Shown in pieces: positions 1-53,162 of a stretch of DNA of 53,162 nucleotides. Position numbers and translations under genes: made by a program. The notes under the pieces were generated by a model. The model was not told where the DNA came from. It did no database searches and was given only the letters and a program-made list of their open reading frames with translations. Within the stretch, counting starts at the first letter, position 1, and every line of letters starts with the position of its first letter. Source of the DNA: Bacteroidetes bacterium HGW-Bacteroidetes-10 (lineage in GTDB: Bacteria > Bacteroidota > Bacteroidia > Bacteroidales > UBA932); NCBI GenBank assembly GCA_002842695.1, contig PHDT01000024.1, forward strand, positions 1 to 53,162, written 5' to 3'.

Positions 1-514
1 TAGATCTTGCGACTTCAATATATTTGCTTGAAAGGGTTAAATATGAAAGCCTTTCCATTGCTACCTCCTCGGCATGACAAGGCCCGCTGATGACTCCAAT
101 CCTGCTGAATGGCACAGAGTGCGTTATATTAAAATACTCTGCAATTGAAATATTCTCAACAGGCACCATTCCCTTGATAGCAGTTATTATAAACTTATCT
201 TCAAGTGTGCGGTTTATGTTTTCTGCTACATTCATAAAATATGCAGAAGGAATTGCAAATACGAGTACATCTGCCGAATCAATGACTTCGTTAATATCGC
301 TTGTGAAGTCTATCCTTGCAGGATCAAACTCAACAGCCTGAAGGTAATATGGATTATGACCTCTCTTTATAATACTTTCAATAACGACTTCGTCTCTGAT
401 GAACCATGATATGCGGGGCTGATGGTTTAACAGCAATTTTGCAAGTGCTGTTGCCCAGCTTCCACCTCCTACCATGGCATAACGAAGGTTCTCTCTTTCC
501 AGAAACTTTTTCAT
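1..514 (-). CDS. gpsA: NAD(P)H-dependent glycerol-3-phosphate dehydrogenase, 3' part outside window
   Basis: Cytosolic enzyme that reduces dihydroxyacetone phosphate to sn-glycerol 3-phosphate for phospholipid synthesis. I translated the minus strand from the ATG at 514. The N-terminus carries the Rossmann dinucleotide motif AMVGGGSWATAL, followed by VFAIPSAY, AIKGM and the family signature SGPCHAEEVA. About 171 residues are inside the window; the usual length is about 330, so the substrate-binding C-terminal half lies to the left. The start is supported by the match to the family N-terminus and by a TATATTTG box at 519-526, only four bases before the start codon, which suggests a leaderless mRNA. 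The gene is divergent from mqnC. The assignment is firm; only the end is missing. Confidence 0.93.
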   Translation of the reverse strand, partial: MKKFLERENLRYAMVGGGSWATALAKLLLNHQPRISWFIRDEVVIESIIKRGHNPYYLQAVEFDPARIDFTSDINEVIDSADVLVFAIPSAYFMNVAENINRTLEDKFIITAIKGMVPVENISIAEYFNITHSVPFSRIGVISGPCHAEEVAMERLSYLTLSSKYIEVARS

Positions 515-518
515 GATA

Positions 519-526
519 CAAATATA
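519..526 (-). promoter_or_regulatory. Bacteroidota -7 box of gpsA
   Basis: TATATTTG on the minus strand fits the TAnnTTTG consensus. It ends four bases before the gpsA ATG, so transcription would begin at or beside the start codon. Confidence 0.55.
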
Positions 527-557
527 CCTATTTTGCCTCACTCTCGGATAATTCTTT

Positions 558-565
558 TATTTTTG
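558..565 (+). promoter_or_regulatory. Bacteroidota -7 box of mqnC
   Basis: TATTTTTG fits TAnnTTTG. It lies two bases before the ATG at 568 and 26 before the ATG at 592, so it either drives a leaderless message from 568 or gives a leader of about 23 bases to 592. Confidence 0.45.
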
Positions 566-591
566 CAATGGACCGAATATTTATCAACAAA

Positions 592-1677
592 ATGAATTTA
601 AACACATTATATACAAAAGTATTAAACCTGGAGTCACTCTCATCTGAAGAAGGTGCCTTTCTGTACAGGAATGCCCCACCATCAGAACTGTTCGAAACAG
701 CACAGAGAGTCAGGTTTATTCATGTACCAGAAACAAAGGTAAGCTGGCAAATTGACAGAAACATCAATTATACCAATGTCTGTATTTCCGGCTGTCTTTT
801 TTGCAATTTTCACTGTACAGTATCTCAGAAAGATAAATCATACACAACCAGTACAGAGGAATACAGAATAAAGATTGCAGAACTAAGATCACTCGGGGGT
901 GACCAGATATTGCTGCAGGGTGGATTACACCCCGGTTATGATATTACTTTTTACGAGAATCTTTTTACAGAGATCAAGTCCATTGACCCTGAAATCAAGC
1001 TGAATGCACTGGGGCCTCCCGAAGTAGCCCACATTGCAAGAATTAGCAAAATAACAATTGAGGAGACTCTGCACAGGCTTGTAAGAGCCGGACTTACAAC
1101 TTTGCCTGGAGCCGGCGCCGAAATTCTTTCAGACAGGGTCAGAAAAATCATTTCCCCTGCGAAGCCAAATACTCAAAAATGGTGTGAAGTAATGAGAGCA
1201 GCTCATAAAATGGGTCTGAGCACAACTGCCACAATGGTTTACGGACATATTGAAACTATTGAGGAGAGAATGGAACATCTTGTAACAATCAGGGAGATAC
1301 AGAGAGACAAACCCTCAGATGCCCCCGGTTTTAGAGCTTTCATAAGCTGGCCAATGCAGATGGAGGGAACAAAACTGTCGCAAATCTATTCAGGAAAAGA
1401 TATTACGCCCGTTGAGCACCTTAAAATGGTTGCAATGAGCAGGATTATGCTCAACAATATACCTCACATACAGGCTTCATGGCTTACTGTGGGAGAAGCA
1501 ACAGGACAGATGGCGCTGCATTGCGGAGCAGACGATATGGGTTCAATCATGATTGAAGAAAATGTAGTTTCCTCTGCAGGTGCTAATTACAGAATGGGGA
1601 GTGAAGAGATGCAAAGGAGAATCAAAGAGGCCGGATTCGAACCATGGCTCAGAGGACAAGACTATTTGCCCCGCTAA
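592..1677 (+). CDS. mqnC: cyclic dehypoxanthinyl futalosine synthase (radical SAM, menaquinone synthesis)
   Basis: Radical SAM enzyme of the futalosine route to menaquinone; it converts dehypoxanthine futalosine to its cyclic form. The CxxxCxxC cluster motif is CISGCLFC (C64, C68, C71 counted from 592), and the motifs LLQGGLHP, ALGPPEV and LPGAGAE are typical of the MqnC/MqnE/CofH group. The length of 361 residues is normal. I prefer the ATG at 592 because MNLNTLYTKVL aligns with the usual family N-terminus; an in-frame ATG at 568 adds eight residues and would suit a leaderless mRNA. The stop codon interlocks with that of rnhA on the other strand (CTAA). MqnE is the main alternative, but length and context favour MqnC. 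The UbiD-type decarboxylase at 27549 supports the pathway. Confidence 0.85.
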   Translation: MNLNTLYTKVLNLESLSSEEGAFLYRNAPPSELFETAQRVRFIHVPETKVSWQIDRNINYTNVCISGCLFCNFHCTVSQKDKSYTTSTEEYRIKIAELRSLGGDQILLQGGLHPGYDITFYENLFTEIKSIDPEIKLNALGPPEVAHIARISKITIEETLHRLVRAGLTTLPGAGAEILSDRVRKIISPAKPNTQKWCEVMRAAHKMGLSTTATMVYGHIETIEERMEHLVTIREIQRDKPSDAPGFRAFISWPMQMEGTKLSQIYSGKDITPVEHLKMVAMSRIMLNNIPHIQASWLTVGEATGQMALHCGADDMGSIMIEENVVSSAGANYRMGSEEMQRRIKEAGFEPWLRGQDYLPR

Positions 1678-2141
1678 AGAACAGGAGTCTGTACCTCCTG
1701 TTCATAACCCGAATCTTTAATTAAATTCTGTCCCAGTGCCGCCTCTACGGCGAGAGCATCGCAGCGTTCATTCTCAGGGTGTCCGGCATGTCCCTTAATC
1801 CATACGAATTTTACCTTATGGATTCGGTAAATTTTAAGAAACCGTATCCATAAATCGGGATTTTTCTTTTTGGCAAAGAGCTTTTTCTCCCAGCCGAATA
1901 CCCAGCCTTTGTTTACTGCGTCACATACATATGAAGAATCTGAATAGACTGTAACCAGTGAGCCCGGGCGCTTTAAAGCCTCAAGTCCCACAATAACAGC
2001 CAGCAATTCCATTCTGTTGTTTGTAGTAAGTAAAAAACCAGCCGAGATCTCTTTTCTGTGAGACCCGCTTTTTAGAACTACACCATAACCTCCGGGTCCG
2101 GGGTTACCCCTTGACGACCCATCAGTAAATAATTCAATCAT
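1674..2141 (-). CDS. rnhA: ribonuclease HI
   Basis: Cleaves the RNA strand of RNA-DNA hybrids (R-loops, Okazaki primers). From the ATG at 2141 the product has 155 residues, the family's normal size. The four acidic active-site residues are visible: D7 in FTDGSS, E45 in NRMELLA, D68 in YSDSS and D128 in ERCDAL; the catalytic-loop histidine region is KGHAGH (H118, H121). An upstream in-frame ATG at 2168 would add nine residues without homology, so I reject it. The start lies eight bases inside the end of pdxA, so the two are probably translationally coupled. The gene is convergent with mqnC, their stop codons overlapping by two bases. Confidence 0.93.
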   Translation of the reverse strand: MIELFTDGSSRGNPGPGGYGVVLKSGSHRKEISAGFLLTTNNRMELLAVIVGLEALKRPGSLVTVYSDSSYVCDAVNKGWVFGWEKKLFAKKKNPDLWIRFLKIYRIHKVKFVWIKGHAGHPENERCDALAVEAALGQNLIKDSGYEQEVQTPVL

Positions 2142-3198
2142 TGTTGTTCCTTGAGGTTGGAATCTCAACCCTGAGAGGGTTTATTCTAAGCAGATCATAC
2201 TCCTTTCTTTTGCGGAAAATATCAACTGCCATAAATATGGCGCTTAGCATTGAAGAGTGGCTAGCCTTATTCTTACCGGCAATATCAAAAGCCGTTCCAT
2301 GGTCAGGAGATGTCCTCACTACCGGAAGACCGGCTGTATAATTAACACCCTCTTCAAATGAGAGCGATTTAAACGGAATAAGTCCCTGGTCATGATACAT
2401 GGCCAGAATTGCATCAAATTTCTTGTATACAGGTGAAGAGAAGAATCCGTCAGGAGAATACGGGCCAAATACAAGCTCGTCTGCCTCTTTCAGCTCTTTG
2501 ATTGCAGGCTTGATAATATCCTCTTCCTCATGTCCCATAAGTCCTTCTTCACCGCAATGAGGGTTAAGAGAAAGAACGGCAACCTTTGGATGTTCAATTC
2601 CAAAATCCTTTTTAAGTGAATCAATCATAATCCTGCACTTTTTCTCAATCAGCTCCTTGGTAATTTTTCCGGGAACATCTTTAAGAGGCAGGTGATTTGT
2701 TACCAGACCAACTTTGAGATCTGATGAAACCATAAACATAAGAGAATCCGGAGAGTTAAACTCCTTTGCCAGATATTCTGTGTGACCGCTGAAGTGAAAA
2801 CCGTCGCGGTTCATTGATGCTTTATTGAATGGAGCTGTAACAAGCACGTCAATTTCTCCGCTTCTTAGATGCTCTACTGCTTTTTCAAGTGACTGATATG
2901 CTCCCTTTGCACTCTCGGGGGTAGACTTACCCGGCTCGGCAACCACTGTATCAGGCACACAATTGATAATATTAATTCTTTTATGGTGAATCTCAGATGG
3001 ATTTGCAATCACATTTGTAACCATTCCCTCTGTTTCGTGAACCTGCTTTTTGTAAAACCCAAAAAGTTTTGAAGAGCCGTAGATAACCGGAGTGCAAATT
3101 TCAATTACCCGACTGTCTGTGAGTGCTTTCACTATTACTTCATAAGAGATGCCATTGCTGTCTCCCTGGGTTATCCCAACCACTATTTTATTGCCCAT
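2134..3198 (-). CDS. pdxA: 4-hydroxythreonine-4-phosphate dehydrogenase
   Basis: NAD-dependent step of the DXP-dependent route to pyridoxal 5'-phosphate: it oxidises 4-phosphohydroxy-L-threonine, and the product decarboxylates before PdxJ uses it. The product has 354 residues, the usual length. Family motifs are visible: GITQGDSNGI at the N-terminus, the metal-binding histidine in SGHTEYLA, the second metal site in MYHDQGLIPFK, and SPDHGTAFDIAG near the C-terminus. It precedes rnhA with an eight-base overlap. No PdxJ lies in the window. Some PdxA relatives (PdxA2 type) act on four-carbon sugar-acid phosphates, but no sugar-acid genes are next to this one, so the vitamin B6 role is preferred. 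Confidence 0.92.
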   Translation of the reverse strand: MGNKIVVGITQGDSNGISYEVIVKALTDSRVIEICTPVIYGSSKLFGFYKKQVHETEGMVTNVIANPSEIHHKRINIINCVPDTVVAEPGKSTPESAKGAYQSLEKAVEHLRSGEIDVLVTAPFNKASMNRDGFHFSGHTEYLAKEFNSPDSLMFMVSSDLKVGLVTNHLPLKDVPGKITKELIEKKCRIMIDSLKKDFGIEHPKVAVLSLNPHCGEEGLMGHEEEDIIKPAIKELKEADELVFGPYSPDGFFSSPVYKKFDAILAMYHDQGLIPFKSLSFEEGVNYTAGLPVVRTSPDHGTAFDIAGKNKASHSSMLSAIFMAVDIFRKRKEYDLLRINPLRVEIPTSRNNND

Positions 3199-3250
3199 GT
3201 TTAATGCTTCAAGAAATTTTGTGCAAGATACAAAAATCTGAGAAGATTGT

Positions 3251-3258
3251 TAACTTTG
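3251..3258 (+). promoter_or_regulatory. Bacteroidota -7 box of recG
   Basis: TAACTTTG, a perfect TAnnTTTG match, ends four bases before the recG ATG at 3263. The predicted transcription start falls on or next to the start codon. Confidence 0.6.
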
Positions 3259-3262
3259 TGAT

Positions 3263-5371
3263 ATGCCTGGCATATTGGAAAGTGAGATAAAATTTCTTCC
3301 CGGAGTGGGCCCTAAAAGAGCTGCACTTCTTGAAAAGGAGCTTAACATAAAAAGCTTCCGGGATATGCTTTACCTCTTCCCATTCAGGTATGTAGACAGA
3401 TCCCGAATATACACAATTAGCGAAGTGGAGGCTACAATGAGCTTCATTCAGCTAAGGGGTAAGATTACAAGAATAAACCTTATTGGCGACAAAGGCCCTG
3501 CCAGACGGCTTGTGGCTACCTTTGCAGACCCCACGGGAGTCATTGACCTTGTCTTTTTTCAGGGGGTCAAATGGATGAAAGATAAGCTTAAGCTTAATAC
3601 TGAATACATTGTATTTGGTAAGCCTGCTGTTTTCAACCAAAGTCTCAACATGGTCCATCCAGAAGTTGACTCTGTTACAGAGGAGAATCCATTTTATATT
3701 GGCAACATGATTGGTGTCTACTCCTCCACCGAAAGAATAAGAAACAGCGGCATTGGCAATAAGCAATTTGCAAGATTTCAGGCAACTCTCCTGCGTCAGT
3801 GCCTTGATGTAATTCAGGAGTCGCTTCCAGCTGAAGTTATTGAGAAAAAGAGACTTGTCTCTCTCCGCGATGCACTTCAGAACATCCATTTTCCGTCAGA
3901 TATGAAGAGTCTTGCTGCAGCACAGCTAAGGCTAAAATTTGAGGAGTTGTTTTTCCTGCAGCTCTCCCTTCTGAGACAAAAAAGTTATCGTCAGCGTACT
4001 GCAAAAGGAATTGTGATGCCTAAGGTAGGCAGCTATTTCAATAAATGCTTCGAAAATATTCCGTTTGAACTTACTAATGCACAAAAAAGAGTAATAAGAG
4101 AGATCAGGAGTGATTTTACATCCGGAAAACAGATGAACAGGCTGTTGCAGGGAGATGTGGGGAGCGGTAAAACAATGGTTGCAATTTTATGTGCGGTACT
4201 CGCAGCCGACAATGGTTACCAGTCTTGCATAATGGCGCCAACTGAAGTTCTGGCCAACCAGCACTTTGTTGGTGTAAAAAAAATAATTGAAGGTTCCGGC
4301 ATCAATACGGCACTTCTTACAGGCAGTACTAAAGCAAAGGAGAGAAGAGCTATTGCAGATGGGCTGATGAACGGATCAATTCATATTCTGTTTGGCACAC
4401 ATGCGCTCATTGAAGATGCAGTACAGTTTGCAAACCTTGGGTTTGCCGTGATTGACGAGCAGCACAGGTTTGGAGTTGAACAGCGCTCCAAGCTGTGGAG
4501 CAAAAACGAGTTAATGATGCCGCATGTTCTGGTTATGACTGCAACTCCAATCCCAAGAACACTGGCAATGACTCTTTACGGAGACCTTGATGTATCAGTA
4601 ATTGACGAGCTTCCTCCTGGCAGAAAAGCTATTCAGACAATACATGGTACTGAGTCGCAGAGAAGGCGCATATATGCTTTCATGAAAGATGAAATTAAAG
4701 CCGGGAGACAAATATTTGTAGTCTATCCTCTTATTAAAGAGAGTGAAAAGATGGATTATAAAAACCTTCAGGAGGGCTACGAACACATGATTGTAGAGTT
4801 CCCCGCACCAGAATATGTAACAGCCGTTGTACACGGGCAGCAGAAAAACGAGAACAAAGCGTACGATATGGAGCTTTTTGCATCAGGCAAAGCGAACATT
4901 TTGGTATCTACATCGGTTATAGAGGTGGGCGTGGATGTCCCTAATGCATCTGTTATGATGATTGAGAGTGCAGAGAGATTTGGTCTCTCCCAGCTTCACC
5001 AGCTGAGAGGACGTGTAGGCAGGGGAAGTGATAACTCATATTGCATACTTATGACCGGACACAAGCTCACTAAAGAGTCAAAGCAGAGAATTGACCTGAT
5101 GTGTTCAACCCAGGACGGATTTGAGCTGGCAGAAGCAGATATGAGAATGAGGGGGCCCGGCGATATTGAAGGAACTCAGCAGAGTGGACTTCCAATGGAT
5201 CTTCATATATCAGATCTTGCCAAAGACAGTCAAATTCTTGAAGAGGCCAGAAACATGGCAATGTTGGTTCTCGAAAATGACCCTTTACTGGAAAAAAGTG
5301 AGAATTTCCTTTTGAAAACGGGACTTTCAAGACTAAGAAGAGAGGTAAAGGATTTCTCGCAGATAAGCTGA
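3263..5371 (+). CDS. recG: ATP-dependent DNA helicase RecG
   Basis: Branch-migration helicase that reverses stalled forks and processes Holliday junctions and R-loops. The product has 702 residues, normal for the family. The N-terminal wedge/OB region begins with FLPGVGPKRAALL. Superfamily 2 helicase motifs follow in order: GDVGSGKT (about residue 296), DEQHRFG (about 398), TATPIPRT, and QLRGRVGRG (about 581), then the C-terminal RecG region (EADMRMRGPGDIEGT). The start is fixed by homology and by a -7 box immediately upstream. It heads a run recG-nfo-msrBA with gaps of 24 and 11 bases, which groups DNA repair with protein oxidation repair. The assignment is certain. Confidence 0.97.
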   Translation: MPGILESEIKFLPGVGPKRAALLEKELNIKSFRDMLYLFPFRYVDRSRIYTISEVEATMSFIQLRGKITRINLIGDKGPARRLVATFADPTGVIDLVFFQGVKWMKDKLKLNTEYIVFGKPAVFNQSLNMVHPEVDSVTEENPFYIGNMIGVYSSTERIRNSGIGNKQFARFQATLLRQCLDVIQESLPAEVIEKKRLVSLRDALQNIHFPSDMKSLAAAQLRLKFEELFFLQLSLLRQKSYRQRTAKGIVMPKVGSYFNKCFENIPFELTNAQKRVIREIRSDFTSGKQMNRLLQGDVGSGKTMVAILCAVLAADNGYQSCIMAPTEVLANQHFVGVKKIIEGSGINTALLTGSTKAKERRAIADGLMNGSIHILFGTHALIEDAVQFANLGFAVIDEQHRFGVEQRSKLWSKNELMMPHVLVMTATPIPRTLAMTLYGDLDVSVIDELPPGRKAIQTIHGTESQRRRIYAFMKDEIKAGRQIFVVYPLIKESEKMDYKNLQEGYEHMIVEFPAPEYVTAVVHGQQKNENKAYDMELFASGKANILVSTSVIEVGVDVPNASVMMIESAERFGLSQLHQLRGRVGRGSDNSYCILMTGHKLTKESKQRIDLMCSTQDGFELAEADMRMRGPGDIEGTQQSGLPMDLHISDLAKDSQILEEARNMAMLVLENDPLLEKSENFLLKTGLSRLRREVKDFSQIS

Positions 5372-5395
5372 AATATTTGTAACAAACAGACAACA

Positions 5396-6241
5396 ATGAA
5401 ATACATAGGAGCACACGTAAGCAGTTCGGGTGGTGTTGAAAACGCACCCCTCAATGCAAAAAACATAGGAGCAACAGCGTTTGCTCTCTTTACAAAAAAT
5501 CAAAGGCAGTGGGTCGCGGCTCCCCTTTCAGACAAAAGCATTGAACTCTTTAAAGAGAGATGCCGTGAATTTGGATATCTGCCCCATCAGATTTTACCAC
5601 ACGATAGTTACCTGATCAATCTGGGTCATCCGGAATCTGAAGGACTGGAAAAATCAAGGGCAGCATTTCTTGACGAAATGCAGAGATGCGAACAGCTGGG
5701 AATTGACAGACTAAACTTTCATCCGGGAAGTCATCTGGGAAAGATATCAATAAGTGAAAGTCTTTCAAGAGTTGCAGAATCCATTAACATTACCCTTGAA
5801 AAGACAAGGGGTGTAATTGCTGTAATTGAGAATACTGCCGGACAGGGAAGCAATCTTGGCCACACTTTTGAACAGATTGCAGAAATAATCCATCAGGTTG
5901 AAGACAAGTCCAGAGTAGGAGTATGCGTTGACACATGCCACTCATTTGCTGCTGGATATGACTTATCAAACGAAAAGGGGTTTAATGAAGCTTTCGCTCA
6001 TTTTGGCAATACAATTGGCTTCCAGTACCTTAAAGGGATGCACCTGAATGATGCAAAAAAAGGGCTTAACTCAAGGGTAGACAGACATGATTCAATTGGT
6101 AAGGGAACACTTGGAGAAGAGACATTTAAACTACTTATGAAAGATCCAAGATTTGACAATATTCCATTAATTCTTGAGACCCCAGACGAGGAGATCTGGA
6201 GCAGAGAAATCGCACAGTTAAAGGAATGGGGCTCTTTGTAA
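5396..6241 (+). CDS. nfo: endonuclease IV (AP endonuclease)
   Basis: Zn-dependent apurinic/apyrimidinic endonuclease that cuts 5' to abasic sites in base-excision repair. The product has 281 residues, the typical length, and starts with the family signature [11 protein letters not shown]. Further motifs contain metal ligands of the TIM barrel: [40 protein letters not shown] and the terminal ILETPD. It lies 24 bases after recG and 11 bases before msrBA with no hairpin between, so it is likely cotranscribed with them. No alternative function is plausible. Confidence 0.97.
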
Positions 6242-6252
6242 CACAATAAGCC

Positions 6253-7149
6253 ATGAAACATTTATTCGTATTAATAATTTTAGTAATTTTCTCAAATACA
6301 ATGGATTCACAGAACATGCGACCGTTAACGGAGCAGGAGAAAAGAGTTATTCTTGAGAAGGGAACTGAAGCGCCGTTCACAGGAAAATTTTACAAACACG
6401 AAGAAAAAGGGACTTACATATGCAGACAATGCGGAAACCCTTTATATAATTCAACATCAAAGTTCGATGCAGGTTGCGGATGGCCCAGCTTTGACGAAGA
6501 GATTCCTGGAGCCGTAACAAGAAAACGCGATGCAGACGGAATGCGCACAGAGATAGTTTGTTCTAAATGCGGAGGACATCTTGGACATGTATTTATCGGT
6601 GAAAAATTTACCGCAAAAAATACCCGTCATTGTGTAAATTCAATCTCCATGGAATTTATTCCACAGAAAAAAGAGAGTGCAATATTTGCCGGAGGTTGTT
6701 TCTGGGGCGTGGAACATCTTCTCAGACAACTTCCAGGTGTTATTTCTGTTGAAAGCGGTTACACAGGAGGATTAATATCTAATCCTACATACGAGGAGGT
6801 TTGCAGCGGCACCTCAGGCCATGCAGAAGCTGTTGAGGTTATTTACGATGCTTCAAGAATAAGCTACGAAAAACTCACAAAATACTTCTTTGAAATACAC
6901 GACCCAACTCAGGTTAACCGCCAGGGACCGGACATTGGTACTCAGTATCGCTCAGAAATTTTCTATACCACTCCGGAACAGAAAATCATAGCACAGGCTC
7001 TTGTTGAAAAGCTCAGGGCAAAAGGTTTTAAAGTAGCTACCACCATAACAAAGGCCGGAAAATTTTATCCTGCCGAAAAGTATCACCAGGACTATTATCT
7101 GAGAAAAGGAACTCAGCCATACTGCCACTCATACACAAAAAGGTTCTAG
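6253..7149 (+). CDS. msrBA: secreted bifunctional methionine sulfoxide reductase, MsrB-MsrA fusion
   Basis: Repairs oxidised methionine: MsrB reduces the R and MsrA the S sulfoxide. The order here is MsrB first (about residues 22-136), then MsrA (about 140-298). MsrB shows the zinc cysteines C57/C60 (CRQC) and C103/C106 (CSKC) and the catalytic C127 in RHCVNS. MsrA shows GCFWG with catalytic C149, SGYTGG, and a C-terminal CHSYT that could hold a resolving cysteine. The first ~20 residues are hydrophobic and end in MDSQ, which looks like a Bacteroidota signal peptide, so the enzyme probably works in the periplasm. It follows nfo by 11 bases in the recG-nfo run. Most MsrA/B fusions in other phyla have MsrA first. 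Confidence 0.94.
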   Translation: MKHLFVLIILVIFSNTMDSQNMRPLTEQEKRVILEKGTEAPFTGKFYKHEEKGTYICRQCGNPLYNSTSKFDAGCGWPSFDEEIPGAVTRKRDADGMRTEIVCSKCGGHLGHVFIGEKFTAKNTRHCVNSISMEFIPQKKESAIFAGGCFWGVEHLLRQLPGVISVESGYTGGLISNPTYEEVCSGTSGHAEAVEVIYDASRISYEKLTKYFFEIHDPTQVNRQGPDIGTQYRSEIFYTTPEQKIIAQALVEKLRAKGFKVATTITKAGKFYPAEKYHQDYYLRKGTQPYCHSYTKRF

Positions 7150-7168
7150 CTTAGTCGCCGTTAATTTT

Positions 7169-7176
7169 TAACTTTG
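7169..7176 (+). promoter_or_regulatory. Bacteroidota -7 box of the MATE gene
   Basis: TAACTTTG, a perfect consensus match 17 bases before the MATE start codon. It separates this gene from the recG-nfo-msrBA run. Confidence 0.6.
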
Positions 7177-7193
7177 CGCTCAAATTTCGGCGA

Positions 7194-8561
7194 ATGAAGG
7201 ATCTCACACAGGGCAAAGAGGGAAGACAGATTATCCTTTTTGCGATTCCCATGCTTATTGGAAACATATTTCAGCAATTGTACAATATTGTTGACAGTAT
7301 TGTTGTAGGTAAGTTTGTGGGCTCTGTTGCCCTGGCGGCAGTTGGTGCCTCTTTCCCGATATTGTTTACCCTCTCTGCCCTTGTTGCAGGTATTACAATT
7401 GGTGGATCTGTGCTCATTTCTCAATATTTTGGGGCAAAAAATTACCATAAAGTAAAGATAACATCAGACACTCTGCAGATCTTTCTGATGATAAGTTCAC
7501 TCTTGTTGTCTGTGGTATTTTTTATTTTCAGCAGACCGCTTTTTCGTATGCTTGCCATACCTGAAGAGGTTTTGCCTGATGCCGTAAGATATTTTGACAT
7601 AGTAATTATCAGCACTACCCTGCCCTCTTTTATGTTGTTCGGAATCTCAGCAATAATGCGAGGTGTTGGTAATTCGCTCACTCCTATCTATTTTACTGTT
7701 GGATCGATTATTATGAACACAATTTTAGATATTGTGTTTGTTCTGGGATTTGGCTGGGGAGTCGAGGGCGCAGCATGGGCAACCGGTATTTCGTCAGTAG
7801 CTGCATGGCTTGCATTATGGTATCATCTCAACAAGAATGAAGAGAATATTATCAGATTCAATCTTAACTACAAAAAATGGGAATTTGACTGGGAAAATTT
7901 CAAACTCTCCCTGAGAATAGGACTTCCATCCGGTGTTCAGCAGACACTTGTTGGGCTGGGCAGCATGGCTCTTCTTTCAATAGTTTCACCTTTTGGAGTT
8001 GCAACTCTGGCAGCCTATACAGCTGCTGGAAGAGTAGACATGTTTGTTTCAATGCCTGCAATGAATCTTGCAGCTGCTTTATCCTCATTTGTAGGTCAGA
8101 ATCTTGGCGCGGGAAGGTTTGACAGGATAAGAAACGGGCTCTGGGCAACTCTTAAGTATTCAACTGCTATCTGTATTGCACTCTCACTGGTTGTGGTATT
8201 CTTTGGAGAGGATATTATGCATCTCTTTGTTGAGGCAAATTCTCCTCACTACAATGAAATAATCAGGATTGGAAAAGAGTATCTGCTGATAGTTACCTCT
8301 TTTTACATAGTATTTTCCACAATGTTTGTGGTAAACGGAGTTACGCGCGGAGCAGGAGCCACATTCGTTCCAATGCTCATAACAACACTCAGTTTGTGGA
8401 TAATAAGAATCCCCCTCGCCTGGGTCCTTTCGGACATGTTCGGAGAGAGGGGTATCTGGTGGTCAATTCCTGCCGGCTGGTTAATTGGCTGCTTTGGTGC
8501 AATTCTCTACTACAACTCAGGGTTGTGGAAAAAGCACCGTGTTAAAACTGCTCTTAGTTAG
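7194..8561 (+). CDS. MATE family multidrug/toxin exporter
   Basis: Inner-membrane cation-coupled antiporter of the MATE family (MepA/NorM-like), exporting organic cations, drugs or metabolites; the substrate cannot be told from sequence. The product has 455 residues with about twelve hydrophobic segments. The N-terminus, MKDLTQGKEGRQIILFAIPM, is the usual start of the family (each half begins with a similar 'PM/P' helix), and QLYNIVDSIVVGKFVG matches the first-repeat signature. It has its own -7 box 17 bases upstream. Its last eight bases overlap the end of glnS on the opposite strand, leaving no room for an intergenic terminator. Confidence 0.9.
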   Translation: MKDLTQGKEGRQIILFAIPMLIGNIFQQLYNIVDSIVVGKFVGSVALAAVGASFPILFTLSALVAGITIGGSVLISQYFGAKNYHKVKITSDTLQIFLMISSLLLSVVFFIFSRPLFRMLAIPEEVLPDAVRYFDIVIISTTLPSFMLFGISAIMRGVGNSLTPIYFTVGSIIMNTILDIVFVLGFGWGVEGAAWATGISSVAAWLALWYHLNKNEENIIRFNLNYKKWEFDWENFKLSLRIGLPSGVQQTLVGLGSMALLSIVSPFGVATLAAYTAAGRVDMFVSMPAMNLAAALSSFVGQNLGAGRFDRIRNGLWATLKYSTAICIALSLVVVFFGEDIMHLFVEANSPHYNEIIRIGKEYLLIVTSFYIVFSTMFVVNGVTRGAGATFVPMLITTLSLWIIRIPLAWVLSDMFGERGIWWSIPAGWLIGCFGAILYYNSGLWKKHRVKTALS

Positions 8562-10236
8562 CAGATCCGCCGCTCCATGCAGATTTGAGTCCTACTGTTC
8601 TGTTGAATACAACTTTATTGTCTGTTGAATCTGAATCTTTTACGAAATAGCCAATTCGTTCGAACTGCACAGCTATTCCGGATTTATCTTCAAGTACTGA
8701 TGGCTCAGAATGTCCCTTAACTACAATAAGCGACTGCGGATTAATGAAGTCTTTGTAATCTTTGTCTTCCGGAATTGAATCCATATCAGGCTCTGTAAAG
8801 AGACGGTCAAAAAGACGAACTTCGGTTTCCACAGAGTGTGTTTCCGAAACCCAGTGGATGGTTCCCTTAACAGAACGCCACTCCCCTGTTCCTGGTCTGC
8901 TTTCGGGATCGTATGTACAGATAATTTCTGTTATCTCACCGGCGTCATTTTTCACAATTCTCTCACATTTAATAATATAAGAATATTTTAGTCTGACTTC
9001 GCCACCCGGTTTAAGTCTGAAATATTTTTTTGGAGGCTCCTCCATAAAATCCTCTCTTTCGATAAGAAGCTCTCTTGAAAATGGAATTTCTCTCGTTCCT
9101 GCTTCGGGATTCTCCGGGTTAACAGGAGAGTTAAAATACTCTACTTTACCTTCAGGATAGTTAGATATTGTAAGCTTAACAGGATCAAGCACTGTCATAT
9201 ACCTGTTTGCCCTCTTGTTCAGATCCTCCCTTGCGCACCACTCCAGAAGTGAGAGGTCAATAATGTTGTCTCTTTTGGCAACACCTACCTTGTCTGCAAA
9301 CATGCGTATGCTTTCAGGAGTAAAACCTCTTCTTCGTAAACCGCAAATTGTAGGCATTCTGGCGTCATCCCAGCCGGTCACAAATCCGTTTTTAACTAAT
9401 TCAAGAAGTTTTCTCTTTGACATCACTGTGTAAGTGAGGTTCAGACGCGCAAATTCATATTGTTTTGAAGGGAAAATCTCCAGTTGCTGTATGAACCAGT
9501 CATACAAAGGTCTGTGAACATCAAACTCCAGTGTACAAATAGAGTGAGTAATCTTTTCAAGGGAGTCACTCTGACCATGTGCATAGTCGTACATAGGATA
9601 TATGCACCAGCTGTCTCCGGTACGATGGTGATGGGCATGAATAATTCTGTAGAGGATTGGATCCCGCATGAGCATGTTTGAGTGTCCCAGGTCAATTTTC
9701 GCTCTGAGAACCTTTGATCCCTCTTCAAATTCGCCTGCACGCATCCTGGAAAAAAGCTCCAGGTTTTCTGCAACTGACCTGTCTCTGTATGGCCCTGGTT
9801 TGCCGGGCTGAGTTACCGTTCCCCGATTCTGACGAATCTCTTCCTGAGTTTCGTCATCGACGTAGGCAAGGCCCTTTTTAATAAGTTCCTGAGCCCATAA
9901 ATACAACTGCTCAAAATAGTCAGAAGCATAGAACTCATTAGCCCACTCAAATCCAAGCCATTTAACATCTTCCTTGATGGAATCGACATACTCAACATCC
10001 TCCTTTGTAGGGTTGGTGTCGTCAAAACGAAGATTAGTCTTTCCGCCATATTTTTTTGCAAGTCCAAAATTGAGGCAGATGCTTTTTGCGTGGCCTATAT
10101 GAAGATACCCGTTCGGTTCAGGAGGAAAGCGGGTTAATATTGATTTGTGTTTGCCCTCTGCGAGGTCGCGTTCAACTATCTCTTCCAGAAAATTCAGCTG
10201 ACGCTCCTCTGGTGCAACTATCTTAGTCTCTTCCAT
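8554..10236 (-). CDS. glnS: glutaminyl-tRNA synthetase
   Basis: Class I aminoacyl-tRNA synthetase that charges tRNA-Gln directly. The product has 560 residues, close to E. coli GlnS. The ATP-binding signature PEPNGYLHIGH spans residues 39-49 and the KMSKS-like loop is VMSKRK at 271-276; RFDDTNP and the C-terminal anticodon-binding beta barrels are also recognisable. PEPNG rather than APSPTG-type sequence separates it from GltX. Having GlnS means the organism need not rely on GatCAB transamidation for Gln-tRNA. A TATATTTG box lies about 20 bases upstream, divergent from the yicC promoter. The 3' end overlaps the MATE gene by eight bases. Confidence 0.97.
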   Translation of the reverse strand: MEETKIVAPEERQLNFLEEIVERDLAEGKHKSILTRFPPEPNGYLHIGHAKSICLNFGLAKKYGGKTNLRFDDTNPTKEDVEYVDSIKEDVKWLGFEWANEFYASDYFEQLYLWAQELIKKGLAYVDDETQEEIRQNRGTVTQPGKPGPYRDRSVAENLELFSRMRAGEFEEGSKVLRAKIDLGHSNMLMRDPILYRIIHAHHHRTGDSWCIYPMYDYAHGQSDSLEKITHSICTLEFDVHRPLYDWFIQQLEIFPSKQYEFARLNLTYTVMSKRKLLELVKNGFVTGWDDARMPTICGLRRRGFTPESIRMFADKVGVAKRDNIIDLSLLEWCAREDLNKRANRYMTVLDPVKLTISNYPEGKVEYFNSPVNPENPEAGTREIPFSRELLIEREDFMEEPPKKYFRLKPGGEVRLKYSYIIKCERIVKNDAGEITEIICTYDPESRPGTGEWRSVKGTIHWVSETHSVETEVRLFDRLFTEPDMDSIPEDKDYKDFINPQSLIVVKGHSEPSVLEDKSGIAVQFERIGYFVKDSDSTDNKVVFNRTVGLKSAWSGGSAN

Positions 10237-10257
10237 ACAATTTCATAAATTAACCCG

Positions 10258-10265
10258 CAAATATA
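10258..10265 (-). promoter_or_regulatory. Bacteroidota -7 box of glnS
   Basis: TATATTTG on the minus strand, 21 bases before the glnS ATG at 10236; it is back to back with the yicC box. Confidence 0.55.
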
Positions 10266-10277
10266 AGATTTCTTACG

Positions 10278-10285
10278 TAACTTTG
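10278..10285 (+). promoter_or_regulatory. Bacteroidota -7 box of yicC
   Basis: TAACTTTG, a perfect match 32 bases before the yicC ATG. Its box begins 12 bases after the glnS box on the other strand, so the two promoters share this short divergent region. Confidence 0.6.
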
Positions 10286-10317
10286 CGAATAACGCAACCA
10301 TCAAATACCCCTTACAT

Positions 10318-11190
10318 ATGCTACAATCTATGACCGGCTACGGAAAAGCCGAATGCACAACAGAAACTGGAAAGATAACAGTTGAAATAAGATCCGTAAA
10401 TGGCAAGAATGCAGATATTGGTCTCAAAACACAATTGATACCAAGAGAGAACGAGCATGAAGTCCGTCAGCTTATTTCAAAAATTCTGGTAAGAGGCAGC
10501 ATAGATTTGTTTGCTAATCTTGAAAGCACAAGAGAGAGCACAGGTAAAAGCATTAACAAAGATTTGTTTACAGCTTATTATAATCAGATACGAGACATCA
10601 ACAAATCTCTTCCTGAAAGCCTGAGCGAAGCCGACCTTCTCTCAATAATTCTGCGAATGCCAGATGTAATTGAGAGTCAGAAATCATCTCCCGACACAGA
10701 CATTTGGGAATCACTGAAGGCTTGTATCACTGATGCTGCAAATGCTCTCAACGACTTCAGGTCTGCAGAGGGAAAGAAGCTTGGAGAAGAACTCAAAAAA
10801 AGGGTTGCACTTATTCTTGAAAACCTGACACAAGCCGAACAATTTGATGAGGAGCGGGCACAACTGGTCAGAACCAGATTACAGTCAAAGCTGGAAGAGG
10901 TAAAAGGGTCAGTAGATTTTAACAGATTTGAACAGGAGATCATATATTATCTGGAAAAACTTGACATAACAGAAGAGAAGGTAAGATTGCGCCAGCATTG
11001 CTCCTATTTTCTGGAGACACTTGACAAGGAAGATTTTCCGGGAAAAAAGCTGGCATTTATTGCTCAGGAGATGGGAAGAGAGATAAATACACTGGGGTCA
11101 AAGGCAAATCATGCCGAGATGCAGCGTAAGGTTGTGATGATGAAGGATGAACTTGAAAAGATTAAGGAACAGACTCTCAACGTTTTGTAA
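10318..11190 (+). CDS. yicC: YicC family endoribonuclease
   Basis: Conserved bacterial protein of the YicC family, reported in enterobacteria to act as an endoribonuclease in small-RNA turnover. The product has 290 residues, the normal size. The signature N-terminus is LQSMTGYGKAE, followed by EIRSVNGKNADIGLK; the C-terminal DUF1732 part ends with KKLAFIAQEMGREINTLGSKA. In many Bacteroidota yicC precedes gmk; here it is followed by an unrelated secreted protein gene, so that link is broken. A perfect -7 box lies upstream. The family assignment is firm; the enzymatic role in Bacteroidota is inferred. Confidence 0.92.
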   Translation: MLQSMTGYGKAECTTETGKITVEIRSVNGKNADIGLKTQLIPRENEHEVRQLISKILVRGSIDLFANLESTRESTGKSINKDLFTAYYNQIRDINKSLPESLSEADLLSIILRMPDVIESQKSSPDTDIWESLKACITDAANALNDFRSAEGKKLGEELKKRVALILENLTQAEQFDEERAQLVRTRLQSKLEEVKGSVDFNRFEQEIIYYLEKLDITEEKVRLRQHCSYFLETLDKEDFPGKKLAFIAQEMGREINTLGSKANHAEMQRKVVMMKDELEKIKEQTLNVL

Positions 11191-11202
11191 ATAATTTGCA
11201 AA

Positions 11203-11210
11203 TATTTTTG
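11203..11210 (+). promoter_or_regulatory. possible -7 box upstream of the secreted-protein gene
   Basis: TATTTTTG fits TAnnTTTG and would give a leader of about 70 bases to the ATG at 11285. The surrounding sequence is AT-rich, so chance is possible. Confidence 0.4.
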
Positions 11211-11284
11211 CAACTTTTGGTAAAGCAGTTTCGTCTATAATGCAGAAAACAAAAAAACTTTTGCAAACACAATTTTTCTGCTTT

Positions 11285-12235
11285 ATGAAAACAACTCTTT
11301 CCACACTCGCAATCGCCTTCACATTAGCTGCAATAACCCCCGCAGCTATGGCGCAAACCAAAACCGCTCCGCTTTCCAATCCGAAATATGACGCTACACT
11401 TCTTGTACGCTCTGCTTTCAGGAATCTTGACAAAAACTACTGTACAACAAGCAATTTTGTATCAGCCTACTACAAAGAGACAATCACAAAGGACAACAAG
11501 GCTATTTCACTTAATGAGGCAATTCTTGACATTAACAAGGCCTCATATATGAACGCAAAAAATGACCAGGTAATCATTAAGAATGTTCGCGGCAGTAACC
11601 CTGCACTGGGAATCGACCCTCTTCTTGTGAAACTCCAGGGAGGTCCAAATACAGCCCTTAAGCTTGATATCATGAAATATCCGTTCCTGGGTTGTGATTC
11701 AGATAATCTTACAGAGTACTATACTTTTGAATATGAAGCTCCGGTAAACATTGACAATAAACTGTTCTATGTAGTAAGGTTTGATCAGAAATACCCTGCA
11801 GATGATGCACTTTTCAGAGGTAAAATGTACATAGAGGCAAACTCCTTCGCAATAGGCAAAGTTGAATTTGCTATGAATGTTGAGAGAAGAGGCGATGCTT
11901 ACCTTAACTTCATCAAGGACAAACCTTCACACCTGAGAATCGCAGTTAAATCTGCAAATTACACTGTAGGTTACAAGGAATATGAAGGCAAATGGTACTA
12001 CGATTATTCAAGATCTGATGTTAAATTTGCTGCATCCAGCAAGAAAAGATCAATCAACAGCGAATACATGGTAAGTTCAAAAATGGTCATCACTGACTTC
12101 AACTGCAAGGGATATGTTGCCGACAAGGGAAGTATCATGAAATCAACTGACATTCTTGCCGAAAAGAAAGTGGCCGGTGACGACAGCCTGATCTGGGAAC
12201 TTTACGATGAGCTGATGTTACTTGCTCTCCTTTAA
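11285..12235 (+). CDS. secreted protein of unknown function, related to the C-terminal part of CarboxypepD_reg-like proteins
   Basis: The chosen ATG at 11285 gives 316 residues with a clear signal peptide (MKTTLSTLAIAFTLAAI, then PAAMAQ, the usual Bacteroidota A-Q cleavage). The longer reading from 11240 adds 15 residues that would bury the signal peptide. The mature part has motifs I recall from Bacteroidota proteins that carry a carboxypeptidase-regulatory-like (CNA-B fold) domain and then an unnamed domain: SAYYKETI, ISLNEAILDINKA, VKLQGGPNTALKLDI, and a later beta-rich stretch. The regulatory-like domain is absent here, so this would be the second domain alone. It is probably periplasmic or outer-membrane associated. 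No catalytic residues can be named. A strong hairpin follows at 12262. The family link is from memory and moderately sure. Confidence 0.7.
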   Translation: MKTTLSTLAIAFTLAAITPAAMAQTKTAPLSNPKYDATLLVRSAFRNLDKNYCTTSNFVSAYYKETITKDNKAISLNEAILDINKASYMNAKNDQVIIKNVRGSNPALGIDPLLVKLQGGPNTALKLDIMKYPFLGCDSDNLTEYYTFEYEAPVNIDNKLFYVVRFDQKYPADDALFRGKMYIEANSFAIGKVEFAMNVERRGDAYLNFIKDKPSHLRIAVKSANYTVGYKEYEGKWYYDYSRSDVKFAASSKKRSINSEYMVSSKMVITDFNCKGYVADKGSIMKSTDILAEKKVAGDDSLIWELYDELMLLALL

Positions 12236-12261
12236 CCCTAAAACATATACTTATTAAACTC

Positions 12262-12290
12262 AGGAGCAGCCTGCAATGCAGGCTGCTCCT
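12262..12290. terminator. hairpin between convergent genes
   Basis: A 13-bp perfect stem (AGGAGCAGCCTGC and its complement) with loop AAT lies between the stop codons of the secreted-protein gene and the DPP gene. There is no strong T-run on either side, but the position suggests a shared bidirectional terminator. Confidence 0.65.
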
Positions 12291-12310
12291 TCGTATGTAT
12301 AATAATCAGA

Positions 12311-14413
12311 CTACTTGTTCAACAAATGACGGCGCCAGAATGCTCTTTCGGCCTCGGTATCATGAGCAGCCTGATAACCTCTGTAGCCATGCATTCCACC
12401 CGGGTAAAACATAAGGTCAAACTGTTTGCCGGCTTTCTGCAAAGCATCAATCAGCTGCATTGTATTCTGCATATGGACATTATCATCCCCTGTTCCGTGA
12501 GTTAAGTAAAGTCTGGATCCGGTTTCGCTTCTGTATTTCGTAACCTTTCCAAGAATTGAAGAGGATGTATAACCCTCATTGTTTGTTTGAGGAGAATCCA
12601 TGAAACGTTCTGTATAGTGAGAGTCATATAATTTCCAGTCATAAACTCCTCCTCCTGCAATTCCAAAGCGATAGTACTCTGCGCCCTCTGTAAGAGCAAG
12701 AACAGTCATCGAGCCCCCGTAGCTGAATCCGGTAATTCCAATCTTATCTTTATCCACATTAGGTAAGGTAACAAGATGCTGTGCCCATAAAATATAATCC
12801 TTTATCTCCTGAGCACCCAGATTTCTGTGGATAAAGTTCATCCCCTCCTTGCCGCAATGGCCGGATGCCCGGTGATCAATTCCCACCTGGATCACACCCT
12901 CCTTATACCAAAGTTTTGTGTCTGCTGACGGATTTCTCCAGGAGTCCATAATTGTTCCTGAATTTGGCCCGCCATACATACTAACAATTACAGGATATTT
13001 TTTAGACTTATCCATTTTTTCCGGCCAAATCACAGTTCCGGGCAAAGTATACCCGTCAGGAGTGGTGATATAGATCATCTGTGTTACAGGCATCTCAGAA
13101 AGGCTGATTCCCTCCGCTGTATCAGATATGGTTTTAAGTTCAGAAGGATTTACTGCTTTCGACTTGCCGTCAGCAAGAAAAACCAGTCGTGAAGGGGTTG
13201 ACAAATTTGAGACAACGGCCGCAAAGTGTTTTTTATCTGGAGAGAGTACAACCATCGAGTAATTATAATCACCGGATGAAAGCCTGACAGTAGATTTTTT
13301 TGCCATCTTCTTATCCCATACAAGTTTGTAAATGTCGTTTCTGACACTAGTCTCACGACGGGAGGTAAAATGGATTGTTCTGGTAATTTCGTCAAAGCCA
13401 ATAAGTTTAATTCCCCAGTTTTTGCCCTCTGTGAGTCTTTTTAAAACCTTACCATCATAGCTTTGATAATAAATTTGTTCCCATAGTTCAAAATCCCTTA
13501 CAAAGTAAAAACCATCTTTTCCAAATCTTATCTCCTCCATCCAGTCAAGCCATGTTGCCTGATGCTCTTTATAAACCTCACTTTTAAGGCCGGTATTCTT
13601 ATCAACAGAGTAGAAAACCAGATTACTCTGTTCTCTGTCCATCCACTGAACAAGCAAAGTATTCCCATTGTCATTCCAAAACGGAGTTCCAAAATACTGA
13701 TCAATCGCCGGGTCAAAATCTGCCCATACCGTCTGACCATTTTCTGTACTGGCAAAACCAATCCGAACCTCCGGATTCGGATCACCTGCCTTGGGATATC
13801 TTGTTTCAGTTATAGAACCATGCTGTCCTTTAGAATCATAGATTGGGAACATTGGAACCTTTGTATCGTCAAAACGAAAGAATGCTATAGTTTTGCTGTC
13901 AGGTGACCACCAGAACGCCTTATATCTTGTTGGCCTGCCCAATATCTCCTCATAATATACCCAGGATGCCCAGCCATTAAGAATCAGGTCAGAACCATCT
14001 TTTGTATATTGTTTCTCTCCGGTACCATCAATTCTGACAGTATACAGATTGTTATCTCTCGTAAAAGCAATCATGGAGTTATCAGGAGAGAGTGTCGGGT
14101 TTTTCTCCTCCTGAGGAGTTGCTGTAATCCTGGTCTCTTTATTATCTGAAGAGGTGAAATAGATATCTCCCCCTTTTATTGCAGCGATGGGAACAGCAGC
14201 CGCTTTGGGCATCTCACATTCATTCTTTATCCCTGTGAGGATATCATATTCAAAAAACACCCTTTTATCTTTATTCATCTGACTAAATATCAGCGTATTC
14301 TCATTTTTCCACGAATGAGGTACGCCAACAGGCTTCATCTCCTGTGCGAAAGCATTCTGAAACAGGAGAATTCCTGCGAATGCAAGCGTAATACGGATGG
14401 TGAGTTTTTTCAT
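12311..14413 (-). CDS. dipeptidyl-peptidase IV-like S9 serine peptidase, secreted
   Basis: Periplasmic exopeptidase of family S9B that removes N-terminal dipeptides, typically Xaa-Pro or Xaa-Ala. The product has 700 residues: signal peptide (ending AFAQ, about residue 24), N-terminal eight-bladed propeller (DPPIV_N) with the substrate-anchoring glutamate pair E155/E156 in YYEEILGR, then the alpha/beta hydrolase domain. The triad is visible: S564 in GFSYGG, D643 in GTGDDNVH and H675 in GMHGY. The nucleophile elbow has F where classic DPP-IV has W. It starts 15 bases after the RecD-like gene, so it is likely the last gene of the 18.1-12.3 kb run. DPP7-type or prolyl-tripeptidyl specificity cannot be excluded. 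Confidence 0.92.
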   Translation of the reverse strand: MKKLTIRITLAFAGILLFQNAFAQEMKPVGVPHSWKNENTLIFSQMNKDKRVFFEYDILTGIKNECEMPKAAAVPIAAIKGGDIYFTSSDNKETRITATPQEEKNPTLSPDNSMIAFTRDNNLYTVRIDGTGEKQYTKDGSDLILNGWASWVYYEEILGRPTRYKAFWWSPDSKTIAFFRFDDTKVPMFPIYDSKGQHGSITETRYPKAGDPNPEVRIGFASTENGQTVWADFDPAIDQYFGTPFWNDNGNTLLVQWMDREQSNLVFYSVDKNTGLKSEVYKEHQATWLDWMEEIRFGKDGFYFVRDFELWEQIYYQSYDGKVLKRLTEGKNWGIKLIGFDEITRTIHFTSRRETSVRNDIYKLVWDKKMAKKSTVRLSSGDYNYSMVVLSPDKKHFAAVVSNLSTPSRLVFLADGKSKAVNPSELKTISDTAEGISLSEMPVTQMIYITTPDGYTLPGTVIWPEKMDKSKKYPVIVSMYGGPNSGTIMDSWRNPSADTKLWYKEGVIQVGIDHRASGHCGKEGMNFIHRNLGAQEIKDYILWAQHLVTLPNVDKDKIGITGFSYGGSMTVLALTEGAEYYRFGIAGGGVYDWKLYDSHYTERFMDSPQTNNEGYTSSSILGKVTKYRSETGSRLYLTHGTGDDNVHMQNTMQLIDALQKAGKQFDLMFYPGGMHGYRGYQAAHDTEAERAFWRRHLLNK

Positions 14414-14428
14414 TTTTCAGTTGTTTAG

Positions 14429-15874
14429 TTATATATTTTTTGTTTTGACTTTAAAAAATTTGTCATCAAAATTAACAAAATAAAGCCTCCTGGTAGCTCT
14501 CGTTGCAGCAGTATACAACCATTTCAGATCATCAACAGTCACTTCGCTGTTCCAGAAAGGATTGTCAATAAAAACAGCAGACCACTGACCACCCTGTGAC
14601 TTGTGACAGGTTATTGCAGAGGCAAATTTAATCTGCAGTGCGTTGAAATACTTGTCCTCTCTCACTGCAGCTATCCTCTTTCTCTTTGTTTTTATATGGG
14701 AATAGTCCTCCATTACCTCTTCAAAGAGCTTTTTTTGCTGATCCTGCCCAAGAGAAGCAGTCTCGCTCTCAAGTGTGTCCAGAATTACTTTAGCCTTTAT
14801 CTCAATATTGTTATAGTCCATGAATGATAGAGTTGCATCTGCAAAAGTAAGTCCATATCTCTCCTCATAATTTCCAATTCTGAGCAGTTCTGCAACATCG
14901 CCGTTGGCAATAAATCCCAGCTCCTCAACATCGTCAAGAAACTGGTAACAATTCTTAACAACCATAACTTTATCTCCCCTGCCAAGCCTCTCTTCGCGAA
15001 AAAGGACAGAAGAACGGATACCTTTATTATATCTGTTTGCCCGTTTATTTGACCTGCAAAGAACAAGGGTATCATCATCTCCCCATTTGTCATAGGAAGA
15101 GGTAAGCTCCTCAATGAGATCAGACCCGGAAATTCTTGACACATCATCAAATCCGGCAAGTTCAAACTGTGGAAAGCTACTTAAGCCACTTTCAATCAAT
15201 TTTCTCAGTAAAGTTGCATTATACAGAATGCCCGAGGATTCTGCCTGTCTCACAACGGTGGTAAGCTGAGAAAATCTGATATTGCCCAGATGCTTTATGT
15301 CATCAGGGCTTAGAGCCTCTGAATGAGAAAGGCCAACCGGCGGAAGCTGCGCAGAATCACCTGCAAGAATCAGTCTGTTATTATCACCAGAATAGATAAA
15401 ATCGACAAGATCATCCAGCAGACGGCCAGACCCAAACGACGAGCCTTCATTACTGTTAGATATCAGTGATGCCTCATCTACCACATATACAGTATCCTTG
15501 TTTTGATTTACATTGAGAGTAAAAAGGCCCAGCCCGTCTTTCATGGAACGCTGCCTGTAGATGTGTTTATGTATTGTGTATGCTGTATATCCGGTATAGC
15601 CTGACAAAACCTTTGCAGCACGTCCGGTAGGGGCAAGAAGAATAACATTTCTGCCAAACTCCTTAAGAACCTTTACCATAGAGGCAAGTGAGGTAGTTTT
15701 ACCGGTACCGGCATATCCGTTAACTACCATAATCTCCCTGGTAAGAACAGAGTTTCCCTGCTGAGGAAGAAGTATGAATTCAGACAGACTCTGCAATAGT
15801 GATGTCTGACAGGATGTTGGCTCAAAACCAAGTCCGGATACCATTCTTGCATGAAGAAAATCAGAAAGTGACAT
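14429..15874 (-). CDS. RecD-like ATP-dependent DNA helicase (superfamily 1B)
   Basis: Protein of 481 residues with an SF1B helicase layout. The N-terminus is short, then the P-loop GYAGTGKTT (about residues 53-61), motif Ia LLAPTGRAAKVL, the Walker B region VYVVDEASL (about 132), motif III LILAGDSAQLPP, and the C-terminal UvrD_C_2 type box TCHKSQGGQWSAVFI with a final TAATRATRRL. It lacks the long N-terminal domain of RecD2 and has no RecB or RecC beside it, as usual for this stand-alone Bacteroidota family. Its role in repair or replication is inferred. It lies 11 bases after trkH and 15 bases before the DPP gene. Confidence 0.86.
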   Translation of the reverse strand: MSLSDFLHARMVSGLGFEPTSCQTSLLQSLSEFILLPQQGNSVLTREIMVVNGYAGTGKTTSLASMVKVLKEFGRNVILLAPTGRAAKVLSGYTGYTAYTIHKHIYRQRSMKDGLGLFTLNVNQNKDTVYVVDEASLISNSNEGSSFGSGRLLDDLVDFIYSGDNNRLILAGDSAQLPPVGLSHSEALSPDDIKHLGNIRFSQLTTVVRQAESSGILYNATLLRKLIESGLSSFPQFELAGFDDVSRISGSDLIEELTSSYDKWGDDDTLVLCRSNKRANRYNKGIRSSVLFREERLGRGDKVMVVKNCYQFLDDVEELGFIANGDVAELLRIGNYEERYGLTFADATLSFMDYNNIEIKAKVILDTLESETASLGQDQQKKLFEEVMEDYSHIKTKRKRIAAVREDKYFNALQIKFASAITCHKSQGGQWSAVFIDNPFWNSEVTVDDLKWLYTAATRATRRLYFVNFDDKFFKVKTKNI

Positions 15875-15885
15875 ACTCTTATCTC

Positions 15886-17331
15886 CTATCTCCTTCTGAA
15901 AATTATTACCATCAGTATGAGGGAGTATATCTCAACACGGCCAAGAAGCATCTCTATTGAAAGCAAAAACTTACCCAGAGCCGGAATTGAAGAGTAGTTA
16001 CCCAAAGAACCAACCGCTCCAAAACCCGGACCAACATTACCCATATTTGCTGCAGATCCTGAGAAGGCATCAATTATTTCAACACCCATTAATGTTAACA
16101 ATAAAGCAACAAAGAATATTATTGCCATATAAACTACGATAAACAATGTAACAGAAGATACTGTCTCTTTATCAACAGTATGTTCTCCTACCTTAACAGG
16201 TATAACAGCATTTGGGTGAATTTGCTTTAATATTTGCGATTTGAAGGACTTGAAGAAAATCCATACCCTATCGACCTTCATACCACCGGAAGTGGAGCCT
16301 GAGCATGCACACTGTATTGTAAAAAATGTAATTAGTAATACTGAAAAACCCGGCCATAATGACGAATCTGCATTTGCAAATCCCGTTGTGGTTCCAACTG
16401 AAATAACCTGAAAGAAACCATATCTCAATGCTTGTGACAAATCTTTTTCAATGTCTGAAAAATAAATATTCATACTAACAAGCAAACCACCAATAATAAT
16501 AGCAGTTACATAGTATCTGATAATTGGAGATCTGACTAAAGAAGAAGGACGTCCGGCTGCGGCACTGTAAAGTAATCCAAAGTGCATCCCTGAAAGCATC
16601 ATGAAAACCATTATTATGATATCAATCCAAACAGAATCAAAAGCAGCCACAGATAGATTTCTTGTGCTGAAACCACCAGTTGCAATAGTTCCAAAGGAGT
16701 GGCATGTTGCGTCAAACATATCCATGCCGGCAAGCATAAGCAAAATAATCTCAGTTACCGTAAGACCGACATAAACAGTTGATATAACCCTTACGGTCTG
16801 ATGTGCCCTGAATCTGAAATTATCTTTTGAAAGTGAAGAAATCTCAAACTTACTGAGTTTCATTCTTGAAGTGGACATTGTAGGGAGAATCAGCAGCATA
16901 AAGAGAACAACTCCCATGCCTCCCAGCCAGTGTGTTGATGATCTCCAGAAGAGGAGACCCCTTGGCAAAGCTTCAACATCTGTAAGTATGGTTGCACCGG
17001 TGGTTGTGTAACCAGAAACGCTCTCGTACCATGAATTGATTATAGAGAATTCCCCTCCGTAAAGAATATAGGGAAGCATTCCAAAAAGGCAGGAAAGAAT
17101 CCATGAAAAAACAACAATTATAAGCCCCTCTCTTACATTGATCTCACCCGGTTTACTTACAAATATAAGTGGAAACAGAGCAACAACAGAGGTAATGATT
17201 CCACTGAGTAAAAGTGGCGAAAAGGACTCGTCAACTCCGTAATATGCAGATACCCCTGCAGAAAGGAACATGAATATCGCGTTCAGCAGCAGTGCTATGC
17301 CAATATTTCTTGATACAATTCTGAGATTCAT
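15886..17331 (-). CDS. trkH: TrkH-type potassium uptake transporter subunit
   Basis: Integral inner-membrane channel-like K+ transporter of the Trk/Ktr/HKT superfamily, 481 residues, close to the usual length. Four M1-P-M2 repeats are expected; the first pore loop reads SGYTTTGATIL and later loops TIATGGFSTRN, SVGTTTGFANAD and ANMGNVGPGFG carry the selectivity-filter glycines. It normally needs a cytosolic RCK partner (TrkA); no trkA is in the window. Its ATG follows directly on the stop codon of the sensor-like gene upstream with no base between, so the two are surely cotranscribed and probably coupled. Confidence 0.94.
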   Translation of the reverse strand: MNLRIVSRNIGIALLLNAIFMFLSAGVSAYYGVDESFSPLLLSGIITSVVALFPLIFVSKPGEINVREGLIIVVFSWILSCLFGMLPYILYGGEFSIINSWYESVSGYTTTGATILTDVEALPRGLLFWRSSTHWLGGMGVVLFMLLILPTMSTSRMKLSKFEISSLSKDNFRFRAHQTVRVISTVYVGLTVTEIILLMLAGMDMFDATCHSFGTIATGGFSTRNLSVAAFDSVWIDIIIMVFMMLSGMHFGLLYSAAAGRPSSLVRSPIIRYYVTAIIIGGLLVSMNIYFSDIEKDLSQALRYGFFQVISVGTTTGFANADSSLWPGFSVLLITFFTIQCACSGSTSGGMKVDRVWIFFKSFKSQILKQIHPNAVIPVKVGEHTVDKETVSSVTLFIVVYMAIIFFVALLLTLMGVEIIDAFSGSAANMGNVGPGFGAVGSLGNYSSIPALGKFLLSIEMLLGRVEIYSLILMVIIFRRR

Positions 17332-18102
17332 CTACTCTCTGCTTTTTTTGAGATTTTTATGGTCATCAATTATTGTCTTAATCTCTGAATTCAAATCCTG
17401 AAGTTCGTCATCATTGTCAAACTGAACATTGTAACTTTTGTTGAACTCCTTGTAACTCTTAAGACCTCTGGAGATAAGAAGAACCGGGGAGATGAAATAG
17501 AGATTGATAAAATAGTTGAAAAGCAACACCAGTAATATTCCAGCTGCTACAGCGATGATTCCCGGCATTATGCTCCTGTAAAAACCATCCTGAAGCTGTG
17601 CAGTATTTTCTGCAAGAGCACCCTGAGCAAGAAGACCAAGTTTCTTTTTGTACATTCTCAGGTTATCATAGGCAGGTACAAGTTCGTTTTTATACCACAG
17701 CCTTCTCTCTGCCGGTGATTTCTGCATTATTGCAGATGCCTCTCCTATTCTTACCAGATATGCATTGTATGCAACAGTAAGAGAATCTGCAACAGCTACC
17801 TCAGCCTGAGAGGTGAACTTGCTTTTTATATTTCCAATGTATTTTTCGAATCTGTCGTCATAGAGAGCCTTCTCGGAATTCAGCGCAGAATCAAGTATCA
17901 CGCTGCTAAGAAGCATGAAGTTGTATTCATCGGTAAGTTCCAGAAGAAGACGGGATGTGTTTATGCTGTTAATATTGTCAGTCATAAGGTTTGTTACCGA
18001 ATGACGCATCCTGTTAAATTCAAAGATCGCGATAACGCTTGACAAAAAAAGAATAGCTCCGATAACTACAAAACCCAGAGAGATTTTCTTACGGATACCC
18101 AT
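17332..18102 (-). CDS. two-helix membrane protein with a periplasmic helical bundle and HAMP domain, no output domain
   Basis: Protein of 256 residues with the N-terminal half of a methyl-accepting or histidine-kinase sensor. Transmembrane helix 1 is at about 9-26, a helical periplasmic region of about 150 residues resembles four-helix-bundle MCP ligand domains, helix 2 is at about 179-199, and a HAMP-like region follows (P206 in FISPVLL; DDELQDLNSEI at about 231-241). It ends after the HAMP domain in a charged tail; no kinase, cyclase or chemotaxis output domain is present. It has its own -7 box and is directly followed by trkH with no intervening base. I infer a regulator or accessory subunit of TrkH, without direct evidence. 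Confidence 0.75.
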   Translation of the reverse strand: MGIRKKISLGFVVIGAILFLSSVIAIFEFNRMRHSVTNLMTDNINSINTSRLLLELTDEYNFMLLSSVILDSALNSEKALYDDRFEKYIGNIKSKFTSQAEVAVADSLTVAYNAYLVRIGEASAIMQKSPAERRLWYKNELVPAYDNLRMYKKKLGLLAQGALAENTAQLQDGFYRSIMPGIIAVAAGILLVLLFNYFINLYFISPVLLISRGLKSYKEFNKSYNVQFDNDDELQDLNSEIKTIIDDHKNLKKSRE

Positions 18103-18119
18103 AGCTTAAGTTTTATTCA

Positions 18120-18127
18120 CAAATATA
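18120..18127 (-). promoter_or_regulatory. Bacteroidota -7 box for the HAMP protein-trkH run
   Basis: TATATTTG on the minus strand, 17 bases before the ATG at 18102 and just behind the terminator hairpin of gap. Confidence 0.55.
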
Positions 18128-18136
18128 CAAAAATAT

Positions 18137-18166
18137 AAGGCTGTCTTACAAAAATAAGACAGCCTT
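18137..18166 (-). terminator. rho-independent terminator of gap
   Basis: A perfect 12-bp stem (AAGGCTGTCTTA and its complement) with a six-base loop, followed on the minus strand by an AT-rich tract with TTTTT. It isolates gap from the HAMP-trkH run. Confidence 0.85.
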
Positions 18167-18188
18167 TTAATAAATGGTTTCAGACGGA

Positions 18189-19253
<1,065 letters not shown>

Positions 19254-19320
19254 TAAATTTTGTATCTTTTACAAGCTATAAAAATGCAATTTTATTAAGC
19301 AAAAATCCTACCAAAATTAT

Positions 19321-19328
19321 TAACTTCG
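19321..19328 (+). promoter_or_regulatory. possible -7 box of the surE operon
   Basis: TAACTTCG differs from TAnnTTTG by one base and lies 33 bases before the surE ATG. It is the only candidate I see for this long operon. Confidence 0.35.
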
Positions 19329-19361
19329 CAAATTGTTATTAACATCAATGCATTGCAGATT

Positions 19362-20150
19362 ATGGAGAACAGAAGGAACGGAAGAAAAATACTGATAACC
19401 AACGACGACGGTGTAAAATCAAAAGGAATATCTGCACTGACAGAGATGATGAGACCATACGGAGATATAACAGTTGTAGCACCATTCGAAGCAATGTCCG
19501 GAATGTCAGCCGCTCTTACGATTGGAAAACCATTAAGACTTACCGAACTTAAAACAGAAGAGGGATTGAGAATTTTCGCCTGTTCAGGAACTCCTGCAGA
19601 TTGCGTAAAAATGGCTATGAATCAGCTTTTTGCCGACAGCCCCCCGGATTTGCTGGTATCAGGTATTAACCATGGCTCAAATGCATCTATTGCCTCCCTC
19701 TATTCGGGAACACTCGGAGCCGCAGCTGAAGGTACAGTATATGGAATTCCATCAATCGGTTTCTCATTAACCTCTCACGACAGAAATGCCGACTTTACCG
19801 CTGCCGTTCACTTTGGTAAGCTGATAATTGATAAGTTTCTGGAGAATCCGCCAAAGGCCGATACATATCTTAATGTAAATTTTCCCGCTTCTGACATGAC
19901 TGAAATTAAGGGAATCCGGTTTTGCCATCAGGGGCGCGGACAGTGGATCAAGGAGTTTGAAGAGCGTGTAGACCCTTATGGTTTTAACTACTACTGGATG
20001 ACAGGTGAGTTTTTTAACCTTGAGCCTGCAAATGATGACTCAGACCATAATCTTGTTGAGAAAAACTATATTAGTATTGTTCCGCACAAGATTGACACCA
20101 CAGATTACGACGAACTCAGCCGTCTCGGAAAAATGTGGAAATTCAGCTGA
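19362..20150 (+). CDS. surE: 5'/3'-nucleotidase SurE
   Basis: Metal-dependent phosphatase acting on nucleoside 5'- and 3'-monophosphates, linked to stationary-phase survival. From the ATG at 19362 it has 262 residues. The metal-binding aspartates are D15/D16 in ITNDDGV, with further active-site motifs AMSGMSAALT and SGINHGSN, and SLYSGTLGAAAEG characteristic of the family. A TTG three codons upstream is less likely as start. It opens a seven-gene operon with gaps of 28 bases or less and heads lpxB-ogt, as surE-lpxB order is known in other Bacteroidota. Confidence 0.95.
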   Translation: MENRRNGRKILITNDDGVKSKGISALTEMMRPYGDITVVAPFEAMSGMSAALTIGKPLRLTELKTEEGLRIFACSGTPADCVKMAMNQLFADSPPDLLVSGINHGSNASIASLYSGTLGAAAEGTVYGIPSIGFSLTSHDRNADFTAAVHFGKLIIDKFLENPPKADTYLNVNFPASDMTEIKGIRFCHQGRGQWIKEFEERVDPYGFNYYWMTGEFFNLEPANDDSDHNLVEKNYISIVPHKIDTTDYDELSRLGKMWKFS

Positions 20151-20178
20151 TTGAACTGAAACGATAAAATTTATCCTT

Positions 20179-21810
20179 ATGCGTTATTACATCATAGCCG
20201 GAGAGGCTTCAGGAGACCTTCACGGTTCCAACCTGATGAAAAGTCTCAGAAGTGCCGACAGCGAGGCAGAGTTCCGCTTCTGGGGAGGAGACCTCATGAA
20301 GGAGAGCGGCGGAGAGATGGTCAGACACTACAAGGAGACAGCAGTAATGGGGCTCATGGAGGTAATTGCCAAACTCTCCTCAATTACTGAAAACCTGAGA
20401 CTATGCAAGGAAGATATTGTTTCATGGAAACCAGATATTATAATTCTTATAGATTACCCCGGTTTCAATCTCAGAATTGCAAAATTTGCAAAAGAGAGAG
20501 GATTCAGGGTATACTATTATATTGCGCCTAAAGTTTGGGCACGGGGCGAAGGGAGAATTGAGAAAATCAGAAAATATACAGACAGACTTTATATTATATT
20601 CCCCTTTGAAGAGAATTATTTTAAAAGTCGTTCTGTTAATGCTCTATATTTTGGTAACCCGCTTTTAGACAGTATTGCCGGCCACCCGGCCATGAACGAA
20701 ACAAAAGAGGATTTTCTGCAGAGAAACTCTCTGGATGACAGACCTTGCATTGCACTTCTTGCAGGAAGCAGAAAACATGAAATTAAGTACCTTATTCCCA
20801 GATTCAGATTACTTGAAAACGATTTTCAGGAGTACAACCTTTTACTGGCTGCTGCCCCTTCCGTTGAAAAGGAATTTTACGACAAATTACTGGAGGGCAG
20901 TCGCATCAGATTGCTCACAGGAGAGACATACAGCATACTCAGACATTCATCTGCAGCAGCTATATCATCCGGCACAGCCAGCCTGGAAGCAGCCATAATA
21001 GGGACTCCGCAGGTTGTTTGCTACGGAATGAACCCTATCACAGCGGCTCTTGCCAGAATTGTAATTAAGGTTAAATATGTAAGTCTTGTTAATCTCATTC
21101 TGGATATGCCTCTAGTAAGAGAGCTGCTCCAGGGTGACTGCACTCCCGAAAATATATCGTCTGAGCTTCGAAGCATAATCAAAGGAAGGGAGAGGACAAG
21201 AATAACAAGCGGCTACAGGAGGCTTCGCAAGATTCTTGGCGGAGAGGGGGCTTCAGAGAAAGTTGCTAAATCTATGGTAAAGGAGTTTAATGTTATAAAC
21301 CACTCAAATATTTACTCCGTAGTACACGAAACTCCAATTGGAACACTCAAAATTATTTGTGACGACAATAACCTCATTCAGATAAATTACATGGAAGATT
21401 ATGCTGAGTCTGGCAGGGAAAAGGGTTCACACCACCCGATTCTTAAAGAGACCGTAAAGCAACTGGATGAATATTTTTCAGAAAAAAGAAAAACTTTTGA
21501 GCTTCCTGTAAAACTGGGAGGAACAGATTTTCAGAATAAAGTCTGGGAGGAATTAATCAAGATTCCTTACGGTCAGGTTAAAACATACGGAGAGATTGCA
21601 GGAATAGTTGAAACAAAAGATGCAAGCCGGGCAGTTGGGATGGCTTGCAAAATGAATCCTCTGCTCATTGTTGTTCCATGCCACAGAGTTATGGGAGCCA
21701 ATAATAAACTTACCGGATTTGCAATAGGCATTGACAAAAAGAGCTATCTCCTTGACTTGGAGAAGACATATCAGAACACAGAGAATAACTTGTTTAAACA
21801 AAATTTATAA
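20179..21810 (+). CDS. lpxB: fusion: lipid-A-disaccharide synthase + methylated-DNA-protein cysteine methyltransferase
   Basis: One reading frame of 543 residues joins two enzymes. Residues 1 to about 370 are LpxB (GT19), which condenses UDP-diacylglucosamine with lipid X on the inner face of the inner membrane: AGEASGDLHGSNLM, YYYIAPKVWA, YFGNPLLD and SSGTASLEAA are visible and the length is that of a whole LpxB. Residues about 378-535 are a complete Ogt/MGMT, which removes O6-alkyl groups from guanine: IGTLKII at the N-terminal subdomain, IPYGQVKTYGEIA, the arginine helix SRAVGMA, and acceptor C501 in VVPCHRVMG. The linker is about eight residues. No stop codon or internal in-frame start with spacing typical of a separate gene is seen. 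The domains have no known functional link. Confidence 0.93.
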   Translation: MRYYIIAGEASGDLHGSNLMKSLRSADSEAEFRFWGGDLMKESGGEMVRHYKETAVMGLMEVIAKLSSITENLRLCKEDIVSWKPDIIILIDYPGFNLRIAKFAKERGFRVYYYIAPKVWARGEGRIEKIRKYTDRLYIIFPFEENYFKSRSVNALYFGNPLLDSIAGHPAMNETKEDFLQRNSLDDRPCIALLAGSRKHEIKYLIPRFRLLENDFQEYNLLLAAAPSVEKEFYDKLLEGSRIRLLTGETYSILRHSSAAAISSGTASLEAAIIGTPQVVCYGMNPITAALARIVIKVKYVSLVNLILDMPLVRELLQGDCTPENISSELRSIIKGRERTRITSGYRRLRKILGGEGASEKVAKSMVKEFNVINHSNIYSVVHETPIGTLKIICDDNNLIQINYMEDYAESGREKGSHHPILKETVKQLDEYFSEKRKTFELPVKLGGTDFQNKVWEELIKIPYGQVKTYGEIAGIVETKDASRAVGMACKMNPLLIVVPCHRVMGANNKLTGFAIGIDKKSYLLDLEKTYQNTENNLFKQNL

Positions 21811-21818
21811 ACCTTAAA

Positions 21819-22682
21819 ATGAGGATAACAGCATATAAGTACCAGGCTACAGGTAATGACTTCATCATACTTGACAACCGCGATGGGTCAGTTACACTCA
21901 CAGAAGACCAGATAAAGTACCTGTGTCACAGAAGATTTGGCATTGGAGCAGATGGGCTGATGTTGCTTAACAAAAGCAAAAAGCACAGCTTCTCAATGAT
22001 TTATTATAATGCCGACGGAAAAGAGGGAAGCATGTGCGGGAACGGAGGCAGATCTCTTGTAACATTTGCAGCACACAAGGGAATAAAAAAGTTCGATTTT
22101 GAAGCAATGGACGGTCTCCACTATGCAGAACTGGTAAGTTACACATCATCTGCATGCGTAGTTAAACTGGGCATGACTGATGTAAATGAAGTAAAGGAGT
22201 ACTCGCCAAAAAGCTACCAGTTAAATACCGGATCTCCACATCTTGTAATTTTTGTAGAGAATGTAAAGGATTATGATGTACTTGAGCAGGGAAAGCTCTG
22301 GCGTTACCACCCTCATTTTCCTGAAGGAACAAATGTAAATTTTGTTCAGGGCAGCTGGGGCAGGTTTAATATTCCAAAATTTGAAGAGGGACAGGATCAA
22401 AAGATTACAGTAAGAACTTATGAAAGAGGGGTTGAAGATGAAACATACTCGTGCGGCACCGGAGTAACGGCCTCTGCTATTGCTCTTCACAAATTGCTTA
22501 CAAGAAATAAATTTTCTTACAGCAAGGTTGATATAAAGATACCTCAGACAGTAAGAAATATAATCGAAACCAAAGGCGGGGAGCTTGAGGTTGAGTTTAC
22601 ATACACCGGTGAAGACAATTACCGAGATATTAAACTCACTGGGCCGGCTACATATGTATTCAGCTGTGTAATAGATTGCTAA
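21819..22682 (+). CDS. dapF: diaminopimelate epimerase
   Basis: PLP-independent racemase converting LL- to meso-diaminopimelate for lysine and peptidoglycan. The product has 287 residues. The two catalytic cysteines are C73 in SMCGNGGRS and C212 in YSCGTGVTAS; KYQATGNDFIILDN at the N-terminus is the family signature. It starts eight bases after the lpxB-ogt fusion and 12 bases before coaD. The last residues (VFSCVIDC) differ from the usual GPA-xxVF end only by a short tail. The assignment is certain. Confidence 0.97.
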   Translation: MRITAYKYQATGNDFIILDNRDGSVTLTEDQIKYLCHRRFGIGADGLMLLNKSKKHSFSMIYYNADGKEGSMCGNGGRSLVTFAAHKGIKKFDFEAMDGLHYAELVSYTSSACVVKLGMTDVNEVKEYSPKSYQLNTGSPHLVIFVENVKDYDVLEQGKLWRYHPHFPEGTNVNFVQGSWGRFNIPKFEEGQDQKITVRTYERGVEDETYSCGTGVTASAIALHKLLTRNKFSYSKVDIKIPQTVRNIIETKGGELEVEFTYTGEDNYRDIKLTGPATYVFSCVIDC

Positions 22683-22694
22683 TATGCAAACATT

Positions 22695-23174
22695 ATGAAA
22701 AAAGCAGTTTTTCCGGGATCTTTCGATCCCTTTACAAGGGGTCACCTGGATGTTCTTCAGTCTTCACTGAGGGTATTCGACAAAGTGGTGGTTGCTGTTG
22801 GATACAATGTCAGTAAATCTGGGCTCTTTAGCATAGAAGAGAGGCTCTCAATAATAGGAGATTCAATTGCCGGACTTAAGAATGTCGAGATTGAATCCTA
22901 CACAGGTTTAACAATAGATTTCTGCAACAAAACAGGGGCAGAATTTATTGTCAGGGGTATTCGCTCTACTACCGATTTTGATTTTGAGCAGGTAATTTCC
23001 CAGGCTAACGCTAAAATGTCGCCAAACATACAGACAGTATTTATACCATCAAGTGCAGAGTGTTCCTTCATAACATCAACTGTTGTGAGGGATGTATTGT
23101 TGAACGGAGGGGATGCACAGTTATTTCTTGCAAAAGGAGTGGATGTTGCCTCCCGGTTAAAAAGAAGAGGTTAA
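22695..23174 (+). CDS. coaD: phosphopantetheine adenylyltransferase
   Basis: Penultimate step of coenzyme A synthesis: 4'-phosphopantetheine plus ATP gives dephospho-CoA. The product has 159 residues, typical. The nucleotidyltransferase motif is FPGSFDPFTRGHLDV with TRGH at 14-17, and the ISSTxVR-like loop reads FITSTVVRDVL. VRGIRSTTDFDFE matches the family. It is the fourth gene of the surE operon and is followed after two bases by the thioredoxin gene. Confidence 0.97.
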   Translation: MKKAVFPGSFDPFTRGHLDVLQSSLRVFDKVVVAVGYNVSKSGLFSIEERLSIIGDSIAGLKNVEIESYTGLTIDFCNKTGAEFIVRGIRSTTDFDFEQVISQANAKMSPNIQTVFIPSSAECSFITSTVVRDVLLNGGDAQLFLAKGVDVASRLKRRG

Positions 23175-23176
23175 AC

Positions 23177-24715
23177 ATGTTCAGACGATTTGTGGCAATT
23201 GCATTGCTGCTGTTCACAACAGCAGTTATGAATGCACAGCACCCCGGAACAATTGAGGGTGTTGCCGACTCATCTGTCACTAAGCTAAATAATTATATAT
23301 CGGCATATCTCTCATCTGTTCCGCCAGACCCAGACTCATTAATTGCCGCTTCTGACAGAATTATCTCTTTTGCAGAAAAAAAGCATGTCGCCTCATACAT
23401 TGCATCGCGAATTTTCGGAATCTTCAGAGATCCTGAAATAATGGGACTTGAGAGTGTAGCCGTTCATATTGCCGGAAAATATTTTCTTACCGGAGTACTC
23501 CCTGTTCCTGAAGGAATGAGTCAAATGGAGATTCTCCTGTTCTATGAATTCAATCGTCACTCTCTGTTAGGCATGCAGGCACCGGAACTAAAACTTGCAA
23601 ACTTAAACGGAGACTCTCTCTCACTGAAAAATCAATTTTCAAAGTATAACATTCTTTTGTTCTTTGATGAAAATTGCTCTGTCTGTATGCGAGAAATTCC
23701 CGTTATCAGACATATTGCCGATTCTCTCTCCGGAGAGGGAGTTAAAGTAATTGCCGTATATACACAATCATCCGCTGCAAGGCTAAGGGATTACACCAGT
23801 AAAGAATTTTCATCCGGCAATTCCGCAGCCGGCTGGACATTCCTGATGGATGCCGAGCTTAAGAGTGATTATCAGAGATTATATAATGTTATAAGCACTC
23901 CTCAAATCTATCTTATTGACGAAGAGGGGGTAATACAGGGAAGAAACCTTGACGGGAAATCTCTTGAAGTGCTTTTGAAATCACTTATGGAAAGTGAGAA
24001 AAATATGTTCAGAAGAGTTGAGAATTTTTCTGATAATTTTATTGCTTCAACAAACTTTTCAGATACACTCACAGTAAAACAGACATTCAGATTTCTCTTT
24101 GAAAGATTGAATCCTGAATCAAATAAAGTGATGTACAGAAGAACATTCTCATATCTATATGAGTCTTTGCTTTTCTCAGGAGAAAATGATAAAATCCTGG
24201 CATCTGCAATACTTGCAGAGGAGTTTATTATCCCCTACCCCATACTGTGGAGTGAGAAAAGTTATTCCCATGAATGGATTCCTTCAATGGTAAAGAGAAC
24301 AAGAGCAAATGTTCCGGGAAAAATCGCAGCAAATCTTTCACTGTTTGACACAAAGGGTCGTCAGGTTATGTTAAGTGATTCCAAATCAAAATATACTCTT
24401 TTATACTTCTTTGACCCCGATTGCTCAATTTGCAAACCTTTTTCGGAAGAGTTAAAATCAATTTACCGGAAACTCCGCAAAAAAGGAGTTGAAATTATAG
24501 GTATAAACATAACTGGCGGGCCCAAAGGCTCGAAATCATACAAAAAAAAGAACAGGATTCCATGGAAAATTTTCTCTCCCGGAGTAAACGGACCGGGTGA
24601 AATTTTTGCTGCTTATGAAGCCGAGAAGGTCCCTGTGACCTATCTTCTGGACAGCGAAAGAAAAATTATTGCCAGAAGAATCAATACAATAACCCTCGAA
24701 ACACTAATACCATGA
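23177..24715 (+). CDS. secreted protein with two thioredoxin-like domains (DUF5106-type)
   Basis: The product has 512 residues from the ATG at 23177, two bases after coaD; the upstream in-frame ATG at 23060 lies inside coaD and is rejected. The signal peptide is MFRRFVAIALLLF, then a cut near MNAQ. A helical region (about 25-140) resembles DUF5106, followed by a redoxin fold with C167-S-V-C170, then a variable stretch, then a second redoxin fold with C416-S-I-C419 and FFDPDCSIC. Both active sites are CSxC rather than CPxC. It probably acts in the periplasm or is surface exposed as a disulfide reductase. The last four bases overlap the next gene (ATGA), indicating translational coupling to the FAD/Fe-S oxidoreductase. 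Its substrate is unknown. Confidence 0.83.
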   Translation: MFRRFVAIALLLFTTAVMNAQHPGTIEGVADSSVTKLNNYISAYLSSVPPDPDSLIAASDRIISFAEKKHVASYIASRIFGIFRDPEIMGLESVAVHIAGKYFLTGVLPVPEGMSQMEILLFYEFNRHSLLGMQAPELKLANLNGDSLSLKNQFSKYNILLFFDENCSVCMREIPVIRHIADSLSGEGVKVIAVYTQSSAARLRDYTSKEFSSGNSAAGWTFLMDAELKSDYQRLYNVISTPQIYLIDEEGVIQGRNLDGKSLEVLLKSLMESEKNMFRRVENFSDNFIASTNFSDTLTVKQTFRFLFERLNPESNKVMYRRTFSYLYESLLFSGENDKILASAILAEEFIIPYPILWSEKSYSHEWIPSMVKRTRANVPGKIAANLSLFDTKGRQVMLSDSKSKYTLLYFFDPDCSICKPFSEELKSIYRKLRKKGVEIIGINITGGPKGSKSYKKKNRIPWKIFSPGVNGPGEIFAAYEAEKVPVTYLLDSERKIIARRINTITLETLIP

Positions 24716-27546
24716 TCACCGGAAAGTACCTGGCGTTCTATAATGAACTCTCCAAAGCGATCCCAAAAACGAGACTGCTCCACGACTCACTCAGCACTCT
24801 GGCATTCGGAACCGATGCCTCATTCTACAGACTGATACCAAAGCTTGTTGTAAAAGTTCATAATGAAGATGAACTAAAGCATGTTGTCGAGACGGCAGAT
24901 ATAATGCAAATTCCTCTTACTTTCCGGGCTGCAGGCACATCTCTTTCCGGTCAGGCAATAACTGACTCTGTGCTCGTAATAGCGACTCACGGATGGCAAC
25001 AGCATAAAATTCTGGACGAAGGAAAGAAAATCCGCCTTCAGACAGGAATAAGGGGCCAGCAGGCAAATAACTGGCTGGTAAAATATGGCAGAAAAATTGG
25101 TCCCGATCCTGCCTCTATTGATGCCGCTATGATAGGAGGTATTGCTGCGAACAATGCGTCAGGCATGTGCTGCGGAACAGCTGAAAACTCTTATAAGACT
25201 CTTGCAGATATGAGGGTTGTGCTGGCAGACGGAACCCTTCTGGATACTGCCGACACGGAAAGCTGCAAATCTTTCAGGGAGAAGAGAAGCGATCTTGTTA
25301 AAGGGCTGGAGAGACTGGCTGAACAAGCTCAGTCAAATGAAGATCTCAGTTCCAGAATCAGAAAAAAATTCAAGATAAAAAACACAACAGGATACAGTCT
25401 CAATGCATTAACTGACTATACAGACGGCATTGATATTCTGAAACATCTGATGATTGGTTCGGAGGGTACACTGGGCTTTATATCTGACATCACATACAAC
25501 ACGGTAATTGAGCATAAATTCAAGTCTCTTGCTCTGATAATCTATCCAGATATTGAACATGCATGTAAAGCCGTTCAGATTATAAAGAAACAACCTGTCA
25601 CGGCTGCCGAAATTATGGACAGGGCTGCTGTACGTTCCGTTGAGTCATCAAAAGGGGTACCCGAATTCATAAAGAGTCTCTCAGATAAAGCTGCGGCGCT
25701 TCTTGTGGAGACAAGGGCTTCATCTGAAAAAGAGCTTCAGGAGAATGTTGAAAAAATAAGCGAAAGCATAAAGGAGATCCGGCGTGAACTGCCACTTGCA
25801 TTTACTACAGATCCAAAAGAGCAGGCATCTCTGTGGAAAATCAGAAAAGAGACATTACCAACAGTCGCCGGAATGAGAGAAGCTGAGACAACTCCAATAA
25901 TTGAAGATATATGTTTTCCAATGGAGAGGCTTGCCGAGGGCACACTTGAACTTCAGCAGTTATTTGTTAAATATGGATACACAGAGGCTGTAATTTTCGG
26001 GCATGCCCTTGAAGGCAATCTTCACTTTATGTTTAATCCGGATTTTTCAAAACAGGAGCATATAGACAGATACAGCAACTTCATGGATGATGTTGCAAAA
26101 ATGGTAGTAGAGGGTTATGACGGTTCGCTCAAGGCTGAGCATGGTACTGGAAGAAACATGGCTCCCTATGTTGAGATGGAATGGGGTGCAGCCGCATTTG
26201 CACTTATGAAGGATATTAAGAAACTTTTTGACCCAAAATCTATTCTGAATCCCGGAGTAATTCTAAACGAGGATAACAAGATACATCTCAAAAATTTCAA
26301 ACCCCTGCCCACTTCCAAAGAGATTGTGGACAAATGCATGGAATGCGGATTTTGTGAAGGGGCCTGTGTTTCTGAAGGGTTCACACTCTCACCGAGACAG
26401 AGAATTGCCGTTTACCGCGAAATATCAAGACTTAAGAGAACAGGTGAGACTCCTCATATTGCGGCAGAGATGACCCGATTGTACGAATTCAGCGGACTGG
26501 ATACTTGCGCAACTGATGGTCTCTGTTATTTAAAATGTCCTGTAAAAATAGATACCGGCAAGCTGGTTAAAGAGCTAAGGCACGAAGGACACTCCCAAAG
26601 AGCAGAGAAAATAGCCAGTTCCATTGCAGCTAATATGGGCACTGTGACAGCCGGGATGAGAATCGGCCTTAATACTGTTTATTACCTGAGGCTCATTACC
26701 GGAAAAAAACTGTTCGGAAGCGTTGCAACCGGGATGAACAAAGTAACAGGAGGGCTGATACCTCTCTGGAATGAACACTTCCCGAAGGGAGCTGCAAAGA
26801 TTAAGTCAGAACAAACAACCACTAATACGACTCAATCCGGAGATACAGCAAAAGTTGTCTATTTTCCCTCATGCATCACACGAAGCATGGGCGTTTCAAA
26901 GGATTATTCAGATGCTTCTGAACTTACTGCCCTTACAGAGAAACTTATCAGGCGCGCAGGAATTGAAGTTATCTATCCTGAGGGTCTGAACGGACTTTGC
27001 TGCGGAATGGCTTTTTCATCCAAAGGATTTACCGAGGCTGGAAAAATTGCATCCGACAAACTTGAACTTGCCCTTTACAAGGCATCCGAAGGTGGCAAAT
27101 ATCCTGTTCTTTGCGATATGAGTCCCTGCCTCTACACAATGAAAACAAACTTTGGAGAGAGGATGAAGCTTTATGAACCAGCAGAATTTGCGACGGAGTT
27201 TCTTCTTGATAAACTTAATCCAAGAAAACTGGAGAGGAAAATATCTCTCTTCTCCGTTTGCAGTGCCAAGAAAATGGAGGTTGAGAGTCACCTTAAGGAG
27301 ATTGCAGAGAGGTGCGCAAAAGAGGTTGTGGTTATGGATAGTAATTGTTGCGGATTTGCAGGCGACAGAGGTTTTTTACTGCCTGAATTGAACAAACATG
27401 GCCTCAGAAACCTTAAAGTACAAAGTGAAGGTTGTTCCGAAGGATATGCAACATCGAGGACATGTGAAATTGGACTCTCCAATCATAGCGGAATAACATT
27501 CAAATCAATATTTTACTTACTTGAAGAGGCATCTAGACCATTATAA
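24712..27546 (+). CDS. FAD-linked oxidoreductase with Fe-S and CCG domains (GlcD-GlcF fusion, D-lactate dehydrogenase-like)
   Basis: Single protein of 944 residues. The N-terminal FAD_binding_4 domain (about 30-230) has RAAGTSLSGQ and GGIAANNASGM; the FAD-oxidase C domain (about 260-530) has GHALEGNLHF and HGTGRNMAP. Then come two iron-sulfur motifs, CMECGFCEGAC and CATDGLCYLKCPV, and two C-terminal cysteine-rich CCG-type regions (GLNGLCCGMAF; SNCCGFAGDRG). Such fusions oxidise D-lactate or other 2-hydroxy acids and pass electrons to quinone or another carrier. It overlaps the thioredoxin gene by four bases and is followed after two bases by the UbiD-type gene of menaquinone synthesis. The substrate is not certain; D-lactate is the most common in the family. 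Confidence 0.88.
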   Translation: MITGKYLAFYNELSKAIPKTRLLHDSLSTLAFGTDASFYRLIPKLVVKVHNEDELKHVVETADIMQIPLTFRAAGTSLSGQAITDSVLVIATHGWQQHKILDEGKKIRLQTGIRGQQANNWLVKYGRKIGPDPASIDAAMIGGIAANNASGMCCGTAENSYKTLADMRVVLADGTLLDTADTESCKSFREKRSDLVKGLERLAEQAQSNEDLSSRIRKKFKIKNTTGYSLNALTDYTDGIDILKHLMIGSEGTLGFISDITYNTVIEHKFKSLALIIYPDIEHACKAVQIIKKQPVTAAEIMDRAAVRSVESSKGVPEFIKSLSDKAAALLVETRASSEKELQENVEKISESIKEIRRELPLAFTTDPKEQASLWKIRKETLPTVAGMREAETTPIIEDICFPMERLAEGTLELQQLFVKYGYTEAVIFGHALEGNLHFMFNPDFSKQEHIDRYSNFMDDVAKMVVEGYDGSLKAEHGTGRNMAPYVEMEWGAAAFALMKDIKKLFDPKSILNPGVILNEDNKIHLKNFKPLPTSKEIVDKCMECGFCEGACVSEGFTLSPRQRIAVYREISRLKRTGETPHIAAEMTRLYEFSGLDTCATDGLCYLKCPVKIDTGKLVKELRHEGHSQRAEKIASSIAANMGTVTAGMRIGLNTVYYLRLITGKKLFGSVATGMNKVTGGLIPLWNEHFPKGAAKIKSEQTTTNTTQSGDTAKVVYFPSCITRSMGVSKDYSDASELTALTEKLIRRAGIEVIYPEGLNGLCCGMAFSSKGFTEAGKIASDKLELALYKASEGGKYPVLCDMSPCLYTMKTNFGERMKLYEPAEFATEFLLDKLNPRKLERKISLFSVCSAKKMEVESHLKEIAERCAKEVVVMDSNCCGFAGDRGFLLPELNKHGLRNLKVQSEGCSEGYATSRTCEIGLSNHSGITFKSIFYLLEEASRPL

Positions 27547-27548
27547 AA

Positions 27549-29270
27549 ATGTTTAAAAATCTAAAGGAATTCGCAGATTTTCTGGAATCTAAGGGCGAAT
27601 TAATAAGAATAAAAGAGTTCACAGATCCTGTAATGGAAATTGCAGAGATCACAGACAGAGTGAGCAAGGAGCCGGGTGGCGGAAAGGCACTTCTGTTTGA
27701 AAATACAGGCACCTCCTACCCGGTCCTCACCAACATGCTTGGTTCTGAAAGCCGGATTAAATATGCCCTTGGTATCGATTCATTCGAAGAGGTATCAGAT
27801 TCAATGCAGAGCTTGCTTCAGGCAGTGATGAAACAGCGTGGCTCTCTGTTTGAGAAACTCAGGCTGCTTCCACTGTTAAAAGATGCAGCATCATGGATGC
27901 CAAAAAAGCATAAAGGTGTCGCTCCATGTCAGGAGGTAATACTATATCAGCCAGATCTTGACAGATTACCAGTTTTGCAGTGCTGGCCGGAAGATGGCGG
28001 AAAGTTTATTACCCTGCCGCTCGTTCACACCAAAGATCCGGAAACAGGTATGAGAAATCTGGGAATGTACAGAATGCAGGTCTTCACAAAGGATACTACC
28101 GGAATGCACTGGCACAGACATAAAACCGGGGCAAGACACTTCGAAAAATTCAGAGGCGACAAGTTTCCGGTTGCAATAGCTATTGGCGGAGACCCAATAT
28201 ACACATATGCTGCGACTGCCCCGCTTCCTGATGGTATTGATGAATACATTCTTGCCGGATTCCTCCGCAAGAAGTCTGTAAAGCTTGTAGATTGCCTCAC
28301 TCAGCCATTGCAGGTACCTGCAGACTGCGACTTCATCATTGAAGGTTATGTAAGCAAAAGTGAAGGGAAAGTTGTTGAGGGGCCATTCGGTGACCATACA
28401 GGATTTTACTCTCTGGCAGATCTCTATCCAAAACTTCACATAACCAGTATTTCTCACCGAAAGGATGCCATTTACCCAGCCACCCTGGTTGGCATTCCTC
28501 CTCAGGAGGATAAATACATAGCAATTGCCACTGAAAAAATATTTCTGAAACCAATCCAGTTTACAATGGTTCCTGAAATGCTGGATTTACATCTTCCCGA
28601 GGAGGGAGTTGGCCACAATCTTGCCATTGCCAAAATATCAAAGAGTTATCCCGGTCAGGGAGCAAAAGTTGCCCACGCACTCTGGGGTGCCGGTCAGATG
28701 ATGTTCAATAAAATCCTCATAGTAGTGGACGAGGATATTGACATAAGAAACCGGGAAGAGTTATACGATACTATTATCAGAAACTACCTCCCTAAACGCG
28801 ACACTCATTTTGGGAGAGGCCCCATGGATGTACTTGACCATACATCACCTGTATGCGGATATGGTGGTAAAATGCTCATTGATGCAACAGTTAAACTGCC
28901 CGAAGAGGGCGGAGAACACAAAGCGGAACCTGGTATCAAGGCTATTCACTATACTCACTCTGCAGACGACCTGAAGGGTCTGATTAATGTCATCCTTGAC
29001 AAAAATGAGCCTCTCGATGATGACTACACCGGATTATGGCTTTGGGGCAGCAACTGGGACCCAGTTCGCGATTCAGAATTTTCAGGTGGTAAACTTGTGG
29101 CAGACAGCAGGGCTAAAATTACAGGCAAGGATGGTTTCACCAGAGAATGGCCCGGAAAAGCACTTGCTTCCGGGGCAATAATTGAGGCTGTCGATAAAAA
29201 GTGGGATAAGCTTGGAATAGGCCCGTTTATTCCTTCTCCTTCACTGAAGTTTTCAAAAGAGATAAAATAG
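27549..29270 (+). CDS. UbiD-family decarboxylase, probable menaquinone-pathway decarboxylase
   Basis: UbiD family enzyme of 573 residues that decarboxylates aromatic acids with a prenylated flavin cofactor. The family motifs CQEVILYQPDL, TGMHWHRHKTGARH, EGPFGDHTGFYS and NHxx-like region VDEDIDIRN are present. In bacteria with the futalosine pathway a UbiD relative (called MqnL) decarboxylates the prenylated dihydroxynaphthoate; mqnC at 592 makes that reading likely here. A general UbiD acting on 3-polyprenyl-4-hydroxybenzoate is the alternative. No UbiX-type flavin prenyltransferase is in the window. The last gene of the surE operon, its final 44 bases overlap lnt on the other strand. Confidence 0.84.
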   Translation: MFKNLKEFADFLESKGELIRIKEFTDPVMEIAEITDRVSKEPGGGKALLFENTGTSYPVLTNMLGSESRIKYALGIDSFEEVSDSMQSLLQAVMKQRGSLFEKLRLLPLLKDAASWMPKKHKGVAPCQEVILYQPDLDRLPVLQCWPEDGGKFITLPLVHTKDPETGMRNLGMYRMQVFTKDTTGMHWHRHKTGARHFEKFRGDKFPVAIAIGGDPIYTYAATAPLPDGIDEYILAGFLRKKSVKLVDCLTQPLQVPADCDFIIEGYVSKSEGKVVEGPFGDHTGFYSLADLYPKLHITSISHRKDAIYPATLVGIPPQEDKYIAIATEKIFLKPIQFTMVPEMLDLHLPEEGVGHNLAIAKISKSYPGQGAKVAHALWGAGQMMFNKILIVVDEDIDIRNREELYDTIIRNYLPKRDTHFGRGPMDVLDHTSPVCGYGGKMLIDATVKLPEEGGEHKAEPGIKAIHYTHSADDLKGLINVILDKNEPLDDDYTGLWLWGSNWDPVRDSEFSGGKLVADSRAKITGKDGFTREWPGKALASGAIIEAVDKKWDKLGIGPFIPSPSLKFSKEIK

Positions 29271-30855
29271 CCAGAGCTAAAAAGATAAGCATGGATGCGT
29301 AAGCAATCCTTCCTATGAAATCACCGTATTTTACAAATGTGGTGATTTCTTCATTTAAATTAAGAGTTCCCCTGAGAGCAGATTTTGTCCACCACTCAGT
29401 TTTTGAAACAATATCCCCCTTCTGATTAATCAGAGCGCTCACACCAGTGTTGCCGCATCTAGCAACCGACCTTCTGGTCTCAATTGCACGGAGCTGATCA
29501 AACCAGAGGTGCTGCCTGTACCCCGGAGAGTCCAGCCACCATCCGTCATTAGTAATCACAGACATTACATTAGCCCCCTTCTGAACATACTCTCTGTAAA
29601 AGTTCCCGTAGACAGATTCATAGCATATTGCTGTACCAATAACAGTACTGCTGTCTCTGGTTGTGAATACACTTCGTTCCTTCTGAGTTCCGTAGCTTCC
29701 AAAGTATCCGCCCAGTTCTATTACAAGAAGCCGGAATCCGCTAAGGTACTTCGGAAAAGGCATGAACTCAACCAGCGGAACAAGCCTGGATTTGTGATAA
29801 AACTCATATTTTCCTGTACTGTCAAGGAAAATTGCAGTATTATATGATTCATACCATCCGTTTTTTATTCTCCTGGCAGTGTAAGTAGGTCTGTTTTCCG
29901 GCGGATAGAGATTTTCGGGATAGAGATAATGAGTCGATGCTCCTATAATAAGATGTGAATGGCCGTGGTTTGTCATCTCCCTGTAAAAGCGGTTGAAAGA
30001 ATCGCTTGAGAATGGTTCGTTCTCAATTATTCCAGATGTGAATGTTTCCGGAGCAATTACTATAAGAGTGGAATCGGTGATATTTTCTTTTAGAAGCTTT
30101 ATAAGAACCTCATCCTGCTCCTTCTGAGTCATTCCTCCGAATTTATCTACATAAGGATCAATATTAGGCTGAATAATCAGAAACTCTTTTGGGTTCTCTT
30201 TCTCTGAATATGTAATGTAAATTGCATGTGATGCAAATATCGGCAGAATAATCAATGTTATTAGTGCAAAGTTTTTGATTTTCAACTTTTTCCCTGTTGA
30301 ACAATCTCCACCTCCCGTTATAATTTCAAATATCAGTAAACTGGTTAACAATGCCCACAGAGAGCCTCCGAGTACTCCGGTAAATTCATACCATTGAACA
30401 ATTTTATAAGAAGATGCAAACCCATTACCCAAAACTAACCATGGCCAGTTAAGCTCTCCCTCCATCATCAGATACTCCCAGGCAAGCCACCCTAACACAA
30501 GAAAAAGATACCCAATACCTTTGCTATATCGCTTTCTGAACCAGCCATATAACATTAGTATCAGAGTGAACGACAGTGCATTAAGAATAATTGCGCTAAG
30601 GGCTCCTCTCAGGTTTGCATAGGCAATCCAGTATGTGGTTGCTGTGTTCCATAACAGAAGTGTCAGATAAATTATTGCCCACCTGAACCTGATTTTATTT
30701 GTTCTTGTGTAGTGTTCCAGAAATAAAACCGGAACCATTGCAACCAGCATAACAATCCCAAAACCAGAAAAAAGGAATGGCAGAGAGAGTAAAACAGAGC
30801 CGGCTAAAATAAGACCAGCTATAGTTTTTGTTTTTTTATTCAGTCTAAAAAGCAT
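29227..30855 (-). CDS. lnt: apolipoprotein N-acyltransferase
   Basis: Inner-membrane enzyme that adds the third acyl chain to the N-terminal cysteine of lipoproteins. From the ATG at 30855 it has 542 residues; the in-frame reading extends to 30987 but that would run into the TonB receptor gene. About seven N-terminal membrane helices are followed by the nitrilase-like catalytic domain with the triad E270 (APETF), K355 (HKSRLVP) and C411 (AICYES). A closing hydrophobic helix lies near the C-terminus. Promoter: none clear; a TACTTTTG box for the divergent TonB gene overlaps the start codon. The 3' end overlaps the ubiD-type gene by 44 bases. Confidence 0.9.
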   Translation of the reverse strand: MLFRLNKKTKTIAGLILAGSVLLSLPFLFSGFGIVMLVAMVPVLFLEHYTRTNKIRFRWAIIYLTLLLWNTATTYWIAYANLRGALSAIILNALSFTLILMLYGWFRKRYSKGIGYLFLVLGWLAWEYLMMEGELNWPWLVLGNGFASSYKIVQWYEFTGVLGGSLWALLTSLLIFEIITGGGDCSTGKKLKIKNFALITLIILPIFASHAIYITYSEKENPKEFLIIQPNIDPYVDKFGGMTQKEQDEVLIKLLKENITDSTLIVIAPETFTSGIIENEPFSSDSFNRFYREMTNHGHSHLIIGASTHYLYPENLYPPENRPTYTARRIKNGWYESYNTAIFLDSTGKYEFYHKSRLVPLVEFMPFPKYLSGFRLLVIELGGYFGSYGTQKERSVFTTRDSSTVIGTAICYESVYGNFYREYVQKGANVMSVITNDGWWLDSPGYRQHLWFDQLRAIETRRSVARCGNTGVSALINQKGDIVSKTEWWTKSALRGTLNLNEEITTFVKYGDFIGRIAYASMLIFLALAILSLLKTSVKEKE

Positions 30856-30862
30856 ACTTTTG
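30855..30862 (+). promoter_or_regulatory. possible -7 box of the TonB receptor gene
   Basis: TACTTTTG fits TAnnTTTG, 28 bases before the ATG at 30891. It touches the lnt start codon on the opposite strand. Confidence 0.45.
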
Positions 30863-30890
30863 CCGTTCAAAATTGTAACAATTATTACAC

Positions 30891-33152
30891 ATGAAGAAAT
30901 CCATTTTGGTTGCCGGACTGCTCGTTCTTGTTTTTCCTGCAACATCAACTGCCCTTTTGGGTCAATCCTCTGCCAAAGATACAACAATTAGCAATTACAA
31001 CATCAAGGGTCTGACAGTCATATCCAATCCCAAGGAGAGTTACGATCTCAGAAAGCTTCCTGCATCAACTACAATTCTTGGAAAAGAGGAGAGCGAAACA
31101 GGTGGTAAAAATTCAATTAAGGGGATATCTGCAGTTGTGCCTAACCTCTTCATCCCGGATTACGGCTCAAAGATGACCTCGGCTGTTTACATAAGAGGTG
31201 TTGGTTCAAGGTTTTCTCCGTCACCCTCTGTGGGTCTTTACGAAGATAATGTTCCATTTATTGATAAAAGTGCATTCGATTTTGAATTCATGGATATTGA
31301 GAGAATTGAAGTACTCAGGGGACCTCAGGGAACTCTGTATGGAAGAAATTCACTGGGGGGCATTATTCATATCAGGACAAAATCGCCATTCTCAAGGCCC
31401 GCAACAGAGATCAGACTAAATGCCGGTTCATATGGTCAATATTCAGGGTCAGTGAGTACAAGACAAAAAATCTCAAAAAATGCAGCATTTTCTGCCGGAG
31501 GTTTTTACAGAAGTGAAGATGGTTTCTTCACAAATGAATATTCAGGAAAAAAGGCCGATAAAGGATATGCAACCGGAGGAAGAATCCGCCTTGCATACAA
31601 CATAACTCCTGCATGGAAAGCAGAAGTGGCATCGCAACTTGAATACAGTGACCAGAATTCTTATCCCTACGGGAAATATGATAAAATTACCGGTGAAACT
31701 GCAAAACCAAACTACAATGACAGCAGTTCATACAATAGATTTCTGAACACCAGCAGTCTAGTGGTTACTCATAATGCACCGGGCTGGAAGCTTAATCTGA
31801 TTTCTGCCTACCAGTACCTGAAAGACACCTTAAAGCTTGACCAGGACTTCTCTCCACTCTCAATTTATACCATGAGTCAGTCTCAGAAAATCAGAAGCTT
31901 TACTCAGGAGGCTGTTTTTAAATCAGAAAATTCAAAGAACTACCAGTTTGTATCAGGTGTTTCAGGCTTTATACAGTCAAATTATACTGATGCTCCTGTG
32001 TTGTTTGGAGAGGCAGGAGTTGACAGATTCTTTCAGGGAACTTTCGACAGACTCTACCAGACTGGAGCAATGCCATATCGTATGATTGTAGGCAATGAAA
32101 CAATTCCGTCTGAAGGTGAGTTTATGCAGAAGTCATGGGGATTTGCAGCCTTTCATCAGGTAACCCTTAAAAGAGTGTTCACTGAAAAACTATCACTTAC
32201 ACTAGGTCTGAGATATGAATATGAAAAACAATCCCTGGACTATATGAGCGCGATGTCAATGTCTCTCTCATTCACAAGGCCTGGAGTTCCGATGCCCATC
32301 TCCATGACTATTCCTGCACTTGTTGAGGGAGATCACACTCAGGATTTCGGACAATTTCTGCCTAAGGCATCCCTTAGATACACATTTGGAGAAAACGGCA
32401 CTCTTTACGCAACATCTGCAAGAGGATACAAGGCCGGAGGTTACAATATCCAGATGTTCTCTGACATTCTTCAGGGAAAGATAATGGGAGGAATGCCCGG
32501 CAGCGGAAGCGGAAGCGGTGATGATGTATCAGACAAAATAACTTACCGTCCTGAATACAACTGGAACCACGAAATTGGATTCAGCGGAGATATTTTACCA
32601 GGTAAAATGAAACTGAACGGATCAGTTTTCTTTATTGACAGCAAAGACCAGCAAGTTGTTCAGTTTGCAGGGGCTACCGGGATGGGACGAGTTGCCAAAA
32701 ACGCAGCCAGATCATTTAGTACAGGTGCAGAGATCTCTGCCGGATACTCATTTTTTGAAGGACTTGAGGCCATTCTGAGCTGGGGATATACTCATGCAGA
32801 ATTTACTGAGTACACAGACAACCAGAATGATTTTTCAGGCAAATTTGTTCCATTTGTTCCAAGAAACACAGCCAGTGCAAATCTTACATATTCACACATC
32901 TTCCGGGGAAAATCTGTTGACAGTTTCTCTCTCTCAGCAAGGTACCTTGGAGCAGGAAAGATTTACTGGACTGAGAAAAATGATGTATTTCAGAAGTATT
33001 ACTCAACACTTGATATTGAAGGTTCAGTAAATTTTTCTATTTTTGAGGTTTCGGTATGGTTGCACACCTTCTACTTTGAGACCCTCGGAGAGGGATTTGC
33101 TCAGTACGGAAGGCCATTTAACTATGGAGCCGGAGTTAAGATGAAATTTTAG
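30891..33152 (+). CDS. TonB-dependent outer-membrane receptor
   Basis: Outer-membrane transporter of 753 residues. It has a signal peptide (MKKSILVAGLLVLVF, cleaving near LLGQ), a plug domain with VYIRGVGSR, the typical RIEVLRGPQGTLYGRNSLGG, then a 22-stranded barrel ending in the aromatic residue F (KMKF). A glycine/serine-rich loop (GSGSGSG, about residue 540) lies in the barrel. It lacks the N-terminal CarboxypepD_reg-like domain that SusC-type receptors carry, and no SusD gene is adjacent, so it resembles a siderophore, haem or cobalamin receptor. The substrate is unknown. It is followed after five bases by a LysE-type exporter gene. Confidence 0.9.
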   Translation: MKKSILVAGLLVLVFPATSTALLGQSSAKDTTISNYNIKGLTVISNPKESYDLRKLPASTTILGKEESETGGKNSIKGISAVVPNLFIPDYGSKMTSAVYIRGVGSRFSPSPSVGLYEDNVPFIDKSAFDFEFMDIERIEVLRGPQGTLYGRNSLGGIIHIRTKSPFSRPATEIRLNAGSYGQYSGSVSTRQKISKNAAFSAGGFYRSEDGFFTNEYSGKKADKGYATGGRIRLAYNITPAWKAEVASQLEYSDQNSYPYGKYDKITGETAKPNYNDSSSYNRFLNTSSLVVTHNAPGWKLNLISAYQYLKDTLKLDQDFSPLSIYTMSQSQKIRSFTQEAVFKSENSKNYQFVSGVSGFIQSNYTDAPVLFGEAGVDRFFQGTFDRLYQTGAMPYRMIVGNETIPSEGEFMQKSWGFAAFHQVTLKRVFTEKLSLTLGLRYEYEKQSLDYMSAMSMSLSFTRPGVPMPISMTIPALVEGDHTQDFGQFLPKASLRYTFGENGTLYATSARGYKAGGYNIQMFSDILQGKIMGGMPGSGSGSGDDVSDKITYRPEYNWNHEIGFSGDILPGKMKLNGSVFFIDSKDQQVVQFAGATGMGRVAKNAARSFSTGAEISAGYSFFEGLEAILSWGYTHAEFTEYTDNQNDFSGKFVPFVPRNTASANLTYSHIFRGKSVDSFSLSARYLGAGKIYWTEKNDVFQKYYSTLDIEGSVNFSIFEVSVWLHTFYFETLGEGFAQYGRPFNYGAGVKMKF

Positions 33153-33157
33153 AATTT

Positions 33158-33805
33158 ATGCTGATCGACTTTGTAAAGGGTTTTATTGTAGGAATGGGGG
33201 CTTCGATTCCCCTTGGACCAATGGGCGTCATGTGCGTTCAGAAAACCCTCAGCAAAGGAAGAAACTCAGGATTCATTTCAGGTCTGGGAGCCTCTATAAC
33301 CGATACAATCTTTGCAGCGATAGCAATTCTGGGTCTCGCATATATACAGACTTTTATTGAAGAGTATGAGAGATGCGTTTTGCTCTTTGGAGGAATGATT
33401 GTAGGGCTTATAGGACTTAAGATCTACCTTACAAATCCAGTAAAACAAATAAGACAAGCTAAAAATGGCGGCAAAAGGCATGCAGAAGACCTTTTTGCCG
33501 CCATTTTCATGACCATAACAAACCCGGGAGCTGTATTCCTGATTTTGGGCATGTTTGCCTTTGTAGGACTGGAAATTAACGCTGAATCTGCAAACAGAAT
33601 GATAACAGCAACTCTGGGCGGAGTCTTTCTTGGGGCAGCAACATGGTGGTTTATTCTTAGTACATCAATAAATGTTTTCAGAAAGAAATTCAGGCTGAGA
33701 CAGCTTCTTATGATAAACAGAGTATCAGGAATAATCATTGTAGCGATAGGACTTATCTCCTTTTTCGACGGTCTGTTAAGATTCATATCTCCCTATTTCA
33801 GATAA
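33158..33805 (+). CDS. LysE/RhtB family transporter
   Basis: Inner-membrane exporter of amino acids or similar small molecules, 215 residues with about six hydrophobic helices. The N-terminus has the family signature GASIPLGPMGVMCVQKTLSKGR; the loop TNPGAVFLI in the second half matches as well. It is separated from the TonB receptor by only five bases, so they share a transcript. What the pairing means is unclear; an uptake/export pair for the same compound is one possibility. The substrate cannot be named. Confidence 0.85.
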   Translation: MLIDFVKGFIVGMGASIPLGPMGVMCVQKTLSKGRNSGFISGLGASITDTIFAAIAILGLAYIQTFIEEYERCVLLFGGMIVGLIGLKIYLTNPVKQIRQAKNGGKRHAEDLFAAIFMTITNPGAVFLILGMFAFVGLEINAESANRMITATLGGVFLGAATWWFILSTSINVFRKKFRLRQLLMINRVSGIIIVAIGLISFFDGLLRFISPYFR

Positions 33806-33822
33806 TATTCCTTTTTTTTACA

Positions 33823-33830
33823 TAACTTTG
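33823..33830 (+). promoter_or_regulatory. Bacteroidota -7 box of ssrA
   Basis: TAACTTTG, a perfect match ending 11 bases before the 5' end of tmRNA. Confidence 0.65.
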
Positions 33831-33841
33831 CATCACTTTTC

Positions 33842-34237
33842 GGGGATGTTTTGGTTTTGACAGCATACTCAATCGGAAAGTAAGCACGTCGAGCGTCGTG
33901 AAGCCGGCTCGTAAATCCCGGAACTCAAGCCTTAACTGGCAATAACAACTATGCACTCGCTGCGTAATTAAGCCATGCTTAATCGCTTTATCGCCGCCGG
34001 CTAGGTCCGGCCGTGACGAGTATCCCGCAGGGCTTTAAGCCTGTTATGTCCTGCATACGGGGTATCAAACAAACGGGATGCTGACGTTTACTCCTCTAAG
34101 GCGTCTTAAGAAACAGAGGATAAGATTTGAGTGGCCTGCCTGGCGGCAGCTCAATTCCGAAAATCAATGACAGGATAAGCGTGTAGAAAGCTTTTGGATG
34201 GTTTGTTTGGACGGCGGTTCGAGTCCGCCCATCTCCA
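33842..34237 (+). ncRNA. ssrA: transfer-messenger RNA (tmRNA)
   Basis: Rescues stalled ribosomes with SmpB and tags the incomplete protein for degradation. The 5' end GGGGATG pairs with CATCTCC near the 3' end to form the acceptor stem, followed by the discriminator A at 34237; CCA is not encoded. The T-arm is GGCGGTTCGAGTCCGCC, and the opening TTTTGGTTTTGACAGC region is the usual tmRNA start. The length is 396 bases. The tag reading frame at 33938-33967 encodes GNNNYALAA. It has its own -7 box and a terminator at 34263. Confidence 0.96.
33938..33967 (+). other. tmRNA tag peptide reading frame
   Basis: Codons GGC AAT AAC AAC TAT then GCA CTC GCT GCG and TAA give GNNNYALAA. Together with the alanine from the charged tmRNA the tag is A-GNNNYALAA. 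Bacteroidota tags I recall have GENNYALAA or GETNYALAA, so the second residue here is N instead of an acidic residue. Confidence 0.9.
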
Positions 34238-34262
34238 CTGAAAACTGTATCAACAGTAAATT

Positions 34263-34296
34263 AAAGGGGCTAAAAGGATTATTTTTTAGCCCCTTT
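34263..34296. terminator. terminator between ssrA and pgpH
   Basis: A 13-bp stem (AAAGGGGCTAAAA and complement) with an eight-base loop, followed by TTTT on the plus strand and AATTTA-type sequence on the minus strand. It can end both ssrA and the converging pgpH. Confidence 0.8.
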
Positions 34297-34322
34297 TACT
34301 TTCGTTATAGGCGAGCCTTTAT

Positions 34323-36317
34323 TTATACCGGAGTAACTATTCTTGAGTGATAGACTCTTATCAGCTTCTGCTTAAAAGCCTCCTTCACTCTCTTAATATC
34401 TTTTATGGAAATTTCTGAACCTGCAAGTTGTTCTTCAGAAATCCTTTCATCAACAACCTTTTCGACAAGTTCTGAAATGGATTTTTCTGAATAATCCCTT
34501 ATTGACCTTGAAGCTGCTTCAACCGCATCTGCCATCATCACTATTGCCTGTTCCTTGAACTCAGGCAGCATTCCTGTATATGTGAATTTCTCCTTTTCAG
34601 CCGGATCACCGCCGTTATTAATATACTTACGGTAAAAGTACAAGGTTCTGGAGTGTCCATGATGAGTGAGAATAAAATCGGTAACAATTTGCGGCAACTT
34701 CCATTTCTTTGCAATTGCAACACCGTCATCAACATGTTTAATGATAATTGCAGCACTCTCCTCAGGCTTAAGAGTTTCATGGATATTCTCTCCTCCGCGG
34801 GGCTGATTCTCAATGAAAAAAAGAGGGTTATTCATTTTACCCAAATCGTGGTACAGAGCGCCCACCCTTGCAAGTAAAGCATTGGCACCAATTTCCGAGG
34901 CAGCACTCTCGGCCAGATTGGCAACCTGAAGAGAATGCTGGAAAGTCCCGGGAGCCTTTTCTGAAAGCAATTTCAGTAGTGCCGAATCTGCATCTGCCAG
35001 CTCCCTGAGTTTCTGCCCGGAAACAAGTCCAAATAGCTTTTCAAAAAGGTAAAGCAATGGAAATGCAGCAATTATGAGCAATGCATTCCAGATAAAAAAC
35101 CCAATAATTACTGGATTTACTGTTAGCAGACTACCCTCTTCTACAAGGCGAAAAGCAGAGTAACTGACTGTTAAAGTCAAAAAAACAGCAAATGAAACGG
35201 CAAACTGATGCCATCCCCTGTTCCAGTATGAGTATGTAAGAACAGTTATACTTCCTGCAAATGCATTAATCATAAAGAGCTCTGTTCCGTTTTGAGCAAT
35301 CAGAAATACAGGCAGTAAAAGAGTCAGATAAACGGGCACAACAATTCTGGGAGAAAAGAAAGAGCTCAGATAGAGAGCAAATACAGAAAAAGGAAGAAGA
35401 TAAAGAAATGCAGGTCTGATATCTCTCACAATAATTGTTATTGCAACAGAGAATATCATCAGAACAAGAATGAAGGCAATTTTTGCATTATTAAACAGTA
35501 TCTCCCTTTTAAGAAAAAACAGCAGCACATACAAGAGCAGCATTATTCCTGCAATTATCAGAAACTGTCCTGATTTTAGAAGCACGAAACTTCCGGTAAA
35601 ACCCATACTCAGTGAATACTCAGCTCTGAAAGAATCGAGCAACTGCTCAATTTCGGCTGTAATAGTCTCACCTCTGGCAACAATCACTTCTCCGGTATAA
35701 AGCATTCCCTTCGTAGGAGAGATTCTTTCCAGAGCTTCATTATGGGCTATCTCTGTAGCACTTTTGTCAAATATCAGATTTGGTACAATTACCTCTTCCA
35801 GCTCTCTGTCTGCCGGAGGATTTTTACCAAAAAGCGACTTAATAACAGAGAGAGCATTATCAATAAGGTATACCTCTGCAACAGCCCTCTCGGACTGAGG
35901 TGAACCCGGTGTATGAACTAATATTTTTGAAAGTCTTGCAGTGTCAGGAAGTCGGTCGGCCACTCCTTTATCATAGATAAATGAAGCCATTTTTAATATC
36001 TCAGATACATCATTAACAGCATATTTCCCCAGAAGAGAATTCAATCCGTCAATTGCAACCCCTTTTGAATCCGGATTAAAGTTAAAGCAGTTTACTGTGT
36101 TCTTGGCTGCCAGATTTCTCTCCAGCCTTAACTCCTGGTCATTTTTAAGAATTGGGATATCCATTGGTGCCACAAGCGTTTCATAAAGCCATGGTCTCCC
36201 TCTCTGATATTCATATTTGAATTTGCCTTCGGCGGGTAACAGAAGTGTAAGGATTACTGCTGCTGCAGCCATAAGTGTTATAAAAGAATTCTTTTTAAGC
36301 CATTCGGTTAAACTCAT
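34323..36317 (-). CDS. pgpH: cyclic-di-AMP phosphodiesterase, 7TM-HD family
   Basis: Membrane-bound HD-domain phosphodiesterase that hydrolyses c-di-AMP. From the ATG at 36317 it has 664 residues; that start is chosen because AAAGGAG lies seven bases upstream and the first 13 residues of the longer reading (from 36356) fall in the leader. Order of parts: one N-terminal helix, a long extracytoplasmic 7TMR-HDED domain (about 30-255), seven membrane helices, then the cytosolic HD domain with QHSLQVANLAE, ALYHDLGK (HD at about 490), and the HIKHVDD and THHGHS metal-binding histidines. c-di-AMP controls potassium and osmotic balance; the trkH gene of this window may be a downstream target, an inference. 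It is divergent from the esterase. Confidence 0.93.
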   Translation of the reverse strand: MSLTEWLKKNSFITLMAAAAVILTLLLPAEGKFKYEYQRGRPWLYETLVAPMDIPILKNDQELRLERNLAAKNTVNCFNFNPDSKGVAIDGLNSLLGKYAVNDVSEILKMASFIYDKGVADRLPDTARLSKILVHTPGSPQSERAVAEVYLIDNALSVIKSLFGKNPPADRELEEVIVPNLIFDKSATEIAHNEALERISPTKGMLYTGEVIVARGETITAEIEQLLDSFRAEYSLSMGFTGSFVLLKSGQFLIIAGIMLLLYVLLFFLKREILFNNAKIAFILVLMIFSVAITIIVRDIRPAFLYLLPFSVFALYLSSFFSPRIVVPVYLTLLLPVFLIAQNGTELFMINAFAGSITVLTYSYWNRGWHQFAVSFAVFLTLTVSYSAFRLVEEGSLLTVNPVIIGFFIWNALLIIAAFPLLYLFEKLFGLVSGQKLRELADADSALLKLLSEKAPGTFQHSLQVANLAESAASEIGANALLARVGALYHDLGKMNNPLFFIENQPRGGENIHETLKPEESAAIIIKHVDDGVAIAKKWKLPQIVTDFILTHHGHSRTLYFYRKYINNGGDPAEKEKFTYTGMLPEFKEQAIVMMADAVEAASRSIRDYSEKSISELVEKVVDERISEEQLAGSEISIKDIKRVKEAFKQKLIRVYHSRIVTPV

Positions 36318-36323
36318 CTTAAA

Positions 36324-36330
36324 CTCCTTT
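36324..36330 (-). promoter_or_regulatory. strong ribosome-binding site of pgpH
   Basis: AAAGGAG seven bases before the ATG at 36317. Clear Shine-Dalgarno sites are rare in this window, so it decides the start. Confidence 0.7.
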
Positions 36331-36353
36331 TTACAAGTTTTTTCAATTGACAA

Positions 36354-36361
36354 CAAAAATA
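36354..36361 (-). promoter_or_regulatory. Bacteroidota -7 box of pgpH
   Basis: TATTTTTG on the minus strand, 36 bases before the pgpH ATG; divergent from and almost touching the esterase box. Confidence 0.45.
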
Positions 36362-36364
36362 GTC

Positions 36365-36372
36365 TAAATTTG
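36365..36372 (+). promoter_or_regulatory. Bacteroidota -7 box of the esterase gene
   Basis: TAAATTTG, 27 bases before the ATG at 36400. It shows that the longer reading frame starting at 36217 is not the real gene start. Confidence 0.55.
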
Positions 36373-36399
36373 GGTATTCAATCAACAAATAATGCAACC

Positions 36400-37251
36400 A
36401 TGAAAAACCCCGTTTTATATTTAATCCTCGCCGTAACAATTCTGTTCTCATCAGTTCCGTCCTTTGCACAGAGGCAAATCGTAATTAACTCTTCAAATCT
36501 TAAATGCAACGATACAGTACTTGTATTCACTCCAAAAGGATGGAGCTCAGAAATGGAATCAGCTCCCGCTCTGTTCCTCCTTCACGGGTGGAGCGGAGAC
36601 TGGAGTAACTGGAGCAAAAGAGCAGATATCCAGTCAATGAGCGACAAATACGGATTTATTATAATTACTCCGGACGGGTTCTACAACAGCTGGTACCTTA
36701 ATAATATTGACCCCGCCAAAATGCAGTGGAGAACTTTCTTTGACAAGGAACTTTATCCATTGATTGTTAAGGAATATAATCTTAAACCTGAGAAGACCTT
36801 CATATCAGGTCTGAGTATGGGCGGACACGGTGCAATCAACATATACCTGGATGATATTACCAGGTTCCGCGGAGCCGGAAGTATGTCAGGTGTGCTCAGA
36901 CTTGACGATACACGTCTGAAAACCTCTGACATTCCAAAAGTTATTGGACCTTATGCACCTGACGCACCTTTGTACAGGGCAAACTCTGCTATACACAGAC
37001 TTGAGGGATATAATTCCCAGCTGGAAAAAGCCGGAAAAGAGCAAGGAAAAATAATGCTCATTACCTGCGGTGCACAGGACGGACTTGCCAGAAGTGCATA
37101 CGACTTTACAGCAAAATGCGACTCTCTTAAGATTCCGGTAATACTTCACATAAGCCCGGGCAATCACACCTGGAACTACTGGGAATTCTCACTTGACCAG
37201 CATCTGTTCATCTTTTCCAGAATAGCAAAGGGAGAACATATCGGCTATTAA
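36400..37251 (+). CDS. secreted alpha/beta-hydrolase esterase (esterase D/feruloyl esterase-like)
   Basis: From the ATG at 36400 the product has 283 residues with a signal peptide (MKNPVLYLILAVTIL, cleaving near SFAQ). The alpha/beta hydrolase core has LFLLHGWSGDWSNW, the oxyanion region, the nucleophile S139 in SGLSMGGHG, the likely acid D227 in GAQDG and H256 in PGNHTWNYW. Such proteins hydrolyse acyl esters on sugars, including feruloyl, acetyl or glycan esters; S-formylglutathione hydrolase-like members are cytosolic and lack a signal peptide. It is a single-gene unit divergent from pgpH and convergent with the aldo/keto reductase; only 32 bases separate the two stops. The substrate is unknown. 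Confidence 0.85.
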   Translation: MKNPVLYLILAVTILFSSVPSFAQRQIVINSSNLKCNDTVLVFTPKGWSSEMESAPALFLLHGWSGDWSNWSKRADIQSMSDKYGFIIITPDGFYNSWYLNNIDPAKMQWRTFFDKELYPLIVKEYNLKPEKTFISGLSMGGHGAINIYLDDITRFRGAGSMSGVLRLDDTRLKTSDIPKVIGPYAPDAPLYRANSAIHRLEGYNSQLEKAGKEQGKIMLITCGAQDGLARSAYDFTAKCDSLKIPVILHISPGNHTWNYWEFSLDQHLFIFSRIAKGEHIGY

Positions 37252-37283
37252 AAGTAAAGATATTCAGCTAACCGTCAGGAGAA

Positions 37284-38105
37284 TTATCTGAATTCAGAAT
37301 GAATTGCATTTAAACGAGCCATATCCTCATCTGATATCATGAAATGATCTACCTGGGTATTTTCAAGCATCCTGTTCGCATTTGTTGTTTTGGGAAGCGG
37401 CAGGGTGCCTCTTTGTAAAGTAAATCTGATAAGCAGCTGAGCTACCGAAACAGCATAAGATGCTGCAATCTCATTAAGCAATGGATCTGCGAGTGCTCTT
37501 CCTGTTGCAAGCGGAGAGTATGCTTCAACAAGTATGTTATGCTTGTTGCAGAAGGCTACATACTCCTCCTGAGTACGGCCGGCATGAAATGCAATCTGAT
37601 TTGCCATTGGAACTATTTCACAGTTATCAAGGAGCGCCTGAATATCTGCCGGGCTGAAATTTGATACTCCAATAGCTCTTATTCTGCCCTCCCTGTAAAG
37701 CTTTTCAAATGCCTTCCATGATTGAATGTTCTCTGCAGTATAGTTACCTCCTTTATCTGTCCAGGGCCATGGAGCATGGATAAGATATAAATCAAGCACT
37801 TCTGTACCAAGATTTTTAACAGTCTTATTAAACGACTCCAAAGCCTTATCATATCCCTTGATCTCAGCAGGTAACTTACTTGTTATAAAGATCTCCTCCC
37901 TTTTAAGACCAGATTCCCTGATTGCCTTGCCAACTCCCTCTTCATTCTGATAGGCGAGTGCAGTATCTATGTGTCTGTATCCTGCTCTGATTGCATCAGA
38001 GACAGATTTCACCGCCACATCGTTTGGGATTTGCCATGTTCCGAATCCGATTTTTGGAATCGAAACTCCGTTGTACATCACATATTTTTCATTAAGTACT
38101 GACAT
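37284..38105 (-). CDS. aldo/keto reductase
   Basis: NADPH-dependent oxidoreductase of the AKR superfamily, 273 residues, TIM barrel. The catalytic tetrad is visible: D47 and Y52 in HIDTALAYQNEEGVG, K77 in ITSKL and H110 in LYLIHAPWP. The C-terminal LPKTTNANRM is the NADPH-binding loop. Resembles 2,5-diketo-gluconate reductase/AKR5-type enzymes; the substrate is not predictable. A -7 box lies 24 bases upstream. It is divergent from the GNAT gene. Confidence 0.92.
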   Translation of the reverse strand: MSVLNEKYVMYNGVSIPKIGFGTWQIPNDVAVKSVSDAIRAGYRHIDTALAYQNEEGVGKAIRESGLKREEIFITSKLPAEIKGYDKALESFNKTVKNLGTEVLDLYLIHAPWPWTDKGGNYTAENIQSWKAFEKLYREGRIRAIGVSNFSPADIQALLDNCEIVPMANQIAFHAGRTQEEYVAFCNKHNILVEAYSPLATGRALADPLLNEIAASYAVSVAQLLIRFTLQRGTLPLPKTTNANRMLENTQVDHFMISDEDMARLNAIHSEFR

Positions 38106-38129
38106 AGCTTCATATTTTAGATATTAACA

Positions 38130-38137
38130 CAAATTTA
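38130..38137 (-). promoter_or_regulatory. Bacteroidota -7 box of the aldo/keto reductase gene
   Basis: TAAATTTG on the minus strand, 24 bases before the ATG at 38105. Confidence 0.5.
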
Positions 38138-38162
38138 CTCTTTTGGTTTTATAATGTTTATA

Positions 38163-38170
38163 TATCTTTG
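38163..38170 (+). promoter_or_regulatory. Bacteroidota -7 box of the GNAT gene
   Basis: TATCTTTG ends seven bases before the ATG at 38178 and lies inside the longer reading frame from 38154, which argues against that upstream start and leaves a leader of a few bases at most. Confidence 0.5.
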
Positions 38171-38177
38171 GAACACT

Positions 38178-38753
38178 ATGAAAAAAGTTATATCAGAAAG
38201 AGTTGAAACATCATCTCTGATTATCCGTGAAGGAATAACCATGGATATACAATTCCTGAATAAAATATGCGAAAGCTGGGATGATAAGAGATTAACCGAA
38301 GGTCATGATTTTGAACCAGGTTTTATTGAGAAATGTATAAACGAGGGTGACCTTCCCCCGATATCTGACGCAAGTAAAGAGCGATATTCTTTTAAAGTAG
38401 CTATCAATAAAGCAAATACAGAAATTATTGGGTTTATTGACCTGTACCACGGATATCCAGACAGTGAAACCCTGTGGATTAGCACAATGGTTATAGATTC
38501 ACAGCACAAGAAAAAGGGATATGGAGGGGAGATAATTGAAGCAGTCGCCAGAGAAGCTGCAATAAATGGATACAAAAACCTGGGACTGGGTGTTTACATT
38601 CAGAATCTGACAGGTTTACGTTTCTGGTTTAAAAATGGTTTTGAGAAAATAATTGACATTACCAAAGGAGATAATAATTTTACCAGCTGTTATTCAGTAG
38701 TCAAACTTAAAAAAGAGATAAAATACCAATATAAAAAAAGCTGTCATTGCTGA
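38178..38753 (+). CDS. GNAT family N-acetyltransferase
   Basis: From the ATG at 38178 the product has 191 residues of the GNAT fold. The acetyl-CoA loop is QHKKKGYGGEI (about residues 109-119), preceded by the beta strand LWISTMVID and followed by LGVYIQNLTGLRFWFKNGF, the usual substrate/cofactor helix. It could acetylate a small amine, an aminoglycoside-like compound or a protein N-terminus; the sequence does not decide. The stop codon and last residues (KKSCHC) are part of the terminator hairpin at 38736. The reading frame from 38154 is rejected because the -7 box lies within it. Confidence 0.83.
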   Translation: MKKVISERVETSSLIIREGITMDIQFLNKICESWDDKRLTEGHDFEPGFIEKCINEGDLPPISDASKERYSFKVAINKANTEIIGFIDLYHGYPDSETLWISTMVIDSQHKKKGYGGEIIEAVAREAAINGYKNLGLGVYIQNLTGLRFWFKNGFEKIIDITKGDNNFTSCYSVVKLKKEIKYQYKKSCHC

Positions 38754-38765
38754 CAGCTTTTTCTC
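38736..38765 (+). terminator. terminator overlapping the end of the GNAT gene
   Basis: An 11-bp stem (AAAAGCTGTCA and complement) with loop TTGC, followed by TTTC/T-rich sequence. The TGA stop at 38751 sits at the base of the right arm. Confidence 0.8.
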
Positions 38766-38771
38766 TTTCTG

Positions 38772-38846
38772 TGGGAGCAGAGGGAGTCGAACCCCCGACC
38801 CTCTGCTTGTAAGGCAGATGCTCTAAACCAACTGAGCTATGCTCCC
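38772..38846 (-). tRNA. tRNA-Val, anticodon TAC
   Basis: On the minus strand, 75 bases. Acceptor stem GGGAGCA/TGCTCCC with discriminator A, D-arm region with AGCTCAGTTGGT, anticodon stem TCTGC/GCAGA with loop CTTACAA, so anticodon TAC, and T-loop GGTTCGACTCC. CCA is not encoded. It reads GUA and, with a modified first base, other valine codons. Confidence 0.95.
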
Positions 38847-38878
38847 TTTTGAAGCCCCATTCTTATCGTTTGGGAGTG

Positions 38879-38886
38879 CAAATATA
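38879..38886 (-). promoter_or_regulatory. Bacteroidota -7 box of tRNA-Val
   Basis: TATATTTG on the minus strand in the 51-base gap between folC and the tRNA, giving a leader of about 28 bases. Confidence 0.5.
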
Positions 38887-38897
38887 TGGCCATTTTT

Positions 38898-40208
38898 TTA
38901 ATCTGCAAAAAAATTATCACGATTTTCTAAAAAATTTATAGCATCTGCAACAATAAAGGTAGAACCACCAATAAAAAGCAGGTCGTCAATTTTGCATATT
39001 TTACGGAATGCCTCCAGAGCCACTCCTACACCAGCCTGAATTTCTCCCTCAAAACCAAGCGATTTACACTTACCGGCGAGGCTTTCTGCAGGCAGAGCTC
39101 TCTCTGTCGAGGCTTGAGTGAAAAAATAGTATGCATTTCTTGGCATGTACCCGAAAATCTTTTCAAGATCCTTCTCAGCAACAAATCCCAGTATTATAAA
39201 GAGTCTGCCGGCCTTTTGCCGTCTGAGCTGAGAAAAAACAACACGAAGTCCGTTTGCATTGTGCCCGGTGTCACAGATTACGTCAGGCTTTTCATGCAGT
39301 TGTTCCCATCTTCCGCGAAGTGATGTATTTCTTGCAGCATGGCTGATTCCCTCCCTCAGGTTTTCATCTGACCATCCATGTTTTGTTTTTGACATAAACT
39401 GCTGATTGTGCCCCAGCACATACAGGGCCGCAAGTACAGTTCTGATATTGTGAGTCTGATAGTCTCCCTTAAGATCCAGATTGTATTCAGATGCCAGTAC
39501 ATCTTTGAACCTTGACTCCTGGGCAAAGATGAGGAGTGAGTTTCTTCCTGCAGCTGTATCTTCAAAAACAGCTCTGGTCTGATTCGTAACCTCACCCACG
39601 ACTACCGGAATTTCGGGCTTGATTATTCCTGCCTTCTCAGTTGCAATTTCAGGAAGTGTAAATCCTAAATGTTCACAGTGATCAAGTGCAATGTTTGTTA
39701 TGATGCTCAAAACAGGAGTAATAACATTAGTTGAGTCAAGCCGGCCCCCAAGACCGGTTTCAATTACAGCAATATCAACCCTCTCCTTTTCAAAATAATC
39801 AAATGCCATTGCGGTAGTAATTTCAAAAAAAGATGGCTTCTGCTCAAGCATGAACCCTTTCCATTTTAAAAGAAAATCCAGGACACTCTCTTTTGAAATC
39901 ATCTCTCCGTTAATCTTTATCCTCTCTCTAAAATCAATAAGATGTGGAGATGTATAAAGGCCAACCTTCAAACCTGTCTGTGAAAGTGCAGATGCCAGCA
40001 TATGTGATACCGAACCTTTTCCGTTAGTTCCGGCAATATGTATAGTCATAAATTTTTTGTGCGGATTGCCAAGTTTTGCATCAAACTCTTTCATGGTTTC
40101 AATGCCAGGCTTATATGCACGACCTCCCACCTTCTGATATGAAGGGAACTGGTTGAATATCCATTCAAGCTCCCTGTTGTATATTTCTATGTTAAACATA
40201 TTCTTCAT
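38898..40208 (-). CDS. folC: bifunctional folylpolyglutamate/dihydrofolate synthase
   Basis: Adds glutamate to dihydropteroate and then extends the polyglutamate tail of folates. The product has 436 residues, typical. The Mur-ligase-type P-loop is AGTNGKGSVSH (about residues 59-69), followed by GLYTSPHL, the omega loop ETGLGGRLDSTNV, and the C-terminal domain with CDTGHNANGL. The first ATG is at 40208; an ATG three codons on gives the same protein minus MKN. It precedes the tRNA-Val gene on the same strand. The assignment is firm. Confidence 0.95.
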   Translation of the reverse strand: MKNMFNIEIYNRELEWIFNQFPSYQKVGGRAYKPGIETMKEFDAKLGNPHKKFMTIHIAGTNGKGSVSHMLASALSQTGLKVGLYTSPHLIDFRERIKINGEMISKESVLDFLLKWKGFMLEQKPSFFEITTAMAFDYFEKERVDIAVIETGLGGRLDSTNVITPVLSIITNIALDHCEHLGFTLPEIATEKAGIIKPEIPVVVGEVTNQTRAVFEDTAAGRNSLLIFAQESRFKDVLASEYNLDLKGDYQTHNIRTVLAALYVLGHNQQFMSKTKHGWSDENLREGISHAARNTSLRGRWEQLHEKPDVICDTGHNANGLRVVFSQLRRQKAGRLFIILGFVAEKDLEKIFGYMPRNAYYFFTQASTERALPAESLAGKCKSLGFEGEIQAGVGVALEAFRKICKIDDLLFIGGSTFIVADAINFLENRDNFFAD

Positions 40209-40302
40209 TCAAGCAAAATTCATGCAAAAATGGTTATATTTTTTACACTTTGAGTAAAAAGCAGTAATTTTAGGCCCTCAAACAAACTTCATCTTTACAG
40301 GC

Positions 40303-43300
40303 ATGATTCTATTCTTTCGTACTCAGGAAGGCTCAGTTGTAGCAGTTAAAACATCAGGAGAATTATCACAGGAAAATCTCGGTTCGCTTAAGTGGCTACT
40401 TGGCGGAGCAGAGTTAATTACCGGAGGCAGAGTGGAAGGTTCTTTCACCGGACCCCGCAGAGAGATGATAACACCCTGGAGTACAACAGCAGTAGAGATT
40501 ACACAGAACATGAACATCGCCGGAATTGAGCGAATGGAAGAGTTTTTCGGGAACAATGAGGGAGAGAATTTGCATTTTGACAAGATGCTCCAAAGAGTTT
40601 ACAATGGACTGGACCAGGAGCTCTTTACAATTGTTCATGAACCAGAACCTGTAATTAATATTGAAAACCTTCAGGAATACAATACAAAGGAGGGACTTGC
40701 TTTAAGCCCGGATGAAATTAAATACCTTGAGGATCTGAGCAAAAAACTGGGCAGACCTCTTACAGACGGAGAGGTATTCGGCTTTTCTCAGGTTAACTCA
40801 GAGCACTGCAGACATAAAATCTTCAACGGACGCTTCATTGTAAACGGAGTTGAAATGGAATCCACCCTGTTCAAACTAATAAAAAAGACATCGGCAGAGA
40901 ATCCAAACAGAATTGTATCGGCATACAAAGACAACTGTGCCTTTCTTGAGGGTCCTAAGGTTACCCTTTTCCACCCCGCAAGCGGAGACAAGCCGGATAC
41001 ATTCATAACGCATGAGGAGGAGACTGTAATCTCCCTAAAGGCAGAGACACATAATTTCCCTACAACAGTGGAGCCGTTCAACGGAGCAGCCACAGGCTCA
41101 GGAGGTGAGATAAGAGACAGGATGGCCGGAGGCAGAGGATCATACCCTGTTGCAGGAACAGCAGTTTACATGACCTCATACCCAAGATTCGAAGTAGAAG
41201 GACGCGATTGGGAAAACACACCTGAAAGAGAGTGGCTGTACCAAACTCCGCAGGAGATTCTCACAAAGGCATCAAACGGAGCCAGCGATTTTGGCAATAA
41301 ATTTGGGCAGGCTCTCATCTGCGGCAGCCTTTTGACATTTGAACACAGTGAAGGCTGGAAAAGTTACGGATACGATAAAGTTATTATGCAGGCGGGCGGA
41401 ATTGGCTACGCCAGAAAACTGAGCGCATTAAAATACTCACCACAGACAGGAGACAAAGTAGTCGTAATGGGAGGCGACAACTACAGAATTGGGATGGGCG
41501 GAGGCGCTGTCTCTTCAGTTGCAACCGGTGAATTTGACAACTCAATTGAACTAAATGCAGTTCAGCGTTCAAATCCAGAGATGCAAAAAAGGGTATACAA
41601 TGCAATCCGCGCACTGGCAGAAGGAGATGATAATCCAATCATTTCAGTACACGACCACGGAGCAGGCGGACACCTGAACTCTCTCTCTGAACTTGTTGAA
41701 GAGACAGGCGGAACAATACATATTGACAAATTACCTGTAGGTGACCCTACCCTCTCGGCAAAAGAGATTATTGGGAATGAGTCACAGGAGAGAATGGGGC
41801 TTGTAATGAAAGAGGCCGACATTGAAAAGGCGGCAAGAATATCTGCCAGGGAGCGTGCTCCAATGTATGTTGTAGGAGAGGCTACCGGAGAACACAATTT
41901 CACTCTTGTAAACAGTGTAACCGGTGAAAAACCTATTGACCTGGGAATGAAAGACCTGCTTGGCAAAACTCCTCAGACAGTTATGGAGGACATAACTTTA
42001 AGGGATTCTTTTGACCCGCTTGAGTATGACACAGATGACATTCACTATTATGCAGAACAGGTTATGCAGATTGAGGCTGTTGCGTGTAAGGACTGGCTTA
42101 CCAACAAAGTTGACCGTTCAGTAAGCGGACTTATTGCCCTTCAGCAGACTGCAGGAGAAATTCAGCTGCCTCTGAACAATCTTGGTATCACAACTATCGG
42201 CTATAAAGATTTCAAAGGGATTGCCACCTCAATCGGGCATGCCCCCGCAGCTGCCGTAATTGATGCAGAGGCCGGCAGCAGAATGGCAATTGCAGAATCA
42301 CTTACAAATCTTGTCTGGGCCCCGCTGGAGCAGGGAATCCGCGGAGTTTCACTATCTGCCAACTGGATGTGGCCGTGCCGCAACCCTGGCGAAGATGCAA
42401 GACTATACAATGCAGTCAGGGCAGCAAGTGACTTTGCCATAGAGCTTGGAATTAACATTCCTACAGGTAAAGACTCTCTGTCAATGACTCAGAAATATCC
42501 TGGTGATGAAAGAGTCCTTTCTCCCGGAACACTTATAGTCTCTGCCGTTGCAGAGTGTTCAGATGTCAGAAAAGCTGTAAGACCGGTATTTGCAAAAGAG
42601 AAGGATTCAAAAATCGTATATATTCCATTCTCTCTTCTTGATGAAAATACTTTTGAGCTGGGCGGATCATCATTCGCTCAGGTAACCGGCCAGCTGGGCA
42701 ATACATGTGCAGATATAAAGGATGCAGATTACTTTGCCAAATGTTTTACTGCAGTTCAGCAGATGACCGGAGAAGAGCTTCTCCTGGCAGGACATGACAT
42801 CTCAGCAGGCGGGATACTTACGACCCTCCTTGAAATGAGCTTTGCAAACACAACCGGCGGGTTTGAGGCAGACCTCACAGCTACCGGAGAGAAAGACCCG
42901 GTTAGAGTTCTCTTCGCAGAAACAGCCGGTGTGATTGTTCAGGTATCTGCAGAAAATCTTAAGAGAATCAACACTGTTGCAGACGAAAACGGCATTCATA
43001 TTTACCATATAGGTAACTGGACAGAAGAACGCACAGGCAAAATCAGATTATTTAAGAACAAAATTGAGTTTGACATTAATCACCTGAGAGATTTGTGGTT
43101 CAGAACATCATATCTTTTCGATACTCGCCAGAGCGGAGAAAAACTTGCACACGCCAGGTTTACAAACTATAAGAATCAACCTCTTAAATACAGCTTTCCT
43201 GCAAATTTCAGCGGAAAACTTTCAGATTATTCAATTCCTGCAGAAGGTTCAGAGCAGAGGCCTCTTGCGGCAATTATCAGAGAGAAGGGCTCAAACGGAG

Positions 43301-44010
43301 ACAGGGAGATGGCATGGGCGCTTCACATGGCAGGATTTACAGTTAAGGATGTTCATATGACTGACCTTATAACCGGAAGGGAGACTCTGGATGAGGTAAA
43401 GATGATAGTATTTGTAGGTGGATTCTCAAACGCAGATGTTCTTGGCTCTGCAAAGGGATGGGCAGGTGCATTCCTTTACAATCAAAAAGCAAAGGAGGCA
43501 ATCGAACGCTTCTATGCAAGAGAGGATACATTAAGTCTGGGTGTCTGCAACGGATGTCAGCTAATGGCCGAACTTGGGCTTATCACCCCGGAAAAGAGGG
43601 AGAACTCGCCTAAGATGCTTCACAACGACAGTCACAAATACGAAAGTGCATTTGTTGGAGTTACAGTTGAGAAGTCACCATCAATTTTACTCAAAACGCT
43701 TGAAGGTGCATCACTTGGCATCTGGGTTGCTCACGGAGAGGGTAAATTCTCGTTCCCTGAAGGATTCGAAGGCTTTACAACTGCTGTGAAATTCAATTAC
43801 TCAGAGTATCCTGCCAATCCTAACGGATCTCCTGAGTCAATTGCAGGTGTGTGCAGCAATGACGGAAGACACCTTGCAATGATGCCTCACCCGGAGAGAT
43901 GTCTCTACCCTCACAACTGGGCACACTATCCGGCAGAGAAAAGATACGATGAAACTACTCCGTGGATTGAACTCTTTGTAAACGCCAGAGAATGGATCGA
44001 TAAAAAATAA
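40303..44010 (+). CDS. purL: phosphoribosylformylglycinamidine synthase, single-chain
   Basis: Fourth step of purine synthesis: FGAR plus glutamine plus ATP gives FGAM. The product has 1235 residues, the large single-chain type of Gammaproteobacteria and Bacteroidota, so no separate PurQ or PurS is needed. Domain order: N-terminal domain, helical linker (LGRPLTDGEVFGFSQVNSEH), first synthase domain with ETHNFPTTVEPFNGAATGSGG, a second AIRS-like half, then the class I glutamine amidotransferase with nucleophile C1082 in GVCNGCQLM and the closing MMPHPERC. Eleven bases separate it from the phoH-like gene. The assignment is certain. Confidence 0.97.
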   Translation: MILFFRTQEGSVVAVKTSGELSQENLGSLKWLLGGAELITGGRVEGSFTGPRREMITPWSTTAVEITQNMNIAGIERMEEFFGNNEGENLHFDKMLQRVYNGLDQELFTIVHEPEPVINIENLQEYNTKEGLALSPDEIKYLEDLSKKLGRPLTDGEVFGFSQVNSEHCRHKIFNGRFIVNGVEMESTLFKLIKKTSAENPNRIVSAYKDNCAFLEGPKVTLFHPASGDKPDTFITHEEETVISLKAETHNFPTTVEPFNGAATGSGGEIRDRMAGGRGSYPVAGTAVYMTSYPRFEVEGRDWENTPEREWLYQTPQEILTKASNGASDFGNKFGQALICGSLLTFEHSEGWKSYGYDKVIMQAGGIGYARKLSALKYSPQTGDKVVVMGGDNYRIGMGGGAVSSVATGEFDNSIELNAVQRSNPEMQKRVYNAIRALAEGDDNPIISVHDHGAGGHLNSLSELVEETGGTIHIDKLPVGDPTLSAKEIIGNESQERMGLVMKEADIEKAARISARERAPMYVVGEATGEHNFTLVNSVTGEKPIDLGMKDLLGKTPQTVMEDITLRDSFDPLEYDTDDIHYYAEQVMQIEAVACKDWLTNKVDRSVSGLIALQQTAGEIQLPLNNLGITTIGYKDFKGIATSIGHAPAAAVIDAEAGSRMAIAESLTNLVWAPLEQGIRGVSLSANWMWPCRNPGEDARLYNAVRAASDFAIELGINIPTGKDSLSMTQKYPGDERVLSPGTLIVSAVAECSDVRKAVRPVFAKEKDSKIVYIPFSLLDENTFELGGSSFAQVTGQLGNTCADIKDADYFAKCFTAVQQMTGEELLLAGHDISAGGILTTLLEMSFANTTGGFEADLTATGEKDPVRVLFAETAGVIVQVSAENLKRINTVADENGIHIYHIGNWTEERTGKIRLFKNKIEFDINHLRDLWFRTSYLFDTRQSGEKLAHARFTNYKNQPLKYSFPANFSGKLSDYSIPAEGSEQRPLAAIIREKGSNGDREMAWALHMAGFTVKDVHMTDLITGRETLDEVKMIVFVGGFSNADVLGSAKGWAGAFLYNQKAKEAIERFYAREDTLSLGVCNGCQLMAELGLITPEKRENSPKMLHNDSHKYESAFVGVTVEKSPSILLKTLEGASLGIWVAHGEGKFSFPEGFEGFTTAVKFNYSEYPANPNGSPESIAGVCSNDGRHLAMMPHPERCLYPHNWAHYPAEKRYDETTPWIELFVNAREWIDKK

Positions 44011-44021
44011 AACCGATTGTC

Positions 44022-45359
44022 ATGAAAAAGTCCAAACAACCTAAGATTTTTGTGCTGGACACCAATGTGATTCTGCACGACTACCGCTCAATTCATAACT
44101 TCCAGGAAAACGACATTGTAATCCCGATTGCTGTTATAGAAGAGCTGGATAAGTTCAAGAAGGGGAATGAAACTCTCAACTTCAACGCAAGAGAGTTCGT
44201 GAGGGAGATGGACAAAATCACAGACAACCAGCTTTTTGACAAAGGAGCAAGAATTGCAAGGGGAAAGGGACTAATTAAGATTGAACTGGGGCATCCCTTC
44301 AGCGAACAGATGGCCGAGTCATTCTTTGATGACACACAAGATCATCGAATACTGGCAACCACACAATGGATTCAGGAAAAGAACCCAGACCGTGTTGTTG
44401 CCCTTGTTACAAAAGACATAAACCTGAGAATGAAGGCAAAGGCCCTGAGAATAATGGCTCAGGACTACCTTACAGATAAAGTTACCGAAGAGAAGGTAGA
44501 AAATATCCATAAGGAGGTAAAGGTTTTACCAGAAGCTCCACAGGATAAAATTGACAAGCTCTTTTATGGTAACGGAGCTACTCTTAAAGATTTCAAGCTC
44601 AAAAATGCTGTCCCCAATCAGCTTTTTAAAGTTGAGCGGGAAGGAATGCATTCAATTCTGGCCAGGTATTCAGCCTTTACTAACACTCTTGTAGGCATTA
44701 AAAAGGTAAAAGCATACGGAATCGAGTCAAGAAATGACGAACAGACATTTGCACTTGATGCTCTTCTCAATCCCGATATAAAACTTGTATCTCTTACAGG
44801 AACGGCAGGAACAGGTAAAACACTGCTTGCTCTTGCAGCTGCTATTGCCCAGGAGCAGGGCTACGATCAGATCCTTCTCTCAAGACCTGTTATCCCTCTT
44901 CAAAATCAGGATATGGGTTTTCTGCCGGGAGACATCAAGGATAAAATGGGACCATATATGCTTCCGCTTTATGACAACCTGAGTGTTATCAAAAAGAGCT
45001 TTAAGGACACAAGCAAAGAGGCTGTAAGAATTGAAGAGATGCTCCGCATGGAAAAGCTGATGATCTCTCCCCTCGCCTACATAAGAGGAAGGAGCCTTTC
45101 AAATGTTTTCTTCATAATTGACGAAGCTCAGAATCTTACTCCTCATGAGGTAAAAACAATAATCACACGCGCCGGTGAGGGCAGTAAACTTGTATTTACC
45201 GGTGATATTCATCAGATAGACTCCCCGTATCTTGATATTCACTCTAACGGACTTACTCACCTGAGTGAAAAAATGTATGGTCAGGAGCTCTTTTCACACA
45301 TCAATTTGATTAAGGGCGAACGCAGTGAATTATCAGAGCTTGCGGGCAAGCTTTTATAA
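44022..45359 (+). CDS. PhoH-family protein with N-terminal PIN domain
   Basis: Protein of 445 residues combining a PIN nuclease-like domain (FVLDTNVILHD at about 9-19; DTQDHRIL and VTKDINLR further on) with a PhoH ATPase domain (P-loop GTAGTGKT at about 260-267, VFFIIDEAQNLTPHE, VFTGDIHQID). PIN-PhoH proteins have been described as RNA helicase/ribonuclease toxins or RNA-processing factors (PhoH2 in mycobacteria), but in Bacteroidota this YlaK-type architecture is a common housekeeping gene. It is 11 bases behind purL and shares its transcript. Its biological role is uncertain. Confidence 0.88.
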   Translation: MKKSKQPKIFVLDTNVILHDYRSIHNFQENDIVIPIAVIEELDKFKKGNETLNFNAREFVREMDKITDNQLFDKGARIARGKGLIKIELGHPFSEQMAESFFDDTQDHRILATTQWIQEKNPDRVVALVTKDINLRMKAKALRIMAQDYLTDKVTEEKVENIHKEVKVLPEAPQDKIDKLFYGNGATLKDFKLKNAVPNQLFKVEREGMHSILARYSAFTNTLVGIKKVKAYGIESRNDEQTFALDALLNPDIKLVSLTGTAGTGKTLLALAAAIAQEQGYDQILLSRPVIPLQNQDMGFLPGDIKDKMGPYMLPLYDNLSVIKKSFKDTSKEAVRIEEMLRMEKLMISPLAYIRGRSLSNVFFIIDEAQNLTPHEVKTIITRAGEGSKLVFTGDIHQIDSPYLDIHSNGLTHLSEKMYGQELFSHINLIKGERSELSELAGKLL

Positions 45360-45370
45360 GATTTTTTTGT

Positions 45371-45378
45371 TATATTTG
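45371..45378 (+). promoter_or_regulatory. Bacteroidota -7 box of ppdK
   Basis: TATATTTG, 40 bases before the ppdK ATG and 11 bases after the phoH-like stop. Confidence 0.55.
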
Positions 45379-45418
45379 CACCCTTAAAAATTAGATAATA
45401 ACCCAAATAAATATTTAT

Positions 45419-48136
45419 ATGTCAGAAGTAAAAAGAGTTTATTTCTTCGGAGGCAAGGATGCCGAGGGAGACGGCTCAATGAAGAATCTGTTGGGTGGCA
45501 AAGGTGCCAACCTGGCCGAAATGTGCAAGCTGAACATCCCTGTTCCTGCAGGTTTCACCATCACCACAGAGACTTGCGTTGAGTTCTACAAGAACAACAT
45601 GCAGTATCCTGCCGCTCTCAAAAACGAAGTAGATCTAGCAATTGCCAAAACAGAGGCAGTAATGGAGATGAAATTCGGAGACAGCGAGAACCCACTTCTT
45701 CTATCATGCCGTTCAGGAGCAAGAAGCTCAATGCCAGGTATGATGGAGACAGTTCTCAACATTGGTCTCTGCTCAGATACCATTCCCGGACTAATCAAAA
45801 AGACACAAAATCCAAGGTTTGTATACGATGCTTACCGCCGCCTCATCATGATGTACTCAGATGTGGTTATGGAGAAGGCAGAAGGCCTGGAGCCGGAGGA
45901 AGGCAAAGGAATTCGTGTTCAGCTTGACAAGATGCTTCACGAAGTAAAAAACAAAAAAGGATATAAGAGCGATACAGATCTTTCTGCAGAAGACCTTATG
46001 CAAATCTGCGAAGATTTCAAGATCCGCGTTAAGGATGTTCTTGGCAAGCCTTTCCCTGACAATGCTTACGAGCAGCTCTGGGGTGGCGTTGGTGCCGTTT
46101 TCAAATCATGGAATGGTAAAAGAGCTATTTCATACAGAAGAATTGAGAACATTCCTGACGAGTGGGGAACTGCTGTAAACGTACAGGCAATGGTATTCGG
46201 AAATATGGGTGACAACTCTGCAACAGGTGTTGCTTTCTCAAGAAACCCTGCAACCGGAGAGAACAAATTCTATGGTGAGTGGCTTGTTAACGCTCAGGGA
46301 GAAGATGTGGTTGCCGGTATCCGTACACCTAATCCTCTTAATGAGTCAACAAAGAACGACCAGAACAAACACCTTGCATCTCTGGAAACAGGTATGCCAG
46401 TAGTATACAAAGAGCTTGACAATATTCAGCTCAGCCTTCAGAAACACTTCCGCGACATGCAGGATATCGAGTTCACCATTCAGGATGGCAAACTCTGGAT
46501 GCTTCAGTGCCGCGTAGGTAAGAGAACAGGTCTTGCTGCCCTCAACATGGCAATGGATATGCTTCACGAAGGTCTTATCGACGAAAAGACAGCTGTAATG
46601 AGAGTTGCTCCGGCTCAGCTGGATGAACTTCTTCACCCTATTCTTGATCCTTCATCAGAGAAAAAGGCTACAGTAATTGCAAGAGGTCTCCCTGCAGGTC
46701 CCGGCGGATCAGTAGGTCAGATTGTATTTACTGCAGAAGATGCTGTTGAATGGGCCGCTGCCGGCAAAAATGTTATCCTTGTTCGCGAGGAGACTAATCC
46801 GGAAGATGTGGAGGGTATGAGAGCTGCCGATGGTCTGCTTACAGCCCGCGGTGGTATGACTTCACACGCTGCACTTGTTGCACGCGGATGGGGTAAATGC
46901 TGTATCGTAGGTTGCGACCAGCTTCATATCGACCTTCACAAAAAGATCCTTACAATTGCAGGTAAATCATACAAAGAGGGAGATGTATTCAGTCTTAACG
47001 GTTCGAAAGGATTCGTTTACGATCAGAAGATCGAGACAATGAGCGCAACTGAGAACCCTCGTTTTGTTGAATACATGAACATTGTAGACAAATACAGAGT
47101 TCTTGGGGTAAGAACAAATGCTGACACACCTGAGGATGCACAGAATGCTATCAACTTTGGTGCAGAGGGTATTGGTCTGTTCCGTATTGAGCACATGTTC
47201 TACGGCGCAAACTCAGAGGCTCCGCTGTCGAAACTCAGAAAGATGATTCTTTCAAAGAGTATCGAAGAGCGCAAGGCTGCCCTTCTTGAACTGGAACCAT
47301 ACGTAAAGGAGGCTGTTAAAGGCACAATGAAAGTTATGGACGGCAAGCCTGTAACATTCCGCCTTCTTGACCCGCCACTTCACGAATTTGTTCCGCAGAC
47401 AGCAGAAAAGCAGGCAGAACTTGCAAAAGAGCTTGGAATCTCTGTTGAGGACATCAAGAGAAGAGGAGAGTCACTTCACGAGGTTAACCCAATGATGGGT
47501 CACCGCGGAGTTCGTCTGGGAGTTACATACCCTGAAATTTCAGAGACTCAGTTCAAGGCAATTTTCGAAGCAACCGCAGAACTCATGAAAGAGGGCTTCA
47601 ACCCTCAGCCAGAGATAATGGTTCCTGTTACGGTTACCGTTAAAGAGCTCGATCACCAGAAAGTTATCTGCGACAGAGTTCATGATAATGTTGAGAAAAC
47701 ATTTGGAGTTAAAATCACTTACCTCTATGGTACTATGATTGAAATTCCAAGAGCTGCTCTTCTTGCAGACGAAATGGCAAAAACGGCTCAGTTCTTCTCA
47801 TTCGGAACAAACGACCTTACCCAGATGACCTTCGGTTTCTCACGTGACGACATTGGAGCATTCATGGGAGGATATCTTTCACAAAAAGTTCTTGCAGCGG
47901 ATCCTTTCCAGACTCTGGATCAGGCATCAGTTGGCAAACTAGTTGAAGTAGGTATCAAGGGCGGACGTACAACCAATCCTAAACTTAAGATTGGTATCTG
48001 CGGCGAGCACGGAGGAGATCCTGAATCAGTTGAATTCTGCCATAAAATTGGCATGAATTATGTTTCATGTTCACCGTTCCGCGTTCCAATCGCAAGACTT
48101 GCTGCTGCCCAGGCTGCAATTAAAGAGTACAAATAG
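45419..48136 (+). CDS. ppdK: pyruvate, phosphate dikinase
   Basis: Interconverts pyruvate plus ATP plus phosphate and phosphoenolpyruvate plus AMP plus pyrophosphate; in anaerobes it can work in the ATP-forming direction with PPi-linked glycolysis. The product has 905 residues, typical. N-terminal nucleotide-binding domain with GGKGANLAEM, the swivelling domain with GGMTSHAALVARG where H483 is the phosphorylated residue, and the C-terminal PEP/pyruvate TIM barrel with GAEGIGLFRIEHMF, GTMIEIPRAAL and the catalytic cysteine region IGICGEHGGDP. It has its own promoter and terminator and is likely highly expressed. Confidence 0.97.
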   Translation: MSEVKRVYFFGGKDAEGDGSMKNLLGGKGANLAEMCKLNIPVPAGFTITTETCVEFYKNNMQYPAALKNEVDLAIAKTEAVMEMKFGDSENPLLLSCRSGARSSMPGMMETVLNIGLCSDTIPGLIKKTQNPRFVYDAYRRLIMMYSDVVMEKAEGLEPEEGKGIRVQLDKMLHEVKNKKGYKSDTDLSAEDLMQICEDFKIRVKDVLGKPFPDNAYEQLWGGVGAVFKSWNGKRAISYRRIENIPDEWGTAVNVQAMVFGNMGDNSATGVAFSRNPATGENKFYGEWLVNAQGEDVVAGIRTPNPLNESTKNDQNKHLASLETGMPVVYKELDNIQLSLQKHFRDMQDIEFTIQDGKLWMLQCRVGKRTGLAALNMAMDMLHEGLIDEKTAVMRVAPAQLDELLHPILDPSSEKKATVIARGLPAGPGGSVGQIVFTAEDAVEWAAAGKNVILVREETNPEDVEGMRAADGLLTARGGMTSHAALVARGWGKCCIVGCDQLHIDLHKKILTIAGKSYKEGDVFSLNGSKGFVYDQKIETMSATENPRFVEYMNIVDKYRVLGVRTNADTPEDAQNAINFGAEGIGLFRIEHMFYGANSEAPLSKLRKMILSKSIEERKAALLELEPYVKEAVKGTMKVMDGKPVTFRLLDPPLHEFVPQTAEKQAELAKELGISVEDIKRRGESLHEVNPMMGHRGVRLGVTYPEISETQFKAIFEATAELMKEGFNPQPEIMVPVTVTVKELDHQKVICDRVHDNVEKTFGVKITYLYGTMIEIPRAALLADEMAKTAQFFSFGTNDLTQMTFGFSRDDIGAFMGGYLSQKVLAADPFQTLDQASVGKLVEVGIKGGRTTNPKLKIGICGEHGGDPESVEFCHKIGMNYVSCSPFRVPIARLAAAQAAIKEYK

Positions 48137-48163
48137 AAATTGAAAAATATTTCTAAATAACTG

Positions 48164-48196
48164 GAGCCGGCGGATAAACCTTTGCCGGCTCTTTTT
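48164..48196 (+). terminator. terminator of ppdK
   Basis: An 8-bp GC-rich stem (GAGCCGGC and complement) with a 12-base loop and TTTTTG tail, 27 bases after the ppdK stop. Confidence 0.88.
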
Positions 48197-48223
48197 GTCT
48201 ATTATGAAACTATCTCCAAAAAA

Positions 48224-48730
48224 ATGAAAAAACTGACCCTATTTTTAGTTTTAAGCGTAATTGCGGTGTCTCTTCAGGCACAGCAACACAAAGAACCTGT
48301 AGTTGTAACCGAAGTATCAGGAATGCAGGTTGTAAAGTCCATATTCCCTGAAGCTGCCGAAATTGTTCAGGCAAACGAGGTGTGGTTCAAAATTGTTAAT
48401 GCAAAGAAAGAGCTTTTGGGCTATTGTCTCTCAAGCAAACCTTTCTCTGATGGAATCAAAGGCTACAACGGAACAACTCCGGTTATTGTAGTTATGGACA
48501 ATTCAAAGGTAATCAAGAAAATTACCCTGCTGACACACAGCGAAACCCGGTCCTACATTGCTAAACTCGAAAGACAAAAATTCTTTGGATGCTGGCAGGG
48601 ACTTACAATTCGCGATGCTCTCAATGCTAAGGCAACGCCCGACACATATTCGGGAGCAACACTTACTGCAGGAGCAGTGAGAAGAAATGTTGACCTGGTA
48701 CTCAGGAAAGCAAATGAAAAAAGGCTGTAA
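48224..48730 (+). CDS. secreted FMN-binding domain protein, probably covalently flavinylated
   Basis: From the ATG at 48224 the product has 168 residues; the longer reading from 48182 overlaps the ppdK terminator and is rejected. The signal peptide MKKLTLFLVLSVIAVSL ends near LQAQ. The rest is one FMN-binding domain (PF04205, as in RnfG/NqrC), with YNGTTPVIVVMD, LLTHSETRSY and the flavinylation motif YSGATLTAGAV, where T148 would carry FMN added by ApbE. Single-domain secreted flavoproteins of this kind are linked to extracytosolic electron transfer. No Rnf or Nqr genes are adjacent. The stop codon lies inside the following terminator. Confidence 0.85.
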   Translation: MKKLTLFLVLSVIAVSLQAQQHKEPVVVTEVSGMQVVKSIFPEAAEIVQANEVWFKIVNAKKELLGYCLSSKPFSDGIKGYNGTTPVIVVMDNSKVIKKITLLTHSETRSYIAKLERQKFFGCWQGLTIRDALNAKATPDTYSGATLTAGAVRRNVDLVLRKANEKRL

Positions 48731-48748
48731 AAACAGCCTTTTTTTTAT
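48721..48748. terminator. bidirectional terminator between the FMN protein gene and hydE
   Basis: An 8-bp stem (AAGGCTGT and complement) with loop AAAA, followed by TTTTTTT on the plus strand and AAAAAA/T-rich on the minus strand. It overlaps both gene ends. Confidence 0.85.
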
Positions 48749-49794
48749 TTCCTGACAAATGCTCTCGAGTCGCCCCATTCTCCCCAGCCTATCTCAATAC
48801 CATTTTTCTCCAGATTCATTTCGAGTTTGGTCTTGGATATTGCCGCATCATCTTTTATGCCCGGTTTGTTTTCATATATCTGATAACTCTCACGAACTTC
48901 AGTAATAGTCATGTTGGGCATAATTATGTTTGCCCCGGCAAGTACAGCTTTTTCGCGACCCTCCGGATCTACAACCTGCATTGCGGTTGTTGCTGCTATA
49001 TTGATTTTTGGCAATAAGAGTCTTAGCGCAGCTACCATTTTTAAGGTAAGCGAGAGATCTGTAGTGGTAATCCCAAGGCTTCCCATCGGGGTCTCAGAAT
49101 GAGTTAAATAGGGACCCATTCCAACCATATGAATTCCCATACTTTTAATAAACATCAGATCATCTGCAAGGTCTTCAAGAGTTTGATAAGGCAATCCAAT
49201 CATAACACCTGTTCCAGTCTGATATCCAATCTCCTTAAGATCTTTCAGAGCCTGAACCCTCCTCTCCCAGGAGTGAAGATTATTTGCCGGGTGAATTTTT
49301 GAATAGAGTTCAGGATTAGAACTCTCGATCCTTAGCAGATACCTGTGAGCTCCTGCATCGAACCACTCTCTGTATACATCTCTTGATTGCTCACCAAGAG
49401 AGAGCGAGATCCCAAGCTTTCCCTCAGAAATCTCCTTAATCTCCCTTACAAGTCTGGTAACTTTTCCAACATATTCAGAAGAGATTCTCTCCCCTGCCTG
49501 AAGCACCAGTGAACCGTAACCTGCCTCCCATGCAAACTGAGCCGCTTCCAGTACCTGTTTATCTGAGAGTTCATATCTGTGAACATGATCATTATCCTTC
49601 CGGATACCACAGTAAAGGCAGTTTTTAATGCAGATGTTAGACAATTCAATTAACCCTCTCAGATATACTTTGCTGCCAATATTCTCAACCTTAACATCAT
49701 AAGCCTCTTTATGAATCTTTTCAATTGCCTGAGGATCTGTTTCGCTCAGTATAGCCAGAACCTCATCTTTAGTCTCAATATCTCTTAATTTCAT
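48745..49794 (-). CDS. hydE: [FeFe]-hydrogenase maturase HydE (radical SAM)
   Basis: Radical SAM enzyme that helps build the dithiomethylamine-containing H-cluster of [FeFe] hydrogenase. The product has 349 residues. The cluster motif is CIKNCLYC (C55, C59, C62), followed by the BATS-type domain; LRGLIELSNICIKNCLYCG is typical of HydE. It overlaps the end of hydF by four bases (ATGA), so the two are translationally coupled. BioB and ThiH share the fold but not the N-terminal pattern and hydF context, so HydE is preferred. No hydG or hydrogenase gene is in the window. Confidence 0.92.
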   Translation of the reverse strand: MKLRDIETKDEVLAILSETDPQAIEKIHKEAYDVKVENIGSKVYLRGLIELSNICIKNCLYCGIRKDNDHVHRYELSDKQVLEAAQFAWEAGYGSLVLQAGERISSEYVGKVTRLVREIKEISEGKLGISLSLGEQSRDVYREWFDAGAHRYLLRIESSNPELYSKIHPANNLHSWERRVQALKDLKEIGYQTGTGVMIGLPYQTLEDLADDLMFIKSMGIHMVGMGPYLTHSETPMGSLGITTTDLSLTLKMVAALRLLLPKINIAATTAMQVVDPEGREKAVLAGANIIMPNMTITEVRESYQIYENKPGIKDDAAISKTKLEMNLEKNGIEIGWGEWGDSRAFVRK

Positions 49795-51011
49795 ACACCT
49801 GTCTCATCTTTGAAAGGCATTATTGCTCTTTCGTAAATACCCATACACCACGCCAGAGTCATACCATAATTGGTAACAGGAACACCTGCCTTTACAGCCG
49901 GTCTCAACCTTGCAGCCAGTTGTCTCTGAGTTATCATACATCCCCCGCACTGAACCACCAGCGCATAATTATCAACAGGTACCGGTATATCATCCAGTCC
50001 CGGAACCACATCCCAGGTAATTTTTTTCCCAGTTCGCTTTTCAAGAAGTTTAGGGATTTTTATCCTGCCAATGTCATCGCATGAACTGTGATGTGAACAC
50101 GATTCCAGAATCAGTACCCGGTCACCATCCTTTAAATTATCAATAGAAGGAGTGCCTTTCAGATAATTTTCAAAATTCGCCTTACTTCTGGCAAGAAGAA
50201 TACTGAAACCTGTAAGAGGTATCTCATCCGGAACAACTCTGCTTACAAACTCAAAAGCCTGGCTATCGGTTACAACCATTTTAACCTTACTTTTGTTAAG
50301 CGCGATATATTTCTGAAGCATATCGGGCTGAAGAACAACAGCAACCCCTCCCCTGTCAAGCACCTCGCGGATAGCGTTTACCTGAGGCAGAATCAGCCTT
50401 CCCTCAGGAGCCTCACTGTCTATGGGGGTAACAAGGATAATCAAATCACCATCCTCAACCAGCCCCTCAAACATCCCTCTCTGGCCGGGCAATGATGCTG
50501 AGAGAGCTTTTACTATAAATGCCGTCAATTGCTCTACCGCTGCTCTCTGATCCTCCTCTTCAATAAGTGCGCAGGAAAATTCCATAACATCACAGGCAAA
50601 TTTAACAGCCAGCTCCCCTGCCATCTCTTTGTCCATTGGAATTATATCGGACTGATTATGAAGCAAAATAAAGGGAATCTCCTCCTCTTCAAATTTGCTG
50701 GCAAGATCTTTTTCGTACTTACCAAAATCATTGTTGGAATATATAAGAATTGCCAGGTCTATCTGTGAAATCACCTGCTTTGTTTTGGCTACCCTCTGGC
50801 CTCCCAGTGTACCTTCGTCGTCAATACCGGCAGTATCAACAAGAACAACAGGACCAACTCCAAAGATCTCCATCCTTTTCTTTACAGGATCAGTTGTTGT
50901 GCCGGGAGTCTCTGAAACAATTGCCACATCTTGTCCGGAAAGCTTGTTTATTAGCGAACTCTTGCCTGAATTTCGCTTGCCAAAAACACCAATATATCTT
51001 GCTTTACTCAT
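49791..51011 (-). CDS. hydF: [FeFe]-hydrogenase maturation GTPase HydF
   Basis: Scaffold and carrier for the 2Fe precursor of the H-cluster. The product has 406 residues. The N-terminal GTPase domain has the P-loop GKRNSGKSS (residues 11-19), switch PGTTTDPV and DTAGIDD; a dimerisation domain follows; the C-terminal cluster ligands are C305 and H307 in CSHHSSC and C355/C358 in VVQCGGC. All of the key cysteines are in place. A perfect -7 box at 51063 and a 9-bp inverted repeat at 51018-51058 lie in its leader. It implies that the organism makes an [FeFe] hydrogenase elsewhere. Confidence 0.95.
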   Translation of the reverse strand: MSKARYIGVFGKRNSGKSSLINKLSGQDVAIVSETPGTTTDPVKKRMEIFGVGPVVLVDTAGIDDEGTLGGQRVAKTKQVISQIDLAILIYSNNDFGKYEKDLASKFEEEEIPFILLHNQSDIIPMDKEMAGELAVKFACDVMEFSCALIEEEDQRAAVEQLTAFIVKALSASLPGQRGMFEGLVEDGDLIILVTPIDSEAPEGRLILPQVNAIREVLDRGGVAVVLQPDMLQKYIALNKSKVKMVVTDSQAFEFVSRVVPDEIPLTGFSILLARSKANFENYLKGTPSIDNLKDGDRVLILESCSHHSSCDDIGRIKIPKLLEKRTGKKITWDVVPGLDDIPVPVDNYALVVQCGGCMITQRQLAARLRPAVKAGVPVTNYGMTLAWCMGIYERAIMPFKDETGV

Positions 51012-51017
51012 AAAAAA

Positions 51018-51058
51018 ACAGATTTAATTCAAAAAAATCCAGAATCAGATAAATCTGT
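51018..51058 (-). repeat. 9-bp inverted repeat in the hydF leader
   Basis: ACAGATTTA (51018-51026) and TAAATCTGT (51050-51058) are perfect inverted copies separated by 23 bases, between the hydF -7 box and its start codon. They could form a stem-loop in the leader or an operator pair. Confidence 0.6.
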
Positions 51059-51062
51059 GGTT

Positions 51063-51070
51063 CAAAGTTA
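51063..51070 (-). promoter_or_regulatory. Bacteroidota -7 box of hydF
   Basis: TAACTTTG on the minus strand, a perfect match 51 bases before the hydF ATG. Confidence 0.6.
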
Positions 51071-51100
51071 ACTATTTTGAACAAATGAAGATGAGGTTAC

Positions 51101-51108
51101 TAAATTTG
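51101..51108 (+). promoter_or_regulatory. Bacteroidota -7 box of the 43-residue membrane protein gene
   Basis: TAAATTTG, 26 bases before the ATG at 51135; divergent from the hydF promoter. Confidence 0.55.
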
Positions 51109-51134
51109 GATAGTCAAACCAAACAGAAAACATT

Positions 51135-51266
51135 ATGAAAAGAGGAACAAAACAGACAATTTTCTGGGTACTTGCAGCAGCTGCAGTTATCATAGTTGTA
51201 TTTGTACTGATGAACTGGGAATCATTCACTCAGGGATACGAAGCGGGAAGTCAGCTGGCAGAATAG
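51135..51266 (+). CDS. 43-residue single-span membrane protein of unknown function
   Basis: Very short gene, ATG at 51135 to TAG at 51266. The product begins MKRGTKQTIFWVL, has one hydrophobic helix at about residues 9-26 rich in A, V and I, and a polar tail (ESFTQGYEAGSQLAE). The positive N-terminus and following helix suggest an inner-membrane protein with the tail outside. It has a well-placed -7 box, lies alone between hydF and the flippase gene, and is on the opposite strand from both neighbours. I do not recognise a family; similar short proteins are common in Bacteroidales. The function is unknown. Confidence 0.7.
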   Translation: MKRGTKQTIFWVLAAAAVIIVVFVLMNWESFTQGYEAGSQLAE

Positions 51267-51282
51267 AGGCCTTAAGGGTGGG

Positions 51283-52617
51283 CTAACCCAGCATCTTTAT
51301 AACTTTATAACTCCATCGCCAGTGGTTGAAAAGAAGGTTACAGCCGAATGGAATAAATACCAGAGCATACAATCCCCAGTTTGAGAATTGAAGAAATATA
51401 AAGAGCAGTAAAATGGTAATTAGCGCTGTAACCATTTGTGCTTTATAATGCGGAACTTCATTGCCGGAAAGCAATATTGATGTTGAGATATAGGTATATC
51501 CATCAAAAAGTGACGCTGCAAGCATCACAATTAGCAGCTGAACTTCAATGAAATGAGTCTTACTTCCAATGAATTCAAGTGCAGGTCCACCTGCAATGAG
51601 TACCCCGGCAAGACATACAACAAAGACACCGGTCGCTATTATCAGAGCCTTGTAGTACATTCTCCTTACCTGATGAGTGTTATTCTGAATTCTGTGCTGG
51701 GTAATCTTTGGATAGAAGGTTACAAACCACACTACAGATAGTGTGTATGTTATCTCAGCAACCTGCTTGCTCAGACCATAGTTTCCCACGAGAGAGAGAG
51801 GTATGTAGAGTGCTGCAAATGCAGCAAGCATCCTGTTTGTAAGTACCCAGCTAATACCTGACAGGCCAGATTTATATGCTGTATTCCAGAGCTTCCTTAG
51901 AATGTCCTGCCATCTCTGTGCAACTGCGCTGTTTATTGCATTTGCAGTATCTCTGTCATAAAAGGAGTTGTACGCCAGGATTCTGTTAACTGTAATTGAG
52001 ACAATCTGGCCGGCAACCATGGAAATAATGCCAAAGCCCAATAACAGGAATACAGAGGCAACAACAATATGAATGGATTGAGACAATACCATAATTTGCC
52101 GTGACCGGCGAACCATACCGCGTCCAACAAGCAGTGCATCATAGTAATAAGTATAGAACTGATAGGCAAGTAACGCTCCGTATGCATACCATGCAACACG
52201 GGCCATAACCGGATCTCCGCTGTAACCTGTAAGAATTCTCTCTACGTACCAGATTCCGGCACTAAAGAGGATAATAAAGAGAGCTAACCCCACTGCTCCG
52301 TAAAAGCGTTTCATGGAGGCAATAAGCCCCTTTAAGAGAGGATAACTTATACTGTTATCACCCTCAACAGGAGCAAATCCCTCTGCCCGGAGTGTTTTGG
52401 CACCCGAGTAAACATAAGTAACCGTTCTTGAAAAAGTTGGGAAAAACCCGAAATCAAGCAGGTCGGTCATTGCCTTGAGACTTAGCATAATGCTCCACAG
52501 ACCATAATCCTCTGCCGGCAGCATTTTTAAAATAATGGGCAAGATTATGAGGGCAGACGCCACCCTCATAAAACTTGCCGCATAATTCCAGATCAGGTCT
52601 CTCCTGCCTATTTTCAT
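51283..52617 (-). CDS. polysaccharide flippase-like membrane protein (Wzx/MOP superfamily)
   Basis: Inner-membrane protein of 444 residues with about twelve hydrophobic helices, of the Polysacc_synt (MOP) superfamily that flips undecaprenyl-linked oligosaccharide units or O-antigen. Family features are the first helix region WNYAASFMRVASALIILP, followed by LPAEDYGLWSIM, and the late PKITQHRIQN stretch. It could be Wzx or a related exporter of a lipid-linked compound; the substrate is unknown. No glycosyltransferase genes are inside the window on this side, but the outer-membrane barrel gene directly upstream (eight bases) is cotranscribed. Confidence 0.83.
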   Translation of the reverse strand: MKIGRRDLIWNYAASFMRVASALIILPIILKMLPAEDYGLWSIMLSLKAMTDLLDFGFFPTFSRTVTYVYSGAKTLRAEGFAPVEGDNSISYPLLKGLIASMKRFYGAVGLALFIILFSAGIWYVERILTGYSGDPVMARVAWYAYGALLAYQFYTYYYDALLVGRGMVRRSRQIMVLSQSIHIVVASVFLLLGFGIISMVAGQIVSITVNRILAYNSFYDRDTANAINSAVAQRWQDILRKLWNTAYKSGLSGISWVLTNRMLAAFAALYIPLSLVGNYGLSKQVAEITYTLSVVWFVTFYPKITQHRIQNNTHQVRRMYYKALIIATGVFVVCLAGVLIAGGPALEFIGSKTHFIEVQLLIVMLAASLFDGYTYISTSILLSGNEVPHYKAQMVTALITILLLFIFLQFSNWGLYALVFIPFGCNLLFNHWRWSYKVIKMLG

Positions 52618-52625
52618 CTATGTAT

Positions 52626-53162
52626 TTAAAAGCTGTATTTAGCTATGAACTCAAGTCTGTTGTTATGATTAACAGGATGCAGTTCATCTGCCCTGAATTT
52701 CATGTCTGTACTTTTTGCCCACTGAGCGTGAGACAAAGAGTATTCAACTCCGAAGATAAGCTTTTTAGAAAGATTGTATACAATTCTTGGTGAAATTCTT
52801 GAGAACCAGACCAGGTTTGGATCTTTGTAATATCCATAGGTATAGTCTCCTGAAGCCATTGTCTTATCCATAAGCTCATCTGTCCCGAGATTCTTTTGCA
52901 ATCCGGCAAAAATGCCAAATGAGAAGTTTTTGGCAGATGGCAGATCAATATCTAACCAGGTAGAATAAGATTTTATGTTATCGTATTTGTAGTCAAGAAG
53001 CTCATTTGAGTTGCTTGAGAAGGTATTGTCAATTCTTCCGTAGCCGCCAATTATACCAAGGTGTGACAGGTTTTCACCGTAAATTCCCCACCATTTAATA
53101 CAAAATCCCTTACCCAGATTTGCCTTGAAAAAGGCATTTATATCATATGAACCTATAGTTGT
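52626..53162 (-). CDS. outer-membrane beta-barrel protein, N-terminal part outside window
   Basis: I read 178 residues on the minus strand from the window edge to the stop at 52626. The frame continues past the edge, so the gene is truncated at its 5' end. The sequence alternates polar and hydrophobic residues with many aromatic ends, as in barrel strands, and ends in the phenylalanine typical of outer-membrane proteins (IAKYSF). An internal TTG at 52899 is not the real start. It lies eight bases upstream of the flippase gene in the same direction. I do not recognise a specific family; it could be a porin-like or exopolysaccharide-associated barrel. Confidence 0.7.
   Translation of the reverse strand, partial: TTIGSYDINAFFKANLGKGFCIKWWGIYGENLSHLGIIGGYGRIDNTFSSNSNELLDYKYDNIKSYSTWLDIDLPSAKNFSFGIFAGLQKNLGTDELMDKTMASGDYTYGYYKDPNLVWFSRISPRIVYNLSKKLIFGVEYSLSHAQWAKSTDMKFRADELHPVNHNNRLEFIAKYSF

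Follow-up and report, generated by a model that had tools for sequence, protein, structure and literature searches.

A conserved in-frame LpxB–Ogt fusion in three genera of a Bacteroidales family

One gene in the window (the whole stretch of DNA analysed, 53,162 nucleotides) encodes a full-length LpxB followed in the same frame by a complete Ogt. Its intact occurrence across many species indicates, at the level of sequence, that the fusion is real and inherited. The reading we prefer, to which we give a probability of about 0.6, is that of an inherited bifunctional protein in which both halves would be active and which would be joined mainly for expression. The gene and its parts are as follows.

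20179–21810, plus strand: lpxB-ogt fusion gene, 543 aa, 61.6 kDa (computed mass), assigned with Pfam and NCBIfam
20179–21273, plus strand: LpxB part, residues 1–365 (PF02684 at residues 4–356, alignment to PDB 5w8n)
21274–21321, plus strand: end of the last LpxB helix and linker, residues 366–381 (AlphaFold2 model)
21322–21768, plus strand: Ogt part with both domains, residues 382–530 (PF02870 at 382–446, PF01035 at 450–529)
21769–21807, plus strand: C-terminal tail, residues 531–543, with L538-F539 conserved

The frame is free of stops from the ATG at 20179 to the TAA at 21808–21810. The N-terminal half was matched by the Pfam model for LpxB (PF02684, E 2.4e-83) and by NCBIfam lpxB (TIGR00215, 238 bits against a cut-off of 190, model span 5–365), and phmmer aligned residues 5–353 to the LpxB chain 5w8n, in agreement with the full-length LpxB described in an earlier note on this DNA. 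The complete Ogt proposed in the same note was likewise found, with Methyltransf_1N (PF02870, E 1.6e-10) and DNA_binding_1 (PF01035, E 2.4e-29) both present, NCBIfam ogt (TIGR00589) at 100 bits against a cut-off of 46, residues 384–539 aligning to Ogt chains including 4wxc and 4bhb, and C501 placed in PCHR as claimed. The Zn-binding and HTH domains of Ada had no Pfam match in the protein at E 0.001. Since the last LpxB helix stops at residue 374 in the AlphaFold2 model and the first Ogt strand begins at 379, the linker would be about 4–8 residues long (about eight had been proposed). The LpxB half of the model is mostly of high confidence. Confidence is low over the Ogt half, where pLDDT averaged over 10 residues is 31–73 and five rows give coverage, and this half is too weak for placing the domains.

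The genome is a draft of 42 contigs, which would leave room for an assembly error, a missed stop or a frameshift at the junction, but the relatives reduce the probability of such an artefact to practically nil. The full fusion, in one frame and with unchanged domain order, is present in 21 of the 24 genomes of the same genus (g1) at 52–86% identity, including the single-contig genomes G009 and G010; the nearest named fused relative is the MAG HGW-Bacteroidetes-14 (86%), and the family belongs to the Bacteroidales. The three remaining congeners are G003 and G014 (82% and 76% complete), which gave no match, and G005, which has an LpxB without Ogt. Two further genera with the fusion, g45 and g12, were found among 398 sampled genomes of the family. 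In g45, 12 of the 13 sampled genomes are fused, 10 of them in one frame of 539–553 aa, while the fusion is cut by a contig end in G147 and has a frame break in G176; G167 (82% complete) gave no match. The only g12 genome sampled, G035, carries the join on one contig (residues 222–540) and the N-terminus on another. This amounts to 35 fused genomes, our own included, in three genera, with the fusion maintained down to about 45% identity between genera; the fused loci L031–L034, which have the same sequence as G020, G011, G021 and G024, were counted once. A stop between the domains, sought in the fused relatives, was seen in none. A TAA flagged inside G001 and G023, which had seemed a candidate inter-domain stop, proved to coincide with the match end; each of the two frames is 538 aa long. 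Because the same-frame order recurs in 21 of 24 congeners and in two other genera, the fusion is neither a chance event nor an assembly artefact, and the relatives rule out a missed stop. Outside the family sample, an order-wide search of 247 genomes yielded, among the matches listed, only this genome (G000) and G009 past residue 403, and in a search with the Ogt half across 296 genomes of the phylum the longest other frame was 403 aa, again among the matches listed.

Residue conservation was assessed over 37 aligned fused rows from the 35 genomes, G035 and G147 each contributing a separate row for its N-terminal piece. In the Ogt half, Y470, R484, N493, C501, H502 and E528 are identical in all 35 covered rows, and P500 and R503 are likewise invariant in every covered row; we take Y470, R484, N493, H502 and E528 to correspond to human Y114, R128, N137, H146 and E172. 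In the LpxB half, the alignment to 5w8n equates D92, R198 and N305 with D98, R201 and N316 of the E. coli enzyme. Counting the rows that cover each position, R198 is kept in 36 of 36 and N305 in 35 of 35. At D92, 34 of 35 rows have the aspartate and one an unread X, and two further rows have gaps. According to the available text of PMC5785501, R201A and N316A strongly reduce the activity of E. coli LpxB, D98 is the predicted base, and N316 has a structural role rather than a substrate contact.

The dN/dS values (NG86) are low throughout, which indicates that purifying selection acts on both halves. For close pairs in which synonymous change is unsaturated they range over 0.028–0.115 for LpxB, 0.063–0.172 for the N-terminal Ogt domain and 0–0.024 for the C-terminal one (0.039, 0.095 and 0.012 for L001 against L002). 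The pair L003–L007 is saturated, with pN/pS of 0.18, 0.35 and 0.09 for the same three segments, and L004–L005 show no synonymous change in Ogt. The linker evolves faster than LpxB in 5 of the 8 close pairs with data. A search of the own genome for a second LpxB or Ogt returned none, the fusion being the one match and its frame the one PF01035 match. The genome also has a match for LpxK, the next pathway step after LpxB; two TGA and one TAA are reported inside it (L205, G000:C19:49264-50256).

The fusion gene lies in a cluster with the following neighbours.

18189–19193, minus strand: gapA, glyceraldehyde-3-phosphate dehydrogenase, divergent neighbour (PF00044, PF02800)
19353–20150, plus strand: surE, upstream neighbour (PF01975), an ORF with a TTG start; order conserved
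21819–22682, plus strand: dapF, downstream neighbour (PF01678); order conserved in the genus
22695–23174, plus strand: coaD-like cytidylyltransferase (PF01467), the name coaD being an interpretation

The order gapA(-) surE lpxB-ogt dapF coaD was found in 23 g1 loci (20 genomes, and 3 second copies from another collection), and the remaining fused loci of the genus are cut by contig ends. We surveyed 141 lpxB loci, with flanks of at most 1.5–3 kb and some genomes present twice from two collections. Thirty-nine have an adjacent ogt, all of them fused; 3 are N-terminal pieces of fusions at contig ends; 99 are unfused. Within these flanks, none of the 99 unfused loci has ogt beside lpxB. In 27 of them dapF follows lpxB, 25 times as gapA(-) surE lpxB dapF and also in L023 and L049; in the other unfused loci dapF was not found within the flank. 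The earlier note had suggested that a lost stop joined neighbouring genes, for which the survey offers no intermediate. With 0 of 99 unfused loci having an adjacent ogt and 27 having dapF there, ogt had to arrive behind lpxB, and loss of the stop may have been the final step after that arrival.

The downstream gene differs in g45, where the fusion is followed by one and the same gene start in all ten loci read; in the one that was scanned with Pfam (L145) the gene is a DnaN.

L145:2-961, minus strand: dnaN, the sliding clamp gene, following the g45 fusion where g1 has dapF

These unlike downstream genes (dapF in g1, dnaN in g45) are a hint of two origins. In the AU tests, placing all fused proteins in one clade gave p 0.341 on Ogt and 0.344 on LpxB, the Ogt segments of the tested tree having been cut 128 residues before PCHR so that they may contain a few partner residues. 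The Ogt tree placed g1 and g12 on one side of a branch (100/100), a first, smaller Ogt tree had g12 nested inside g1, and on LpxB a tree joining g1 and g12 scored better than the free search; parsimony on LpxB needed 4 changes. Taken as sequence comparisons, these results are compatible with one origin or possibly with two (g1 with g12, and g45). In G005, dapF comes straight after lpxB (L023, on G005:C98), and the genome has another Ogt, unlike that of the fusions and unfused, on G005:C19. Branches of 98/93 and 100/94 would make this a secondary loss of the fused Ogt, but placing G005 outside is not rejected by the AU test (p 0.261).

It is also conceivable, though on the whole rather unlikely, that the fusion is a neutral accident: ogt would have landed after lpxB and the frames have been joined, the fusion lasting only because both halves are needed and a split would rarely be neutral. 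The fast linker, the 27 unfused loci with dapF right after lpxB, the dnaN downstream of the g45 fusion and the recurrence of unrelated Ogt fusions in the family (below) are in its favour, but its retention in 35 genomes speaks against it, as would a second, independent joining of this pair, which is possible. It overlaps with the preferred reading, so that the odds of the two are not exclusive.

According to the preferred reading of a bifunctional protein, the N-terminal half would make the lipid A disaccharide and the C-terminal half would be a suicide O6-alkylguanine-DNA alkyltransferase. Such an enzyme is consumed at one molecule per lesion, so tying it to a steadily made LpxB would help its supply: attached to an essential enzyme in the surE-lpxB-dapF cluster, Ogt would be kept as a constant pool at LpxB stoichiometry, and the two activities would need no mutual influence. 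That both halves are active and that the join serves expression is what we infer from conservation and gene context; conservation in three genera could fit a functional coupling just as well.

The ATG of M366 would allow Ogt to be produced by itself as well, or even predominantly so. An internal start there, or proteolysis in the linker, would release an Ogt of about 178 aa beside the full-length protein, which we regard as improbable. This ATG (at 21274) is present in all 22 fused genes of g1, some 13 residues ahead of where the first strand of Ogt begins, but M occurs at this position in 20 of 66 unfused LpxB as well (the regular expression used sometimes took the next residue), so it is not special to the fusions, and the g45 gene L150 has I there.

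Ogt has other partners in the same family. Scanning 159 family genomes with PF01035 gave frames of 378–435 aa in 10 of the 10 g6 genomes with a match, of 743–797 aa in 4 of 9 in g37 and of 386–387 aa in 2 of 11 in g4, so that the long frames are not general in the latter two genera. By Pfam, the partner is GNAT in each of the seven g6 proteins scanned (that of G202 and six from the ten genomes), UbiD in all four long frames of g37 and HhH-GPD in both long frames of g4.

L135, L137, L138, L212, L213, L219, L220: GNAT acetyltransferase–Ogt, seven g6 genomes (Pfam)
L136:1-1989, L206:77-2467, L207:328-2556, L208:92-2422: UbiD decarboxylase–full Ogt, four g37 genomes
L139:685-1845, L211:115-1272: HhH-GPD glycosylase–Ogt, two g4 genomes

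Genus g6 includes Candidatus Coprenecus, the LpxB of L043 being identical to that of G202. Ada-like arrangements also occur in the family (L194, L214, L215), and many other family genomes have Ogt frames of normal stand-alone length. A 702-aa frame in G097 (L209) was discarded as an Ogt fusion because Pfam finds no further domain in it and the first M comes at 326. Since Ogt is also found C-terminal to UbiD, GNAT and HhH-GPD, its partner is not always envelope-related, and these partners would favour shared expression, a general gain from attaching a consumable repair protein to another gene, or chance over a link between lipid A and repair; pairing HhH-GPD with Ogt makes sense for repair, however, and is no argument for mere sharing of expression.

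The same fusions weigh on the suggestion that the join acts at the membrane, either because the hydrophobic patch of LpxB holds Ogt at the inner membrane or because alkylation of Ogt alters the stability or activity of LpxB and thus the output of lipid A. We know of no link between lipid A synthesis and DNA alkyl repair. Part of the E. coli patch has hydrophobic counterparts in the fusions: all 34 rows covering V62 have V or I there, and M60, I63 and L66 are mostly hydrophobic. As E. coli LpxB is membrane-associated in the text available of PMC5785501, an Ogt at the membrane surface, the other proposal of the earlier note, is possible. The same source, as far as available, describes a C-terminally swapped dimer in which the last 87 residues of LpxB complete the fold of the partner, so that Ogt is appended at a critical segment; persistence of the fusion to about 45% identity between genera points the same way. 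Against this, the partners in the family's other Ogt fusions have no obvious envelope role, and LpxB occurs free of Ogt in the congener G005. A coupling of membrane or regulatory type is possible but unsupported, and we consider it improbable.

Two residues near the end of the fusion are also conserved: F539 is present in all 35 covered rows, and L538 in all but one of them, L027, which has I. A QxxLF ending (QLGLF, QQSLF etc.) was found in 11 of 48 other Bacteroidota Ogts, a set that includes some fusions with other proteins.

L155, L169, L170, L175, L178, L183, L186, L187, L195, L198, L202: Ogts ending in QxxLF (C-termini)

Such a tail resembles the beta-clamp-binding pentapeptide. The fusion has the tail ENNLF, which lacks the Q and retains the LF, and L538-F539 is possibly what is left of a QxxLF tail in degenerate form. 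Searches of the open-licence literature, with the available part of PMC7179400, gave no description of such a motif in a bacterial Ogt; human AGT co-precipitated with PCNA according to the accessible part of PMC10779285. A far-fetched scenario would bring several of these elements together: spent (alkylated) Ogt would destabilise or inhibit the LpxB dimer through its swapped C-terminus, lipid A would fall until fresh protein is made, the LF tail may reach the sliding clamp, and the pair was perhaps joined twice.

In the LpxB–Ogt protein, nature has stably joined two proteins, a suicide enzyme among them, that are not known to take part in a common process. It makes it possible to ask whether functional coupling is required for a fusion to last or whether sharing expression is enough, and the UbiD, GNAT and HhH-GPD fusions of the family form a comparative system for this question. 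If the coupling were true, DNA alkylation damage would be tied to the synthesis of the outer membrane. No report of an LpxB–Ogt fusion was found in the open-licence literature, which is weak evidence of absence, and the accessible portion of a 2023 review on alkyltransferases (PMC10779285) has no mention of "lipid".

Compared with known systems, the N-terminal half resembles LpxB (PF02684, TIGR00215; PDB 5w8n, 5w8s) in its full-length domain, the equivalents of D98, R201 and N316 and the partial hydrophobic patch; the E. coli enzyme is a stand-alone chain of 382 aa, whereas the fusion has a full Ogt after the last helix. The C-terminal half resembles Ogt/AdaB (PF02870 and PF01035; PDB 4bhb, 1sfe) in having both domains and all named active-site residues, and differs from it in being joined to a lipid A enzyme and in an LF tail without the clamp-type Q. 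Ada, in which Zn-binding and HTH domains are combined with Ogt (as in L194), is similar in that an alkyltransferase is chained to another protein. Other AGT fusions are the AGT-EndoV of Ferroplasma and the histone-like AGT-2 of C. elegans, which, in the part of PMC10779285 available, keep only the C-terminal AGT part, whereas LpxB–Ogt retains the N-terminal one too. The Ada, EndoV and histone-like partners act on DNA or chromatin, while LpxB makes lipid A. The GNAT-Ogt, UbiD-Ogt and HhH-GPD-Ogt proteins likewise have Ogt C-terminal and occur in the same bacterial family, but with different partners. The kinds of domain are already known, and what is new is the LpxB partner and its conservation.
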